Shown piece after piece: positions 1-64,000 of a stretch of DNA of 64,000 nt; within the stretch, counting starts at the first letter, position 1, and each line of letters starts with the position of its first letter. Origin of the DNA: Sipunculus nudus (Eukaryota; Annelida; Sipuncula; Golfingiida; Sipunculidae); assembly GCA_026874595.1 (NCBI GenBank), contig CM049316.1, positions 40,439,695-40,503,694 on the forward strand, read 5' to 3'. Made by a program: the position numbers and the translations under genes. Under the pieces are notes generated by a model. That model was not told the origin of the DNA. It searched no databases and worked only from the letters and a program-made list of their open reading frames with translations.

Positions 1-330
1 CGGTAAATGGCTGTCCTGGGATTGATTATTTATTGTGCAGACGTCCGGCTGTCCTTACGCGGCCAAGATGATTAGTCCACGGATGACAACATCATATGGC
101 GGTGACCCCTGTCATCCGGTTCTACATGCAGTAGCCGTGAATACTCGACTCAGCAGGCATTAATATTGGACTTGTAAGCCTGATTTGAATCGTAATAAAG
201 TCATACGAGGGGATGTACTGCAACGGGCATGAATCCTGTTGCATTGATATCGTGGTAAATAAACATGCAAAGAGATTTACTAATATGCTAAGTTAAAACA
301 AAGTATTATCAGTAGGAAACATAGTACATG

Positions 331-1893
331 GCTGTTAGTCTGTTCATCAGTAGACAACACAAAGAGGGGTGACTGCTGTCAGTCTGTTCAGTGGTAGACA
401 ACATCATACAGGGCTGTCTTCTGTTAGTCAGTTCGGCGGTAAACTGCATCTTACAGGGGTGACTGCTGTTAGTCAGGAAAGCAGTAGACAACATCATACA
501 GGGCTGACCTCTGTTAGTCTGTGTATTGGTACACAACATCATATAGGGCTGACCTCTGTTAGTCTGTGTATTGGTAGACAACATCACACAGGGCTGACCT
601 CTGTTAGTCTGTGTATTGGTACACAACATCACACAGGGCTGACCGCTGTTATTCTGTGCAGTGGTACTCAACATCATACAGGGCTGACCTCTGTTATTCT
701 GTGCAGTGGTACACAACATCATACAGGGCTGACCTCTGTTAGTCTGTGTATTGGTACACAACATCATTAGGGCTGACCTCTGTTAGTCTGTGCAGTGGTA
801 CGCAACATCATACAGGGCTGACCGCTGTTAGTCTGTGCAGTGGTTCACAACATCATACAGGGCTGACCGCTGTTATTCTGTGCAGTGCTACTCAACATCA
901 TACAGGGCTGACTGCTGTTAGTCAGTTCAGCGGTAAACTGCATCTTACAGGGGTGACTGCTGTTAGTCAGGAAAGCAGTAGACAACATCATACAGGGCTG
1001 ACCTCTGTTAGTCTGTGTATTGGTACACAACATCATACAGGGCTGACCTCTGTTAGTCTGTGCAGTGGTACGCAACATCATACAGGGCTGACCGCTGTTT
1101 GTTTGTGCAGTGGTTCACAACATCATACAGGGCTGACCGCTGTTATTCTGTGCAGTGGTACTCAACATCATACAGGGCTGACCGCTGTTATTCTATGCAG
1201 TGGTACTCAACATCATACAGGGCTGACCGCTGTTATTCTGTGCAGTGGTACACAACATCATACAGGGCTGACCTCTGTTAGTCTGTGTATTGGTACACAA
1301 CATCATACAGGGCAGACCTCTGTTAGTCTTCGTATTGGTACTCAACATCATACAGGGCTGACCTCTGTTAGTCTGTGCAGTGGTACGCAACATCATACAG
1401 GGCTGACCGCTGTTAGTCTGTGCAGTGGTTCACAACATCATACAGGGCTAACCGCTGTTATTCTGTGCAGTGGTACTCAATATCATACAGGGCTGACTGC
1501 TGTTAGTCAGTTCAGCGGTAAACTGCATCTTACAGGGGTGACTGCTGTTAGTCAGGAAAGCAGTACACAACATCATACAGGGCTGACCGCTGTTAGTCTG
1601 TGCAGTGGTTCACAAAATCATACAGGGCTGACCGCTGTTATTCTGTGCAGTGGTACTCAACATCATACAGGGCTGACCGCTGTTATTCTGTGCAGTGGTA
1701 CACAACATCATACAGGGCTGACCTCTGTTTGTCTGTTTAGTGGTACACAACATCATACAGGGCTGACCTCTGTTAGTCTGTTCAGTGGTACACAACATCA
1801 TACAGGGCTGACCGCAATTATTCTGTGCAGTGGTACACAACATCATACAGGACTGACCGCTGTTAGGTTTTTTCAGTGGTAGACAACATCATA
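331..1893. repeat. 45-bp minisatellite, about 35 copies
   Basis: A 45-bp unit containing CAACATCATACAGGGCTGAC and a variable half (TGTTAGTCTGTGCAGTGGTA or close variants) repeats head to tail about 35 times. Because the period is a multiple of three and the unit lacks stops in several frames, long open frames appear on both strands. They encode 15-residue repeats of low complexity and have no unique ends, so I read them as a by-product of the repeat and not as a protein gene. A distinct two-unit variant (AGTCAGTTCAGCGGTAAACT followed by a unit with AGTCAGGAAAGCAGTA) recurs near 423, 917 and 1500, giving a higher-order period of about 11-13 units. Confidence 0.95.
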
Positions 1894-3360
1894 CAAGAGT
1901 GCCCGCTAGTCGGACTCATGGTGGACATTTATTATTTGCATTTTGTCCATCCAGATACTGCTTAAATGCTATTAAATCTCTGAGGATTTCATATAAGTAA
2001 GAAGGATTTAGTTGACAAAGAATATAAATAAATGCATTCATGTAATAATGTTCAAAGGTTGATATCAAATCATAATTGATAACATATTTTCCGCCACCAT
2101 CGTTTCAAAACACTCCACACACAATTGCATTTTTGGATCTATCGTGTGAAAGGCATTGGACAGAATAGGTGATACTACATGCTTTTTAATCGTGGGTGGC
2201 CTTAAATTGTACAAGCGTATAGACCTGTGTGCCGTGTGCAGATCATAAGCAATGATAGTGATGAGCTAGCAGCAGGGGTCCGGACATGCCACAGTGGTTG
2301 GCATATAGTGTTGGAAGGAAGAGACAGAATACACAGCGCTAATAGGCATTTGGGCAGTTTATTGGCGCATCAGTCGTCTAGACTCTGGCCGCAGGGCCAG
2401 ATATCCTAAACATCACAGGCGCATAAAATGGAATTATAGAATAATTTGCTCGGGGAGGTCGGTAGGATGAGACGACGGGTGGCGGAATCGTTCCTCCCCG
2501 CCATATATGCGAGATACACCGTAAGCTGACATGTTTAATCGCGTGACGGCTGGTTTCTGTCAGTGTTATTCTAGGTATTTAGGCACGCTAGGATTCAGTG
2601 AGGATTTCAGAACCTTAAGTATCCTGTTCGCGCCACAAAGGCGCTGCCTGCTTTCTTTTATTATCATCTCTCGATAAATGTCCGTAACCTGACGCCAGTC
2701 TTGCGACATAGAGAAATGGCGGCGTCCACACATCACTCAGCGATCTCCTCAGGTACATATGTACTATTGTCTGCTCCTCCAGTCATAGGGAATATATCGG
2801 GTATTGTTTAAATTTTTACTGTTATCTCACAGTTAGGAATTGGGCAGATCATTATTCAAGGCGTTAAATGAAATAAAAATATAATGACAAAAACGAACAT
2901 TTATATATTTAATTCTTAACAAACCATGGACTTTAAATTTTTAGTAAACTTTATGATTATTTTCCGTGTCTATATTTCCTTCCAAATATTGTGACTTTTT
3001 TCCAGTGATTTTTTCCCTGAGACTTTATTTTCCAGTCACCGTGTTCTTATGGGTCTTTTGGCCATGTGACATGGAGTCTTACATGGGTTGCCGACCTAAC
3101 TTTAATAGTTTTTTTTTTTTTAATTTATGACACTGAACAACCAATCAGAAAGCTTCAAATGTATTTCTCAGTGCATGTTACCAATGACCTAGACCATCAT
3201 CAATGACGATTCTATTGATTGCTGTCTTAAAGTGTGATATATTACATCTGATTGAAGCTTATTGTTAAGAATTTATATGTTAATTCACAAAAAAATAATT
3301 TGCTGTATATCCATGGATTCGACATGTGACCAGTGACATCCGGGTTTAAGAGTGTACGCA
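1894..3360. other. gene-free stretch, nothing recognised
   Basis: No convincing open frame, splice-bounded exon or repeat with defined ends was seen. The short open frames are not supported by codon use or family resemblance. Confidence 0.5.
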
Positions 3361-3374
3361 AAGTGGCAGCGCGT

Positions 3375-3505
3375 ACCCCCCCCCCCCCCCCAATGAACGG
3401 TTAGATGAAATTGAGAGGAATAAACCTGTCAGGGCTCGATAGGGACGCGGGGATACGTCACGGAAGGACTCCCAGGAAAGCGTTCGGGTGGGGGGGGGGG
3501 GGGGT
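3375..3505. repeat. poly-C and poly-G tracts
   Basis: A C run at about 3377-3391 and a G run at about 3489-3505 lie about 100 bp apart with facing complementarity. Such runs recur through the window (about 8185, 8280, 17431, 17680, 18331, 44336, 45893, 50810, 60927). Confidence 0.85.
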
Positions 3506-3792
3506 TGCTAGGAGAGATTTTTCGTGGCGTTTCTGCAAAATTTAGAGCGAAATTACACTTTTGACCACTCCTAGATCTTACAATTATAGTAGGACGCCAT
3601 ATTTCTAATAAACAATATTTAATGGCTGACACCAAATAGACCTCGGCAGAGCGTTTTCATAAGGATTTGATGGGAGAATCGTACAAAATGAGCCCGTCAT
3701 ACCATTTTTTTTCTGGCAGTGTTAAACATTCTTTAACATCATTTAAACCGAAGTATATGCATAAGCTTGTCGTGAAGCTTCTACGATATTTT

Positions 3793-4262
3793 TAAACTGT
3801 AGCTCCAGTGTAAATCGGTTGTCATGAATCGGGAAGCATTCTTGGATCTAATCGGCATCAATCGTGGTTTATACTGTGCAGTCGTAGGCCATTTCCTCAC
3901 ATTTCGCACGGCTTCCCTACGGTTGTGCTACGATATCGCTACCATATATCAAGGTTTTTCGCGAGTTATAACGAAAACCCGAGTCGTAAATCCACCGTAG
4001 TAAATCGTGATTAATCGACTTAGAATCGTTGCTCATCGCAAACGGTCGTGGCAGGTCGTATATCAGTCCGCACGTAGCCGTGACAGATTCGTCCTCAGTC
4101 CTGGTTAATCGGTTTCCCACTCGTAGAAAAGTCCGCCTATAGTCGTCACAGGTCGTAGAGCCGTCGTGCTAAATCGTATAACGGCATCGTGACCACCCGT
4201 AACAGGTGACATCGTGAAGCTTCTCTCATGACCACATACGATTTTGAAGCTACAGTTTGTCG
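3793..4262. mobile_element. possible inverted-repeat element
   Basis: AAACTGTAGCTCCAG and, further in, GTCATGA at the left are answered in inverted orientation near 4222-4262 (CATGAC, then GAAGCTACAGTTTG). The interior is CpG-rich and full of degenerate ATCGT/TCGTA words, unlike the AT-rich surroundings. No target-site duplication was found, so this is only a candidate. Confidence 0.35.
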
Positions 4263-4429
4263 GGACAGATCCTGGCCCAGTTAGTGTATGTGTGACCTTA
4301 CCGTTACACAGAAAAAAGTAGTCGTATGCTTTTGAACATTAAGTATAATGACTGTATAGGACAAATTCAGCAATTCTGGGTGTCACTCATGCTCATCACG
4401 GTTGCGTCTTTTCCCTGAAATGTGTCCTT

Positions 4430-4975
4430 TTTATACGTCCGTCCATGACGGGACGTTTAGTACACCCACGGTCGGTCCGTCTGCCCGTAATTTAACTTTT
4501 AGTGTCGACGCGATAACATACCAGGGGACTGTTGGATTTTCACGAAACTCACCATTACTACTAACCAACAGATTATGTCGCCCGAGTTCGATTATGGGGT
4601 AAATCCATGCAAACTTTAGGTCAGAGGTCACTAGGCTGCTTCGTAGTTACGCCGCGATAACATAAAAAGAATACGATGGAATTTGATAAAACTCAAGAGA
4701 ACTATTAATCAATAAAAGATCTCGCCTAAGTTCGATTTCCGGCAAAATCCTTGCATATTTAATTAGGTCAGAGGTCACCTGACATTGGTGGCGCCGTGAT
4801 GACCTTCTAAATATCAGATGGATTTTCATGAAACTCATTATAAAAATTAACCAATAGAGTCTCTCACCTGAATTACATTCTCAGCAAAAGTCAAGGGTAT
4901 TTAATGAGGTCAGAAGTCTTTATAAGATATGCGGCAGGCGTATTATGCACCATTTGCGGTGCTCTTGTTAGTTCA
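4430..4975 (+). mobile_element. HINE/Helentron-like fragment with 3' hairpin
   Basis: Several degenerate repeats ending in AGGTCAGAGGTCA-type words lead to a terminal hairpin GCACCATTTGCGGTGC at about 4950-4965 followed by TCTTG. A similar end (GAGGTCAGAGGTCAGAAG, then TACACCACTTGCAGTGCTCC) is present at about 53755-53813. AGGTCA core repeats followed by a short 3' stem-loop suit HINE elements. The 5' end was not defined. Confidence 0.45.
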
Positions 4976-5805
4976 TATCATTTGCTGACAGTATTTATTT
5001 CCACAATTGCAGGATATATTTGAACGTGCAGTTGATCCCTGTTTGTGCAATCGTAAACGGAAAATGTGCAGTTGTAATTCTAGATTTGTGCAGTTTTTTT
5101 TAATTTCAAAAAAGTAAAGTGTATCAATTAAGTTGTTATCATCTAATATGGGGTTCAGGATAAACGTATGGCGTCATAAAAAAACCACAAACTTGACATC
5201 GACTAAAAGGCCTCTGACTTGTAAAACCCTCGTGATATGATCTTCATCTGTGTTATAGAAGGACCCTTTAGGCTTCATTTTATGCTGACCTAGGAATGTT
5301 GATTTACATTTTTGTGCAGTTCTAAAATGTTCTTCAAATATACCCTGGCTGATTGCTCACTTCTCGTGGGGCATTTAACTCGATAAAACAATCGAGGATA
5401 ATGGACAGCCTTTCGAGAAAGGCCCTTAAAATCACCAAGAAAAATTCATAACCACCGCGGTATTTGAAAGTAGGAATTATAATTGAACAGTGGCGGACCT
5501 AGGAATGTTCATTGTAGGAGGAAGGGTGATCTCTGAAAAAAAAAATGTGTTAAAAATTGGCAATTTTGGTGTTTTTGTGAGGATGTTACATATTCTAGAT
5601 ATTAAAACCCAAAAGTGCGAAAAAACAGCTGTCGTGTTGCTCATTTTTGTGGACAATTGTAATGTATTTGACATATTGGTTTTGCCAAGAAGACAACAAT
5701 GGTGAGAATAATACTTTCTCAATTGTCTTACGAACATAAATTCAACTAGAATACGGGTAGTCGACACGCGACTACGTGTATCCGCCGAAATCAGAGTAAG
5801 ACGGA

Positions 5806-5970
5806 TGAAGTGAGGCATGGATTGAGTGGCTCAGGGAAACAGACAGGATGTTTTGCATATTAGCATGGATGACGCAAAACCAGAGTGGGACAGGTGAATC
5901 AAGGCATGGATTGAGTGGCGAGGGGAAACAGAGAGAGGTGTGTTGCATATAAGCTTGGACGTCTGCAACA
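5806..5970. repeat. 89-bp tandem duplication
   Basis: Two diverged copies about 89 bp apart share AGGCATGGATTGAGTGGC, then GGGAAACAGA and TTGCATAT with AGC.TGGA. The block leads straight into the larger repeats that follow. Confidence 0.7.
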
Positions 5971-5974
5971 GAAA

Positions 5975-6690
5975 TGTGTATAAAGGTGGCGCCAGCTGCC
6001 ACAAAATCCAGAAAATTATCTAAGTTGTATACAATTGCAAAATTTAGGACAGATATGTCAAACCACTGCCGAGATATGAGTGATTTTATCCAACGGCAGA
6101 CAAACAGACGGACAATGTGCAAAAATGGTTGCAGGTGGCGCCACCAGTTTTGCGTATGATAAAGAGCTATGTGAGCTCTATACACATGCCAAATTTTGGC
6201 CCAATCGGTCAGACGGTTCCCGAGATATTAGCTTGGATGTCTGCAGCCTGAACGTGAAAGTAAGTGGCGCCACCTGCCACAAAATCGAAAAAGCTATCCA
6301 AGATGTATATACACGCAAAATTTTAGGCAGATAAGTCAATCCACTGCCGAGATATGAGTGATTTTGTCCCACAGCAGACCAACAGACAGACGCTGTGCAA
6401 AAATGGTTGCAGGTGGCATTACCATGCCATATGCAAAATTTTGGCCCAATCGGTCAGACGGTTCCCGAGATATTAGCTTGGATGTCTGCAGCGTAAACGT
6501 GAATGTAGGTGGCGCCACCTGTCATAAAATCTAGAAAGCTATCCAAGATGAATATACATGCAATATTTCAGATGGATAAGTCCATTCACTGCAGAGATAT
6601 GAGTGATTTCATCCCAAGGCAGATGAACAGATGGACACTGTGCAAAAATGGTTACAGGTGGCGCCACCATTTTATGTATGTTATAAAGTT
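5975..6690. repeat. tandem repeat of about 245-280 bp, three copies
   Basis: Each unit has the palindromic GGTGGCGCCACC, then CACAAAATC, GCAAAATTT, GAGATATGAGTGATTT and a CAGAC..ACAGA stretch ending in TGTGCAAAAATGGTT. The GAGATATGAGTGATTT word occurs near 6072, 6352 and 6596. A related block with GCGCCACCTAT occurs near 13310-13325, and TGGCGCCACCTATTATTCTT lies inside the HINE elements near 59570 and 62567. The array is therefore probably the core of a mobile repeat. Confidence 0.7.
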
Positions 6691-6986
6691 ATCCAAGGGC
6701 TACATTTGTGCATTTTTTTTTTCCTGATTGGTCGAACGAGTCCGAAGTTAAGTGGATTAATGTGTCAAAACACACGCACAGATGGACGCACTGGAGAGAG
6801 AAAAGATCAGAGGTCAACGCAAAATATTTTGGCACCAGTTCACATGTGACCCGATAATCGTGTCAACTTTCGGAAATATCTGTCAAGTGGTCTCAGAGTT
6901 CTATTCCGTAAACGAACGCGGCGGCGGAGGAACCCGGTCAAAAACATAGTATCCGCAAAACTTCGTTTTGGCGGATACAATAAATA

Positions 6987-6987
<1 letters not shown>

Positions 6988-7054
<67 letters not shown>

Positions 7055-7056
7055 CA
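6988..7056. repeat. (TA)n microsatellite
   Basis: An almost pure TA tract of about 65 bp. The YIYI-type open frames over it are artefacts. Confidence 0.95.
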
Positions 7057-7083
7057 TATCTCTCATATTGAGGATCCTTTCTC

Positions 7084-7085
<2 letters not shown>

Positions 7086-7128
<43 letters not shown>

Positions 7129-7136
7129 TCTCTCTC
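7086..7136. repeat. (TC)n microsatellite
   Basis: A TC tract of about 50 bp with one TATC interruption. Confidence 0.95.
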
Positions 7137-7149
7137 ATGCCAATATCCA

Positions 7150-8160
7150 ATGCCATATTGAAATATTGTAAGAAAAGTGATCTGATAATTTTCAAGTTGT
7201 GCCAGATGAGGGCAATTAAACAAAGATAAAGGTTGTAGAAAATAATCGACAAACCTTGCCGATAATCGATTTTAATATTTTCTAAATGGTCAGTATGGAT
7301 TTTAACGAATATCACCCAACCCCGGGCAATATCTATATCGACATGTTTCTCTGGACATACTGCCCTCTACCAGTATAGCGATTTATCGCGACCTGTGTTA
7401 CCGGACCTGGTCAGATTTTATGATCAGATTGGCAAACATTCCTGGCACTGATACATGCAAAATCACTTTACCTGTTACAGGAAACTGTAATAAGAGGTCA
7501 AATTATCGACCATTTTGTCAATTAATCGCACTGCGTTTGTATATAGCGGTCGTAATATTTATTTCCCCAACGGAAAGAGATAATCTGTCTGCCAGACAGG
7601 TATTGTGTTTTCTTGTAATATATTTAAATGAACTCGGACTTGAAAACGACTTGGACTTGAATATGGACTTGCACTCGAACTTCAAGGACTCGGACTAATG
7701 TGGGTGAGGTAAACGTATAAGCACGTGGGTTTGTTATGTGATGGGAGCATTGCATCCAGAACAGAGACTGAGACAAAGTGTAGTTTACAGATCAACTTTA
7801 GAAACGGTTTCAAACTAGCAATATATGTTGTTTTTATGCTGATAACAGTGTCAGAAATACGAAGCTACTTGCGAGATCTTAGAAATTTTAGTCACAGGAG
7901 ATTTTCTCTGTTCCTAGATGTGCCATTGGCTTTTAAACGAATAACACAACCTCGTGTTCTATTTTGGCAAAGAAAAAAATGAAAAAAAAAATTGTTCTAA
8001 TTGGGTTCAGCATATGCAGATCTATATTAATAACTTTCATAGACTAGTCTGTTATATACTAATATCATGTGATTTGTTACACGTTTGCTTGACCTGTGGA
8101 CTCAACGTAACCCTTTTCGAGTCAGCTCTATAACTTATATATAATTCAACCCATCTTAAA
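7150..8160. other. gene-free stretch, nothing recognised
   Basis: Unique-looking sequence with only short open frames of no recognisable family (the longest, at 7420-7698, has no splice or motif support). Confidence 0.4.
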
Positions 8161-8169
8161 AAGGGTGAC

Positions 8170-8386
8170 CAGAAGCGGATCCGGGGGGGGGGGAGGGGGG
8201 GGGGGGGGTCCGGACCCCCCCCCCTTTTTTTGTATCACAAACGTTTTTTAAGGGCTCCAGACAAAATTTTGCGGCTTGGACCCCCCCCCCCCTTTTCCAG
8301 ACCTGAGGACCTTTTTTTAGGGTTTTCTTTAGTCCTCCTGGGTTGGACCCCCCCCCCCCTTTTCCTAAATCCTGGATCCGCCCCTG
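8170..8386. mobile_element. hAT-like MITE with poly-C interior
   Basis: The element starts CAGAAGCGGATCC and ends GGATCCGCCCCTG, which are inverted copies. It contains four long C/G runs. A direct 5-bp repeat GTGAC flanks the two ends exactly. CAG...CTG ends with GCGGATCC inside are typical of short hAT-derived elements common in invertebrates. No transposase is encoded. The family assignment rests on the ends only. Confidence 0.6.
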
Positions 8387-9155
8387 GTGACTCATAGACA
8401 TATTTACCACAAAGTGTAGAAGTGTTTTTCACGATTTCTAATTCTACCTGTTGCCATTCAAGGCAACGCTTTTTTATATAATATTTGTTTCGAACTGATC
8501 ATAACACACTAATATGTTTAGGTAGTTGCTCTTCTAAGCTTGCATAAAAAGTCAACATTTAGTCGCAGAATATTGACTTACCTTCGTATTTGAGACACTT
8601 TTTATTTGACACTTAATGTCCCGGTCAATTATATGGACACAGAAATATATCATATTAGTTGTTTTAGTTTTAAAATTTTTATTCCAATTGTATTGTAAAA
8701 GTAGCACAACGTGCTAATGTATGTTCTTTTCAATAAATATATCTACTGCCCACATAAATAAATAATATCTCAAATAATGAAAGAAAAAAAAACTGTATCT
8801 TTCAAAATGGGATTCCAATAAAAAGTGTTGGTTTTATCTGGTTTCAGTAATGAAACCCGCAATTCTGGTTCATTGGGCCAAAACAGGGCAACGCACCTAC
8901 TTCATGGGTATGCTGTTTAAAACAAGGCCATTGACCAGGGTTCCATGTGTGATGATTTCTTTTTTGTAGATTTCCCAAGAAAATAATTTTCAATTATAAT
9001 ACAGGTAGATTAAAAGAAAGATAGATAAGTTTAAAATCATTCAGTTATATCAACTGTAATGGATTCTAACATGAACCTAAATCTCTAAATGGTATCCTCC
9101 ATAGCAAAAGCCACCGGGCCTGCTCTTTTCAAATCAGGTATACTTCATTTATAGG

Positions 9156-9699
9156 CTATAGTCCGTTTCATCCCCTCATGTCCACCTGTTTTTTGCTATG
9201 AAAATTTTTATTAGGTACATTTCAAGGGAAACAGTTATAGTTTAGAGGAGAGGATTACAGAACCTAATTTTCAACTAGTTAACTAAATTCCTACCTTATG
9301 CCATTTTTGAGTAACAGAATTTTCTGAAAATATGAGAAATCAGTCTACATTTTACAACATATCAGACCCACTTATGGCGGTCAAGGTCATTGGTCACATG
9401 CAAAAACAGCCTCAACTGACAGCAGCTGATTGGATGACCTCATGTAAACACTCTAAAAAATATAACCAGCTAAAACAAAGATGGCCACTTATGGAGGGAT
9501 ACACCATATCTGCCAGATCATGATAAAGAGACAAAAATGTTGTGAAACATAAACGGGGGATTTATTGTAATATTCTTAATTGCCATATTAGGTTGTCACT
9601 TCCATATGTTGTTTACTTGGAAAATATTGAAAAATATAAACTTTTAAGTAAATCATTTACAAAAAACAGGTGGACAGCAGGTGGTGAAATGGACTATAG
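9156..9699. mobile_element. TIR element of about 544 bp, ends CTATAGTCC
   Basis: The first about 43 bp (CTATAGTCC, then GTCCACCTGTTTTTTG) recur inverted at the right end (CAAAAAACAGGTGGAC, then GGACTATAG) with only a few mismatches. TA dinucleotides at both borders allow a TA target duplication, but this cannot be placed exactly. One similar end lies alone near 31563-31618. No coding capacity was recognised inside. Confidence 0.7.
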
Positions 9700-10917
9700 T
9701 AATGTAGAGCTGAAACGGGTCGCAGCTTTTAGACTCGAGCACTAAATATTTTTAACTAGCATTTGACATGTTATTTGTTAATTGACATTTTAAAATATTT
9801 ATATAAACTTGATGTATACCCATTATTTTGACATCCAACCTGTGACGTCAAAGTGAAGAGCGGAATAACGTTTTTCTGGACCAGGATTCGCAAATTATAG
9901 TTGGATTATCCATGGATTTTACACATGCATGAAGGTTTAATTTTTTTTTACATTCCTTCTTATGTTATGAAGGGGTGTTATATTACAATAAAATGTGCAA
10001 GTACACCTTATTTATACTAAAAAGAAATACATAAGACTTACCAATGTTAATTAATAAATGATTTAATATCTCAAAATACAGGCTTCAACAAATACTCGAA
10101 TCGGAAATCAGGAGTCGAATAATGCATGGGATGGGTTAGAATGAATTAAGAACTCGAGCAATCCTTTCAGCATTAATTGTGAGGATAATAAGCTGTAAAT
10201 TCACTTTCAGAAATGTATCCAGATGCAGAAATTTGCAATATATATGTCTATAAACCGTAAGCGGACATTTATTGATTATTCAATGTATAATGTATAATGT
10301 ATAATGAATAATGCTAAACCTCAAGGGACCTAACCTGATATCTGACGTCTATTGAATAAATATAATCCATTGATCCTTTTGTGAAAACAGACCAGAAAAG
10401 GCCAATTCCGCCACAGGCTCTTTGCTTTGTTTTAATCCACGTGTTTATAACATATTGGCCCACAAGTTCACAAACAATCCAAACACATTCAACAATGAAG
10501 GACATCTGGCGGCAAGTAAGAGGAACCAGAGTTTTGCAAAGAGTGATTTGTACCTCGTGACCTTTAAACTTATTACGCATAGACGCAATCAACCAAATCA
10601 GGATACATGTTTTTGTTTCTTGTTTGTTAATATTGCTGTGTATTGCTTACAGTTTGTAGATAGACAATCTCATACGTCCGTCACACAGGCGTTTTAGGAA
10701 CTTCTATAACAGGAATTGCCTACATTTCATTAATATATGTACACAGACTGGGCCAGAAATCATATAACCTTTAGAGAGGGTATGTAGGCGAAAAGCTGGC
10801 TTTAAGCTATACATGCGATTACAGATTCCACATAATACTGAAAATGCTCAGGTCTCCTGAAAACCGGTCGTACTGCTCGTATTTCCTCATTTATCTGATA
10901 CGGGTGCAATGAACTCT
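9700..10917. other. gene-free stretch, nothing recognised
   Basis: AT-rich sequence with TATAATGAATAATG-type short repeats near 10280-10312. No exon with good splice signals and similarity was seen. Confidence 0.4.
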
Positions 10918-10918
10918 T

Positions 10919-11322
10919 CTTTTTTAAAGGTGTTTTTTTGTGGAGGTAACCGCCTCCATTGTTTATGCTCTCTTATCTAATTTTTAGTCTAAGTATGCGC
11001 ATCTGCAGAGTTCCATTTTGGTTTGAGACTACGTGGCAGGGCGGTAGCACTCGCTTTCTGTTATATTATTATTGCATACTGGTGTCACCCAGGCCCAATG
11101 TCTACCGCACCTGCGGGTCCTTGGTGTGAAGTCATTCCCATTGCTGGGTCATAACTCCAAGGAACCCCCACTCGTTTGTGAGTGATACACGGCTGTGGAG
11201 CATAGCCTTCCCCTGGATGGGGTCCGACCTTAAAACTCTCATCGCCCCGGCTGAGATTTGAACTCACGACCTCCCGGCTTTGAGTCCTGTGCTCTACCCC
11301 TGAGCAACAGAAGCCGGTTTCA
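10919..11322 (-). mobile_element. tRNA-derived SINE, family 2, minus orientation
   Basis: Read on the minus strand, the head GCTCAGGGGTAGAGCACAGG contains an A box and is followed by a B box in GAGTTCAAATCTC, about 45 bp on. The body includes GTTATGACCCAGCAATGGG. The tail is the self-complementary GGAGGCGGTTACCTCC followed by A-rich sequence. Plus-strand copies lie at 49893-50272 and 52314-52690. Confidence 0.8.
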
Positions 11323-11561
11323 AAGTGTTCTTAACATCATGATTTCTGTTGTCAAACAGTACAAATCTATTGTTTTAACTATTCCTGATCTCTGATTAAA
11401 AATACTCCAGACTGAGCATATTAAATGGTAGACGCCCGCCTGGGCGCAGCCGCCATATTTCGAGATTTGTCACTTCCGGTATAGCCCTATGCGGCTTGCT
11501 TTCATCTCACCCTTCCGCCAGAGGTCGTTTCTACTTGAAATGAATCTCTTATTTTTATTTT

Positions 11562-11811
11562 TTTAAGGATAGGTCCGTAGCCTCTTGGTGTTACTGTCTA
11601 TTGAATGAGGATGAAGGTTAGCATATGATAATACTGATATGTAATTATGAAGCCTTCTGGATTTCAGTCTAACCTGTCGTTATGACGTTAGAGCTGAGTT
11701 TCTCACGAGATTTCACCATTATGCCATTGAGGCACCGACAGGGTTTCGAAACGGGGAACTTCAGCTCCGAAGTCTAACGCCTCAACCACTAGTCTACGTC
11801 GTACTCCTTGA
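11562..11811 (-). mobile_element. tRNA-derived SINE, family 1, minus orientation
   Basis: On the minus strand the head has GTAGACTAGTGGTTGAGG (A box) and a B box like GTTTCGAAACCC. It then has GTGCCTCAATGGCATAATGG, CAGAAGGCTTCATAA, and near the tail TCATTCAATAGACAGTAACACC and GGACCTATCC. The same order of blocks is seen on the plus strand at 26843-27135, so the two are copies of one family. Confidence 0.75.
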
Positions 11812-14800
11812 AATAAATCTGTTCTGTTTGGGCGTTGTGGGAAGGCAGGAATTCTTGTCTCAACTGTCAAATTTTAAAATCAAAATTTGTTACCTTTCAA
11901 GGAAACATCTTTTGTTTGAATTCCACATGCGCGTGCTTACATAATCTGACTTATTCGGTATAGTCCTTACCACAAAAAGACCAATGTTTATGTAATTTGC
12001 CTTGAAACAAATCTAATCCATCACACTTGAACGGACTACATTGTCCTATTCCCTACGTTTATACCTACGCCGCTGGTGTATTTAGAGCCCCGGTGCATTA
12101 TGGGGATCAGATTTTCACTTCAACAATCCCTAAACAGCAGAGTCGTACTCATGTGAGTCCGAGTCTGCGCAGTGTGGCTTTCGTCTGTGAAGTCACGTTA
12201 GTCCGAGAGCTTTGGATATTTATTGATACCGCACTGTAAACTGTGATTAACACAGATCGCTATATCATTAAGTCCCAAGAAAAATATGCAAATCAATTTC
12301 AAGGCACGTGACGTCATAGTAAACGTGGTGCGCCCCCGGTTGATAGGCCTGTAGCGGTCTGTTCTAACAGCGGACAAAGCAAATGAAAATTGACTGAAAT
12401 GTTTTCGAGGAGAGAAAAAAAAATACTCAGAGTTAAAACGTAGTCGAAGAGAAACAAGAGAAAGGTCTTTTTAGTCAAATTTGTTCGCTACAGTTTGTTT
12501 TATCGTCTCTGATGTAACGCGGGAGGTTATATGAATTGGGATCAGCTCTGCTAATAAATTTCTAGTACTTTCACCAGGAGATCATATTATTCACAAACAT
12601 TGCCAACGTTTTCCGTCTTAATTATATTTTGCTTAAGTCTCAACTTTGTTTGGTGAATTAATCTAAAATACATGTAGCACAATATCCACGTTACAAATAA
12701 CATTTTATCGCGAGTCTAACACACTCGAAACACCTCGGCTGGCCTTGGATGTACATGGGGAGTCGCCACGGAAAGTATGGCCAGGTCAACTGCACACCCG
12801 TTGTGTGCTGTGCAAAAGCAAAACGTTTTTTTTTTTTTTTTTTTGTACAGGTACTGTCGGTCCTCATATTTTCTGCCTTTAAAGCTATTAGACAACACTG
12901 ATTCAAGAAACAGAGGAAATATCCCAGGCATACTAATTTGGACCGCACGAGGATAAAGTTCTCGTCAGGAGTCCATCTCCAGTGGGCGATGTATGAGCCA
13001 TGTTTGATAAACTGATCTCTCAAGCTAACAAACAGTCTGAACATGGCCATATTTGATATTCAGCAACATAGCAAGCCCATATTATATCCATTATTATGGA
13101 AATCAATGTATTCTTTGGGAAAATTGTGGTTTTCTGTCACGAGTTCGTAGAAATGGCAAGAAGGTGGATTTCCAGCGAACGATAACATTTTTTTAGTGTA
13201 TCATTTGACCATACATACATCCGAGGCCTGGTCGGCAACGGTGGTCCCGAGATGTTCCGAATGGACTTCTAGTCTGATCGGCAACGGCCGAGGGGTTTCG
13301 AATGTACATAGGTAGCGCCACCTATTGCTAAAATCTGCATACAAACCTGTGATATATCTGTTGGTCTGTAAAAGTCAATATTGAAATATTTGAACAGACA
13401 GTAAATGAAATATTTAAATATATAACAATATATACAACATTTTAAAACATCACATGAAACTAATGCTTGTATTTTCTTGCACCGTGCTGTACAAATGTCT
13501 TGTATAAAGGTTCTGTTAGACAGTGTTCACAAACAGAGGTCCTGCTCATAGGGCCTCCTTGGTCCGCTGCTCTAGCCCTCTACGTTATTATCCTCGTATT
13601 AGTTTCTCTGATTAAAATGCGTTGTATTTATAAGTTGAATAATAATTATTATATGCTATTGTTGGTAATGTTTTATAATGAATTTTATAATAATTATATT
13701 GTAATTTCCTATTTTGGTTTAAAATCCTACCTACAGATTGTATTTACGTCTATTTATCTCAAGCACTAAGGCAATCAGATAATAAACTGTTCGACAAACT
13801 TTCCCATGTCATTTATCTATGAACATCGAGTCGACGGCTTTGCTAAAAACTGAAACCTGCCCAAGTGATGAGTACAGAAATATGTCCAGTTTCTTCAGTT
13901 TTCAGTGAACGACATCCAAGCACAGACATCCAGTTCCTACATTCAAAATTAAGAATCTTCCAGAAAATCATAAGAAAGAAACCAAGGGACTATATTTAGT
14001 TTACTAAAACATCTCCAGGTGGCGCAACAGCTAAGCCATTGCAAACAGTGGCAATGCCAAACGGTTCATTGAACTGAGCGCCTTGTTCTGAAGGTACCCT
14101 ATAAAGCCTGTAAACCAGACAAGGAATCAATCTCCGTTTCAGTTCCAATTTTAGAATCATAATGAAACTTCAATTCCAACTAAATCATTGTTTCGAGGAC
14201 ATTTTCAAATCAATTTCAATTCAGTTATTTAAGGATATCTTTTTCTACAAGGTACACAAATTCAGGCTGTGAGCTAAGGCTGTATTTTAGCTGCTCGTCA
14301 TGACCTTGTGAAACTTAATTCTGACCTGCAAAGTGAACGACTCTAAAGAAAATGTGTCAGCTGGAAAGAGATCTGGAATTTAATTCATCAATTCAATTGC
14401 ATCCAACTGAGCCTTTATCTTCAAGTCAAATTCAATTCCAATTCATTTCCTTTTAATTTTATCATCTCAATTCAAATTCATACATAAACACCAAACGCAG
14501 CAGTAGAAAATACGAGTAATGTGAAAACGTAAGTTCCAACAGCACATTGTTCTTCAACATGCCATTGAAGTGTCTATCAACCAACAATTAAGCACCATAC
14601 ATATTTCTGTGTGCCTGGTATAGATTCTACTTGGCTTATTTGAAAAGTTCAAAAATTGATTTTTTTGTTTGGTCAGTGATGTTAAAACGTTAATAAAGTG
14701 GATCTACAGAGCCATTAACCAGGACTGATGGATTTAAGGTTAACCACCCTACCTATGTATATATACTTTGAGTAAATTTTATAATACAAAAATGTAGATT

Positions 14801-15305
14801 TTTTTAAATCCCTTTAAAATCGTATTTTTTCCCACCTTTTTCTATTAACATATGATCACAAAAAGTACCTAATTGGTTGTATCTATATAGAGAAACACAA
14901 TTTTATATAGGCAAATGATAGACAAAGAGCAACGTGACATTGCCCTTGAGGGTAAAAGGTCACGGCCATGATTATCCAGTAACTGTTATACACAATGATA
15001 AAGACAACACTTTCTTGTATTTCTGGTCCTTTTACTGATGTGAATGTGCGTATTCTTAAGGTTGTGTTGTTTGGCCTCTTCCGGACAATTATCTGCGAAA
15101 TATAACAATATACACTGATTGTCAGCTCCGGACTTGGCGTCTGTTGCGTTTTTCTTTAAAATACTTCTGCGGAGTTACTTATTAATTAAAAATTAAGTCT
15201 ACTATCATTCCCGGAACACTTGTATATCCGTGTCAGGATCTTGAAACCCCTCTTTACTTAAGTCCTGTATCCGCCTTTGACTGGCTATAGTGCAATACAT
15301 TAGTG
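11812..15305. other. gene-free stretch with low-complexity patches
   Basis: No supported gene. A poly-T run lies near 12827-12844. CAATTC/AATTCA-rich low-complexity sequence fills about 14130-14480. A fragment with GGTAGCGCCACCTATT near 13310 resembles the repeats at 5975-6690. Confidence 0.45.
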
Positions 15306-15309
15306 TATA

Positions 15310-16475
15310 AACAATGAACTTATTTATTTATTACAATATTATGCAGGGTAGCCTGCACCAGAAGAACACTTCTGTTGTAAACAGGACCCTATTCCATATA
15401 AAGAATACAAGACATTTTTAAACAATTTAATATGAAATAAAATAAAATACAAATTACAATACGAATATAAAAGACATATAAAGACAATAAAACTATTACA
15501 AATGACAGATTATACTTTGAAATAAATAGATTATCATGGAGATATCGGTACTAAGAATGGTAAGTACGACTATTCTAACTAAAGCAATCTGTATAGTGCC
15601 AAAACTAAGATAACGCTGCAAGACTAGAAAAGTACGAACGTGATATCTTTTTAAAACTCTGCAAAATTGGGGCGCATTTAATGTCCAAGGGAAGGGCACT
15701 GCCTGCATAGAATGAAGCAGCCTTGAAAGATTCAATCCGTGGTTTGGGAAGGATACAGTTATTGTTATGGGTTGAGCGCGTGGAATAATGGTGAATGTCT
15801 TTAGCCATGGCGAACTTATCACATTGATACGAAGGGGCTAAACAATTTATGCATTTATAAGTCACAACAGATAAAAGGTATAAAAATCGCTGCTCGACTG
15901 TCATCAAACCTATCTCTTTGATTAATTCCAGACTACTTCGTGACGGGTTATAGTTTCTTGTTATAATCCTTGCCGCCCGACACTGAATGTATTGAATAGC
16001 GGCACGGAAAGTGCTTGGACAGCTAGCTGCCCCATACAGTTAAGTCACAATCTATTGTTGGCTGAACGAACGCATGATATAAAGTGAGTAGAAACTTTTG
16101 TGGCAGAAATTTGCTAAGTCTGTATAATAGACTATTTTGCAACATAACTTTTTAAAGACAGCAAAAGTGTGAGATTTCCATGTGAGATGTGAGTCAATTA
16201 TGAGGCCAAGGTGAGAGAATTCCTCAACGTTTGGGATAACATGTTCATCGATACGGGTATGTAATGGTTTTAAAGATTTGCGCTGTTTAGAACTTAAGAG
16301 CATTGTAGCTGATTTTATGGCGTTGGCAACTAGTTTGTTTTTATTGAGCCATTTGGTGACTTGGTCTACCGCGCCCTGCAGCTTATGTTGTGCTGAATCA
16401 CGACTGATACCATCTGCGTATAGAATGATGTCGTCAGCATAAATTGAACATTTAGCGTCTGTTATATATTAACAC
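15310..16475 (-). pseudogene. 5'-truncated LINE, reverse transcriptase remnant
   Basis: The minus strand from about 16472 reads one frame to 15605, interrupted by in-frame stops near 16052 and 16040. It contains the reverse-transcriptase catalytic motif SIYADDIILYADG. Further on are LGLIIDSHLTWKSH and the C-terminal block RAARIITRNYNPSRSSLELI followed by STRSTHNNN, an arrangement known from ORF2 of CR1/Jockey-type non-LTR retrotransposons. The endonuclease and N-terminal RT parts are absent, as expected for a 5'-truncated insertion. About 300 bp of A/T-rich 3' sequence follow to about 15310. It is not functional. Confidence 0.85.
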
Positions 16476-16479
16476 GCAA

Positions 16480-18805
16480 GTCGTTAAGGTATAATTAAAA
16501 CAGATTTATATTACTTACGCAGATAGGCTATTGGTAGCATTTCAGTGAAATAATATCTGAGGTCCAAAGAGAATGGTACTTTATGCAAATAAAGGTCAAG
16601 GCCAGTAAAATGATAATCTGTTCGAAGAAGTCATATGTCGCTGGTTCCCAAAAAGTTGGACCAAATCCCATGAAAACACTGAGTGATACCGCTCTAACGA
16701 GCAAATTATTGGGAAAGATTCTTGTAACTTGACCTTGAGAGCGAAGTACACAGTCAAAACACCTACATAAATTTATCAACCCCTGCAATGAAAAGCTATG
16801 GTATAATGTTCAAAGGTGGAAGCATGTCTGAAATAGAAGCATTTTAAAAATTCTAAAAAGTGCGGGAAACCAACACGAACCGTGGATTAGAACATGAACA
16901 GATGCCCACCCGATCATACCGCTTAATTACATAATAAATTAAAATTTGAAGTTACTATCTATCATTTAATGTTTCAAGCTGTGGGAATCAATATGCCATA
17001 CATCATATGTTAACATGGCATCACACGCAGCTAAATTATATTTTCGCCAATTCTATTTGTTGACACGACATTTATTCTCATATTTCCTAGGAATACTGAG
17101 AAACCTCTAATTCCTATGTTTTTTAATTTTAAATGTTTCCTCATGGAAATATGAAAATTCCTTATAAAAATCCTTTATTCGCGACAGGAATGAATAAATC
17201 TCATTATAAAGCTCAGGCTGTGTGTTGATGGACTGCGCTCATCCTAACCTCAGCGTCACCTAGAGGGTCTTAGCTAAACTAAATTTACGAAAAATACTGA
17301 GATGCAAATGCACATGAATAATTATGATAGAATATTTAATGGACATGGAGTATGAACTTTCATAGTGGTATTTGAAATTGAAAATATAATGTTTTCATAC
17401 ACAACTGTATATGTAAATGCAGGTGCGGATTCCCCCCCCCCCCCCTTGAGCTATAACATCTCATATTTTATCGATTTCTTTTCCCAGTAATATTCGAAAT
17501 TAATTTTCATTTTTTATATATGTTATTTTTATTCCAAATCCATTAGTTTATCACTTTTTATTTCATAAGTTGAAGATAATACATAATGAACAGCTCTGTG
17601 GTCATGATAACATCCAAATGTTTCTATATTGAAGGAGGCAGCCTTTCCGTTATTACACTCTGCTGTGTCTTAACAGCCCCTCCCCCCCCCCCCCCCCCCC
17701 CAACTTAAATTTGCCTGTGTCATGAGTGAGGCACGGCCTTATGGTTTGCATTTGTTCTGTAAGTCCGGTGCACAGAAGCCAGTAAAATGCAAAGTTTAAC
17801 ATATCAATTTATTGACCACGAGGAGTACATTTAAAAGATATTTTGCAAGTTCTAAACGTAGACGCGCATTTTCAACATACAGACACCAAAATGTTACAAA
17901 CGATTCAACGTTTGGACACAGCAGTCAGTATCAAAATTTCTAAGAAACATATCTACTATATATAGCCGGCCACACGTGTATTGACACCTCCAAAAGTTTT
18001 ACTACGTTATGTAAAGACACCTAAGAGAATAGTAGTTGAAGAACAGAAAATCTTTTTTTCTGATATGTGCCTCAAAATGACCTCTTTATAAATTTTTTAC
18101 TAAAAATTTCTTAATCTGGAAGGGTAAAATCTCCTCCCATACCCTCCCCATGTACCTGTAATTTACAGACTAAAACAAAACAATAAACAATAGAAACATG
18201 GCTCTAGATTCCATTCATATAGGTGAAATAAAAATAATAAAAAATTATTAAATTTTTTCATAGATTGAAAACATATACCATTATAATAATAAAAAAAAAA
18301 TAATAATACCGTGCTGACCCAGTAGAAGCCACCCCCCCCCCCCCCCTCGATTTTCTGGATTCGTCATCGTTTAATCGTTTAAATGTAGAAGTTCATTGTA
18401 TTTCTGCACTCAATACAAATTAATGTCACATGCCCGCTATCCAATAGTAATGATTTTTTTCTTCTAAACTTTGCTTTTCAGTACAATTTACTGATAAAAT
18501 TGTTTAAATTACCCTATAACAATTTTTATAAATAAGATTGACAGATTTTATTCTATTAAAGTGTCTAAGATAATAGGAATACATCACATTCTAATATTGT
18601 GGGGTCAGCTTTTAGTACATACCGGTAATCAAAACCTGTTTGCGTTTCCCTCAAATACAAAGGGGAATAGGATCTTCATTCTAGAACAGAAATTTTGAAG
18701 GAATTTAAGGTGTCGTGGTGCACTCATGTAGGGACTGTCTCATTTAAATTCCCATCCCCTGGGGTTTTTTTTTAATATATTTGCACGGAACAAATGACAT
18801 AAAAA
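16480..18805. other. gene-free stretch with three poly-C runs
   Basis: Poly-C runs lie near 17431-17446, 17680-17701 and 18331-18346. Otherwise it is AT-rich sequence with no recognised gene or bounded repeat. Confidence 0.5.
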
Positions 18806-18810
18806 CACAA

Positions 18811-21440
18811 CAAGGGACCCATGGGTCACGGCGCTCAGCTGTTATATATGATAAAAAATATGATTTGGGAAAGAGGCACATGCTTGTTTTGAGTGGTAAT
18901 AAATATGTTTTATTATGAGTTGTTGGTGTTTAGCTTATGTATGATTTTGATAGTATCTTTGGAGACAGGGAAGAGGACTGATTTCATTTATTTTATTACC
19001 AAAAGGAGTGCTATTGTCACACAGATTTTGACTTGGCCATATAACTTATAAGCAGCACATATTATAAAAGTTTAACTATTTATTAAAATTTAATAACAAA
19101 TATTGTGCCAATATAATTTTTATTTTAAAAAATAATAAGAAAATCATATGATTTTTTAAATTAAAATAAAACTGAAATGATTATTGAAATAATATTATAG
19201 ATTATATTCATGAATGCATTCATGAATACATTTTGAAAGTATCTGCACTGGTATTCAAATACTTTCATTTTTTCCTGAATTCCCATTCTTATGCAATAAA
19301 ATTTTTTAATGCAGTACATATTCATATTCGTATTCAAATTTGCAAAGCATTCGCACCATGTCTAGTATTTATTCAGTTTTAGCCAAACAAAGATGTTGAG
19401 AATCCAGAATATACAAAATTCACAAATTTAAATAATGATCATAAGTACCTGGTTTTATGGCTTTTATTTATATTAAAAAAAATAAATGTAATATATTCAC
19501 TTTGGACTACTTTCACATCAATCTACACACTAGACACAGTGGGAATCTAGATTATTTTTATCAAAAGCATCTTTGTCTATCATTAATTTCCTTCATATGA
19601 TCCCTAATGATTAGTAATGAATAATATGATTTATTTTTTTATCATTAAAATTTCACTGAAAAATACCATAGGTCACTGCATGGTGTTATTTGGAATAACA
19701 TTGACATTGACATTCTATCCATCCATACAAGATTCTTACATCATCAGTAACAGCAAGTTAATTTTCTGTTACTCATCAACTAACAAAATCCTTTTCTATT
19801 AATTTTTCTTTAATTTGTTATAAAAAAAAAATACAAAATTATTAATTTATTGTTTATTGTTATGTTGTTTTTCAAAACAACTACTAGATGAGTTAAGTTG
19901 GACATCTGGATCAACTGTGGCTGGGCATTAGCTGCCTGGCTGCCCCAGTGTATGCTTCGCTCAAGCATGCATAATCTGATGAAAGGTCAACAAGGTCAAC
20001 ATACAAGTGACTGAAGAGGGGCTGGATTAAGCCTGGGTCTGACATAGTCTCAGTTAAACATTTATAAAAGCTACAATATTTGGCCAATTTCTTTCAGCTT
20101 TCTAAACTACAAAGATGAAATCCTTATGTGTGCATGATATGAAAATTATATCAACAGTGCTCTCAGGAAACAAACGTGCCATGGTCAAAGTAGGGCAAAA
20201 TTTAAGGTACTAATTTTATATTTATACTAATAACTTATAAAATTTGAAAAATTCAGAACTAATTGAATCTTGATTAAATAATGTTACATCCCTGACAAAA
20301 AATATCTAGCTTCAGCGATCCTCTTGTTAAGGGAGTAAATATATTTCTTGATTTTTTTAAAAAGTGCATTATGTTTGTGCCCATAACTTAAAACAATTAC
20401 GCAATACTGACATCATTTCTGGCATGTGCATAGCGAATGTATAGAAAAATATTTATATTAGATATGATCAAAGTCAGATCAGTGGTTTTGATATTAGGCA
20501 GTCTTACAGTGTAACAATGGGTTTTTAATGGAAAAATCAAGTTTTTCATTAATATTTCGAAGGAATTAAGTCCTAATGAAAAAATTCTTGGCATGGTAGG
20601 GGATTTTGGAGACATCTAACTGTATGCTTAATTTAAGGAACTTAGAGCTGAAGCTGGAGAGCTGAGCTCTAGCAAACTGCATAACACTAGCTTGATGTAA
20701 ACTTGATGTGACATGGTGCTTGAAAACTTGTATAAAATCTACAGTTTTTGATCAACTGGTTTCAAATCTTTGGTGTTAACAGACAACATGCTAACAAAAA
20801 CATGCTGTGAAAATTAAATCCACAGTACTTACAGGAAAAAAACGTGCCATGGTCAAACTTGGGCAAAATGTAAAGTACCAATTTTATATTTTTGCCAATT
20901 TAAAAAAAAAATACAGATTTTGATCTAATTTTTGGTATACAATTAAATTTTGATCAATTAAAGTTGTATTACTGAAAAAAAAGTCCCTACCTTTAACACT
21001 TTTGGTCTTAAGTGATCAAATATCTTTCCAGATTTTTTTACAAAGTCTATTATGTTTGGGCTCCATAACTTTTTCAAATTAAATAATACTGACTTAATTT
21101 CTGGCATGTAAATAGGAACTATATAGAGGAATATTTATGGTAAATATGAAGAAAACCAGATGAGTGGTTTTGATATTAGGCAGTCCTGAAGTGTGAAAAT
21201 AGATTTCTAATAAAAAATTGAGGTTTTTCCTTAATATCTCGAAGGAACGAAGTCCTATTGACCCAATTTTCGCCATGGAAGGAGATTTTTGGGACATCTA
21301 ACTGTGCGGCAAATTTCAGATTCGTAGGTCCAATGGTGTCGAAACGTGCCAATCTTACGGACGGACATCTGGACAGACGGACGGACGACAGACAATGGAC
21401 CACGACTATAGCTCAGATGACTTATAGTCAGCTGAGCTAA
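18811..21440 (-). mobile_element. HINE-like element, CAGCTGAC family, copy A
   Basis: On the minus strand it starts at about 21440 with TAGCTCAGCTGACTATAAG and a (TCCG)n-rich block. It ends at about 18811 with CAGCTGAGCGC, then the palindrome GTGACCCATGGGTC and CTTGT. The 5' terminal CAGCTGAC is thus repeated inverted just before a 3' palindrome, the asymmetric terminal inverted repeat plan of Helentrons/HINEs. The core holds two diverged copies of a block of about 670 bp (for example AGTTAGATGTC, GATATTAA.GAAAAAC, CACTTTAGGACTGCCTAATA). No replicase is encoded. Short frames in it are not genes; they recur in copy B at 55117-57590. Confidence 0.75.
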
Positions 21441-23990
21441 AAACTACGGGTAAATCGTACCAAATATTGGAGGTCCAGCAAATGCATATCCTCACACTGC
21501 AGCCATCTGGGGAGTTAAGAGAGAACTAAAATTAAAATATCAGGCCTTAGAACCATCTCCCCTCACCAACTACTAATATTTGCTTTTAGATCCACTAAAA
21601 TGGTGTAGCTTGCACCCCGCTGCAATTTGTAGGGGCACTTGTCATCCATAGCACGCAATAATTCAGTTATCAATAAATTCTCCAACAAAGGCCAACATTT
21701 TGAAAATTCAAGGGTATTCCAGGAAGCAATCATAATTCTATGACGTTCCAGGAATCAAAGGAGATCTAAAGAAACCTACATTTGGAAGACATCATTTCTG
21801 TCCACCAGCTATCACACTCTGAAGCCATGCAAAATAAAACATCACAAAACTAAGATGATTTAACCCCATGCACAGGGATTTATATTTTATTCTTGCACAC
21901 ACTTTCATTAATCTCACACTCTGAATACATAAATTTGTCCGTGTAATAACACTATAAATAAATTTGATTGAGATATAAATATACAACAGAATCTGTTAGA
22001 AATCTTTGAGACATAATTGACAGGTCAATGAGACAAGTTTTTTTTTAATAGCATCCATGATGTACAAAAGTAAAGCACATAAATATCATCAAAATGTTTT
22101 CAAAACATTTAAAAAATTGTTTACACATATATGTTTAAGGTAACTCCACTAAAATTACATCTTTTTTTTATAATACTTTGGTGTTCTTTGTTCACAGGTT
22201 TAGGAGTGACTGGTGCCACATACAGCAATGCTGTTTAACAGCACAGCAGCATGTTAATTACTCTCTGACAGTAGCCGATCTTGTAAAATTGAACTGCAGT
22301 CTTCTACTCAGGCTATCATGTTATGGTGCTTCTTAAGACATGCAAATCCTGTCTGGGACCAAAATCAAACAGAGAATGTGCAGCAAAATATAACCACTGT
22401 TCAGTCTTAAACTAAAACTGACTAATGAGAGGAGTTTCATTTGATATAAATCATCCTCCCTCTGAAGCAGGGTCTCTCCAGCATAAATGCTTATAAATAT
22501 GTTAAAATAAAAATAAATTTGAAAAAAAATTATATAAAAAATTTAAAATTAAACATCATTTTATCAGTTAGTGTATTATAACATAAACTTTTGAACTGAT
22601 TCTTTGCTTGTGGGATCTGAATGTGTGGATAGATGCGGTCTACATTCCAGTTGTTGCGTGAAAATATGTGCATGTATGTTAAGGCACCTTTAACAATGCT
22701 GTTTTGTATGCTGCCTGTAACAGCATCACATATTCCCATTATTTTTGCAGGTCTCCATTAAAACTCAAATTTTAAGATTTTTTTTTTACCCTCTTATTCA
22801 AATCAGCATTATTTTTTGCTAAATTTACATGCTGCTATTAAAAACATTTTATAAATATTTTACATACATTATTACACACATTTTTTCAAAGCATTTTCCT
22901 ATGCTGTCTGTGTGAAAGCACAAGATATTTTGATAATCTTTTAATGCTTCCATTAAAAGCAAAACACACTTCCATTCTTTACCCTGTCAATAAAAGCAAT
23001 ACCCTTTGCTATTTTCACTTGCTGCTATTACCAGAAATATTTTTAAAAATATTTTTTTCATGATGATACTAACAGCAACGCATACATTGTTATATTCTTA
23101 AAGAGACCAATACCCCAATTGTCTTCACATTTGTGAAGTTCAGTTTTCACAATTTTCATTTTCAGTATTTTATCAGGGTTCAATACTTGTGTTTTCACCA
23201 CACTGTTTCCTGTACCTACTTAAGAGAGTTATTTGATATGGGAACAAAAACTAAGAGACGAGGACAGAAGTGTACATTTGAAGAGCATAAATTCTTGTTC
23301 ATTACTGGTGGACAGAATAAAATGTCTGATACCTTTTACTATAACTCTCTTTAATTTTGGGTAACATATTCTAAAAAAATTTAATTTCTTGATAAGTACC
23401 TTTTCATAAATACTGCAAATTTGAAACCATAGCCTACAAAAACTGACTACAGTTTTTCAAGTGTTGTATACACATATTAAAAGTAGACCTACCACATTTT
23501 TGTTGATGAGTTTCTCTGCAGCAATGTGCTATGGTTAAGTTATTGGTTGCAATACTTGTTAATGGTTGCATAAAGTCTCAGCCTACTTAGACATAGGATG
23601 GCCCCTCTAATGACACTTGGTATCCCTGTATCTGTCTTGGCGTGTATAGCAGTGGAATGTGACAGCTGTTCACAATAAATAATGCCTGCTGTGATGTTTT
23701 GTGATCACCCCTCACACACAGTGCAATTTCCTACATTTGTGTACTGGTTATTTTTAAGATGCTCTAAATCTTATGATTTCCTGCAAATTCCTGAGCTTAG
23801 TTTCCTATATAAATAATCAAGACAGAATTTTGTGGTGAGCTCCCACATGCAGCAAATTTGCTAAGATTTTCTACAATATCAAAGAAAACTACAGGAAATA
23901 GAAGGATATTGCCCCAAGTGAGATATTCTTTAGCGCAAAACAAATTCCCCCATTTTTATATGCCAAGTAACGGCATGCATATATGTGCCT
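21441..23990. other. downstream flank of the TMEM64-like gene, nothing recognised
   Basis: AT-rich sequence. Part of the 2.5 kb could be 3' untranslated region of the minus-strand gene ending at 23997, but I could not place a polyadenylation site with confidence. No bounded repeat or exon was seen. Confidence 0.35.
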
Positions 23991-23996
23991 TGATTT

Positions 23997-24101
23997 TTAA
24001 ACCACAAATTCAGGCAGATCATCTTCAGCTGCTGCAGCCTTCTTCAGCTCCTCACGCGCCCTGGTGGTCATGTACAACATTAACCCTATTGTCACCAGTA
24101 T
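23997..24101 (-). CDS. TMEM64: TMEM64-like protein, last coding exon
   Basis: 34 codons plus TAA. The acceptor is GTGTTTTCAG|ATACTG, phase 0, so the protein runs FFVLQ-ILVTIGLMLYM. This completes the last membrane segment (pattern LQI...IGLM.Y as in TMEM64) and is followed by a short cytosolic tail TTRAREELKKAAAAEDD ending LPEFVV. The tail is much shorter than in vertebrates. The exon is too short to stand out as an open frame; it was found by looking for the missing last helix. Confidence 0.9.
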   Translation of the reverse strand: MLVTIGLMLYMTTRAREELKKAAAAEDDLPEFVV

Positions 24102-25589
24102 CTGAAAACACAATATGTCCAAATACAGAGGGATTAGATGATCAAAATTTCATCACTTTCAACGGAGCTTTTCTAAATGTGTATTCATCAATTATACAAA
24201 TAAATTTAAGCAAATCTGTTATCATCAACAGATCAGTTCAATTTACTCATGAAACAGTCATTATTAATATAGTTTTATTTTATGCAAATTTTATTCAAAT
24301 GGCCAACATTAAAATTTCAATTCATATATTTGCTAAATGGATTCATCAGTAAATATGAAAATATCAAGGAATATTTCTTAATATTTTGTACAATAAATTA
24401 TAATATCACAATGGTTTTAAAAGTCCAAAATATTTTTTAATGAAGAATTTGAAATAATAAAAATGAGTGAAGAGAACATTATTTTATCATCTCATGTCCT
24501 ATTTTATATTGTTCTGCAATTAAACATTATAATTATTATTAAACTACCCTGATTAGTCATGTTTCATGTCAGTGCACCATGCTTGTAGATTTGTGAGCAG
24601 AAAGTGTGTTTGCTAATTCGTCAGTTTGAATCAGGTATATTTATATCATATACCAAGTGTATGTGATGTGACAACAAACAGAACAAGAAGTATTGTTCTA
24701 AGTGATCAGGACTTTTTAACACACTAAATTCATTTATGTCAAAGTAAATAAATAGCCTCATTTCCCGTGAGACAGTGACCCATGGATCATGCATCTTGAT
24801 ATAATTATGCCATGATACATTTAGCACTGTTGAAGACGTGATTTGGGGTGGAGGATATTATTAAGGCTTGATTCCTTTAAATGGCTGCAGTTAGGGTACA
24901 GACCTATCATCTCATCCAACATATTTTTTTTTTTTTAGTGGATCATATGGGGCGGAAAGGAATCCTACTATACTGCATATTCACATAAAGGATTCCAAGG
25001 ATTAACCAGGTTTAACAGAATATACACCTGACTGATTACAGATTGTTTGCCTCATTAATCGCATTGTCAGCAACTGATATGATATTAACTATGAAATGGT
25101 GCATCTGCCAAGGATTCCAGTCATGACAATGAAGGCGATTATGACAATATTCCATGATATTAAATGGTCAGATTTACTATTGTAGATATATGAAATGGTC
25201 TGGGATTTCAAATTTGTGTGACAATAAACAAAATTTTCGATTAATCAATATGATACAAAGGGCTTGACTTTATTTCACAAGGGAAAATACTGTTCTGTAC
25301 CTGAAATTGATATTTTGGTCAAATCAATAAAAACATTTTTTTTATAATATTTGCTTGATAAGAATCATTAATAACTGATTTGTACTATGCATGTAAATGT
25401 TTCAAGTAAACTTGCACGGTTCCGGAATTCATGTATATATGCTTGATAATACACACACACACACACATATATATAACACATACATACATACATTTTATCC
25501 TTTATAAGCCACACTAATGGAACCACAAATACATACCACAACCATGTCCAAAACCACATAAAAGGAATAATAGTTTTATATGTATTTAC
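24102..25589 (-). other. intron 2 of the TMEM64-like gene
   Basis: A 1.49-kb AT-rich intron. It holds a poly-T run near 24928-24938 and a short (AC)n/(AT)n patch near 25449-25475. Nothing else was recognised. Confidence 0.8.
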
Positions 25590-25751
25590 CTGGAGTACAA
25601 AAAATCCATAGCTGAGTGGATTGGACGGGCCTTGTCTGAGGATGTCCTCCATGGACCTCAATGTGGATCCTATGTACGTGTTCAGGATCTGGAGGGGCAG
25701 CATGCCCACCATGGACAGAGGGGTGTAGTAATACATCTTCATGTCAGTAGT
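25590..25751 (-). CDS. TMEM64: TMEM64-like protein, coding exon 2
   Basis: 54 codons, phase 0 on both sides. The acceptor is TTTTCACAG|ACTACTGAC and the donor is CTCCAG|GTAAAT. It encodes the family block after the re-entrant motif, including LPLQILNTYIGSTLRSMED, which matches the TMEM64 pattern LP.Q.LN.Y.G.TLR.MED, and ends in FFVLQ. The acceptor and the first part of this exon have been copied repeatedly into the upstream intron (see 25752-26345). Confidence 0.93.
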
Positions 25752-26345
25752 CTGTGAAAATATCAAATATCACAATGGAAGGACAGGTGTAGTTATACAT
25801 CTTTATGTCAGCAGTCTGTGTGAAAAGAGCAAATATCATAATGGAGAGAGGGGTGAAGTAATACATCTTCATGTCAGTAGTCTGTAAAAAAAGGAAATAT
25901 CCCAATGGAGAGAGGGGTGTAGTCACACATCTTTATGTCAGTAGTCTGTAAAAATAGCAAATATCACAATGGAGAGACAGGTGTAGTTATACATCTTCAT
26001 GTCAGTAGTCTGTAAAAAAAGGAAATATCCCAATGGAGAGAGGGGTGTAGTTATACATCTTCATGTCAGTAGTTGGTACAAAAAAGAAAATATCACAATG
26101 GAGAGACAGGTGTAGTAATATATCTTGATTTCAGAAGTCTGTAAATAGAATAAATATCACAATGGAGAGAGGGGTGTAGTCACACATCTTCATGTCAGTA
26201 GTCTGTAAAAAGAGCAAATATCACAATGGAGACAGGTGTAATAATACATCTTCATGTCAGTAGTCTGTAAAAATAAGTAAATATCTCAATGGAGGGGTGT
26301 AGTAATACATCTTCATGACAGTAGTCTGTAAAAAGAGCAAATATA
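25752..26345 (-). repeat. tandem array of exon-2 splice-acceptor copies
   Basis: Nine further copies of a unit of about 64 bp lie directly upstream of exon 2. Each holds a pyrimidine-rich acceptor (TTTTTACAG|ACTACTGACAT or close) and the first about 40 bp of exon 2 with its TTDMKMYYYTPLS-type reading. Counting from the genuine exon copy at 25734, the CATCTTCATG word (plus strand) recurs at about 25798, 25864, 25928, 25992, 26056, 26121, 26185, 26247 and 26308. Spacing is 61-66, mostly 64, which is not a multiple of three, so most copies lie in different frames. I see them as intronic duplications that carry decoy acceptors. Confidence 0.93.
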
Positions 26346-26842
26346 ACCAAAACATATTAAAATTAATATCAATTTCTGTCAAAGGATCAAATATATGACT
26401 GGTCAAAAACATACTGGTTGTCTGCCAAATAAAAAAATATACCATCAGTTACAAACAGATAAATGTATATTATTTGTCAGTCAAAAGAAAAATTATACAG
26501 TTCACAACAAACAAATTAAAAATCTAATAAAGGTCGAGTAAAGTGACACGTGTCCACTGACTAAGCACAGTACCCTGTGAGGCTGTGACACCTACATGAA
26601 TATGTGTTGCAGTGAAACAGTGCAATGTTTTATTTAAAGAGTGTCTTTTTCTCACTGTCAGGAAAGGCAGGCTTTTTGACTATGGTTCCAAAATTGTTTG
26701 GGAAAGTACCTGGTAAGTGTGTTTTCTGACTGGTTTAGCTAAAGTAGTTTGAAACCATTCTGAAACTTCTAAAGCCAAGTGTAAATACAAATATAATCAA
26801 TTCTTACCAAACTTCTATACTGAATTCAACTTTCGGAAGAAA

Positions 26843-27135
26843 AGCGGTACAATGTAGCCTAGTGGTTAAGAGGTTGGCCTTCTAAACTGGAGGTCCCTGG
26901 TTCAAACCCCACAGGTACCTCAATGGCACAATGGTGCAATCAGGTTAGAACCACAGAGATTAACTCTAATGTATTAACAACAGATTATGACTTCTGGTTT
27001 ATTCCACACCCTGTGCATATAAAACCTGAAATCCAGAAGGCTTAATAATAACATATCATTCTAATCATATGGATACCTTTATTCTCATTCAATAGACAGA
27101 GCCACCAACAAGCCATGGATCTGTCCTTACAAGAA
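26843..27135 (+). mobile_element. tRNA-derived SINE, family 1, in intron 1
   Basis: The tRNA-like head has an A box (TAGCCTAGTGGTTAAGAGG), an anticodon-arm-like CCTTCTAAACTGGAGG and a B box (GGTTCAAACCC). It is followed by ACCTCAATGGCACAATGG, AATCCAGAAGGCTTAATAA, TCATTCAATAGACAGAG and GGATCTGTCCTTA. It lies opposite to the host gene. It shares its whole block order with the minus-strand copy at 11562-11811. It is not a functional tRNA gene: there is no matching acceptor stem and the body continues for 200 bp. Confidence 0.8.
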
Positions 27136-27428
27136 GTTTTTTTATAACTTTTGGAAGAAATGTCTTTGTCAGAAAGGTCAGTAACTTTTGGTATATGTTG
27201 AATTTTTAAGTACAAGTTTAGTTCTTATCCAAATGACAGATCTCATTTTTGTAAGAAAATTTAAAAAAACTTGTGTTATAAAATTATGGCAAATGGATCC
27301 ATTGCATGAAATGATGATTACATTACAAAACTGAAATTAAACTGAATGAGTAACAGACTTGATATGGCAGGTCCTACCAAAGATTCGAACTGATACGGTC
27401 TACGCATTTTTAGATCAAATATACTTAC

Positions 27429-27950
27429 AGCAAATAGAGCATTCTGTAACCCAAATGGAATTGGTGTAATTCTTGCCAGAACAGCCACTTTGAGCCCTTG
27501 GTGACTGGACAGCAGTTTCAGCAAAGCATCGAGATAATCGCTCCCACGCTCTAACCGTTGTAAGATCCAGTTTTGGCACATATACCGCATAACAAACTGT
27601 GCAATTGTGATCCCACAAGCAGCGCAAAACGACACAAACAGCAGTCCACGCCAAAAACCATACAGGTAACCACAAGTCAAATTTAAAAGAAGGTAACCCC
27701 ATGCAAATGGGAATGATACTAGTGTGAAGAGAAGTATAAAAATAAAAGCTTTTTGCCAATTTGGTATTTTTTCAAGCCACAACAAGACAGTGTGAACCTT
27801 ATCCTTGCCAAGAATAAGTGTAAGACTGATTCCCAAAATCAACAGACAGACCAAAATGAGGATCCGCAGCACTCCGTACTTCTTCTCCGGTTTCTTCTCC
27901 GATTCTTCTTCCTCTTCTTTTTCCACAGGTTTGCTCCAGCCTGGCTTCAT
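27429..27950 (-). CDS. TMEM64: TMEM64-like protein, coding exon 1
   Basis: First coding exon (174 codons) of a VTT/SNARE-associated (TVP38/DedA-type) multi-pass membrane protein. Known members of this fold sit in ER/Golgi-type membranes; vertebrate TMEM64 has been linked to calcium handling and Wnt signalling, which I only carry over as family knowledge. Visible: an acidic/basic N terminus (residues 1-24, EEEEESEKKPEKK); hydrophobic segments at about 26-48, 66-92 and 101-124; the family block LTCGYLYGFWRG at 91-102; and the conserved re-entrant motif LARITPIPFGLQNALF at 158-173. The ATG at 27950 is the first in frame before an acidic stretch. The donor is GCT|GTAAGT at 27428, phase 0. Together with exons 25590-25751 and 23997-24101 it gives 262 residues, shorter than the vertebrate protein, mainly in the N-terminal tail. 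Confidence 0.93.
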
Positions 27951-28029
27951 GTTTACTGGAAGTTGTGAAGCTTATTTTTGAATGAATTACAAGAGCTGCT
28001 GCGTTCACATTGAACTGACTGATTCTTGC

Positions 28030-28430
28030 TGTTATCTTGATGTAAGTTTGCAGCAGTCACTGGGGTCTGCTGTTGTTGCTATGAGCTACTAAGGCAAACT
28101 GCTGTCACTGATGGTTGGTGCTGTTGGTGTTACCAAGAGTTAATTGCTATCACTGAAGTTTGTTGCTGTATGAAGATTTCCTATTGTCACCAAATACCTG
28201 CTGTCATCACAGTTTCCTGATCTCACCCCAAGGTCTCAAGCAGTCACCAAGGTTTCCAAAGGTGTCACAAAAGTTTCAGGGTGTCGCCAATGATTCCTGG
28301 TTGCCAAGGATTCCTGGTTGTCACCAAGGTTTCCTGCTGTCACCGAGGCTTCCTGTTTCTCCCAGGTTGCCTTACTGGTACCAAAGTTTTTTCCTGTAAC
28401 CCAGATGTTAAGTTTTCACCTGATTTTTGC
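28030..28430. repeat. degenerate 19-21-bp tandem repeat upstream of TMEM64-like ATG
   Basis: About twenty diverged units of the form CTGCTGTCACCAAGGTTTC run head to tail just upstream of the minus-strand start codon at 27950. The tract may overlap the 5' untranslated region or promoter. No promoter element was identified. The overlapping short open frames only read the repeat. Confidence 0.75.
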
Positions 28431-28499
28431 TATCATCAGAAGGGTTTATTTCAGTCACTTAGCTTTCATGTTGTTACCACGGCTTGTTGCTAGCACATC

Positions 28500-29374
28500 T
28501 CAACAGCCAATACTGATCCTAACTGACTAACTGAAACAAACAGAGAGTAAAGACAATCAAATCAAGTGGAATTATGAGATCATTTTAAAGAATATGTTCC
28601 AATACACACTCTAATTGATTAAAATCGTGAAAATAAGGCCTGCCAAAGTTCAGGAAAGTTACCATGTTTCGACAGACATAAATATGAAACAAATTTCTCA
28701 CAATTTTAAAATGAAACCCTGGCTTTGGTACTTTCCAGATCTTGTGAAATAATTTGTTAAATACTGACTGAATGAAATCTTTGGTTTTTATATGGTAGCA
28801 CTGAAATCACACAACAGTTCTATTTGCTTGCCGCTTGTTGGTTGTTGCCAAGAGTGAATGATACAAATCGTAAAATCATCTTGGGTATATATGAATCAAT
28901 ATTTATGATTCTAACATTGTTTTCTTCATACTTCATTAAATACTATTGTAAAAATACCAAAACGTATAAAAAACAGAAGTTCAAGGTATTCAACCCTTTT
29001 GAAAATGGAATTTAGCCACATTTGAAACAGCAAAATCACTGGCTCAAAATTCACGAAAGGTGAATTATTGATGAATTACTCATTACACATTACATGTAGA
29101 CATTTATAACAAAATCTTTCAGAAACCTGTAATTTATTAAAGAAACCAATTATTGAACAGCCTGTCGTCTTGGGTCCTGTTTTTCATGCTCCTTACTATA
29201 GTTCTTTCCACACACCCTGTCCACTTGATATTTCGTGATTATCTCTACATAAGACAAACTTGCCAAACAAAATTTGCACCAGTGGCATAAAGAGGCAAAA
29301 GCATAATTTTTGGTACCTTACCTACTCACAATATAAATATTATTTACTTTACAGCCTGGTTGACATGTCTCAAA
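28500..29374. other. gene-free stretch, nothing recognised
   Basis: AT-rich sequence between the repeat upstream of the TMEM64-like gene and the pogo-like element. No supported feature. Confidence 0.45.
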
Positions 29375-29376
29375 TA

Positions 29377-31165
29377 CAGTGAACTCCCGCATGACGACCA
29401 TCCCCCTAACACCATCACCCCGCTTAAACCACCACTTTCCATGGTCCCAGAATTGTATTATATAAATTATCATATAAAAAACTTCAGTAACACAACCACC
29501 CCGCTATCACGAGTAATTATATAAATGATAACAGATCTATAATGCTAGCCATAAACTAAAAATATGATAATATCTTTTACATTATCTGATAATGATCAAG
29601 AATCTCAACTATTTGTTTATTTCTTTAGCTAGGTCATCCCTTGTCAAATTTTAAGATTTTGTGCACATACTTATATTCTGTATAATGACGGAATTGCTCT
29701 GTTAACTGCATGATAAGATTGTGAGAATGGAACCCTCAAGAAACACTATAATTAGTATGAAACTGAAAAATGCTAAAATATATTGCAGTGAATATGTTGC
29801 AAACCACAGAATATTCATAATCACTTTTGGACTCTGTTCAACCTAAAGGCCTGAGAAACCCACATGTCATGGTCAGGGGCCCCGACTGCATCACTCAGTA
29901 AGAATTTTGACTTCATAACAGTTTTCAGGGCAAGGGCTTTGATTGCATTATCCTAGACATGTATGGTAGTTCACATTGATATCTACTAGGACACAGTAGT
30001 AGGACTTTGACCATATGGTCTCACGACCCCATCACCCTGATAAATTGTAATTAACTGGTGTAATCAAGCATGGTTTCCCCCCTCTTATACCCTGCCTTAC
30101 TAGAGGCATGCTGGAGGCTCTATTACATCATTCCAGGTAGCAGGGCACTCATAAGGAAACCCAAAGGGTCCTGATAATGAAATTACCTTGGCCAAAGAAA
30201 CTATGTGCCACAAAAACTTGGTCTCATGCTCAAGAAACCTATACAGGCTCTTTGAGGACTGCATGATGCTAGCCAACAGGAAATTATGCAATACTAATAC
30301 CTGAAACCTTCCAGAAGCCCAGCAAAGCCTTGTGACTGCATAATCCCAGTCAATTTGGTAGTTTTATAGATTTTTAAGTCAAAAATTTTAACAAATAAAC
30401 TTTTGGTGCCTAAAAACCTGTTTTAGGCAGGGCAGTTTTAACCAGGTTATAACCTAGATGGTTAAAACCTTCCTGCCTAAAACTTGCCAACCCTGATCAA
30501 GACCAACGTCCATCTTTCTTGGTCCCAACCTTCAGATGAGCCCCTGTATCATGACCACTGGCCCATGGCAACCGCGGCCCGTTGAGCTGATGACACTTGC
30601 AACGTTTAGCTTGGACTAAGATAATAGCCCGTGATTCATTAACCGGGGAAAAGCCCGCTTTCATCTTCACAGCCAAAGTTAGGCTTGTTTATAATGCTGC
30701 CCAACCTGTTAGCCAAACTAAACGCATCAACAGATATTGGACTCCATGGTCCGTTACAATGTGACAAATCACATTTCAATGATCAAACAGGAACCATATA
30801 AATAACACTTGATGTGTTCATTCTGTTCTCTTTATGTGTTCGACATTGGATCACATCGGATCAATGGTGTTAAGACCAATGTTGTAAGAATGTCTTAAAA
30901 GCCAACTATTTGTTTCATTTTTGTGTTTTTTATTTCTATATGAATAAAACTATGACTCATATTCATGTTTGTTATTAATTTTTCTTTATGTTTTAAATAT
31001 TGAATTAAACAGGGACAACAACTTACAATTTACTTAAAATACCTATATTATCGCCTGCGTTAATATTGGCCAACTAATGTACAAGCATCCTGCTAACACG
31101 ACCACCCCGCTAACACGACCACTTTGCCTGGTCCCGCAGGTGGTCGCATTAGCAGGGTTTTACTG
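29377..31165. mobile_element. pogo/Tigger-like DNA transposon remnant
   Basis: It starts CAGTGAACTCCCGCATGACG and ends in the inverse of CAGTAAAACCCTGCTAATGC. Both sides are flanked by TA (29375-29376 and 31166-31167). The subterminal CGACCACCCCGCTAACACGA words repeat at the right end and, more diverged, at the left. TIRs beginning CAGT with CGACCA, plus TA duplication, are typical of pogo/Tigger members of the Tc1/mariner superfamily. No intact transposase was found in the 1.79 kb, so it is either a non-autonomous or a badly decayed copy. Confidence 0.8.
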
Positions 31166-31544
31166 TATATCCATGGTTCATGGCGTCCCTAACAATTGAC
31201 AAATTTTTATCCTCCTTGGATATGGATATAAAGTAGTGTGAAGTACAGTGAAGGGCTTGCACGCAGAGAATACATGTCTTGCTGTTAACAGGGGCTGGCA
31301 GCTCTTGATTATTGATCCTGTGAATGTTGGTGCCTCTTTAGTATGTCAAATCTATTATGACATCATTACTTTTCCCTGATATGCCCTTTTCACAGATTAG
31401 TGGCAAGATGTTGCTACAGAATAGACTAGTTACCCATAAAATTATTAAATTGTTTACAGGAAAATGACATAAGGTAGGCTTTTATCTCAATAAAATTTAA
31501 TTACACTTTTTCCTCTTTCTGCCCTTAGGTTAAAAAGTTTTGGC

Positions 31545-31620
31545 GTTCTCTGATTTGCAAAAATATAATCGCAAAAAAACAGGTGGACAGGGGTGCTGGA
31601 ACAGACTATAGTAGTTCTGC
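31545..31620. mobile_element. single end related to the 9.2-9.7-kb TIR element
   Basis: GCAAAAAAACAGGTGGACAG and, after a variable stretch, GACTATAG match the right end of the element at 9156-9699. No partner end was found nearby. Confidence 0.5.
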
Positions 31621-31689
31621 GACCAATCTGAATCTTCCTGGTACAAGCATTCCTGGCCTCTCCGGGGCTTATTTGGTCTGATAGAGCTT

Positions 31690-32190
31690 AGACCCAGTTG
31701 TGGCTCTGATGTAAACACATAGCCATAGGTCCCTGCCTTCATTTATCTGTCCGACAGGAGCACATGCCTGTGACAACATTGTACCTACTTTGAGTATATT
31801 TAGCCTGTGGTTAAGCCCCAGGTGATTGGCTGGTAATTGTTTCAGGCTTGTGTGCACTGCATGTGTTACATCATCCCTGCCATCTTACTGGCGCACCCAG
31901 TCGAAATGTGATACATGTGAATGGCCAGCTGAAACAATCCAGTGTGTTACCTTGGAAACAACCCTGCCTGAAGCCAGTGGCCATGTTTTCCCAGTGGTCC
32001 AGATACAGGACACTCACACCATGCACCAGTGATGATGTAACACATGCATGTACACTGCTGCTTGAAACAATCAAAAAGGGGCACTGGGATAGGCACCAAC
32101 ATCAGGTGTTGCCTACTCCTGTCCGCTAGATAAATGAAGGCAGGGACCTGTGTCTCTGTGTTTACAACAGAGCCACAACTAGGTCTACAA
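31690..32190. repeat. long imperfect inverted repeat (hairpin) of about 500 bp
   Basis: AGTTGTGGCTCTGATGTAAA and GGTCCCTGCCTTCATTTATC in the left arm are answered by their inverses at about 32130-32190. Nearer the centre, AATTGTTTCAGGC and GCATGTGTTACATCATC at about 31835-31880 are answered by inverses at about 32025-32075. The symmetry centre is near 31940. It could be a MITE or two inverted copies of one repeat. If transcribed it would fold into a long hairpin. Confidence 0.75.
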
Positions 32191-32204
32191 GTGAGCTATG
32201 CGCC

Positions 32205-32460
32205 GTGCAGTAAGAAAAAGATAACAACAGTAATAAGAGAACAGTTGATACAATGGTGTGGGTGAAGGAGTGCAAATAAAGGGGAAAGAAAGAAGATGAT
32301 AAGATGAGAGTGACAGTAGTTTAGTGAGTCCGCTTGGAGACAGCAGCCTTGAAAGAATCTAGACTGGTGGCTGTAGCAACATTGGCTGGAAGACTGTTCC
32401 ACAGGGCTATAGTGCGAGGAACTTTCGCAGAAAGGGTGGTCACATAAAGCAGGGCCCACT
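32205..32460 (-). pseudogene. 3' end of a LINE ORF2
   Basis: The minus strand reads VPRTIALWNSLPANVA and TSLDSFKAAVSKR followed by a stop, the typical C terminus of ORF2 in CR1/Jockey-like non-LTR retrotransposons (pattern PRT...WN.LP......S...FK). C/T-rich 3' sequence follows. The reverse transcriptase itself is missing, so this is a short 5'-truncated insertion. Confidence 0.7.
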
Positions 32461-32470
32461 GTATTCTTTT

Positions 32471-33121
32471 GGATACCAGTCGATTCGTCACCACAGTCAT
32501 TTTGTCACCAATTTACATGCGGTACTAAATGGTCAATTCGTCACCAATGTTTTGTATGATAAAATGTTACCTATTACAATTAAAATTAAAATACACAATG
32601 ATACCTATACTGAAAAGTTTGTTTGGTTGTTGATTCTTTTAATTAACGGCTCAGGATACACCATGCAAGGAGTGGATTACATGTAAATACAAACACTGCG
32701 CAACATGGCCAACTGGCCGCCATGGTATTCAGGGCTATTTACGACACCGCTCACCACAAATGATTCCCTCACGGCAGCCGTTTGAAATGTTCTTTTATTT
32801 CACACTCGCAGGTGTTTTCGTTAAATAAAATCCACAATCACAATTGACACAGAGAAACAAGTCGCCAAAAGAACTTGCTAAAATCTTAAACGGCATTTGC
32901 AGAGTTTAAATGCTTTTTTTGCAGTAACTATTTTCCAAGCCATATTTCATTCTTCTGTCAATCAATATTCTGTTCTTCTGTCATTCCCTATGCATTTGAA
33001 TTGCTGAATTTAGGAACGTGCCCGGCCAAGTGAAGCCTGAGACTGATGTATTTTGACGGTCACTTCGTCACCAATTTCCTTTGGTGACGAAATGACTGTG
33101 GTGACGAAACGACTGGTTCCC
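32471..33121. mobile_element. TIR DNA transposon, 8-bp target duplication
   Basis: The ends share ACCAGTCG.TTCGTCACC and CACAGTCATTT.GTCACCA in inverse orientation over about 40 bp. The octamer ATTCTTTT flanks both sides (32463-32470 and 33122-33129). The 651-bp interior has no transposase. An 8-bp duplication fits hAT, P or some Mutator-like elements; the superfamily is left open. Confidence 0.75.
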
Positions 33122-33305
33122 ATTCTTTTTGAGCAAATAAAGGGGGCGGGGTGATTTGGGGCTGTGGTGTGTAACCAGGGAGTGAAATAATAAATAACTC
33201 GGCACTTCCTTTTAGAAATGACACGGTGCAATTTGGTTTCCTGTGAGCAATTCTTTAATAAGGTCCCCTAAGACATGGATTTTTATTTCAAGAAAGTAAC
33301 CTTAC

Positions 33306-33499
33306 CTTTTGTCTATGACGACATGGTATAAATGTAAGTCTGGTACCGGTATTTTGACACACAGGCCACCGGGATCTCTCAGCACTTCACAGACTTGGGC
33401 TTTATCGCCACTCGTGACCTTTGACCCATCTCGGGATCCGTCTGTAGGTAAGGACTTAAACTCGGAGGTCGCATGTCGGATACAAGATAATGTTTGAAT
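33306..33499 (-). CDS. isolated internal exon of an unrecognised gene
   Basis: A 194-nt open stretch on the minus strand is bounded by a good acceptor (TTTCTTCCCAG|ATTCAA) and a consensus donor (AAAAG|GTAAGG). It reads 64 codons plus two bases with unbiased, non-repetitive composition; typical segments are KSLPTDGSRDGSKV, AQVCEVLRDPGGLC and PVPDLHLYHVVIDK. It is CpG-richer than its surroundings. I do not recognise the family and could not place neighbouring exons; the transposons on its downstream side would lie in the following intron. It may be one exon of a larger minus-strand gene. Confidence 0.5.
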
Positions 33500-33667
33500 C
33501 TGGGAAGAAACATACTTTAAGTAAATAGCATATCTGGCAAAAATAAATACAAAAAAATATTCCAAACTTAAGCTTATAGGTTGCATCCAATAAAGTACAT
33601 ACCACTTTAAATCTGATACAGTGTTTTTTGTCTATTACGAAGATTTCTATTGTCCATTGCGGAAAAT

Positions 33668-33668
<1 letters not shown>

Positions 33669-33746
<78 letters not shown>
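33669..33746. repeat. (TA)n microsatellite
   Basis: About 75 bp of almost uninterrupted TA. Confidence 0.95.
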
Positions 33747-33749
<3 letters not shown>

Positions 33750-34790
33750 TTTGTATAAGGCTTTGGTCTAAGGGAGAATAAATACATTGATGTTTGTAAT
33801 AAGTCTTTTATAGCAGATGTTTAAAGAATGAATATGCGGCTTTATGTTGGTAATTTTAGTACAAAGAAAATCATATCAAAGGGTGCTAAAGATGGGGTTT
33901 TTGCCCTGTAAACTATAATTCTAAGTTTCCATGCAAGGATATTTCCCTAGACAGTCTCTTTATTTCTGCATTTAACATAAAACGTGCTGGATCTAAAAAA
34001 ATTAAAAACAGCAAATGAAGCGATATTTAATAAGTTATTTGCGCCGAAAGACACATACAATTTCCTGAAGTAAACCTTGCAGAAACTTTCACCTCTGTTG
34101 AAAATACGCAGTGAACAGATACCTTTACAGGCCTATATCATCCCCGTACACTGATACATTATGTATTTTGTCCCTTCGCGTATATAAGTTTACATACTGT
34201 ATGTAAATTTATATAATTTTTCGCGATTTTCACTTTTCGCGAGGGTTCAATTTTTGCGATCTTTCCATTCACTAATATTCTTTATATCTATAATTTTATT
34301 TAAATAATAAATGAATTTGCGCCCAAGATCTTACCAATTTGACTAAAACCTAAGCGAATATACAAAACCTGATGAATGAAAATAATTATTCATTAAGGGC
34401 AGATATTTAAAAAAATCTAAAATTATTTATGAGATCAGTTTTCGGCTACACATTAAAAACTGACCCATCTTGCTTCATTAATGTTAATTGTTAACTATCA
34501 CAAACATCATAGTTCTGCAAACAGCTAGGGTCCATTGTTGGACAGAGACAGCATGTGCACCCGCACAGCCCGCCAGTAACTGATAGCTTGCCTCCCAGCT
34601 TGGCTAATGACCATGCCCCTGGCTGCATTCAAGTAACATGGGGATCCCTTCCTTTTATATGGGTTAGAGATCAACATATTCCACATGGTCCGCTGATATC
34701 TTTGTAATGGAAAGACTGCGCTCAGAACAAAGAAAAAGACCTGATGTGATTGGCTGATGTGATGTCCTGGACTGAAGCTGATCAAAAACT
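33750..34790. other. gene-free stretch
   Basis: No supported gene. At 34525-34785 the minus strand holds a fairly GC-rich open stretch with a TATAAAAGG word, but it has no recognisable family and no clear splice sites. Confidence 0.4.
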
Positions 34791-34797
34791 ACTAATT

Positions 34798-35099
34798 AGG
34801 CAAAAAAAAGGTATGGTTCTCAGGAACTTTTTCAGAAATAGTGCAGGCGGGCGATATTTTATCGTTGAGTTTTTTGTATGTTTCGATAAAAATTTCATAT
34901 GATCAGAGAAAAGAATGCAAACAACAAAGTTTAATGGCTAAACAGGTAAAAGCACTACATTACAAGAGGAAATTTTATCAAAAATGTATTATTTTATCTC
35001 CTTGAAAGATGAAAATCAAATTAAAATTTTTGATGCGGGGGAGGGGGTTAAATTGACGCGGGCGGTACCTGAGAACCATACCTTTTATTTTTTGGGCCT
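34798..35099. mobile_element. MITE of about 300 bp, ends GGTATGGTTCTCAGG
   Basis: AAAAGGTATGGTTCTCAGGA at the left is repeated inverted at the right (GTACCTGAGAACCATACCTT), with A/T runs and GGC/GCC outside. GCGGGCG words also lie symmetrically just inside. No convincing target duplication was found and there is no coding capacity. Confidence 0.7.
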
Positions 35100-37944
35100 T
35101 TATACATGTTTTTTTTTTACAGTTAGATGGGTGTTTTATTGCATGTAAAAAAATAAAACCGATTTCTAGTAGGCGACCTAGATTTGTAGTCTATGTAGTT
35201 CACTCGTCCCTCGCCAGATGACAGCGGATCGAGGGTTTGCAGTCTGTATCTAACAGCACTGTCTTTGCTGCATCGTGCTGCTTGGCGACTAATTGGATAG
35301 GGTTTTAATATGTATCCACCAATAAACAGCCTAGACCCCTATATGTGACTGTAGGCTTCATGGAAACAGGTATTTATTATCTCATTTCTTATATTTAAAG
35401 GTTAACGATTTATAAATCGGGTTGGTAATGTTTCATTTGAATGTTGATCTTTGATGGAATTATTCAACCACACTGGCGACATCTGTTGGCGACGACTGAC
35501 ACTGTGTTCGGGTGTTTCGGTGAAGAAAGCTTTCTTTGACGTATTAAGTTGTACCTTTGGTTATATATTTATTTATCTAATCTGTAAAAAACCTTAAGCA
35601 AAATATAAAAGAGAGGTTTGCTGAAATTTTTGCGGGTTAGGAGATATTTAGTTAACAGACATCTATTACCTCATCAGAAAATAATAAAATATAGGAAACA
35701 AAAAGATGATCACATGGAGCCTGACCCCCAGGCAGTACATGTTTATTGTACCTATATCAAACTGCACAGGAGCCTTAAATCTATTCATTCAGAAAAAATG
35801 CAGTAAAACATTAAGAGATTATAAGCTAACTATAAGGTACTACCAGACTAATTGCAATTTATATTTAAGCTTTTCAGGAAATATGGCCAACACTTATTTC
35901 ATCCTTTTATTATATTATATACTATAATAACAAGTACACAGTGCTATAAAACTAATTTGTAGAAACACGTCATCAGTAATGTCAAGAACGCAGTAATTTC
36001 AATTTTCTAATCTGGTAAATGTCATGGTACAAATGGTAATCTGGTACTTTGTACTTGTACAAATCAAAATTGCTAACTGCACTGATACAATTGCAGATCG
36101 TACCAGTACAAATCACTATACTGGGGATCTGTATACTGATACAATTGATCAATTGTACCAAAAGATTCCGCGTCATAATGCACGTTTAACAAACATTTTA
36201 AATCTATTCTGAATGTATTAAATAAAGCATTTGCAGTATATAGAAGTAAATATGTATATTCAATATCATATAATGGATAAATTCTGACAGATAAACCATA
36301 GATAAACTTAGGATAGAGTTCCCCAGCACAGGGATAGTTTACAACATTCCTACACACTAACCATTAATCAAATGTGACACCTTTCATCACGAGGGCGACC
36401 AGCCTGTGACCCAGCTAAGGGTTATCTGCCCCGTGGGGTATGGAATTCTACCTCCATGACTGTACTGACAGAATCTATGCAAGGCTCAACAGCAAGAATT
36501 TATAGTTTTTTGGCATAATAATCATTTTAATCATATATATATATAATATATATAATATATATAATATATATACATATATATATTATATATATATATAAAT
36601 AGATATATATATTGGGGGTCTCATTATTAAGTATTGATATATGATATTATATTTAGCTGTGTATGATCAGATTATGGGTTGGGGATGCGGCGGGGGATGA
36701 CTTCCACCGTTAACAGATTATAAGCAGGAAAGATACAAATGTATTAAAAATGCGTCTTTTTGGCTTCCTTTCTGTATACTGCCGCAGTCTTTACTGTATG
36801 GTTTATTCTCTGTTTGAGAGATGTGGAAATACATTGAAATGTTTTCACATGAAAAAAATTATATACAAGAGGTTTACTTTCTGTTTCCAAGATGTGCAAA
36901 TAAACGTGGGTATTTCACAAATATAAAGCACTTATAAAGAAGCTTTGAAACAGGTTGTTATCAGAAATGCCATGCTATGCTGACACCGTTAATCTATTTA
37001 CGTAAATTTTCTAGAAAATTGCTTTTTCTATTAAAAAATACAATAGGATAGTCATACCTTGGTCTCAAAGTGGATCACATTAGGTGGTACGTTTCCAGGG
37101 CCATTTCTTTATCATTTTTAACTTATTTTTGGAAAATGAGGGTTAGACATTTTGGGTTCGGCCAAGTGGCCTTTGGGCATTCCGGGTTACGGCCATCTGG
37201 CTGACTGGATGGTATGACAGCCAAGTAGATATAATATTGTTACAGTTTCTTGCAGAGAAATATCACTCAGTATTCCACAAACACCAAGGAATACAAACAG
37301 AAGAGATGCCGTAGTTGTGTTGCAGTAATTTTTAATGTTACTAGTTCTACACGTACACACTGACTCCCTGAAATCCTATCTAGACCTACCCTACCCGACT
37401 ATACCAGTCCCGAACCAGCCACTTGACAAGCTGCTTTCTGCTGGCTACCAGCTGACCTCACAGGCGGCCGGTCAACGGACCAGGCATCCCTGTTTTCAGC
37501 CTGCATACAGTACATGTACACAGACTATTCTCACTACAGAAAAATAACACTACATTAAAATATGGTTCAGAACTTTTTGTCAACAAACAAAAGACCTGTC
37601 ATATTTCGATCATGTGTGAATGTATAATAACATCAATGATTAGCTAACCTGGTCCATAATAATACCGACAGAGGAATGTAAGATTAGCTCATGAGCCTTT
37701 TGTGTAAAGAGTGCAGTCACGCAGCTAAAGGTTCATTTATAGGTACCTGTAATCGCCTCTGTTTTAATAAATACTATATTAACAACAAGGAAGTTAGTCT
37801 TCAGGAGCTTAGGGATACAAAGACCAAATGCAGTCCATGCACTTGAGCAGAATGAAAAATATTGTACAATATTACCACTAAGCCAAGGTGACTAAGACGT
37901 GAAATATAGGTATGATAATACATTTCAGTCACCCCCCTCCCTCC

Positions 37945-38024
<80 letters not shown>

Positions 38025-38585
38025 CACTTGGTTGGCATTATGAGCCACTTAAAATTTGTTACTGTTAAAGAGACCACATAAAAATTGTACCTGTTACAGT
38101 AAGAACATTATAATCACGGGTATGTTATTTTATTTAGAAATAGGTTTGCTATATGGTATGTGAAGTAAAGGCATCAGGTTTTATGTACTAAAATTAAGGG
38201 ATATACAGAATAACTAACACGCATTTATTTTTTTTTCTCAAAGATTTATGTATTTACAAGAAGGTTTAACAAACGTAACCCTGACGCGGCTCAATGATTT
38301 AATACAGATGTGTGTTGAGACTTTGTCCACTTTAAATTTTAAGATTACAAAAAGGAGAACAGATTCAATTACGTATGTTTAACTTATATATTATGCTTAG
38401 TGTAAATAAAATAATTAAAATTAAATATGAGCATTATAGATATCATTATTGATATTTCCTTTGTTTGACAAATAATCACCAGAAAAGGGCACCCTTCCCT
38501 AGAGTAAGGCCACACACATACAAATATTAGATCACAGCTCCTGTCTTTCCTGGCTCCATCTTTCTTCGTTTTTTTTTCTTTTTTT
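35100..38585. other. gene-free stretch with microsatellites
   Basis: An (AT)n-rich patch lies at about 36532-36612 and a compound (CA)n(TA)n tract at about 37947-38022. A degenerate GTACAA/TGATACAA-rich patch lies at 36020-36160. No supported gene: the short frame at 37335-37547 has neither splice signals nor similarity I can name. Confidence 0.5.
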
Positions 38586-38587
38586 TT

Positions 38588-39700
38588 TTAGCTGACTTTT
38601 AAGTCATGCTGGGCTATAGCGATGGGTCTTTGTCCGTCGTCCTTCCGTCTGTCCGTCCGGCCGTCCGGCTGTCCGTCCGTTAGCAGGGTACAAATCGTAA
38701 CCGTAGGGGCTAGGGCCATGAACCCTATGCAGTCTTAGAGGTTATAAAAAGATCTCCTTGCAAACCTGAAATTAGGTCACTGCGACCTATATTCTCGATG
38801 TTATGGGGTGTGTTTGCACCCCCCAGAAATAACTCTTTTAGACAAAATTTTCATCCCAAACCTTCCATCTTTCACATACAGCTCACCTACCAACAGGGGA
38901 AGAACCATAATTTTTTTAGGTCAAAAGGTCAAAGGTCAAGGTCACAGGAGCCTCTTCTTTGAAAAGCCTGTGGATGCATTTTAAGCCAACCCTTTCATCC
39001 CAATTCTTTGATCTTTCACATATAGCTCACCTACTAAGTTGGAGAAGAATCCTATAGATTTTGAGGTCACAAGGTCAAAGGTCAGGGTCACAGGATCCAC
39101 TTCTTTGAAAAGGTTGTGGACACATTTCAAGCTAGACTTTTCATTCCAAACCTTCCAGCACTGATATCGCTTCTCTGCCAACAGGGGAAAAGACCTGTTG
39201 ATTTTGAGGTCAAAGGTCAAGTTCACAGCACCCACTTCTTGTGTGGAGTCATTTTCAGGCAAACTTTTCAATCTGTACCTTCCATCTGTCATATATGGCT
39301 TACCTACCAATAAGGGAAGAAGCCTATTGATGTTGAGGTCAAAAAGTCAAAGGTCAAGGTCACAATATTTAATTGTTCTAAATGCTTGTGAGCATATTTC
39401 AAGTGTAACTGTTCAACCCAAACCTTCAGTCTTTCACATATGCCACATCTATGCATCACTCAGTTTGACTCAAACTTCATATTTATGGGTCTTTTTGCTT
39501 GAATAAATAACTTATTGATTTTGTGGTCAGCTGGTCAGCAGGTTAAAGGTTGCAGGTCAAAGTTATTCACCCATTGGTTGCAAAGTAATTACACCAGATT
39601 AAAGTAGTTAGTAGTTACCCATCATTTAGAAAGAATCCAGTTGATATGTGGGCAAAAGGCCAAGGTCATAGGTCAGGGATGTTCACAATTACTTATTTTA
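38588..39700 (+). mobile_element. HINE-like element, TAGCTGAC family
   Basis: It begins in a T run with TAGCTGACTTTTAAGTCATG, then a (GTCCGTCC)n block, CATGAACCCTATGCAGTCTT, and tandem core units of about 115-130 bp. Each unit has CCAAACCTTCCATCTTTCAC, CTACCAACAGGGGAAGAA and GGTCAAAGGTCAAGGTCACA. The 3' end is not clear. A shorter copy follows at 40238-40735. It has no protein-coding capacity. Confidence 0.7.
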
Positions 39701-40237
39701 TAGACCATCTCTATTTTTTCTTGTAAATATAACCATCCCACTCCAGCTGGTACATCTCCCTGTGTGGCTGTAATTGTGAGTGACACTGGTGACATATGAC
39801 TCCCTTTTGTATCAGCCTATTAAGTGATAAGGCTCAGAGATAAGTACCTCGTTACACCATAACAAAAACACTGTTGTCGGAATGCTTCAGCCAGGCATTA
39901 AGATTATGAGAGTATAGTATTAAGGTTTAGCTACTGATTTATAAGATGATGGGAACATTTTGCAGTTTATTTTATGGAATCCTAGCAATTAACTGAATAT
40001 TTTAATATATATCACCACATATAAAAGCAAGTGTTTGTTCTCATAATATGTGGATGTGTACCTTGATTTAGGATGGCTTTTTGTTTTATTTCAAGACTCT
40101 TAGCCATGCTTTCTGCATTTCTTTTCTTTCAGATTTGGCAGTTTACCTACCCTGCTGACCCCATTGAAAAGCAGAGTGATAATAAAAAATATTAATTAGA
40201 AATCCTTTGGTCAGTGCAGTTTCAGTGATATATAGTT

Positions 40238-40735
40238 CAGCTGACTTTTAGTCATGCTGTGCCATAGCGATGGGTCTTTGTCTGTCGTCCTTTCGTCTGT
40301 CCGTCTGGCCAGCAGTCCGGCCGTTAATAGGGCACAAATTGTAACTGTAAGGGCTAGATACATGAACCCTATGCAGTCTTATAGGTTCTAAAAAGATCTC
40401 CTTGCAGATCTGAAATTAGGTCACTGTGACCTATATTCTCTGAGTTACGGGGTGTGTTTGCACCTCCCAGAATTATTTCTTATAGCCAAAATAATCATCC
40501 CAAACCTTACATGTCAATAGAGGAACAAACCTTTTGATATTTAGGTCTAAGGGTCAAATGTCAATGTCACAGGACCAGCTTCTTGAAAAAAGTTGTGGAT
40601 GCATTTCAAGTCAGACTTTTCATCCCAAACCTTCCATCTTCCATGCAAGTATGATCAGATACCATAAGGTATACCATCAGGCTTTAAATACAGGTCATGC
40701 TTGTCAGCTGAGCGTCATGACCCATGGGTCACTTG
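40238..40735 (+). mobile_element. short HINE-like copy with complete ends
   Basis: It starts TTCAGCTGACTTTTAGTCAT with the same order of blocks as the copy at 38588. It ends GTCAGCTGAGCGTCATGACC, the palindrome GTGACCCATGGGTCAC partly overlapping, then TTGT and a T run. The inverted CAGCTGAC/GTCAGCTG pair followed by a 3' palindrome is the clearest example here of asymmetric terminal repeats in this family. Confidence 0.75.
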
Positions 40736-40739
40736 TTTT

Positions 40740-43725
40740 TTTTTTGCAAGGAATTCCTAAAGGCACGGGAAACTGACAAATCATTGGAGTTGACCATGTG
40801 TACTTCCTGAAGAACTGAAGGGAATCACTGCATTTTTCCATGCTTTTTTGCCAATTTTCACGTATGGTGTCTCAACCGATAAAAAAATGGCTGGCTCGTT
40901 TTGCTTAGAGGTAGTGTGCACGAGGGATCTGGGCAAAGAACCTCCGCATACCTTTGTTATAGACAAAACTGAGGCAATATTAATGTTATATCTGGCTCAG
41001 GATTCACAAAAATCCTATTAATAACGGCCGCCCACTTGGGTATAACCAAAAGAATGTTGTTTTACAAACTCTTAAAACCAACAATAAAATATGGTGCGAC
41101 CGATATCAGTCGAGGCACAATTACGTGAGATTTTGCAAGCTTGGCAGGAAAAAAACAAAAATTTGCTTCAGTCCTTGAATGGCGTATATAATTAACACTC
41201 ATAGTCCATTTTCCACACTTTAAGGATTAATTTATGGGACTGAGACAAGAACACAAATCATCATCATAAAACGAGGACCTGGTCCCGCAAAAATAATAAT
41301 AATAATTATAATAATAAACACACACACAGGAGCGGCGAATCCGTAGAACAACTAGTTTTTTTAGTGTGGCCTCATTGCACCAACAAAATCTGGAGAGCGA
41401 AGCACAGACGGTCGTGTAGCGCCATCTCACGGACTCCTTCGGAACTGTTGCCCATGTTTATGTACAGACCAGAGCTGCAGACTTGAACTTGTGAACTCGG
41501 CAGCAGAGAGGCCTGGGCCGGGACCAGTTGAATGAATTCAGGTTCGGCACACGTGTGTACCATATTCCGTAAGTATTCTAGGATCTTATCTTACATACTA
41601 GAAATACCAGTGAACACAGACAGTTGCATATTTGCAGGAACGAGACTCATTTTCCAGTTCAAAACTTTGACAACAACAAACCAGCCAACCGTGATGGCCG
41701 ACTCCCCCATAATTGTCGCACATAATCTGTCTGTCATAAACATTGACAGTTATTGTGTGCTTAAATGTCTGGTCTTTTTTCATTGCTGAACAGTTGATTA
41801 TAAAGGTATTGTCATTTTCTCTTCCATTTGAAATTGCAGGGACGGTGTATTTTCACCTGTGACCTGTATTTATATCACAAGTGGCATGCCAGACGGACAG
41901 TTGTCAGCCTTGGAGTGCAATGTCACTGGGTCATGCTTGACAGAACTAGTGTTCGTGTTCCCCTGTATTTAAAAGTTATTTTTCAAATGACAAGCATTTA
42001 TTTTGTTCAAATATTCAATTTCAAAACATGGAAAATAACTGGGTTTAAATTTTGTGACACATTTATTGAAATTTCTAGTCCAAATTGAATTAATAGAAAG
42101 AGAGAAAAATGGCTATGTCATTGTCTATTTATGTTCCTATAACAAAATATTAAAAAAAAAGTAATATTTCACAGACAGAAACAATCTACTGACATTGATT
42201 CAAGAAGTAATGAAAGGTTTTTAGATCAGCACAGTGTACATCAAAGTTATATATGCACAGGTAGGCCTATTGCATTATTCACACTGTAAATGATACTATT
42301 TACTCCAATTAAATTATACCATTTTCATCTTTAGTTTAATGACATGTCAGGTGTTGAAGCTGTAAGACATTTTGCAAACCATGCCAGTAAAGCCAGTGAC
42401 CACTGGTGACTAACCCAGACATGACAGATTGACATGTCAAAAAGGGGGCGTGTCCCCAACATAATTGACATACCAGAGGTTGTGCTGATGTGATATGATA
42501 TAATGTGAGCATTGGTATTCAGCTTGAATACCAGCTTGAACTGGCTGATAAAAAAACTAAAATGCACATTTAAATATGTTTTATGGTGTTCTAGGCATGG
42601 CTTCAATTAGACAGAGTGTCCGTCTCTATAATACAGAGACGGAAAGCACTGCATGCATTCTTGTGGTGTCCTGTCTGATATTACTAAATGTCCCTCCTTT
42701 GGCAAAATTACCAAACATGATCTAGCTAACATACCCTTAACTACGACTCCTTACTTGTTTTCTTGCTCAAATAAGAAAATGAAACATATAATCCAGGTGC
42801 AAAGTTAAGAAGCGATGCTCCCAGGTTTCTAACCAAGCATGATATGTTGCTTTAGAGTCAAGGACACAGGGAGGAACCAGTTTTCAAATTCCTTCCTCTG
42901 ATTGGCTGTTAGGTTTCAGGCTCATTCATCATGGAAGTCCAACTTAATTCCAAGCATAACATTTACTGCCTGGTCCCTAAAATAGTCCCATCTAGTGAAT
43001 AAACAGAAAGTGCAAGCAAAACAACGGTTCCAAGCGGGGCTGGAAACCACCTGCAAATTTTCTCGTTTTCACTTATTAGAAATGGTTCACACACCCAGTA
43101 AAGACCCACGTTTGTTTATTTTAAGCTTATTATCTGATTTATCTAAATATCTGTGTCCTCGCTCGCACACAAATATTTTCAATAGAGTGCTCATAAGCCT
43201 CGCTGGGAGGCTTACTAAGTAGGCTAGGCTTCAATCTGTACTAGCCTTGAGTACATGACTCAGTTGGCACTTAATGACTTATTCAGCTGTTAAACCTAAC
43301 TGGAGTCATGATACAAGCAATATGGAGGAATGCATTGCAGTGGTCTTCCATCATGTTGCACTCATATTGTTGTAAACAGCCCATAATCTTAACATTAGGT
43401 TACAAATTATGAATTAAGAGTACATGTGTATTCACTACCTAAACTGAAACTTTGTCTCTGTGGTAACGATTCATTTCCTGTATTGTGTATATGTGGGCTG
43501 CATCCAGCAATCCATGCTAGCTAAGCTTGTATTCATGTGATCTGAAATTCAACTAACATGTTTGGATTTACCAATATTCTAAGGTTAAAACAGAATTTTT
43601 CTCGCTTATGCTAGGTGTTGATAGAAAGTATACTGAAAATTTTAACGATTGGTTTGGTTCATGTCGAGTGACAGCGTTCTTGAAGGCCATTAGGCATTGT
43701 CAGAAAACGACCAAAATCTTTGCAT
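40740..43725. other. gene-free stretch, nothing recognised
   Basis: A short minus-strand frame near 41430-41460 (MGNSSEGVREMALHD) has an ATG in fair context and could be a 5' exon, but there is no further support. The rest shows no bounded repeat or exon. Confidence 0.35.
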
Positions 43726-43727
43726 CC

Positions 43728-44006
43728 TCATAGTGCGCTCCTTGCTGAAGGATTTAACGGCACTCTGACAGTGGCAGCCAGTATGTTGGTCATAGACTCT
43801 CTGATGTCCGAGGACTGAAATGGCGCTACAATCTGTACATGTATGCTGATGGTAGGGTTGTGTTGGTGGGTGTGGTACACTGCTGCTCTCGAGACGCTTC
43901 GACTTCCCTCCATTTCAGCTGGCTGGGTTACTAAACTGTGCTCTTTGATGTGTAGCTTGCTTGGCATCTCATAGCCTGATTTTATCAGACTCATTATTAT
44001 TAGGCC
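43728..44006 (-). CDS. possible terminal exon of an unknown gene
   Basis: On the minus strand, an acceptor-like TTTATATTGCAG|GGCCTA is followed by about 92 open codons to a stop. The reading has non-repetitive segments such as HTHQHNPTISIHVQIVAPF and SDIRESMTNILAATVRVPLN. The upstream side merges into HINE-derived sequence and I know no family with this C terminus. It may be a real last exon or chance. Confidence 0.25.
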   Translation of the reverse strand, partial: GLIIMSLIKSGYEMPSKLHIKEHSLVTQPAEMEGSRSVSRAAVYHTHQHNPTISIHVQIVAPFQSSDIRESMTNILAATVRVPLNPSARSAL

Positions 44007-44019
44007 CTGCAATATAAAT

Positions 44020-44349
44020 TAAGCCTGATATCCATAATCCATGATACATACAACAGATTTGTTGCACCCTGAAATTCAGACTTGGCACAAATGTAACAGT
44101 TGGACTTAGAACCTTCATACCTGAAATCCAAGAGGTTCCCATAGAAGCTTCTTTGAAACCTGAAATAAGTTCACTGCACGTGATCTGTATTTCAGTGTGA
44201 GAAAATATGATTTGAACACATAAGAGTTGACCTGGGAACTTGATATGCAACATTCAGGGTGCTCTTGGTTAAATCTCCTTGGAAATCGGAAATAACTTTA
44301 AGGATATTAACCTATATTCTGTGAACTATGGCAACCCCCCCCCCCCCCC
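44020..44349 (+). mobile_element. diverged HINE remnant, left part
   Basis: TCCTTGGAAATCGGAAATAA and ACCTATATTCTGTGAACTAT match the 5' blocks of the elements at 38588 and 40238 (TCTCCTTGCA...TGAAATTAGGTCACTG, ACCTATATTCTC). The block is interrupted at 44350 by the hAT element and resumes after 45825; a matching 3' end (CAGCTGAGTGTCATGGCC, GGGCCACGTGT) is at about 46437-46470. Confidence 0.55.
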
Positions 44350-44357
44350 CATGATTT

Positions 44358-45817
44358 CAGGGTTGGGGCCAGGTACATGCAAAAGTACCTAGGTACAGGT
44401 ACAGGTACTTGCAAAATGGTCAGGTACAGGTACGGGTACAGGTACAGCATTATTGTAGAGTACCTAGGTACAGGTACAGGTACTTAAGAAAGTACCTAGG
44501 TACAGGTACATTTTAAAGATATGCGATAATAAGTTGTAATAGAATGGCTGAATATATTATTAAAAAGTTTTAAATTATAGCTTTTTATGTTACATGAAAA
44601 AAAAAAACGAGCCAGCTGCAAATGTAAAGGATCACCTTTAGTAAATGTGATAAGTTAATGAAGCTGATAAAGGTGACAAAGTTAGTAATACAGAAATATC
44701 AAACTTTCATTCATATACTCAAATATGATGTCACTTTTTCAAATCAAGTTTTGAGTTTTAGAGTAATGTTTTAAAGTCAAAAAGTCTTGAAGCACCACAC
44801 ACTCTTTAAAAAACAGAGGCTTGACAGCTTAACTGAAAGGGAAAATCTTATAATCAGTTTTTATAGATTAACTTCATGATATGAACAATAATACATACGT
44901 AATTAGAAGTAACAATAAACATGTTCATTGCAGTAAGTCACACTGAGAAATGTTTTGAGAATTAAGAGCACCTGCATTTGATGCTTGAGCAGGGACTTTA
45001 TTCTGTGAAATGGAATGTTCTGCTTTTTTTGGCATATGTTGAGAGTTCAGTTACACGATATGTACCTTCTTCACTTCTTTGTTTATCCTTCACCAATGTT
45101 CTTTGTATACTAGACAACAGGTATCTACATGAGGCATGTGAGCAACACTGTCCATATCCTTTTCTCTCTACCCTTTATATCTGAAAATGCCACAATGAAC
45201 TTCTTGTATAGATGCTGGAGGTAGCCAGGCCAGCATGCTACTAGCCATGGCCAAGTCAACTTTAAAGGCTGCTTAGATAAAAGCTTAGTAATTACCCCTG
45301 CCTGGATAAGGGTGACAGCTCAGTACACTTACTTGACCCAACCTGACGTCCATTTCAAGTATCATTACCTGTAATCCTCATAACTGTGAATTGTGCACCT
45401 AGGTACAAGTACCATTACCTGGCCCCTGTTCTGTATCTACATTGCATGGGCATGAGGGCAGCCCTGTTCCTATCCTTAGTCAGTTGCCTGATACTTGTGC
45501 TGATAATGTCACAATGAACTTCCTGTTTAGAGGCTGGAGGTTGACCAGCTTGCTAGCCCCACTTGCTACAAAGGCAGCAGGGATGAATGCTTTGTAATTA
45601 CCCCTGCCTGAGATAGGTAACTGTCCTGACAGGGGTGACAGCTTTGTTCATGCAATTGACCCAAGCCTGGTGTCCATTTCCAGCATCACATTTGTACCTG
45701 AAGTACCTTATACCAGGTACAGGTACTTCAGTTCCAGGTACAGGTACAGGTACAAGGTACTTCCTATTCATGAAAGCCAGGTACAGGTACAGGTACAAGT
45801 ACCTGGCCCCTACCCTG
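44358..45817. mobile_element. hAT element with GGTACA repeats and perfect 8-bp TSD
   Basis: It begins CAGGGTTGGGGCCAGGTAC and ends with the inverse of CAGGGTAGGGGCCAGGTAC (18 of 19 identical). The octamer CATGATTT flanks it exactly (44350-44357 and 45818-45825), as expected of hAT transposition. Next to each end lie GGTACA/GTACCT hexamer arrays, with one more small patch near 45395-45425. The right half holds two diverged copies of about 315 bp (CACAATGAACTTC, ATTACCCCTGCCTG, GGGTGACAGCT, GACC.A.CCTG). No transposase was found: non-autonomous, 1460 bp. Confidence 0.88.
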
Positions 45818-45825
45818 CATGATTT

Positions 45826-46475
45826 TGAATACCCCGATAGTGACAAGCCACAGATCTAAACTGTTGGATTTCTCACTTAGCATCCAGGGACCGGGGGGGG
45901 GGGGGGGGGGGGGGGGGTTCCCATTTAAATTCTCTTAAAATTAAAAACCTGAAATTTTGTCAGGTGACCTATATATTCTTCAATCTTTGGGCAGTAACTT
46001 GATTTTGAACAGTCTGGAAGTCATTCTTCACAGTGTTTAACGTTGCCTAACAGATATTTTCATCAAATCATAAAATTGAAATAATATGCGACAATGCCTC
46101 ACATTTTAATATTTCAGAAGAGTGACAAAAATAAGCCAAATCACTTTTACAGAAATGTCATAAACACTTGTTAAATTTCACAGCAATTATTGAGTAAATT
46201 CCAAATATACACTGGTATATCAATTTTTGAGTAAAATTTCAAACATACAGATTTCAGTTAATGAGTAAAATGTAAAATTCACTGACATATCAGTTATTGA
46301 GTAAATTCCAAATATACACTGATATATCAGTTATTGAGTAAAATTCCAAACATGCACTAACCTATCAATTATTGAGTAAAATTCCAAACCTACACTGATA
46401 TATCAATAATTAATATATGAATTGCTGTGATGTCAACTCAGCTGAGTGTCATGGCCTTTGGGCCACGTGTAATTT
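45826..46475 (+). mobile_element. HINE remnant, right part, with G run and 50-bp repeats
   Basis: After a G run (about 45892-45917) comes AAAACCTGAAATTTTGTCAGG and GACCTATATATTCTTCAATC, continuing the interrupted HINE. From about 46181 to 46412 about five units of about 50 bp with TTATTGAGTAAAATTCCAAA and CACTGATATATCA are tandem. The block ends with CAGCTGAGTGTCATGGCC and a GGCCTTTGGGCC palindrome then ACGTGT, the 3' end of the CAGCTGAC family. Confidence 0.6.
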
Positions 46476-46479
46476 GTTC

Positions 46480-47420
46480 TCGAGATGTTAATCTTGGCTG
46501 CAATATTCAGTCTACCATTTACAGCCTATCTCACTCTCTATCCAAACAAGCACTTCATCAGACGTGTCATGAACTTACTAACAGAACTAATAATTATCCA
46601 CAAACATAATGGATCTTAATGGACAATAATTTGAAAATATCATCACCACAAGTACAGTAAATCCCATTCTTTGTGTGACATTAATGATTGTCTCTGGGCA
46701 ATGCTGGCTGTAATCAAAGTGTATGGACGAGCTCCGAAATTAATTTGCCTAATGAGGTGCTGGCTATTTATCAGACTCTTGCTGTAACTAATTAATCATT
46801 CAGTCTGATATGCATAAGGTCCACCTTGTATCTGTAAACCCTTTGAAATTTCAAACAAAACTGATATTCTATAATTTTACTAATTTACAGCCACATAACA
46901 ATATAAGCACACAAAAACATCAAGATTTATTACATTACACAATGATCATAGATTTGATTGGAAATTTATACACCATGTATTGAATGTATTCAAAGAGCAT
47001 TGTGGGCAAAACTGGTAAAGTCTGAGTAAAAAATATCACAAATTAAAAAAACCAGTAAAATATAGAGAATTAGAATTTTCAAACAACTTGTGATTTGTAT
47101 AAGCTCTGAACCAGTGAGAATGACACACAAATACTTTGTAGATTAAAAAAGGATGGTTTCATTCATTATTTCCTTATAAGCAGAATGAAACTGGATAAAA
47201 CAAACTATTATCTGATTCATGGAATTGAATTTGCAAGCCTGCTAGCGATTCAGGAAGTTTTAGTAAAAATTTTACTTAAACAATCCTGTGGAAATAGTGC
47301 ATAAATTATGTACATTTAGAACCCTGAGGTTCACTAAAATGCCTCGCACTTCTTCTCAACAAAAATTAAAGATAAATTGTAATTAAATGGTAAGATATAT
47401 AATATTATTAATATATATAA

Positions 47421-47458
<38 letters not shown>

Positions 47459-48118
47459 GAACCTTTAAAGTTAAACACTTACTTAGCCATGAATGTGGTA
47501 CATTACTGGGTGGGCATGTCTGTTTGACTTTTAGGAGCTACTTTTAATCATGACCCAAATCATATATATATGGACTTGCTGTGACTATTGCAACAATACT
47601 CCCTGTACAGAGCCAGTATTCTGAATGTTTATCTATAAGTGAGGAATATAAAAAAAAGAATACATGTGAATGTACAAATTGAAGTATAAATTCCATTTCT
47701 TTGTTTATATTATTGCATGCCGTCATTTTCCTCAACTCTCAGGACTTTGCTATCCATCACATATTATGTACTTTTTGGAAACCTGCTTCTATGCAGCAAG
47801 ACATTCATTAAACATGCTGCTTGGAAACTTGCAAAAAAAACTTTTATTACTGAATCTTTTTTACCTATGGTTAGTGTATTTTGAAGCACATAAACATATA
47901 CATAAGGGCTAGTCAGGTTTATTTAAGAAAAAAAGATGAAAATACCCTCATTGAGATTTTTGGTGAAATTTTAATACTACATGTTCTGCCTCTCTGACAT
48001 CTTAGCAGACTCTTCTAATGTAGGGGGAAAAGTACCAGTAGTGGTTGCCTGTCAGTAATGAGATTTTGCAGCCAGTGATGTTTAGCATCATTATATGAGA
48101 CTATTATTCATTATTTCA
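46480..48118. other. gene-free flank upstream of the MIF4G-type gene
   Basis: AT-rich sequence with (AT)n patches at about 47398-47457. No promoter could be recognised. Part of it may be an upstream intron or promoter of the gene starting at 48130. Confidence 0.4.
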
Positions 48119-48129
48119 GCAGCTTCAAG

Positions 48130-48217
48130 ATGCAGCGGAGCCGAGGACGAGGAGTGCGAGCGAGGAAGCTGGAGAAACCTCGTCCATTACGCAGTTTATC
48201 ATCAAGTGGCACACAGG
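48130..48217 (+). CDS. MIF4G-type protein, first coding exon
   Basis: Start of a six-exon gene (29 codons plus one base). The ATG lies 11 bp after an acceptor-like TTATTTCAGCAG, so a non-coding exon may lie further upstream. The basic N terminus reads MQRSRGRGVRARKLEKPRP and then LRSLSSSGTQ; the donor is CAGG|GTAAAT. The joined protein has at least 434 residues. Residues about 45-125 match the final helices of MIF4G domains such as MIF4GD/SLIP1 and CTIF, which bridge RNA-binding factors or the cap-binding complex to translation factors; that role is family knowledge and only suggests a function here. The remainder (from about 130) is polar, Ser/Arg/Asn/Pro-rich and looks disordered. The first helices of a full MIF4G domain are not seen. 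Confidence 0.7.
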
Positions 48218-49109
48218 GTAAATAATTTACACTGTGCAGATGTGCAGGGGCTTTTATGCCTCATATGTGAATTAATTATATGTATTTGTTCAAATTAATA
48301 GTTGAGTATACCTGTCTTACCCAGGGTTGTGGAAGTAAAATGGAGCAGTATTTTCAGCTTTGAATAAAGGGTACTTGTGATTAGAAATTGAAGAATCACT
48401 GATTTTATAACCACCCAGGCAATATAATAAATATATGTAAATCATAGTTATTTTTGTGCCTTGTATTTTTGACATTGTAAATATTATGTGTATTCTTACA
48501 TGAATATTACATAGAAATGATAAGATAAATCTTATCACTTGACTAATACTGACTATAAACTATTATGATTAATAAATATGTTTACATGGCAGGTATATTA
48601 AGATATCTAATTTTTACCATTTATTTTGTCATGTCTCTGATCTCAGTATAAACTAGATGAAAAGAGATCTAGTTACAGTGGCCATTGAAAGGTAAAAATG
48701 CCTATAGAAAAAATTGCTTTTGAAGTTAAAAATAGAAATAATTTAATTGGGTATAGTAAAACTTCCCGGGGTAAAAACTAAGGTATGAATGGCTAAAGTA
48801 AAGATGCTTTTGTAAAAAAAAGGCTAAGGTGAAAATTGCTAAACTTTACAGACCTGTATAAGGTCTTATTTTAGTCTGTGATATATTTATTTAAGTAATA
48901 TTAGTAGTAGTTTCAGTGACCTTCAGTCTGAGGCATGACCCTGTGAGGTGTTACTTTATATTTTTCCTGTGCATTTACCCTCAGCCCAAGCTGTATTAGA
49001 CAGTCTAATATAAAATGTCCTTAATAATTTTCATTTACACATTAGAATTATAAATACCATTACATTAAACTTGTTATAGAGAAACCACTCAATTTCTGAT
49101 GTGTTCCAG

Positions 49110-49247
49110 ATGTCAATGAGCAGCACCCATGTGCCTCGGCATTGGCTGAACTCCTGGAAGGTGACCTGGCAGACAACCTTGACCTTGCACTGCATCACCT
49201 TGACAACCTAGAGATTGTTGGGGGCATGATTGATTCAGCAATACCAC
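49110..49247 (+). CDS. MIF4G-type protein, exon 2
   Basis: 46 codons. The acceptor is GTGTTCCAG|ATGTC and the donor is ATACCAC|GTGAGG; phase 1 at both ends. It encodes an acidic, helical stretch (ASALAELLEGDLADNLDLAL, then LDNLEIVGGMIDSAIP) that aligns with the penultimate helices of MIF4GD-like domains. Confidence 0.8.
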
Positions 49248-49892
49248 GTGAGGTCTTATATCGAATTGAATTAGCAGTCTGACCAATTATACTTGACTTA
49301 ATCTGGACCTACGTGATGACATGATGAAAAACTCATACCACCTCAACTAATCGGTTCTGACATTTGAGTTGGGCTAATTTTTCTCCCTCTGGCCAGCAGA
49401 AACATCAATTAAGTCTCTAGTGGGCCTCATGTAATACAAAAATACAGAGAAAATGACTAAATGATAAATGTTGTCAACACAAAAATTACAGTTATACCTG
49501 CATACATACATATATAATTATATATCTACACACACTTCACCCTAGTCTGTTTAAAAATTATATACAAAATCTATTTGTATTCTCAATTTTATGCCAAGCA
49601 CTCACTGACAAACAAATGACCCTTGTTGTAAAATATTCTTTGCTGGCCTCAAAGACCGACCTGGTGTGCCATATGCAGCCTGTGAGCTTTTGTTTGTTCA
49701 GTACTAACAACAACTTGTGCATACTAATCCTACCCCGGTCTTTAGATCTTTAGACATTTACACTTTCAATTATGTTATAATCAGTGCTTTGAAAAGTTAA
49801 ATATGCTGAGGTATATCAGATCATATTAGAATCAAGAACCAGATCACTGAGCAGCATCAGGTTTTATCAGTTTTTGGATACTCTCTTGTCAA

Positions 49893-50272
49893 CCCACTTC
49901 TGTGGCTCAGGGGTAGAGCATAGGACTCATAGCCAGGAGATTGTGAGCTTCAATCTCATCCGAGGCAGTGAGATTTTTCACAGTCGGCCCCCACCCGGGA
50001 TGACCACTCTGTGGGCTCAATGGGAAGGCCGTGCTCAACGGCCATGTTTCATGTGGTATGACCCAGCAATGGAGACGATTACAACCCAGGTCCCACAGGT
50101 GCAGTAGTCACCGGGCCTGGTTGATGCCAGATATAACATGATAGGAAGCATGTGATACTGCCCTGTCACATAGTCCTAAATCGGAATGGAATTTGTGAGA
50201 TGTACATATGCATAGTAAAGTTAGCATTAAAAAAAATGGAGGTGGTTACCTCCACCAAAAAAAAAATACTCT
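49893..50272 (+). mobile_element. tRNA-derived SINE, family 2, in intron 2
   Basis: The head is TGGCTCAGGGGTAGAGCATA (A box), with a B-box-like AGCTTCAATCTC. The body has ATGACCCAGCAATGG and CAGGTGCAGTAGTCACCGGG. The tail is GGAGGTGGTTACCTCCACC plus A run, which can form a perfect stem. It has the same orientation as the host gene. Confidence 0.85.
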
Positions 50273-50454
50273 TTTGTCAAATTCAGCTGTGACATGGCCC
50301 ACTTGCAAAGTTAAATTGTTTTTAAAAATGGATGTTTACAGAAATACAGAAGTAACATAATGTCTAACACATTGTGATCTGTCATAGAACACAGCTTTTT
50401 TGGTCAATACTTAAGCAATAAATTTGAATTAATGACTTTGTTTCTTGTTTGTAG

Positions 50455-50612
50455 GTCAGTTAGACAGTTTATTTCTTATAATTCGAATGACTCTGAGGAA
50501 AGGCAGTGTACCTCCAGTCCTGTGTGTGCGTCTGTTGCAGCTGCTAGAACTGCGTGCGAGGGGCTGGAAAATGGAGAAAGACACAGAGGAATACTACAAT
50601 ACAAAAGTCAAG
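50455..50612 (+). CDS. MIF4G-type protein, exon 3
   Basis: The acceptor is TTGTTTGTAG|GTCAGT; the split Arg codon joins exon 2. It encodes the diagnostic end of the domain: QLDSLFLIIRMTL, then RLLQLLELRARGW and EEYYNTKVK. These match the LD.LF..IR...., LLLEIIE.RA.GW and YY motifs at the end of MIF4GD and CTIF. The donor AAG|GTGCTC is weak. If it is not used, the frame runs 20 codons further to a TAA at 50673-50675, giving a 148-residue protein that ends just after the domain. Confidence 0.85.
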
Positions 50613-51673
50613 GTGCTCCTAAAACTTGTTGTTCATCTGCCTGGAGTCCTATACCATAAAACCAAGGGCACATAAACTGTATACATACATAAGCTGTACA
50701 TTTATATGTATTGAGTGTTATCCTTACTTTTAATGTGGAAATGCAAAAGGCAAAAGTTTGATATATTTAAATAACTAGAAATCTACATTCTAAAGAATGC
50801 ACACCATGGGGGGGGGGGGGGCATTATTTGTTATTTCTATAACTATGTATGAGTTCACTTATTTGGCCCATATATGCAGGTTCATTTGCACATAAGCTAC
50901 TGTACATTTGTGAATTTTTCTTGATGACATATCTACACCAGACTCTAATCAATTCTTCACTGGCTCATTCCTGTAATATCCTTAACATTTCATGAGATTC
51001 TGTTCATGATTTCATGAGTTTATTTTGTGAACAAACATACAAATGAATTGGGATGAATGCAAACCCTTCTGGTGTTAATACAAAGAATTAATTTGAATGG
51101 TTGACACCTTATTAAAAGACTTTGTTAAGTGTCTTTTGCACAAGGTTTTGAGAGCTCAGCCAAATTCCTCAGGTGTGCATCATTCATATCTTATTAAGAT
51201 CTGAAATAGCAGAACTTTTAAATTATCTGACAATAATAATCAAGGATTTTCACTTGTTTAATATTCCTTTGATCATTTTCAAATTTAGATTTTGTTTTTG
51301 CATATTGAACATTTGATACAATAATACATACATATATATGCTCTTGTTTAGTTTACTACATAATGAGATTACCGGAAAGAAAGCCCTCGTGAACCACTGC
51401 ATAAGTAAAAGTCATGAAATTTGATCCCTGCAGATATAAGCAAAACTACAATAACTCAGTTATATATTGTTAATCAGTCAGTATTTATAAACCACATTTA
51501 TTGGTTTTGCCTTCATATTGGATTAGGGGTACTTGCATTATTAACCTTAAATGTATGGTTTTATAAAGATGCTCTATTTATCAAAATTATAATATAACAA
51601 TATGTTTTGTCATGACAGTATTAAATTTGTCCATTTTATCAGTCATATCAGTATGTTTTAATTTGATTTGTAG

Positions 51674-51748
51674 AATGTCTCGGCTACTGTAACTAAGATG
51701 AAGCGACATTTCAGTGAGCCAGGGGACCAGTCTGGGTCAGGATGGAAG
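51674..51748 (+). CDS. MIF4G-type protein, exon 4 (small)
   Basis: 25 codons, phase 0 both sides. The acceptor is TTGATTTGTAG|AATGTC; the donor TGGAAG|GTTCGT is weak. It reads NVSATVTKMKRHFSEPGDQ and then SGSGWK. It was chosen because it keeps the frame between exons 3 and 5 and has no stop. Its weak donor makes it the least certain exon; it may be alternative. Confidence 0.6.
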
Positions 51749-52313
51749 GTTCGTAGAAAACATATTTGCACATCTCTCAAGCATACATGATGCTTCTTGT
51801 TCCATGCCTCCTACGAACCATCAACTCATTAATTATTTATTAGTGGATTAATTGATTAAATCAGTGATCGGTCATTTTCTTTCAAAATCCATTTAATTGA
51901 TTACGGTTTTGCATAATATAATAAAACAATTATATATGCACGTGCAAAGCATCTAATCATGTCAAAGATATACAAACGCAAAGTAATGAACAGCATCAAA
52001 ACGAGAACTTGCACAGCCAACAATCATCCGACGGAAAGTTGACGTTGGATGCAGGTGGATTGATGGTTTCATTATGAATACTGATGGACATGTTAAACTA
52101 TTAATTGGGGTCAATATTTTAGGTACTAGTATACAGCAGATTTCAAGGTAATATGGTATATAAAATATAAATTACATAAGTATAAAGTAATATAGTACAC
52201 AATTTGATTGATAAATAACAAATTATCAGTTGTTTTCATTATCAATCATCAGTTAAGATTTTAAAACCAATTCCTACAACTAGTATTTAATCACTTTTAG
52301 TCATTGGGTAAGT

Positions 52314-52690
52314 TTGCATTTCTGTTGTCTAGGGGTAAAGCACAGGCAGGTTGTGTATTGGAATTTCAGACAAGATACCAAGATTTTTCACAGTCATATA
52401 ACACAAAGGTCGAGCACTCTGCAGGTTTAATGGGAAGGCTGTGCCCCATGGTTGCTTTTCCACTTACAAGCAAGTGTACCTTTCTGGGGTTCCTCAGTGT
52501 TATGATCCAGCAGTGGGGATGACACACACCCAGGACCCGCAGAAGTAGTACATCTAGCCTGGTGTTATCATGTTTAAGCAACTGTCACGCAGTCCAAAAC
52601 AAAAAATTAATTCTGCAGACATACTTAGAATTTAGTAAAGCAAGCTTTAAAAAAATGGAGGTGGTTACATCCACCAAAAAAATCTTGAAA
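52314..52690 (+). mobile_element. tRNA-derived SINE, family 2, in intron 4
   Basis: A more diverged copy of the family at 49893: TTGTCTAGGGGTAAAGCACA, TTATGATCCAGCAGTGGGGA, AGGACCCGCAGAAGTAGTAC. The tail is GGAGGTGGTTACATCCACC plus A run. Confidence 0.8.
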
Positions 52691-53152
52691 AAAGAAACAA
52701 TTGGCACTTGATTAGTATGTGCAAGGTTTCCTCTCAGGAGTACATTTTTAATCTCACAGATCTCATTAATTTATTTGGCATATTTACTCTCTGTTATATC
52801 TGAATATATACTAAATATATTTGACCTACTATATATTTTGTGTCAATTTTTAAAGGGACACCCCAAAATGTTGAATATCAGAGATCTGATATATATGCAA
52901 GTTTTATTTTGAATAATTTTCCTGGAGTTTACAGGACCTTGATGGAAACTTGGACTCAAGTGGGATGTTCAGTTTAGAGGGATATTTGACTTAAGAGGCA
53001 TTTTTAACTTTATTGGTATGTTTCACGTAGAGGGTTGTTTGACTTATTATAAATGAGATCAGCAAGGTTTCACTCTATATTTCAGTAAAAAATATATGAA
53101 ATCAGATTAAGTTTAAATTATTTTGCCAAACTTTTTAATAATATGTTGGCAG

Positions 53153-53485
53153 GCTGAAGGAATGCGAGCCCTGCAAGATGTGTCAAATACATCTGGTAAC
53201 GGTAGAGGCAGACCTGAACAGAGTCCATGTAAATCTGGGGGCTTTCACAGGTCTCACAGTGTCCAGGAGTTCTCCAGCATCAAACAATCAGCTAACAGCA
53301 CACAACAGACACCACAAGACAGGCTAAAGAGAAAGCCAGTGCTGTCAGGAAGCTCAACTAGAAATACTCGCAGAAGTCCGCCTGAGGATAGGCCTGTCAG
53401 GAGGCCTGGTGAGGAGAATGGTTCTCCACCAACAGCAAGGCCAAGTCAAAAACTTCTCAAAGCAGAACCTTACAAAAATAACAGG
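53153..53485 (+). CDS. MIF4G-type protein, exon 5
   Basis: 111 codons, phase 0. The acceptor is ATATGTTGGCAG|GCTGAA and the donor is AACAGG|GTAATA. It encodes a polar, low-order stretch rich in Ser, Arg, Pro, Gln and Asn (for example RSHSVQEFSSIKQSANSTQQ, STRNTRRSPPEDRPVRRP). No domain was recognised; basic/Ser patterns could be phosphorylation or RNA-binding tail, which is speculation. Confidence 0.8.
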
Positions 53486-53754
53486 GTAATATTATTTTTA
53501 CATGTCATGTACATTTAGCACTCTGATCATTTCATGAATATAAACATTTCAGCAATGATCTCCAACTTTAAAAAAAAATATCAGTATTCTTCAGCATTCC
53601 AATTCTTTTTTAAGACACTTAATTGAAAGCTTTTATATAAACAAGTGTGTTTCTGAGCTTTGAGAGAATCAAGCTCAAATTTTGTAATGCTAAAACTTAC
53701 CAGGAATATGATGGATTGAAATTAAATTCTCCTCAAAAGTTATGCATATTTATT

Positions 53755-53815
53755 GAGGTCAGAGGTCAGAAGTGACAACAGGTGTATTATACACCACTTG
53801 CAGTGCTCCTGAACC
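53755..53815 (+). mobile_element. HINE-like 3' end in intron 5
   Basis: GAGGTCAGAGGTCAGAAG is followed by a GGTGTATTATACACC hairpin-like block and CACTTGCAGTG. It matches the 3' end of the element at 4430-4975 and lies only about 75 bp upstream of exon 6. Confidence 0.5.
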
Positions 53816-53889
53816 ATGATATGGGGTATGAAATTTTATTTTTTACCATTGCTTGTCCTCCTTGGTACAATCTTTTTTTATCTTTCCAG

Positions 53890-54400
53890 GGCCAAAGGAA
53901 CTCCACTGCAGATGTAGGAAATGTGAATCTGTCTGTCATCGACATGATCACTATTGACACTCAGGCACATTATTCAAATGAGGTCAATGGCTCAAGGTCA
54001 AACAGAAGGTCTTCTATGCCTGAAAAAATTAACATATCTAGTACAAGAGATCCACAATCGCCAGCCAGGCTCCAGTCATCACCTTTCACCCGAACACCAA
54101 AAGAAACAAATACAAACCCTTTCTTCCAATCTGGGGCTAACACATCAAAGCTCATTTCTCCATCACTGCTTGTCTCCATGGAGATTGCAGACTCTGATGC
54201 AGATGTAACTGCGGGACTTGAGAGGAGTTTCAGAAACATTTCATTTTCTAAGAAGCAAGACTTGCTGGAAACTAAGCAAGAGACGAGAAAAAACAGACAT
54301 AACATATTTGGTTTGTCAAATGACATCAAGACAAGCACTCCTGTTGATCCCGGATCAAAGCTCGACACCCTCAAATCAGACCTTAGTATATCAGTATCAG
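53890..54400 (+). CDS. MIF4G-type protein, exon 6 (gene continues)
   Basis: 170 codons plus one base. The acceptor is TTATCTTTCCAG|GGCCAA; the donor is GTATCAG|GTAGGC. It continues the Ser/Asn-rich tail, with short segments such as VNLSVIDMITIDTQ, RRSSMPEKINISS and SPFTRTPKETNTNPFFQ. One acidic patch reads EIADSDADVTAGLERSFRNI. Read-through would end at 54453, 18 codons later; otherwise further exons lie beyond the HINE block or outside the window. The opposite-strand frame over this exon is a shadow. Confidence 0.8.
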
Positions 54401-54719
54401 GTAGGCTTGATGGTTTCATATTCACAATGTTCACTTCTTTAGTGTTTGACTAGGGTTTGTTTTTGCGATTTACCATATAGTAACTAACACAATGTACATA
54501 ATCGTTATTATATCAATTATATCATATGCACGCAAAATCTTAACAATATTTCAAGCAGCTAATGGAACATTAAACAGGTGGAAACAGGGTGTGAAATAGA
54601 GGGTGCACACTTGCACGTTTGCATGTACAATTTCTTTGGTGCAGGTAGAAATCATAGTGAGGGTGCACTCTGTGCCTGTATTATAAACAAATGAAAAAAA
54701 TGTTGGTGCAGTACCTTAT

Positions 54720-55116
54720 TAGCTCAGCTGACTATAAGTCATCTGAGCTATAGTCATGGTCCTTTGTCAGTCAGTCTGTCCATCCGTCTGGCCGTCCGTC
54801 CATTAACAGCACACATTTTGAAACCTGTTGGACCTTCGAATCTAAAATTTTTTCATACAGTTAGATGTACCCAAAATCTCCTTCTATACCGAAAATTGGG
54901 TCACTAGGACTTTGTTCCTTTGAGACCTCAAAAACCTCTGTTTTCCATAAAAAAACCATTGTTACACTTCAAGGCTGCTTAATATCTAAAGCACTGATCT
55001 GTTTTTAATGATATTTAGTATACATATTCTTCAATACATTTTCTATAAAAATCCCTAAAATTAGGTCTGTATTGCATATTGTTTTGAAGTTATGCTCCCA
55101 AATATAATGCAATTTT
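54720..55116 (+). mobile_element. HINE-like element, CAGCTGAC family, 5' part
   Basis: It begins TTAGCTCAGCTGACTATAAG and follows the blocks of copy A to about 400 bp. It is cut in a T run at 55116 by the start of the next copy. Confidence 0.7.
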
Positions 55117-57590
55117 TTGCTCAGCTGACTATAAGTCATCTGAGCTATAGTCGTGGTCCATTGTCCGTCGTCCGTCTGTCTGTCCGTCCGGATGTCCGTC
55201 CGTAAGACTGGCACATTTCGACACCATTGGATCTACGAATCTGAAATTCAGCATACAGTTAGATGTCCCCAAAATCTCCTACCATGCCAAAAATTTTGTC
55301 AATAGGACTTCATTCCTTCGAGATATTAAGGAAAACCTCAATTTTTTATTAGAAATCTATTTTCACACTTTAGGACTGCCTAATATCAAAACCACTCATC
55401 TGGTTTTCTTCATATTTACCATAAATATTCCTCTATATAGTTCCTATGTACATGCCAGAAATTAAGTCAATATTATTTAATTTAAAAAAGTTATAGGCCC
55501 AAACATAATGAACTTTGTAAAAAAATCAGGAAAGATATTTGGTCGCTTAAGACCAAAAGTGTAAAAGGTAGGGACTTTTTCTCAGTAATACAACTTGAAT
55601 TAATCAAAATTTAAATGTATACCAAAAATTAGATCAAAATCTGTTAAACTTTTTTAAATATAGGCAAAAATATAAAATTGGTACCTTAAATTTTGCCCAA
55701 GATTGACCATGGCATTTTCTTTCCTGTAACTGCTGTGGATTTAATTTTCAAAGCATGTTTTAATTTGCATTTCAACTGTTAACACCAAAAATTTGAAACT
55801 AGTTGATTAAAAACTGTTGATTTTATTTAAGTTTTCAAGCACCATGTCACATATTGTTTACATCAAGCTAGTGTTATGCAGTTAGCTAGAGCTCAGCTCC
55901 CCAGCTTCAGCTCTAAGTTCCTTAAATTTGGCATACAGTTAGATGTCTCCAAAACCCCCTACCATGCCAAGAATTTGGTCACTAGGACTTAATTCCTTTG
56001 AGATATTAATGAAAAACTTCATTTTTCCATTAAAAACCTGTTGTTACACTTTAAGACTGCCTAATATCAAAACCACTGATCTGACTTTGATCATGTATTA
56101 TATACATATTTTTCTATACATTCGCTGTGCACATGCCAAAAAGGATGTCCATATTGCGTAATTGTTTTAAGTTATGGGCCCAAACATAATGCACTTTTTA
56201 AAAAATCAAATAATATATTCACTCCCTTAACAAGAGGATTGCTGAAGCTAGAGATTTTTTGTCAGGGATGTAACATTATTTAATCAAGATTCAATTGAAT
56301 ACCCAAAATTAGTTCTGAATTTTTCAAATTTTATAAGTTATTAGTATAAATATAAAATTATTACCTTAAATTTTGCCCAACTTTGACCATGGCACGTTTG
56401 TTTCCTGAGAGCACTGTTGATATAATTTTCATATTATGCACACATAAGGATTTCATCTTTGTAGTTTAGAAAGCTGAAAGAAATTGGCCAAATATTGTAG
56501 CTTTTATTAATGTTTTTATGAGACCATGTCAGATCCAGGCTTAATCCAGCCCCTCTTCGGTCACCTGTATGTTGACCTTGTTGACCTTTCTTCAAATTAT
56601 GCACGCTTGAGGCGAGACATACACTGGGGCAGCCAGGCAGCTAATGCCAAGCCACAGTTGATCAGGGTGTCCAACCCAACTCATCTAATAGTTGTTATGA
56701 AAAACAACATAACAATAAACAATAAATTAATAAATTTATATTGGATTTTAATAACAAATTAAAGAAAAGTTAATAGAAAGAAATTTGTTAGTTGATGAGT
56801 AACAGAAAATTAACTTGCAGTCACTGATGATGTCAGAATCTTGTATGGATGGATAGAATGTTAATGTCAGTGTTATTCCAAATCACACCATACAGTCATC
56901 TATGGTATTTTTCAGTTCAATTTTAATGATAAAAAAAATAAATCATATTATTCATAACTAATCATTAGGGATCATATGAAGGAAATGAATGAGAGACAAA
57001 GATGCAGTTGATAATATTAATCTAGATTCCTACTGTGTCTAGTGTGTAGATTGATGTGAAAGTAGTCCAAAGTGAATATATTACATTTATTTATTTAATA
57101 TAAACAAAAAACCATAAAACCAGGTACTTATGATCATTATTTAAATTTGTGAATTTTGAATATTCTGGATTCTCAACATCATTGTTTGGCTAAAACTGAA
57201 TAAATACTAGACATGGTGCGAATGCTTTGCAAATGTATTTGAATATGAATATGAATATTTACTGCATTAAAAAATTTTATTGCATAAGAATGGGAATTCA
57301 GGTAAAAAATGAAAGTATTTGAATACCAGTGCAGATACTTTCAAAATGTATTCATGAATGCATTCATGAATATATTCTATAATATTATTTTAATTATCAT
57401 TTCAATTATATTTTATTTTAAAAAATCATATGATTTTCTTATTATTTTTTTAAATAAAAATTAAATTTGCACAATATTTGTTATTAAAATTTAATAATTA
57501 GTTAAATTCTTTTATTATATGTGCTGCTTATAAGTTATATGGCCAAGTCAAAATCTGTGTGACAATAGCACTCCATTTGTTAATAAAACA
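55117..57590 (+). mobile_element. HINE-like element, CAGCTGAC family, copy B
   Basis: It starts GCTCAGCTGACTATAAGTC with a (GTCC/GTCTGTCC)n block. It carries two copies of a core block about 674 bp apart (near 55247 and 55921) and a distal AT-rich part with ATTCATGAATGCATTCATGA near 57350. It is colinear with copy A at 18811-21440 in opposite orientation, as far as TGACAATAGCACTCC near 57570. At 57590-57622 an oppositely oriented 3' end (GGTGACCCATGGGTCATG, then GCTCAGCTGAC) abuts it. Confidence 0.75.
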
Positions 57591-57625
57591 GGTGACCCAT
57601 GGGTCATGTTGCTCAGCTGACTGGG

Positions 57626-58839
57626 AAGAGATTTGCAAAAGGAAATTTTATCATCTGAATTTTGTTGAAGGATCTATAGTGTATGGAAGTCTGCAAGATT
57701 TCAATTTGACAGATATGATGTTATGATTTACAATGCTGATGAGGGGATTTTATGAATTTGTGACTGTATGACACAATATCTCTTCAGTCTTGACAATGTA
57801 CATTATTTTGATGCCTACTATGTCTACATATTTCACAATATTGACATAATTTCTGGCAGGTACCTATGGACGAATAGTTATACAAAATATTAAAGTATGA
57901 ATATATCTGATTCATCTTGTTCTTGTTTACTGAGGCTGACATTAGGATGGGTTTAGAGAAGGGAACAGTGAGGGCAGCTATGAGGTGGATGTAGAGAGAA
58001 AAGGAGAGAGAACAAAAAGAGAGACAGGGAGAGGGGGTGGAACATTCAACAGTACTTAAACACCTGGAAGGTTAAAATCTAAATATTATAAAAAGATCAG
58101 AAAAGGTAATCTTGGCCATGGTTGGTTGATATGATTGAAGAAATTGTTGCAAATAATATTTTGAGATCTGACCATGTGTTTCCAATGGTTACCTTTCTGA
58201 TAAGCTGTTGACATTTCAACAGTTTACAGATTTGTTTAATGAGATCCAATTATTTTAATAAACCTATTTTCTATTTTATCATATGTATATAGTAGCCATA
58301 AAGTCCCCACTTAACAGGTTGAAGGATTGACGGGGGGAGGGGTTATGATGGGAGTTACAACGCGTCAGTCTTTCTGTTTATATTATCTTTAATTATTAAA
58401 TTTTATGGAATAGCAATAGAACTATTGTTCACAGTGCCAAAGAACAAGGACTATGGGGTGGGGGAAGGGGATGGTGGGAATTACAGAACCCTTGCATATT
58501 CATACAGGATATTAAATTTAATTCAAGTGCTTACAGAGAAAAATTTTTATTCGTAAATATTTAAGCAGGCAGAAAGGTGGAGAAACAAAGCAAATCATTT
58601 TAATTCCCATTCTACTGAGCCAGGAAAAATTAACAATATTTTGCTTTTATTCATTTTTTTCAATGCATCATTTTTTCCAGGTTAAAAAAATGTAACTACA
58701 CATTTACACTATTACATATATATTTATGAATATTTCAGTTGATTCAAATTTCTAAATTGCTTCAACATTCATAGCTAATTATTCTTGTTTAAAGTACTGT
58801 CAACAGAATGGGGTGCAGGGAGAATGGGAGGCTTAGGGG

Positions 58840-58871
<32 letters not shown>

Positions 58872-59067
58872 CAAGAGAGTGTTAGCTAGACTGTCATGGA
58901 GAGAGATAGAGTGAGAGAGCGAGAGCTAGACTGCCAGAGAGAGAGAGAAAGGCTCTCTGGTAATTACTGCCTGACCCAGACAATCACAGAGGCAGTGGCT
59001 AGGTCAGAAGTTAACCGGTTATGTAACTCTGCCCAAGCACACATTTCACTGACTAAATGAAAACAAT
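57626..59067. other. gene-free stretch with GA-rich patch
   Basis: A (GA)n-rich patch lies at about 58838-58952. No gene or bounded element was recognised. Confidence 0.5.
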
Positions 59068-59235
59068 CAAGACATGGTGCTTGAAAACTTGAATGACATC
59101 TACAGTTTTTGATCAATTGGTTTCAAATTTCAGATTTTAACAGGTGAAATGCTTATGTGTATATGCTGTGAAAATTAAATCCACAGCACTAACACTCTTA
59201 ACAGGAAATAAATGTCCACTGTAAGTTATGTTAAT
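59068..59235 (-). mobile_element. CAGCTGAC-family fragment left of an inserted HINE
   Basis: GACATGGTGCTTGAAAACTT, CTACAGTTTTTGATCAA and GTGAAAATTAAATCCACAG match copy A near 20708-20824 in the same orientation. A second piece of the same family, matching copy A near 19200-19520, lies right of the insertion at about 61035-61345, so the HINE at 59236 apparently landed inside a decayed copy. Confidence 0.65.
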
Positions 59236-60988
59236 TGTATCCCCAGACAAAGTCGGGGGATACTATGTTTTCATACTGGTCCCGCCTCCGCCGCCGCCGC
59301 CGCATATAAATCTTGTTGGCGCGATAACCCAAAAAATATTTCACGGAACTTTACCAAACTTGGTATATGTATAGATATGGGTGAGTGGACGACGCCTATT
59401 TAAAATGAGGTCATGACCTTTACTAGGAGAGTGTCCTTGACCTTGAATAGGTCCAATTTTGGGGAAAATCACACAAATTCTTTAATATCTCAAGAAATCT
59501 TGCATGGATTTATCCCAAAATCAAGTTGATGGAAGATCATGGATAGGGTTGTCATGTTCCAGAAACTGGTGGCGCCACCTATTATTCTTTACTTGTTTTT
59601 GTGCCGTTTAATACCCCCAAAATTGCCACCTTAAAGTACTGTGAGCATTATAAGTCAAAAACTAATGGACAGATTTCTTTTATATTATGCATATACATAG
59701 GTATGGGTTATGGGATGATGTTCATTTAAATTGGGGTCATGACCTTTCCTATGATAGTGGCCTTGACCTTGAATATTGCCATATATGGTGAAAATCACAC
59801 ACCTCTTATGATATCTCCAGTGTTGATAGCCATATGGATTTCAAACATGACTTATGTATGGCCCACCACTAAAGTAAGAACCCTATTGGTTCTAGGGTCA
59901 TGAGGTCAAAGGTCAAGGTCACTGGACTGGCATTTTAAAAGATACTGTGGATGCATTTTAAGCCAAACTTTCACCTTAGGTCTTCCATCTTAAATATATA
60001 GCTCACTTGCCAGTAGTGGATGATCCATATAAATTTTGGGGTCACAAGGTCAAAGGTCAAGGCGACAGGAGCTATCTGTCCAAAAATTAGTTTCTGGATG
60101 ATAATTCCTGCTTTTATTGATGTATTGATTTCAAACTTGACTTATATATGTCCCATTGAAAAAGCAAGACTCCAATTGATTTTGGGGTCATGAGTTCAAA
60201 GGTCAAGGTCACAGGACACATCTTTAAAAAAAATTGTGGATGCATTTTCAGCCAAACATTTCATCTCAGACCTTTCATCTTGCACATGTAAGTCATCTGC
60301 CAATAGAGGAAGAACACTATCAATTTTGAGGTCACAAGGTCAAAGGTGAAGGTCACAGGAGCCATCTGTCCAAAAAAATTAGTTTCTGGATGATAATTCC
60401 TGCTTTTATTGATGTATGGATTTCAAACTTGACTTGCATATGTCCCATTGGAAAAGCAAGACCCAAATTGATTTTGGGGTCATGAGGTCAAAGGTCAAGG
60501 TCACAGGACACATCTTTAAAAAGATGTGGATGCATTTTCAGCCAAACATTTCATCTCAGATCTTTCATCTTGCACATATAGTTCTCCTGCCAAGAGAGGA
60601 AGAACACTATCAATTTTGAGGTCACAAGGTCAAAGGTGAAGGTCACAGGAGCCATCTGTCCAAAAAAAATAGTTTCTGGATGATAATTCCTTCTTTTATT
60701 GATGTATGGATTTCAATCTTGACTTGCATATGTCCCATTGGAAAAGCAAGACCCAAATTGATTTTGAGGTCATGAGGTCAAAGGTCAAGGTCACAGGACA
60801 CATCTTTAAAAAGTTCAAGGTCACAGGACCAACATCTTCAACAAGATTGTGGATTGTTAGATGGAAGAAACAATAAATATGCCAAGTGTCAGTATATGCT
60901 GCTAAAAATGGGGGACTATTTTTAAAGGGGGGGGGGGGCTACTATGTCTGGGGATACTCTGGCACCTGCGGTGCCAAGAAATGTCTAG
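59236..60988 (+). mobile_element. Helentron-associated (HINE) element, GTATCCCC family, complete
   Basis: It starts TTGTATCCCCAGACAAAGTC. Just before the 3' end the same word returns inverted (GTCTGGGGATAC, 60946-60957), then a stem-loop GGCACCTGCGGTGCC (60961-60975) and the end ATGTCTAG. A 5' terminal repeat mirrored upstream of a 3' stem-loop is the asymmetric plan of Helentrons and their non-autonomous HINEs. Internally: a CCG-repeat patch, TGGCGCCACCTATTATTCTT, then about three and a half core units of about 290 bp with GGTCATGAGGTCAAAGGTCA and TTGCACATATAG. No Rep/helicase is encoded. Confidence 0.85.
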
Positions 60989-61345
60989 TTTGAAAAGACT
61001 TCTTTTAATAATATATTTGAAATAAATGATTAAATAAAATAATAAAATATATTCATGAATGCATTAATGAATACATTTTGAAAGTATTTGCACTCAAATT
61101 GTTTCTTTTTACCTGTATTAGTATTTGTATTAATTTTCATTATTGAACTATTGAATTTTTTTAAATCATATTTGAATACAATTATTAATTATTCACTCAA
61201 GGTCTCATATTTACTCAGTTTCAGTCAAACCAAACTGTTGAGAATCCAGAATATACAAATTTCACACATTTTAATAATGATTGTAACTACCTGGTTTTAT
61301 GGCTTTAATTTATAAAAAAAATATTATATTCATTTTGAATACTTT
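60989..61345 (-). mobile_element. CAGCTGAC-family fragment right of an inserted HINE
   Basis: ATTCATGAATGCATTAATGA, GAGAATCCAGAATATACAAA and CTACCTGGTTTTATGGCTTT match copy A near 19205-19460 in the same orientation. See the left piece at 59068. Confidence 0.65.
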
Positions 61346-61727
61346 CACATCACTGTCAAGACACTTATGACAATTATTAACATTATAGACATCATAATGA
61401 GAACGTGTCTTTAAGACCTGATATTTTTATCACATTTTAAAAAAATTTATTTTTTTTTAAATTTGTATTAGAAAAAAATTAAATAATCTCTACTATGAAA
61501 CTAATACATGTGTTCAAAATAACCCAAGGATCAAAACAAACCAATAGATTATACAAGGAGCAAACTAGAGTTGGGAATGTTTAATTTTATTAACTAAAAT
61601 AAAGTTATCAGAAATATAAATTTTGATTATTTACCCAGTATCATGTAACAGCTGATACAGCCATGAGTCTGAATGTTATTATTCAAACATATTGACATTT
61701 TTAATGAGCACTTGTCTGAGTAATTTT

Positions 61728-62244
61728 TAGCTCAGCTGACTATAAGTCATCAACTAGATTCCTACTGTGTCTAGTGTGTAGATTGATGTGAAAGTAGTCC
61801 AAAATGAATATATTACATTTATTTTTTTTAACATAAATAAAAGCCATAAAACCAGGTACTTATGATCATTATTTAAATTTGTGAATTTTGTATATTCTGG
61901 ATTCTCAACATCATTGTTTCGCTAAAACTGAATAAATACTAGACATGGTATGAATGCTTTGCAAATGTATTTGAATATGAATATGAATATGTACTGCATT
62001 AAAAAATTTTATTGCATAAGAATGGAAATTCAGGTAAAAATGAAAGTATTTAAATACCAGTGCAGATACTTTCAAAATGTATTCATGAATGCATTCATGA
62101 ATATATTCTATAATATTATTTCAATTATCATTTCAGTTATATTTTATTTTAAAAAATCATATGATTTTCTTATTATTTTTTTTATAAAAATTATATTGGC
62201 ACAATATTTGTTATTAAATTTTAATAAATAGTTAAACTCTTTTA
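61728..62244 (+). mobile_element. internally deleted CAGCTGAC-family copy
   Basis: The first about 27 bp (TTAGCTCAGCTGACTATAAG, TCATC) are joined directly to the distal part of the family (TAGATTCCTACTGTGTCTAG onward), skipping about 1.9 kb that is present in copy B between about 55140 and 57022. It is then cut at 62245 by the second GTATCCCC element. Confidence 0.75.
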
Positions 62245-64000
62245 TTGTATCCCCAGACAAAGTCGGGGGATACTGTTTTCATACCGGTCCCGCCGCCGCA
62301 TATGAATCTTGTTGGCGCGATAACCCAAAAAATATTTCACAGAACTTTACCAAACTTGGTATATGTATAGATATGGGTGAGAGGACGACGCCTATTTAAA
62401 ATGAGGTCATGACCTTTACTAGGAGAGTGTCCTTGACCTTGAATAGGTCCAATTTTGGGGAAAATCACACAAATTCTTTAATATCTCAAGAAATCTGGCA
62501 TGGATTTATCCCAAAATCAAGTTGATGGAAGATCATGGATAGAATTGTCATGTTCCAGAAACTGGTGGCGCCACCTATTATTCTTTACTTGATTTTGTGC
62601 CGTTTAATACCCCCAAAATTGCCACCTTACAGTACTATAAGCATTATGAGTCAAAAACTAATGGACAGATTTCTTTTATTTTATGCGTATACATAGGTAT
62701 GGGTTATGGGATGATGTTTATTTAAATTGGGGTCATGACCTTTCCTATGAGAGTGGCCTTGACCTTGAATATTGCCATATATGGTGAAAATCACACACCT
62801 CTTATGATATCTCCAGTGTTGATAGCCATATGGATTTCAAACATGACTTATGTATGGCCCACCACTAAAGTAAGAACCCTATAGGTTCTAGGGTATTGAG
62901 GTCAAAGGTCAAGGTCACTGGACTGGCATCTTAAAAGATACTGTGGATGCATTTTAAGCCAAACTTTCATCCCAGGTCTTCCATCTTCAATATATAGCTC
63001 ACTTGCCAATAGTGGATGATCCATATAAATTTTGGGGTCACAAGGTCAAAGGTCAAGGCCACAGGAGCTATCTGTCCAAAAATTAGTTTCTGGATGATAA
63101 TTCCTGCTTTTATTGATGTATGGATTTCAAACTTGACTTATATATGTCCCATTGAAAAAGCAAGACTCCAATTGATTTTGGGGTCATGAGGTGAAAGGTC
63201 AAGGTCACAGGAAATCTCTCTAAAAAGATTGTGGATGCATTTTCAGCCAAACATTTCATCTCAGACCTTTCATCTTGCGCATATAGTTCATCTGCCAGTA
63301 GAAGAAGACCCCTATCAATTTTGAGGTCACAAGGTCAAAGGTGAAGGTCACAGGAGCCATCTGTCCAGAAATTAGTTTCTTGATGATAATTCCTTCTTTT
63401 ATTGATGTATGGATTTCAAACTTGACTTGTATTTGACCCATTGGAAAAGCAAGACCCGAATTGATTTTGGGGTCATGAGGTCAAAGGTCAAGGTCACAGG
63501 ACACTTCTTTAGAAAGATGTGGATGCATTTTCAGCCAAACATTTCATCTCAGACCTTTCATCTTGCGCATATAGTTCATCTGCCAATAGAAGAAGACCCC
63601 TATCAATTTTGAGGTCACAAGGTCAAAGGTGAAGGTCACAGGAGCCATCTGTCCAGAAATTTGTTTCTTGATGATAATTCCTTCTTTTATTGATGTATGG
63701 ATTTCAAACTTGATTTGTATTTGACCCATTGGAAAAGCAAGACCCGAATTGATTTTGGGGTCATGAGGTCAAAGGTCAAGGTCACAGGACACATCTTTAG
63801 AAAGATGTGGATGCATTTACAGCCATACATTTCATCTCAGATCTTTCATCTTGCACATATAGTTCACCTGCCAAGAGAGGAAGAACACTATCAATTTTGA
63901 GGTCACAAGGTCAAAGGTGAATGTCACAGGAGCCATCTGTCCAAAAATTAGTTTCTGGATGATAATTCCTGTTTTTATTGATGTATGGATTTCAAACTTG
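62245..64000 (+). mobile_element. HINE element, GTATCCCC family, runs off the window
   Basis: Very similar to the element at 59236 from its first base: TTGTATCCCCAGACAAAGTC, a shorter CCGCCG patch, the same TGGCGCCACCTATTATTCTT. It then has at least four core units of about 288-292 bp (TATGGATTTCAAACTTGA near 63117, 63407, 63695 and 63983). Repeated short frames beginning MDFKLDL and MGQIQ recur every 288 bp because they read the core, not because they are genes. The 3' end is outside. Confidence 0.85.

Follow-up and report, generated by a model that had tools for sequence, protein, structure and literature searches.

An intron of a VTT-domain gene in Sipunculus nudus carries nine extra copies of its boundary with the exon that follows, and we consider it likely that this array is an intronic minisatellite of the 'mirage' kind and a neutral by-product of repeat growth. 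It lies on the minus strand at 25708-26345 of the 64,000-nt stretch of DNA analysed here (the window) and comprises ten units of about 64 nt, nine of them copies and the tenth the true edge of exon 2, each made of about 20 nt of intron end and 44 nt of exon start. The original prediction had left three readings side by side: a device that tunes splicing, partial intron retention and neutral slippage. The last is now the best supported, by a unit that corresponds to one duplication, by the lack of a coding signature in the copies, by neutral simulations at 6% and 13% divergence and by work on lancelet genes (PMC3087553, PMC3902484; published work is cited here and throughout from parts of the papers).

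The host gene has three exons on the minus strand, which we derived from splice signals and the reading frame. The coding part of exon 1 (27429-27950) starts with an ATG at 27950 and runs for 174 codons without an internal stop up to a GTAAGT donor 3' of 27429 (donor position 27428). Joined to exon 2 (25590-25751, 162 nt, with a GTAAAT donor at 25589) and to the coding part of exon 3 (23997-24101 including the stop codon, the end being computed from the part lengths), it gives a frame of 262 aa. Intron 1 spans 25752-27428 (1677 nt), and the array makes up its 3' third. The joined protein matched the Pfam family PF09335 (VTT) at 50.4 bits with a cut-off of 33.9. Exon 1 alone scored 34.7 bits and covered positions 5-91 of the profile, as compared to 5-122 for the joined protein, and the first residues of exon 2 fall within the domain. 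Since exon 2 starts within the VTT domain, its coding edge is older than the array, and the array is derived from the exon edge. The reverse polarity, with the start of exon 2 born from an intronic repeat, is ruled out by the VTT match. The gene had been described as TMEM64-like: the VTT domain was borne out by Pfam, whereas the name itself refers to human TMEM64, which the host protein presumably resembles, and as a label it is plausible. VTT proteins comprise VMP1, TMEM41 and TMEM64 (PMC10895845). Among solved structures there were no matches for the host protein at E up to 10, and among viral contigs no relatives were found. Directly upstream of the start codon lies an imperfect tandem repeat of 17-20 bp (28197-28355), perhaps part of the 5' untranslated region.

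Tandem Repeats Finder placed the array at 25707-26344 with a period of 64, 10.0 copies and 83% matches (score 827) and, in an alternative reading, with a period of 257 (score 914), whereas intron 1 plus exon 2, dinucleotide-shuffled 100 times, scored 47 at most. Together with the positions of the copies, this confirmed the nine tandem copies of about 64 bp that had been proposed directly upstream of exon 2. A DNA search of the species' own 1.43-Gb genome, in which only the best candidates were scored and very common words were skipped, returned one match for the array and one for exon 1.

Copy 1, the left-most (26265-26345), has its AG at 26327-26326 and its exon-like start at 26325, and it probably holds the founder tract. 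Copy 2 (26203-26264), copy 3 (26139-26202) and copy 4 (26074-26138), with exon-like starts at 26264, 26202 and 26138, all retained the AG; the exon-derived part of copy 4 is the most diverged (4/30). Copy 5 follows at 26010-26073 with its exon-like start at 26073. The AG is likewise retained in copy 6 (25946-26009, exon-like start 26009), copy 7 (25882-25945, start 25945), copy 8 (25816-25881, start 25881) and copy 9 (25752-25815, start 25815), with the true acceptor's tract forming the 3' end of the latter. All copies had been thought to carry an AG, which holds for eight of the nine but not for copy 5, where CCA precedes 26073. The true acceptor, formerly placed at 25752, has its AG at 25753-25752, and exon 2 proper begins at 25751. 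Pairwise identity among the ten units ranges from 75 to 97% and looks mosaic: copy 7 with its upstream tract is 97% like copy 3, and copies 6 and 8 are 94% alike, these values referring to short units. Such a pattern would fit exchange inside the array.

Two further stretches of intron 1 deserve mention. A 20-nt segment at 26375-26394, located 50 nt upstream of copy 1 on the minus strand, is 85% like the tract of the true acceptor and is perhaps a decayed further copy or a product of chance. By eye, a tRNA-promoter-like, SINE-like stretch was recognized at 26844-26920 (minus strand); ARAGORN found no tRNA in the window, and Rfam gave no match there at gathering scores.

The array may be explained by a short series of events. 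The 20 nt at the end of intron 1 would have been duplicated in tandem together with the adjoining 44 nt of exon 2, probably via template slippage or misaligned recombination at TGGT, a match of 4 nt found on either side of the segment. Unequal exchange would then have let the array grow to ten units, and the nine upstream units would have turned into intron and drifted. Nearly all productive mRNA would be made from the right-most acceptor, which alone gives the full frame because no other unit continues into the remainder of exon 2, and mis-spliced transcripts using a copy would probably be cleared by nonsense-mediated decay. TGGT was indeed found at both breakpoints. The predicted founder unit (20 + 44 = 64 nt) matched each of the nine copies at 52-59 positions; since its intron part was taken from the left-most tract and its exon part from the true exon, the tract of copy 1 matches it by construction.

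Tandem repeats are common in this genome. In 200 kb, sampled as 20 random 10-kb stretches from contigs C1-C11, we counted nine arrays with a period of 20-300 and at least three copies. As a rough estimate, with 200,000 exons assumed and units of 64 nt, random placement would give about 1000 edge-spanning arrays genome-wide, and an array of this type may thus not call for any special cause. One of the random stretches (L014, 1-10000) consisted entirely of a 96-bp satellite with 104 copies and 92% matches. Within the window, a 45-bp unit is repeated 34.8 times at 331-1895 (87% matches). Open frames of 379 aa on the plus strand (743-1882) and 157 aa on the minus strand (309-782) occur here, as a 45-bp period allows long open frames on both strands. 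Two arrays at 59833-60813 (290-bp period) and 62897-64000 (288-bp period) have AAGGTCAAGGTCACAGG in common in their consensus units, and AAGGTCAAGGTCACAGG is also present in a 146-bp array at 38849-39157. A reverse transcriptase remnant was recognized on the minus strand at 16055-16468 (PF00078, 29.9 bits, cut-off 29.6); the adjoining open frame (15608-16039) had no Pfam match.

The copies are without coding constraint. Over the first 30 exon-derived bases of the nine copies, 17 of 270 sites are changed relative to the exon, distributed over codon positions as 7/4/6, and only one of these changes is synonymous while 16 are non-synonymous, with 17% synonymous expected at random. As to the acceptors, there is no firm sign of upkeep, and the power to detect one is small. 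After copy 1, the AG was retained in seven of eight copies, and neutral simulation at 6.3% divergence retained it in about 7.0 copies, that at 13.1% in 6.05. The mean acceptor score of copies 2-9 was 8.43, as compared to about 9.2 and 6.71 in the simulations at these two rates, and the observed mean was reached by 72-75% of simulations at 6.3% and by 17.8% at 13.1%. With the uncorrected divergence (20.6%), the mean strength of the copies was reached in no more than 1.9% of simulations, which would speak for upkeep, and simulated AG retention was 5.0 on average versus the seven observed (reached by 14%). This rate was set aside because indels in three tracts, those belonging to acceptors 2, 5 and 9, inflate it. 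Because of these indels we also withdrew the claim that the tract changed faster than the exon-derived part (26/126 versus 17/270, p 4.5e-5). When the indel tracts were dropped, leaving the tracts of acceptors 3, 4, 6, 7, 8 and the true one and the exon-derived parts of copies 3, 4, 6, 7 and 8, the difference was 11/84 in the tract versus 11/150 in the exon-derived part (p 0.17).

The most serious competitor of the neutral reading is that the copies form a bank of poison acceptors: transcripts spliced there would gain an early stop and be destroyed, so that array length would set gene output, or copies bound by U2AF would delay removal of the intron in the manner of the decoy exons of OGT. We regard this as unlikely, and the same holds for a real effect of the array on splicing. 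The more specific version, in which eight intact acceptors compete with the true edge and array length sets the amount of VTT protein and differs between individuals, appears improbable. Arguments in favor of poison acceptors come from the AG retained in eight of nine copies and from acceptor strength. Acceptors and donors were scored with an approximate matrix, and acceptors also with a flatter matrix and a T-rich stress matrix made up for the test. With the approximate matrix, the AG-bearing copies reached, in order, 11.5, 9.5, 11.5, 9.4, 13.3, 9.8, 13.3 and 9.4 bits, as compared to 7.7 bits for the true exon 2 acceptor and 8.4 bits for that of exon 3. By the approximate matrix and by the flatter one, all eight exceeded the true acceptor; by the T-rich one, seven of eight did. 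The statement that the true acceptor is the weakest thus holds with two matrices and fails with the T-rich matrix, where one copy is weaker. Judged by strength alone, the AG-bearing copies would thus be expected to be used. Competition of the copies with the true acceptor is therefore possible as judged from these scores, which would speak against the neutral reading. On the other hand, AG retention and strength fit neutrality at 6.3% and 13.1% divergence. At 13.1% the observed mean strength still lies above the neutral mean, and at the uncorrected rate it exceeds the neutral simulation, both of which weigh against the neutral reading. The true site could be favored by its nearness to the exon 2 donor, with an exon of 162 nt versus 226-736 nt for the copies, and by the rest of exon 2.

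Other signals were equally considered. The motif CTGAC occurs 54-58 nt before seven of the ten acceptors, in the exon-like part of the preceding unit, and might serve as a branch site, which would favor poison acceptors, as would the report that decoy 3' sites of OGT bind U2AF and promote retention (PMC12017769). Predicted RNA folding was unremarkable (z 0.92; 16 of 20 shuffles folded at least as well), which argues against this reading and rules out that secondary structure conceals the copies. Lancelet arrays of the same geometry suggest undisturbed splicing in the parts of the papers considered here (PMC3087553, PMC3902484), which is a further argument against it.

The consequences of using a copy for the reading frame appear at first sight to support poison acceptors. 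Copies 1-9 would add 574, 513, 451, 387, 322, 258, 194, 130 and 64 nt, in agreement with the predicted range of 64 to about 574 nt upstream of the true acceptor. The frame is kept for three copies (513, 387 and 258 nt) and shifted for six, as was expected for most of them, yet the three in-frame copies run into early stops too. All nine give proteins of 196-219 aa instead of 262, and in all nine the stop precedes the exon 2-exon 3 junction by 154-667 nt. However, these stops need no selection and are not special, because 999 of 1000 shuffled arrays likewise give an early stop in nine of nine copies. A designed safeguard is thereby ruled out.

That an intron gain is under way, with copies being spliced in as small exons of 42 nt (14 codons, in frame) by means of a donor within the unit and thereby repeating a VTT segment, we consider very improbable. 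Such a process was proposed for lancelet globins and shown for a potato gene with a two-copy duplication, the RdRp gene, in which an intron arose from a duplication across the intron 1-exon 2 boundary (PMC4974935). In four of the nine copies of our array, the distance from the AG to ATT|GTGATA is indeed exactly 42 nt and free of stops. However, no usable donor was found within the array unit: with the approximate matrix the ATT|GTGATA donors scored 1.6 and the best donor of the array 3.55, as compared to 6.15 and 9.07 for the real donors. Splicing to the following acceptor would leave an intron of just 22-23 nt, so that one unit must be passed over, an option that copy 9 lacks. In addition, the extra residues would be expected to break a conserved membrane domain. 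An assembly artefact is the least probable explanation of all: tandem repeats are frequently misassembled, and one lancelet array looked aberrantly assembled in a draft genome (PMC3087553), but no two of the ten units are identical (75-97% pairwise), which argues against a stutter, and the array sits in a chromosome-scale contig of 79 Mb. The exact copy number given here is that of the assembly.

Whichever way the splicing machinery treats them, the copies constitute a natural test of how the spliceosome chooses one acceptor among nine similar AG sites. Should splicing make use of them, the length of the array would act as a simple genetic dial for expression; should it never do so, acceptor strength must count for less than position or exon context.

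The neutral reading is in line with what has been described for other boundary-spanning repeats. Mirages are minisatellite-like tandem repeats across an intron-exon boundary in lancelet genes, namely the globins BflGb6 and BflGb9 and Adh3 (PMC3087553), and also PGBD5, in a paper that cites troponin C as well (PMC3902484). The Adh3 data and RT-PCR on the globins suggest that they leave regular splicing alone (PMC3087553), and undisturbed splicing was inferred for the PGBD5 mirage (PMC3902484). In these parts of the two papers the name is applied to lancelet hosts. The present array is probably a further case of this kind. Like the lancelet mirages, it is a tandem minisatellite-like repeat within a gene, its unit spans the intron-exon boundary and adjoins the true exon, and it has several copies, with the splice signal preserved in many of them though not in every one. 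Its mosaic similarities may point to turnover within the array, as in lancelets. It differs from the BflGb6 mirage, which has six or three units of 150-160 bp depending on the haplotype, in that nine extra copies of about 64 nt are found in a VTT-domain gene. Length polymorphism and RT-PCR were examined for the lancelet mirages, whereas the array described here is known from the sequence of one assembly. A search of the open-licence literature with few terms, over titles and the openings of abstracts, found no multi-copy boundary-spanning case outside lancelets, and the array probably extends boundary-spanning minisatellites beyond this group.

Two other systems share part of these features. 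In potato RdRp the duplicated segment consists of the end of intron 1 and the start of exon 2, as in our case, but there one extra copy with a cryptic GTAAG donor gave a new spliced intron (PMC4974935), whereas here nine copies are present and, by the approximate matrix, no good donor. Nonsense-mediated decay has been put forward as a mechanism that protects new introns while they are still weak (PMC2809761). Decoy exons regulate intron retention in OGT (PMC12017769), and like the OGT decoy sites, the copies resemble acceptors, lie in an intron and would bring in an early stop when spliced to. Decoy exons, however, have both an acceptor and a donor and shown effects on retention, whereas the array offers acceptors and, as scored with the same approximate matrix, no good donor.
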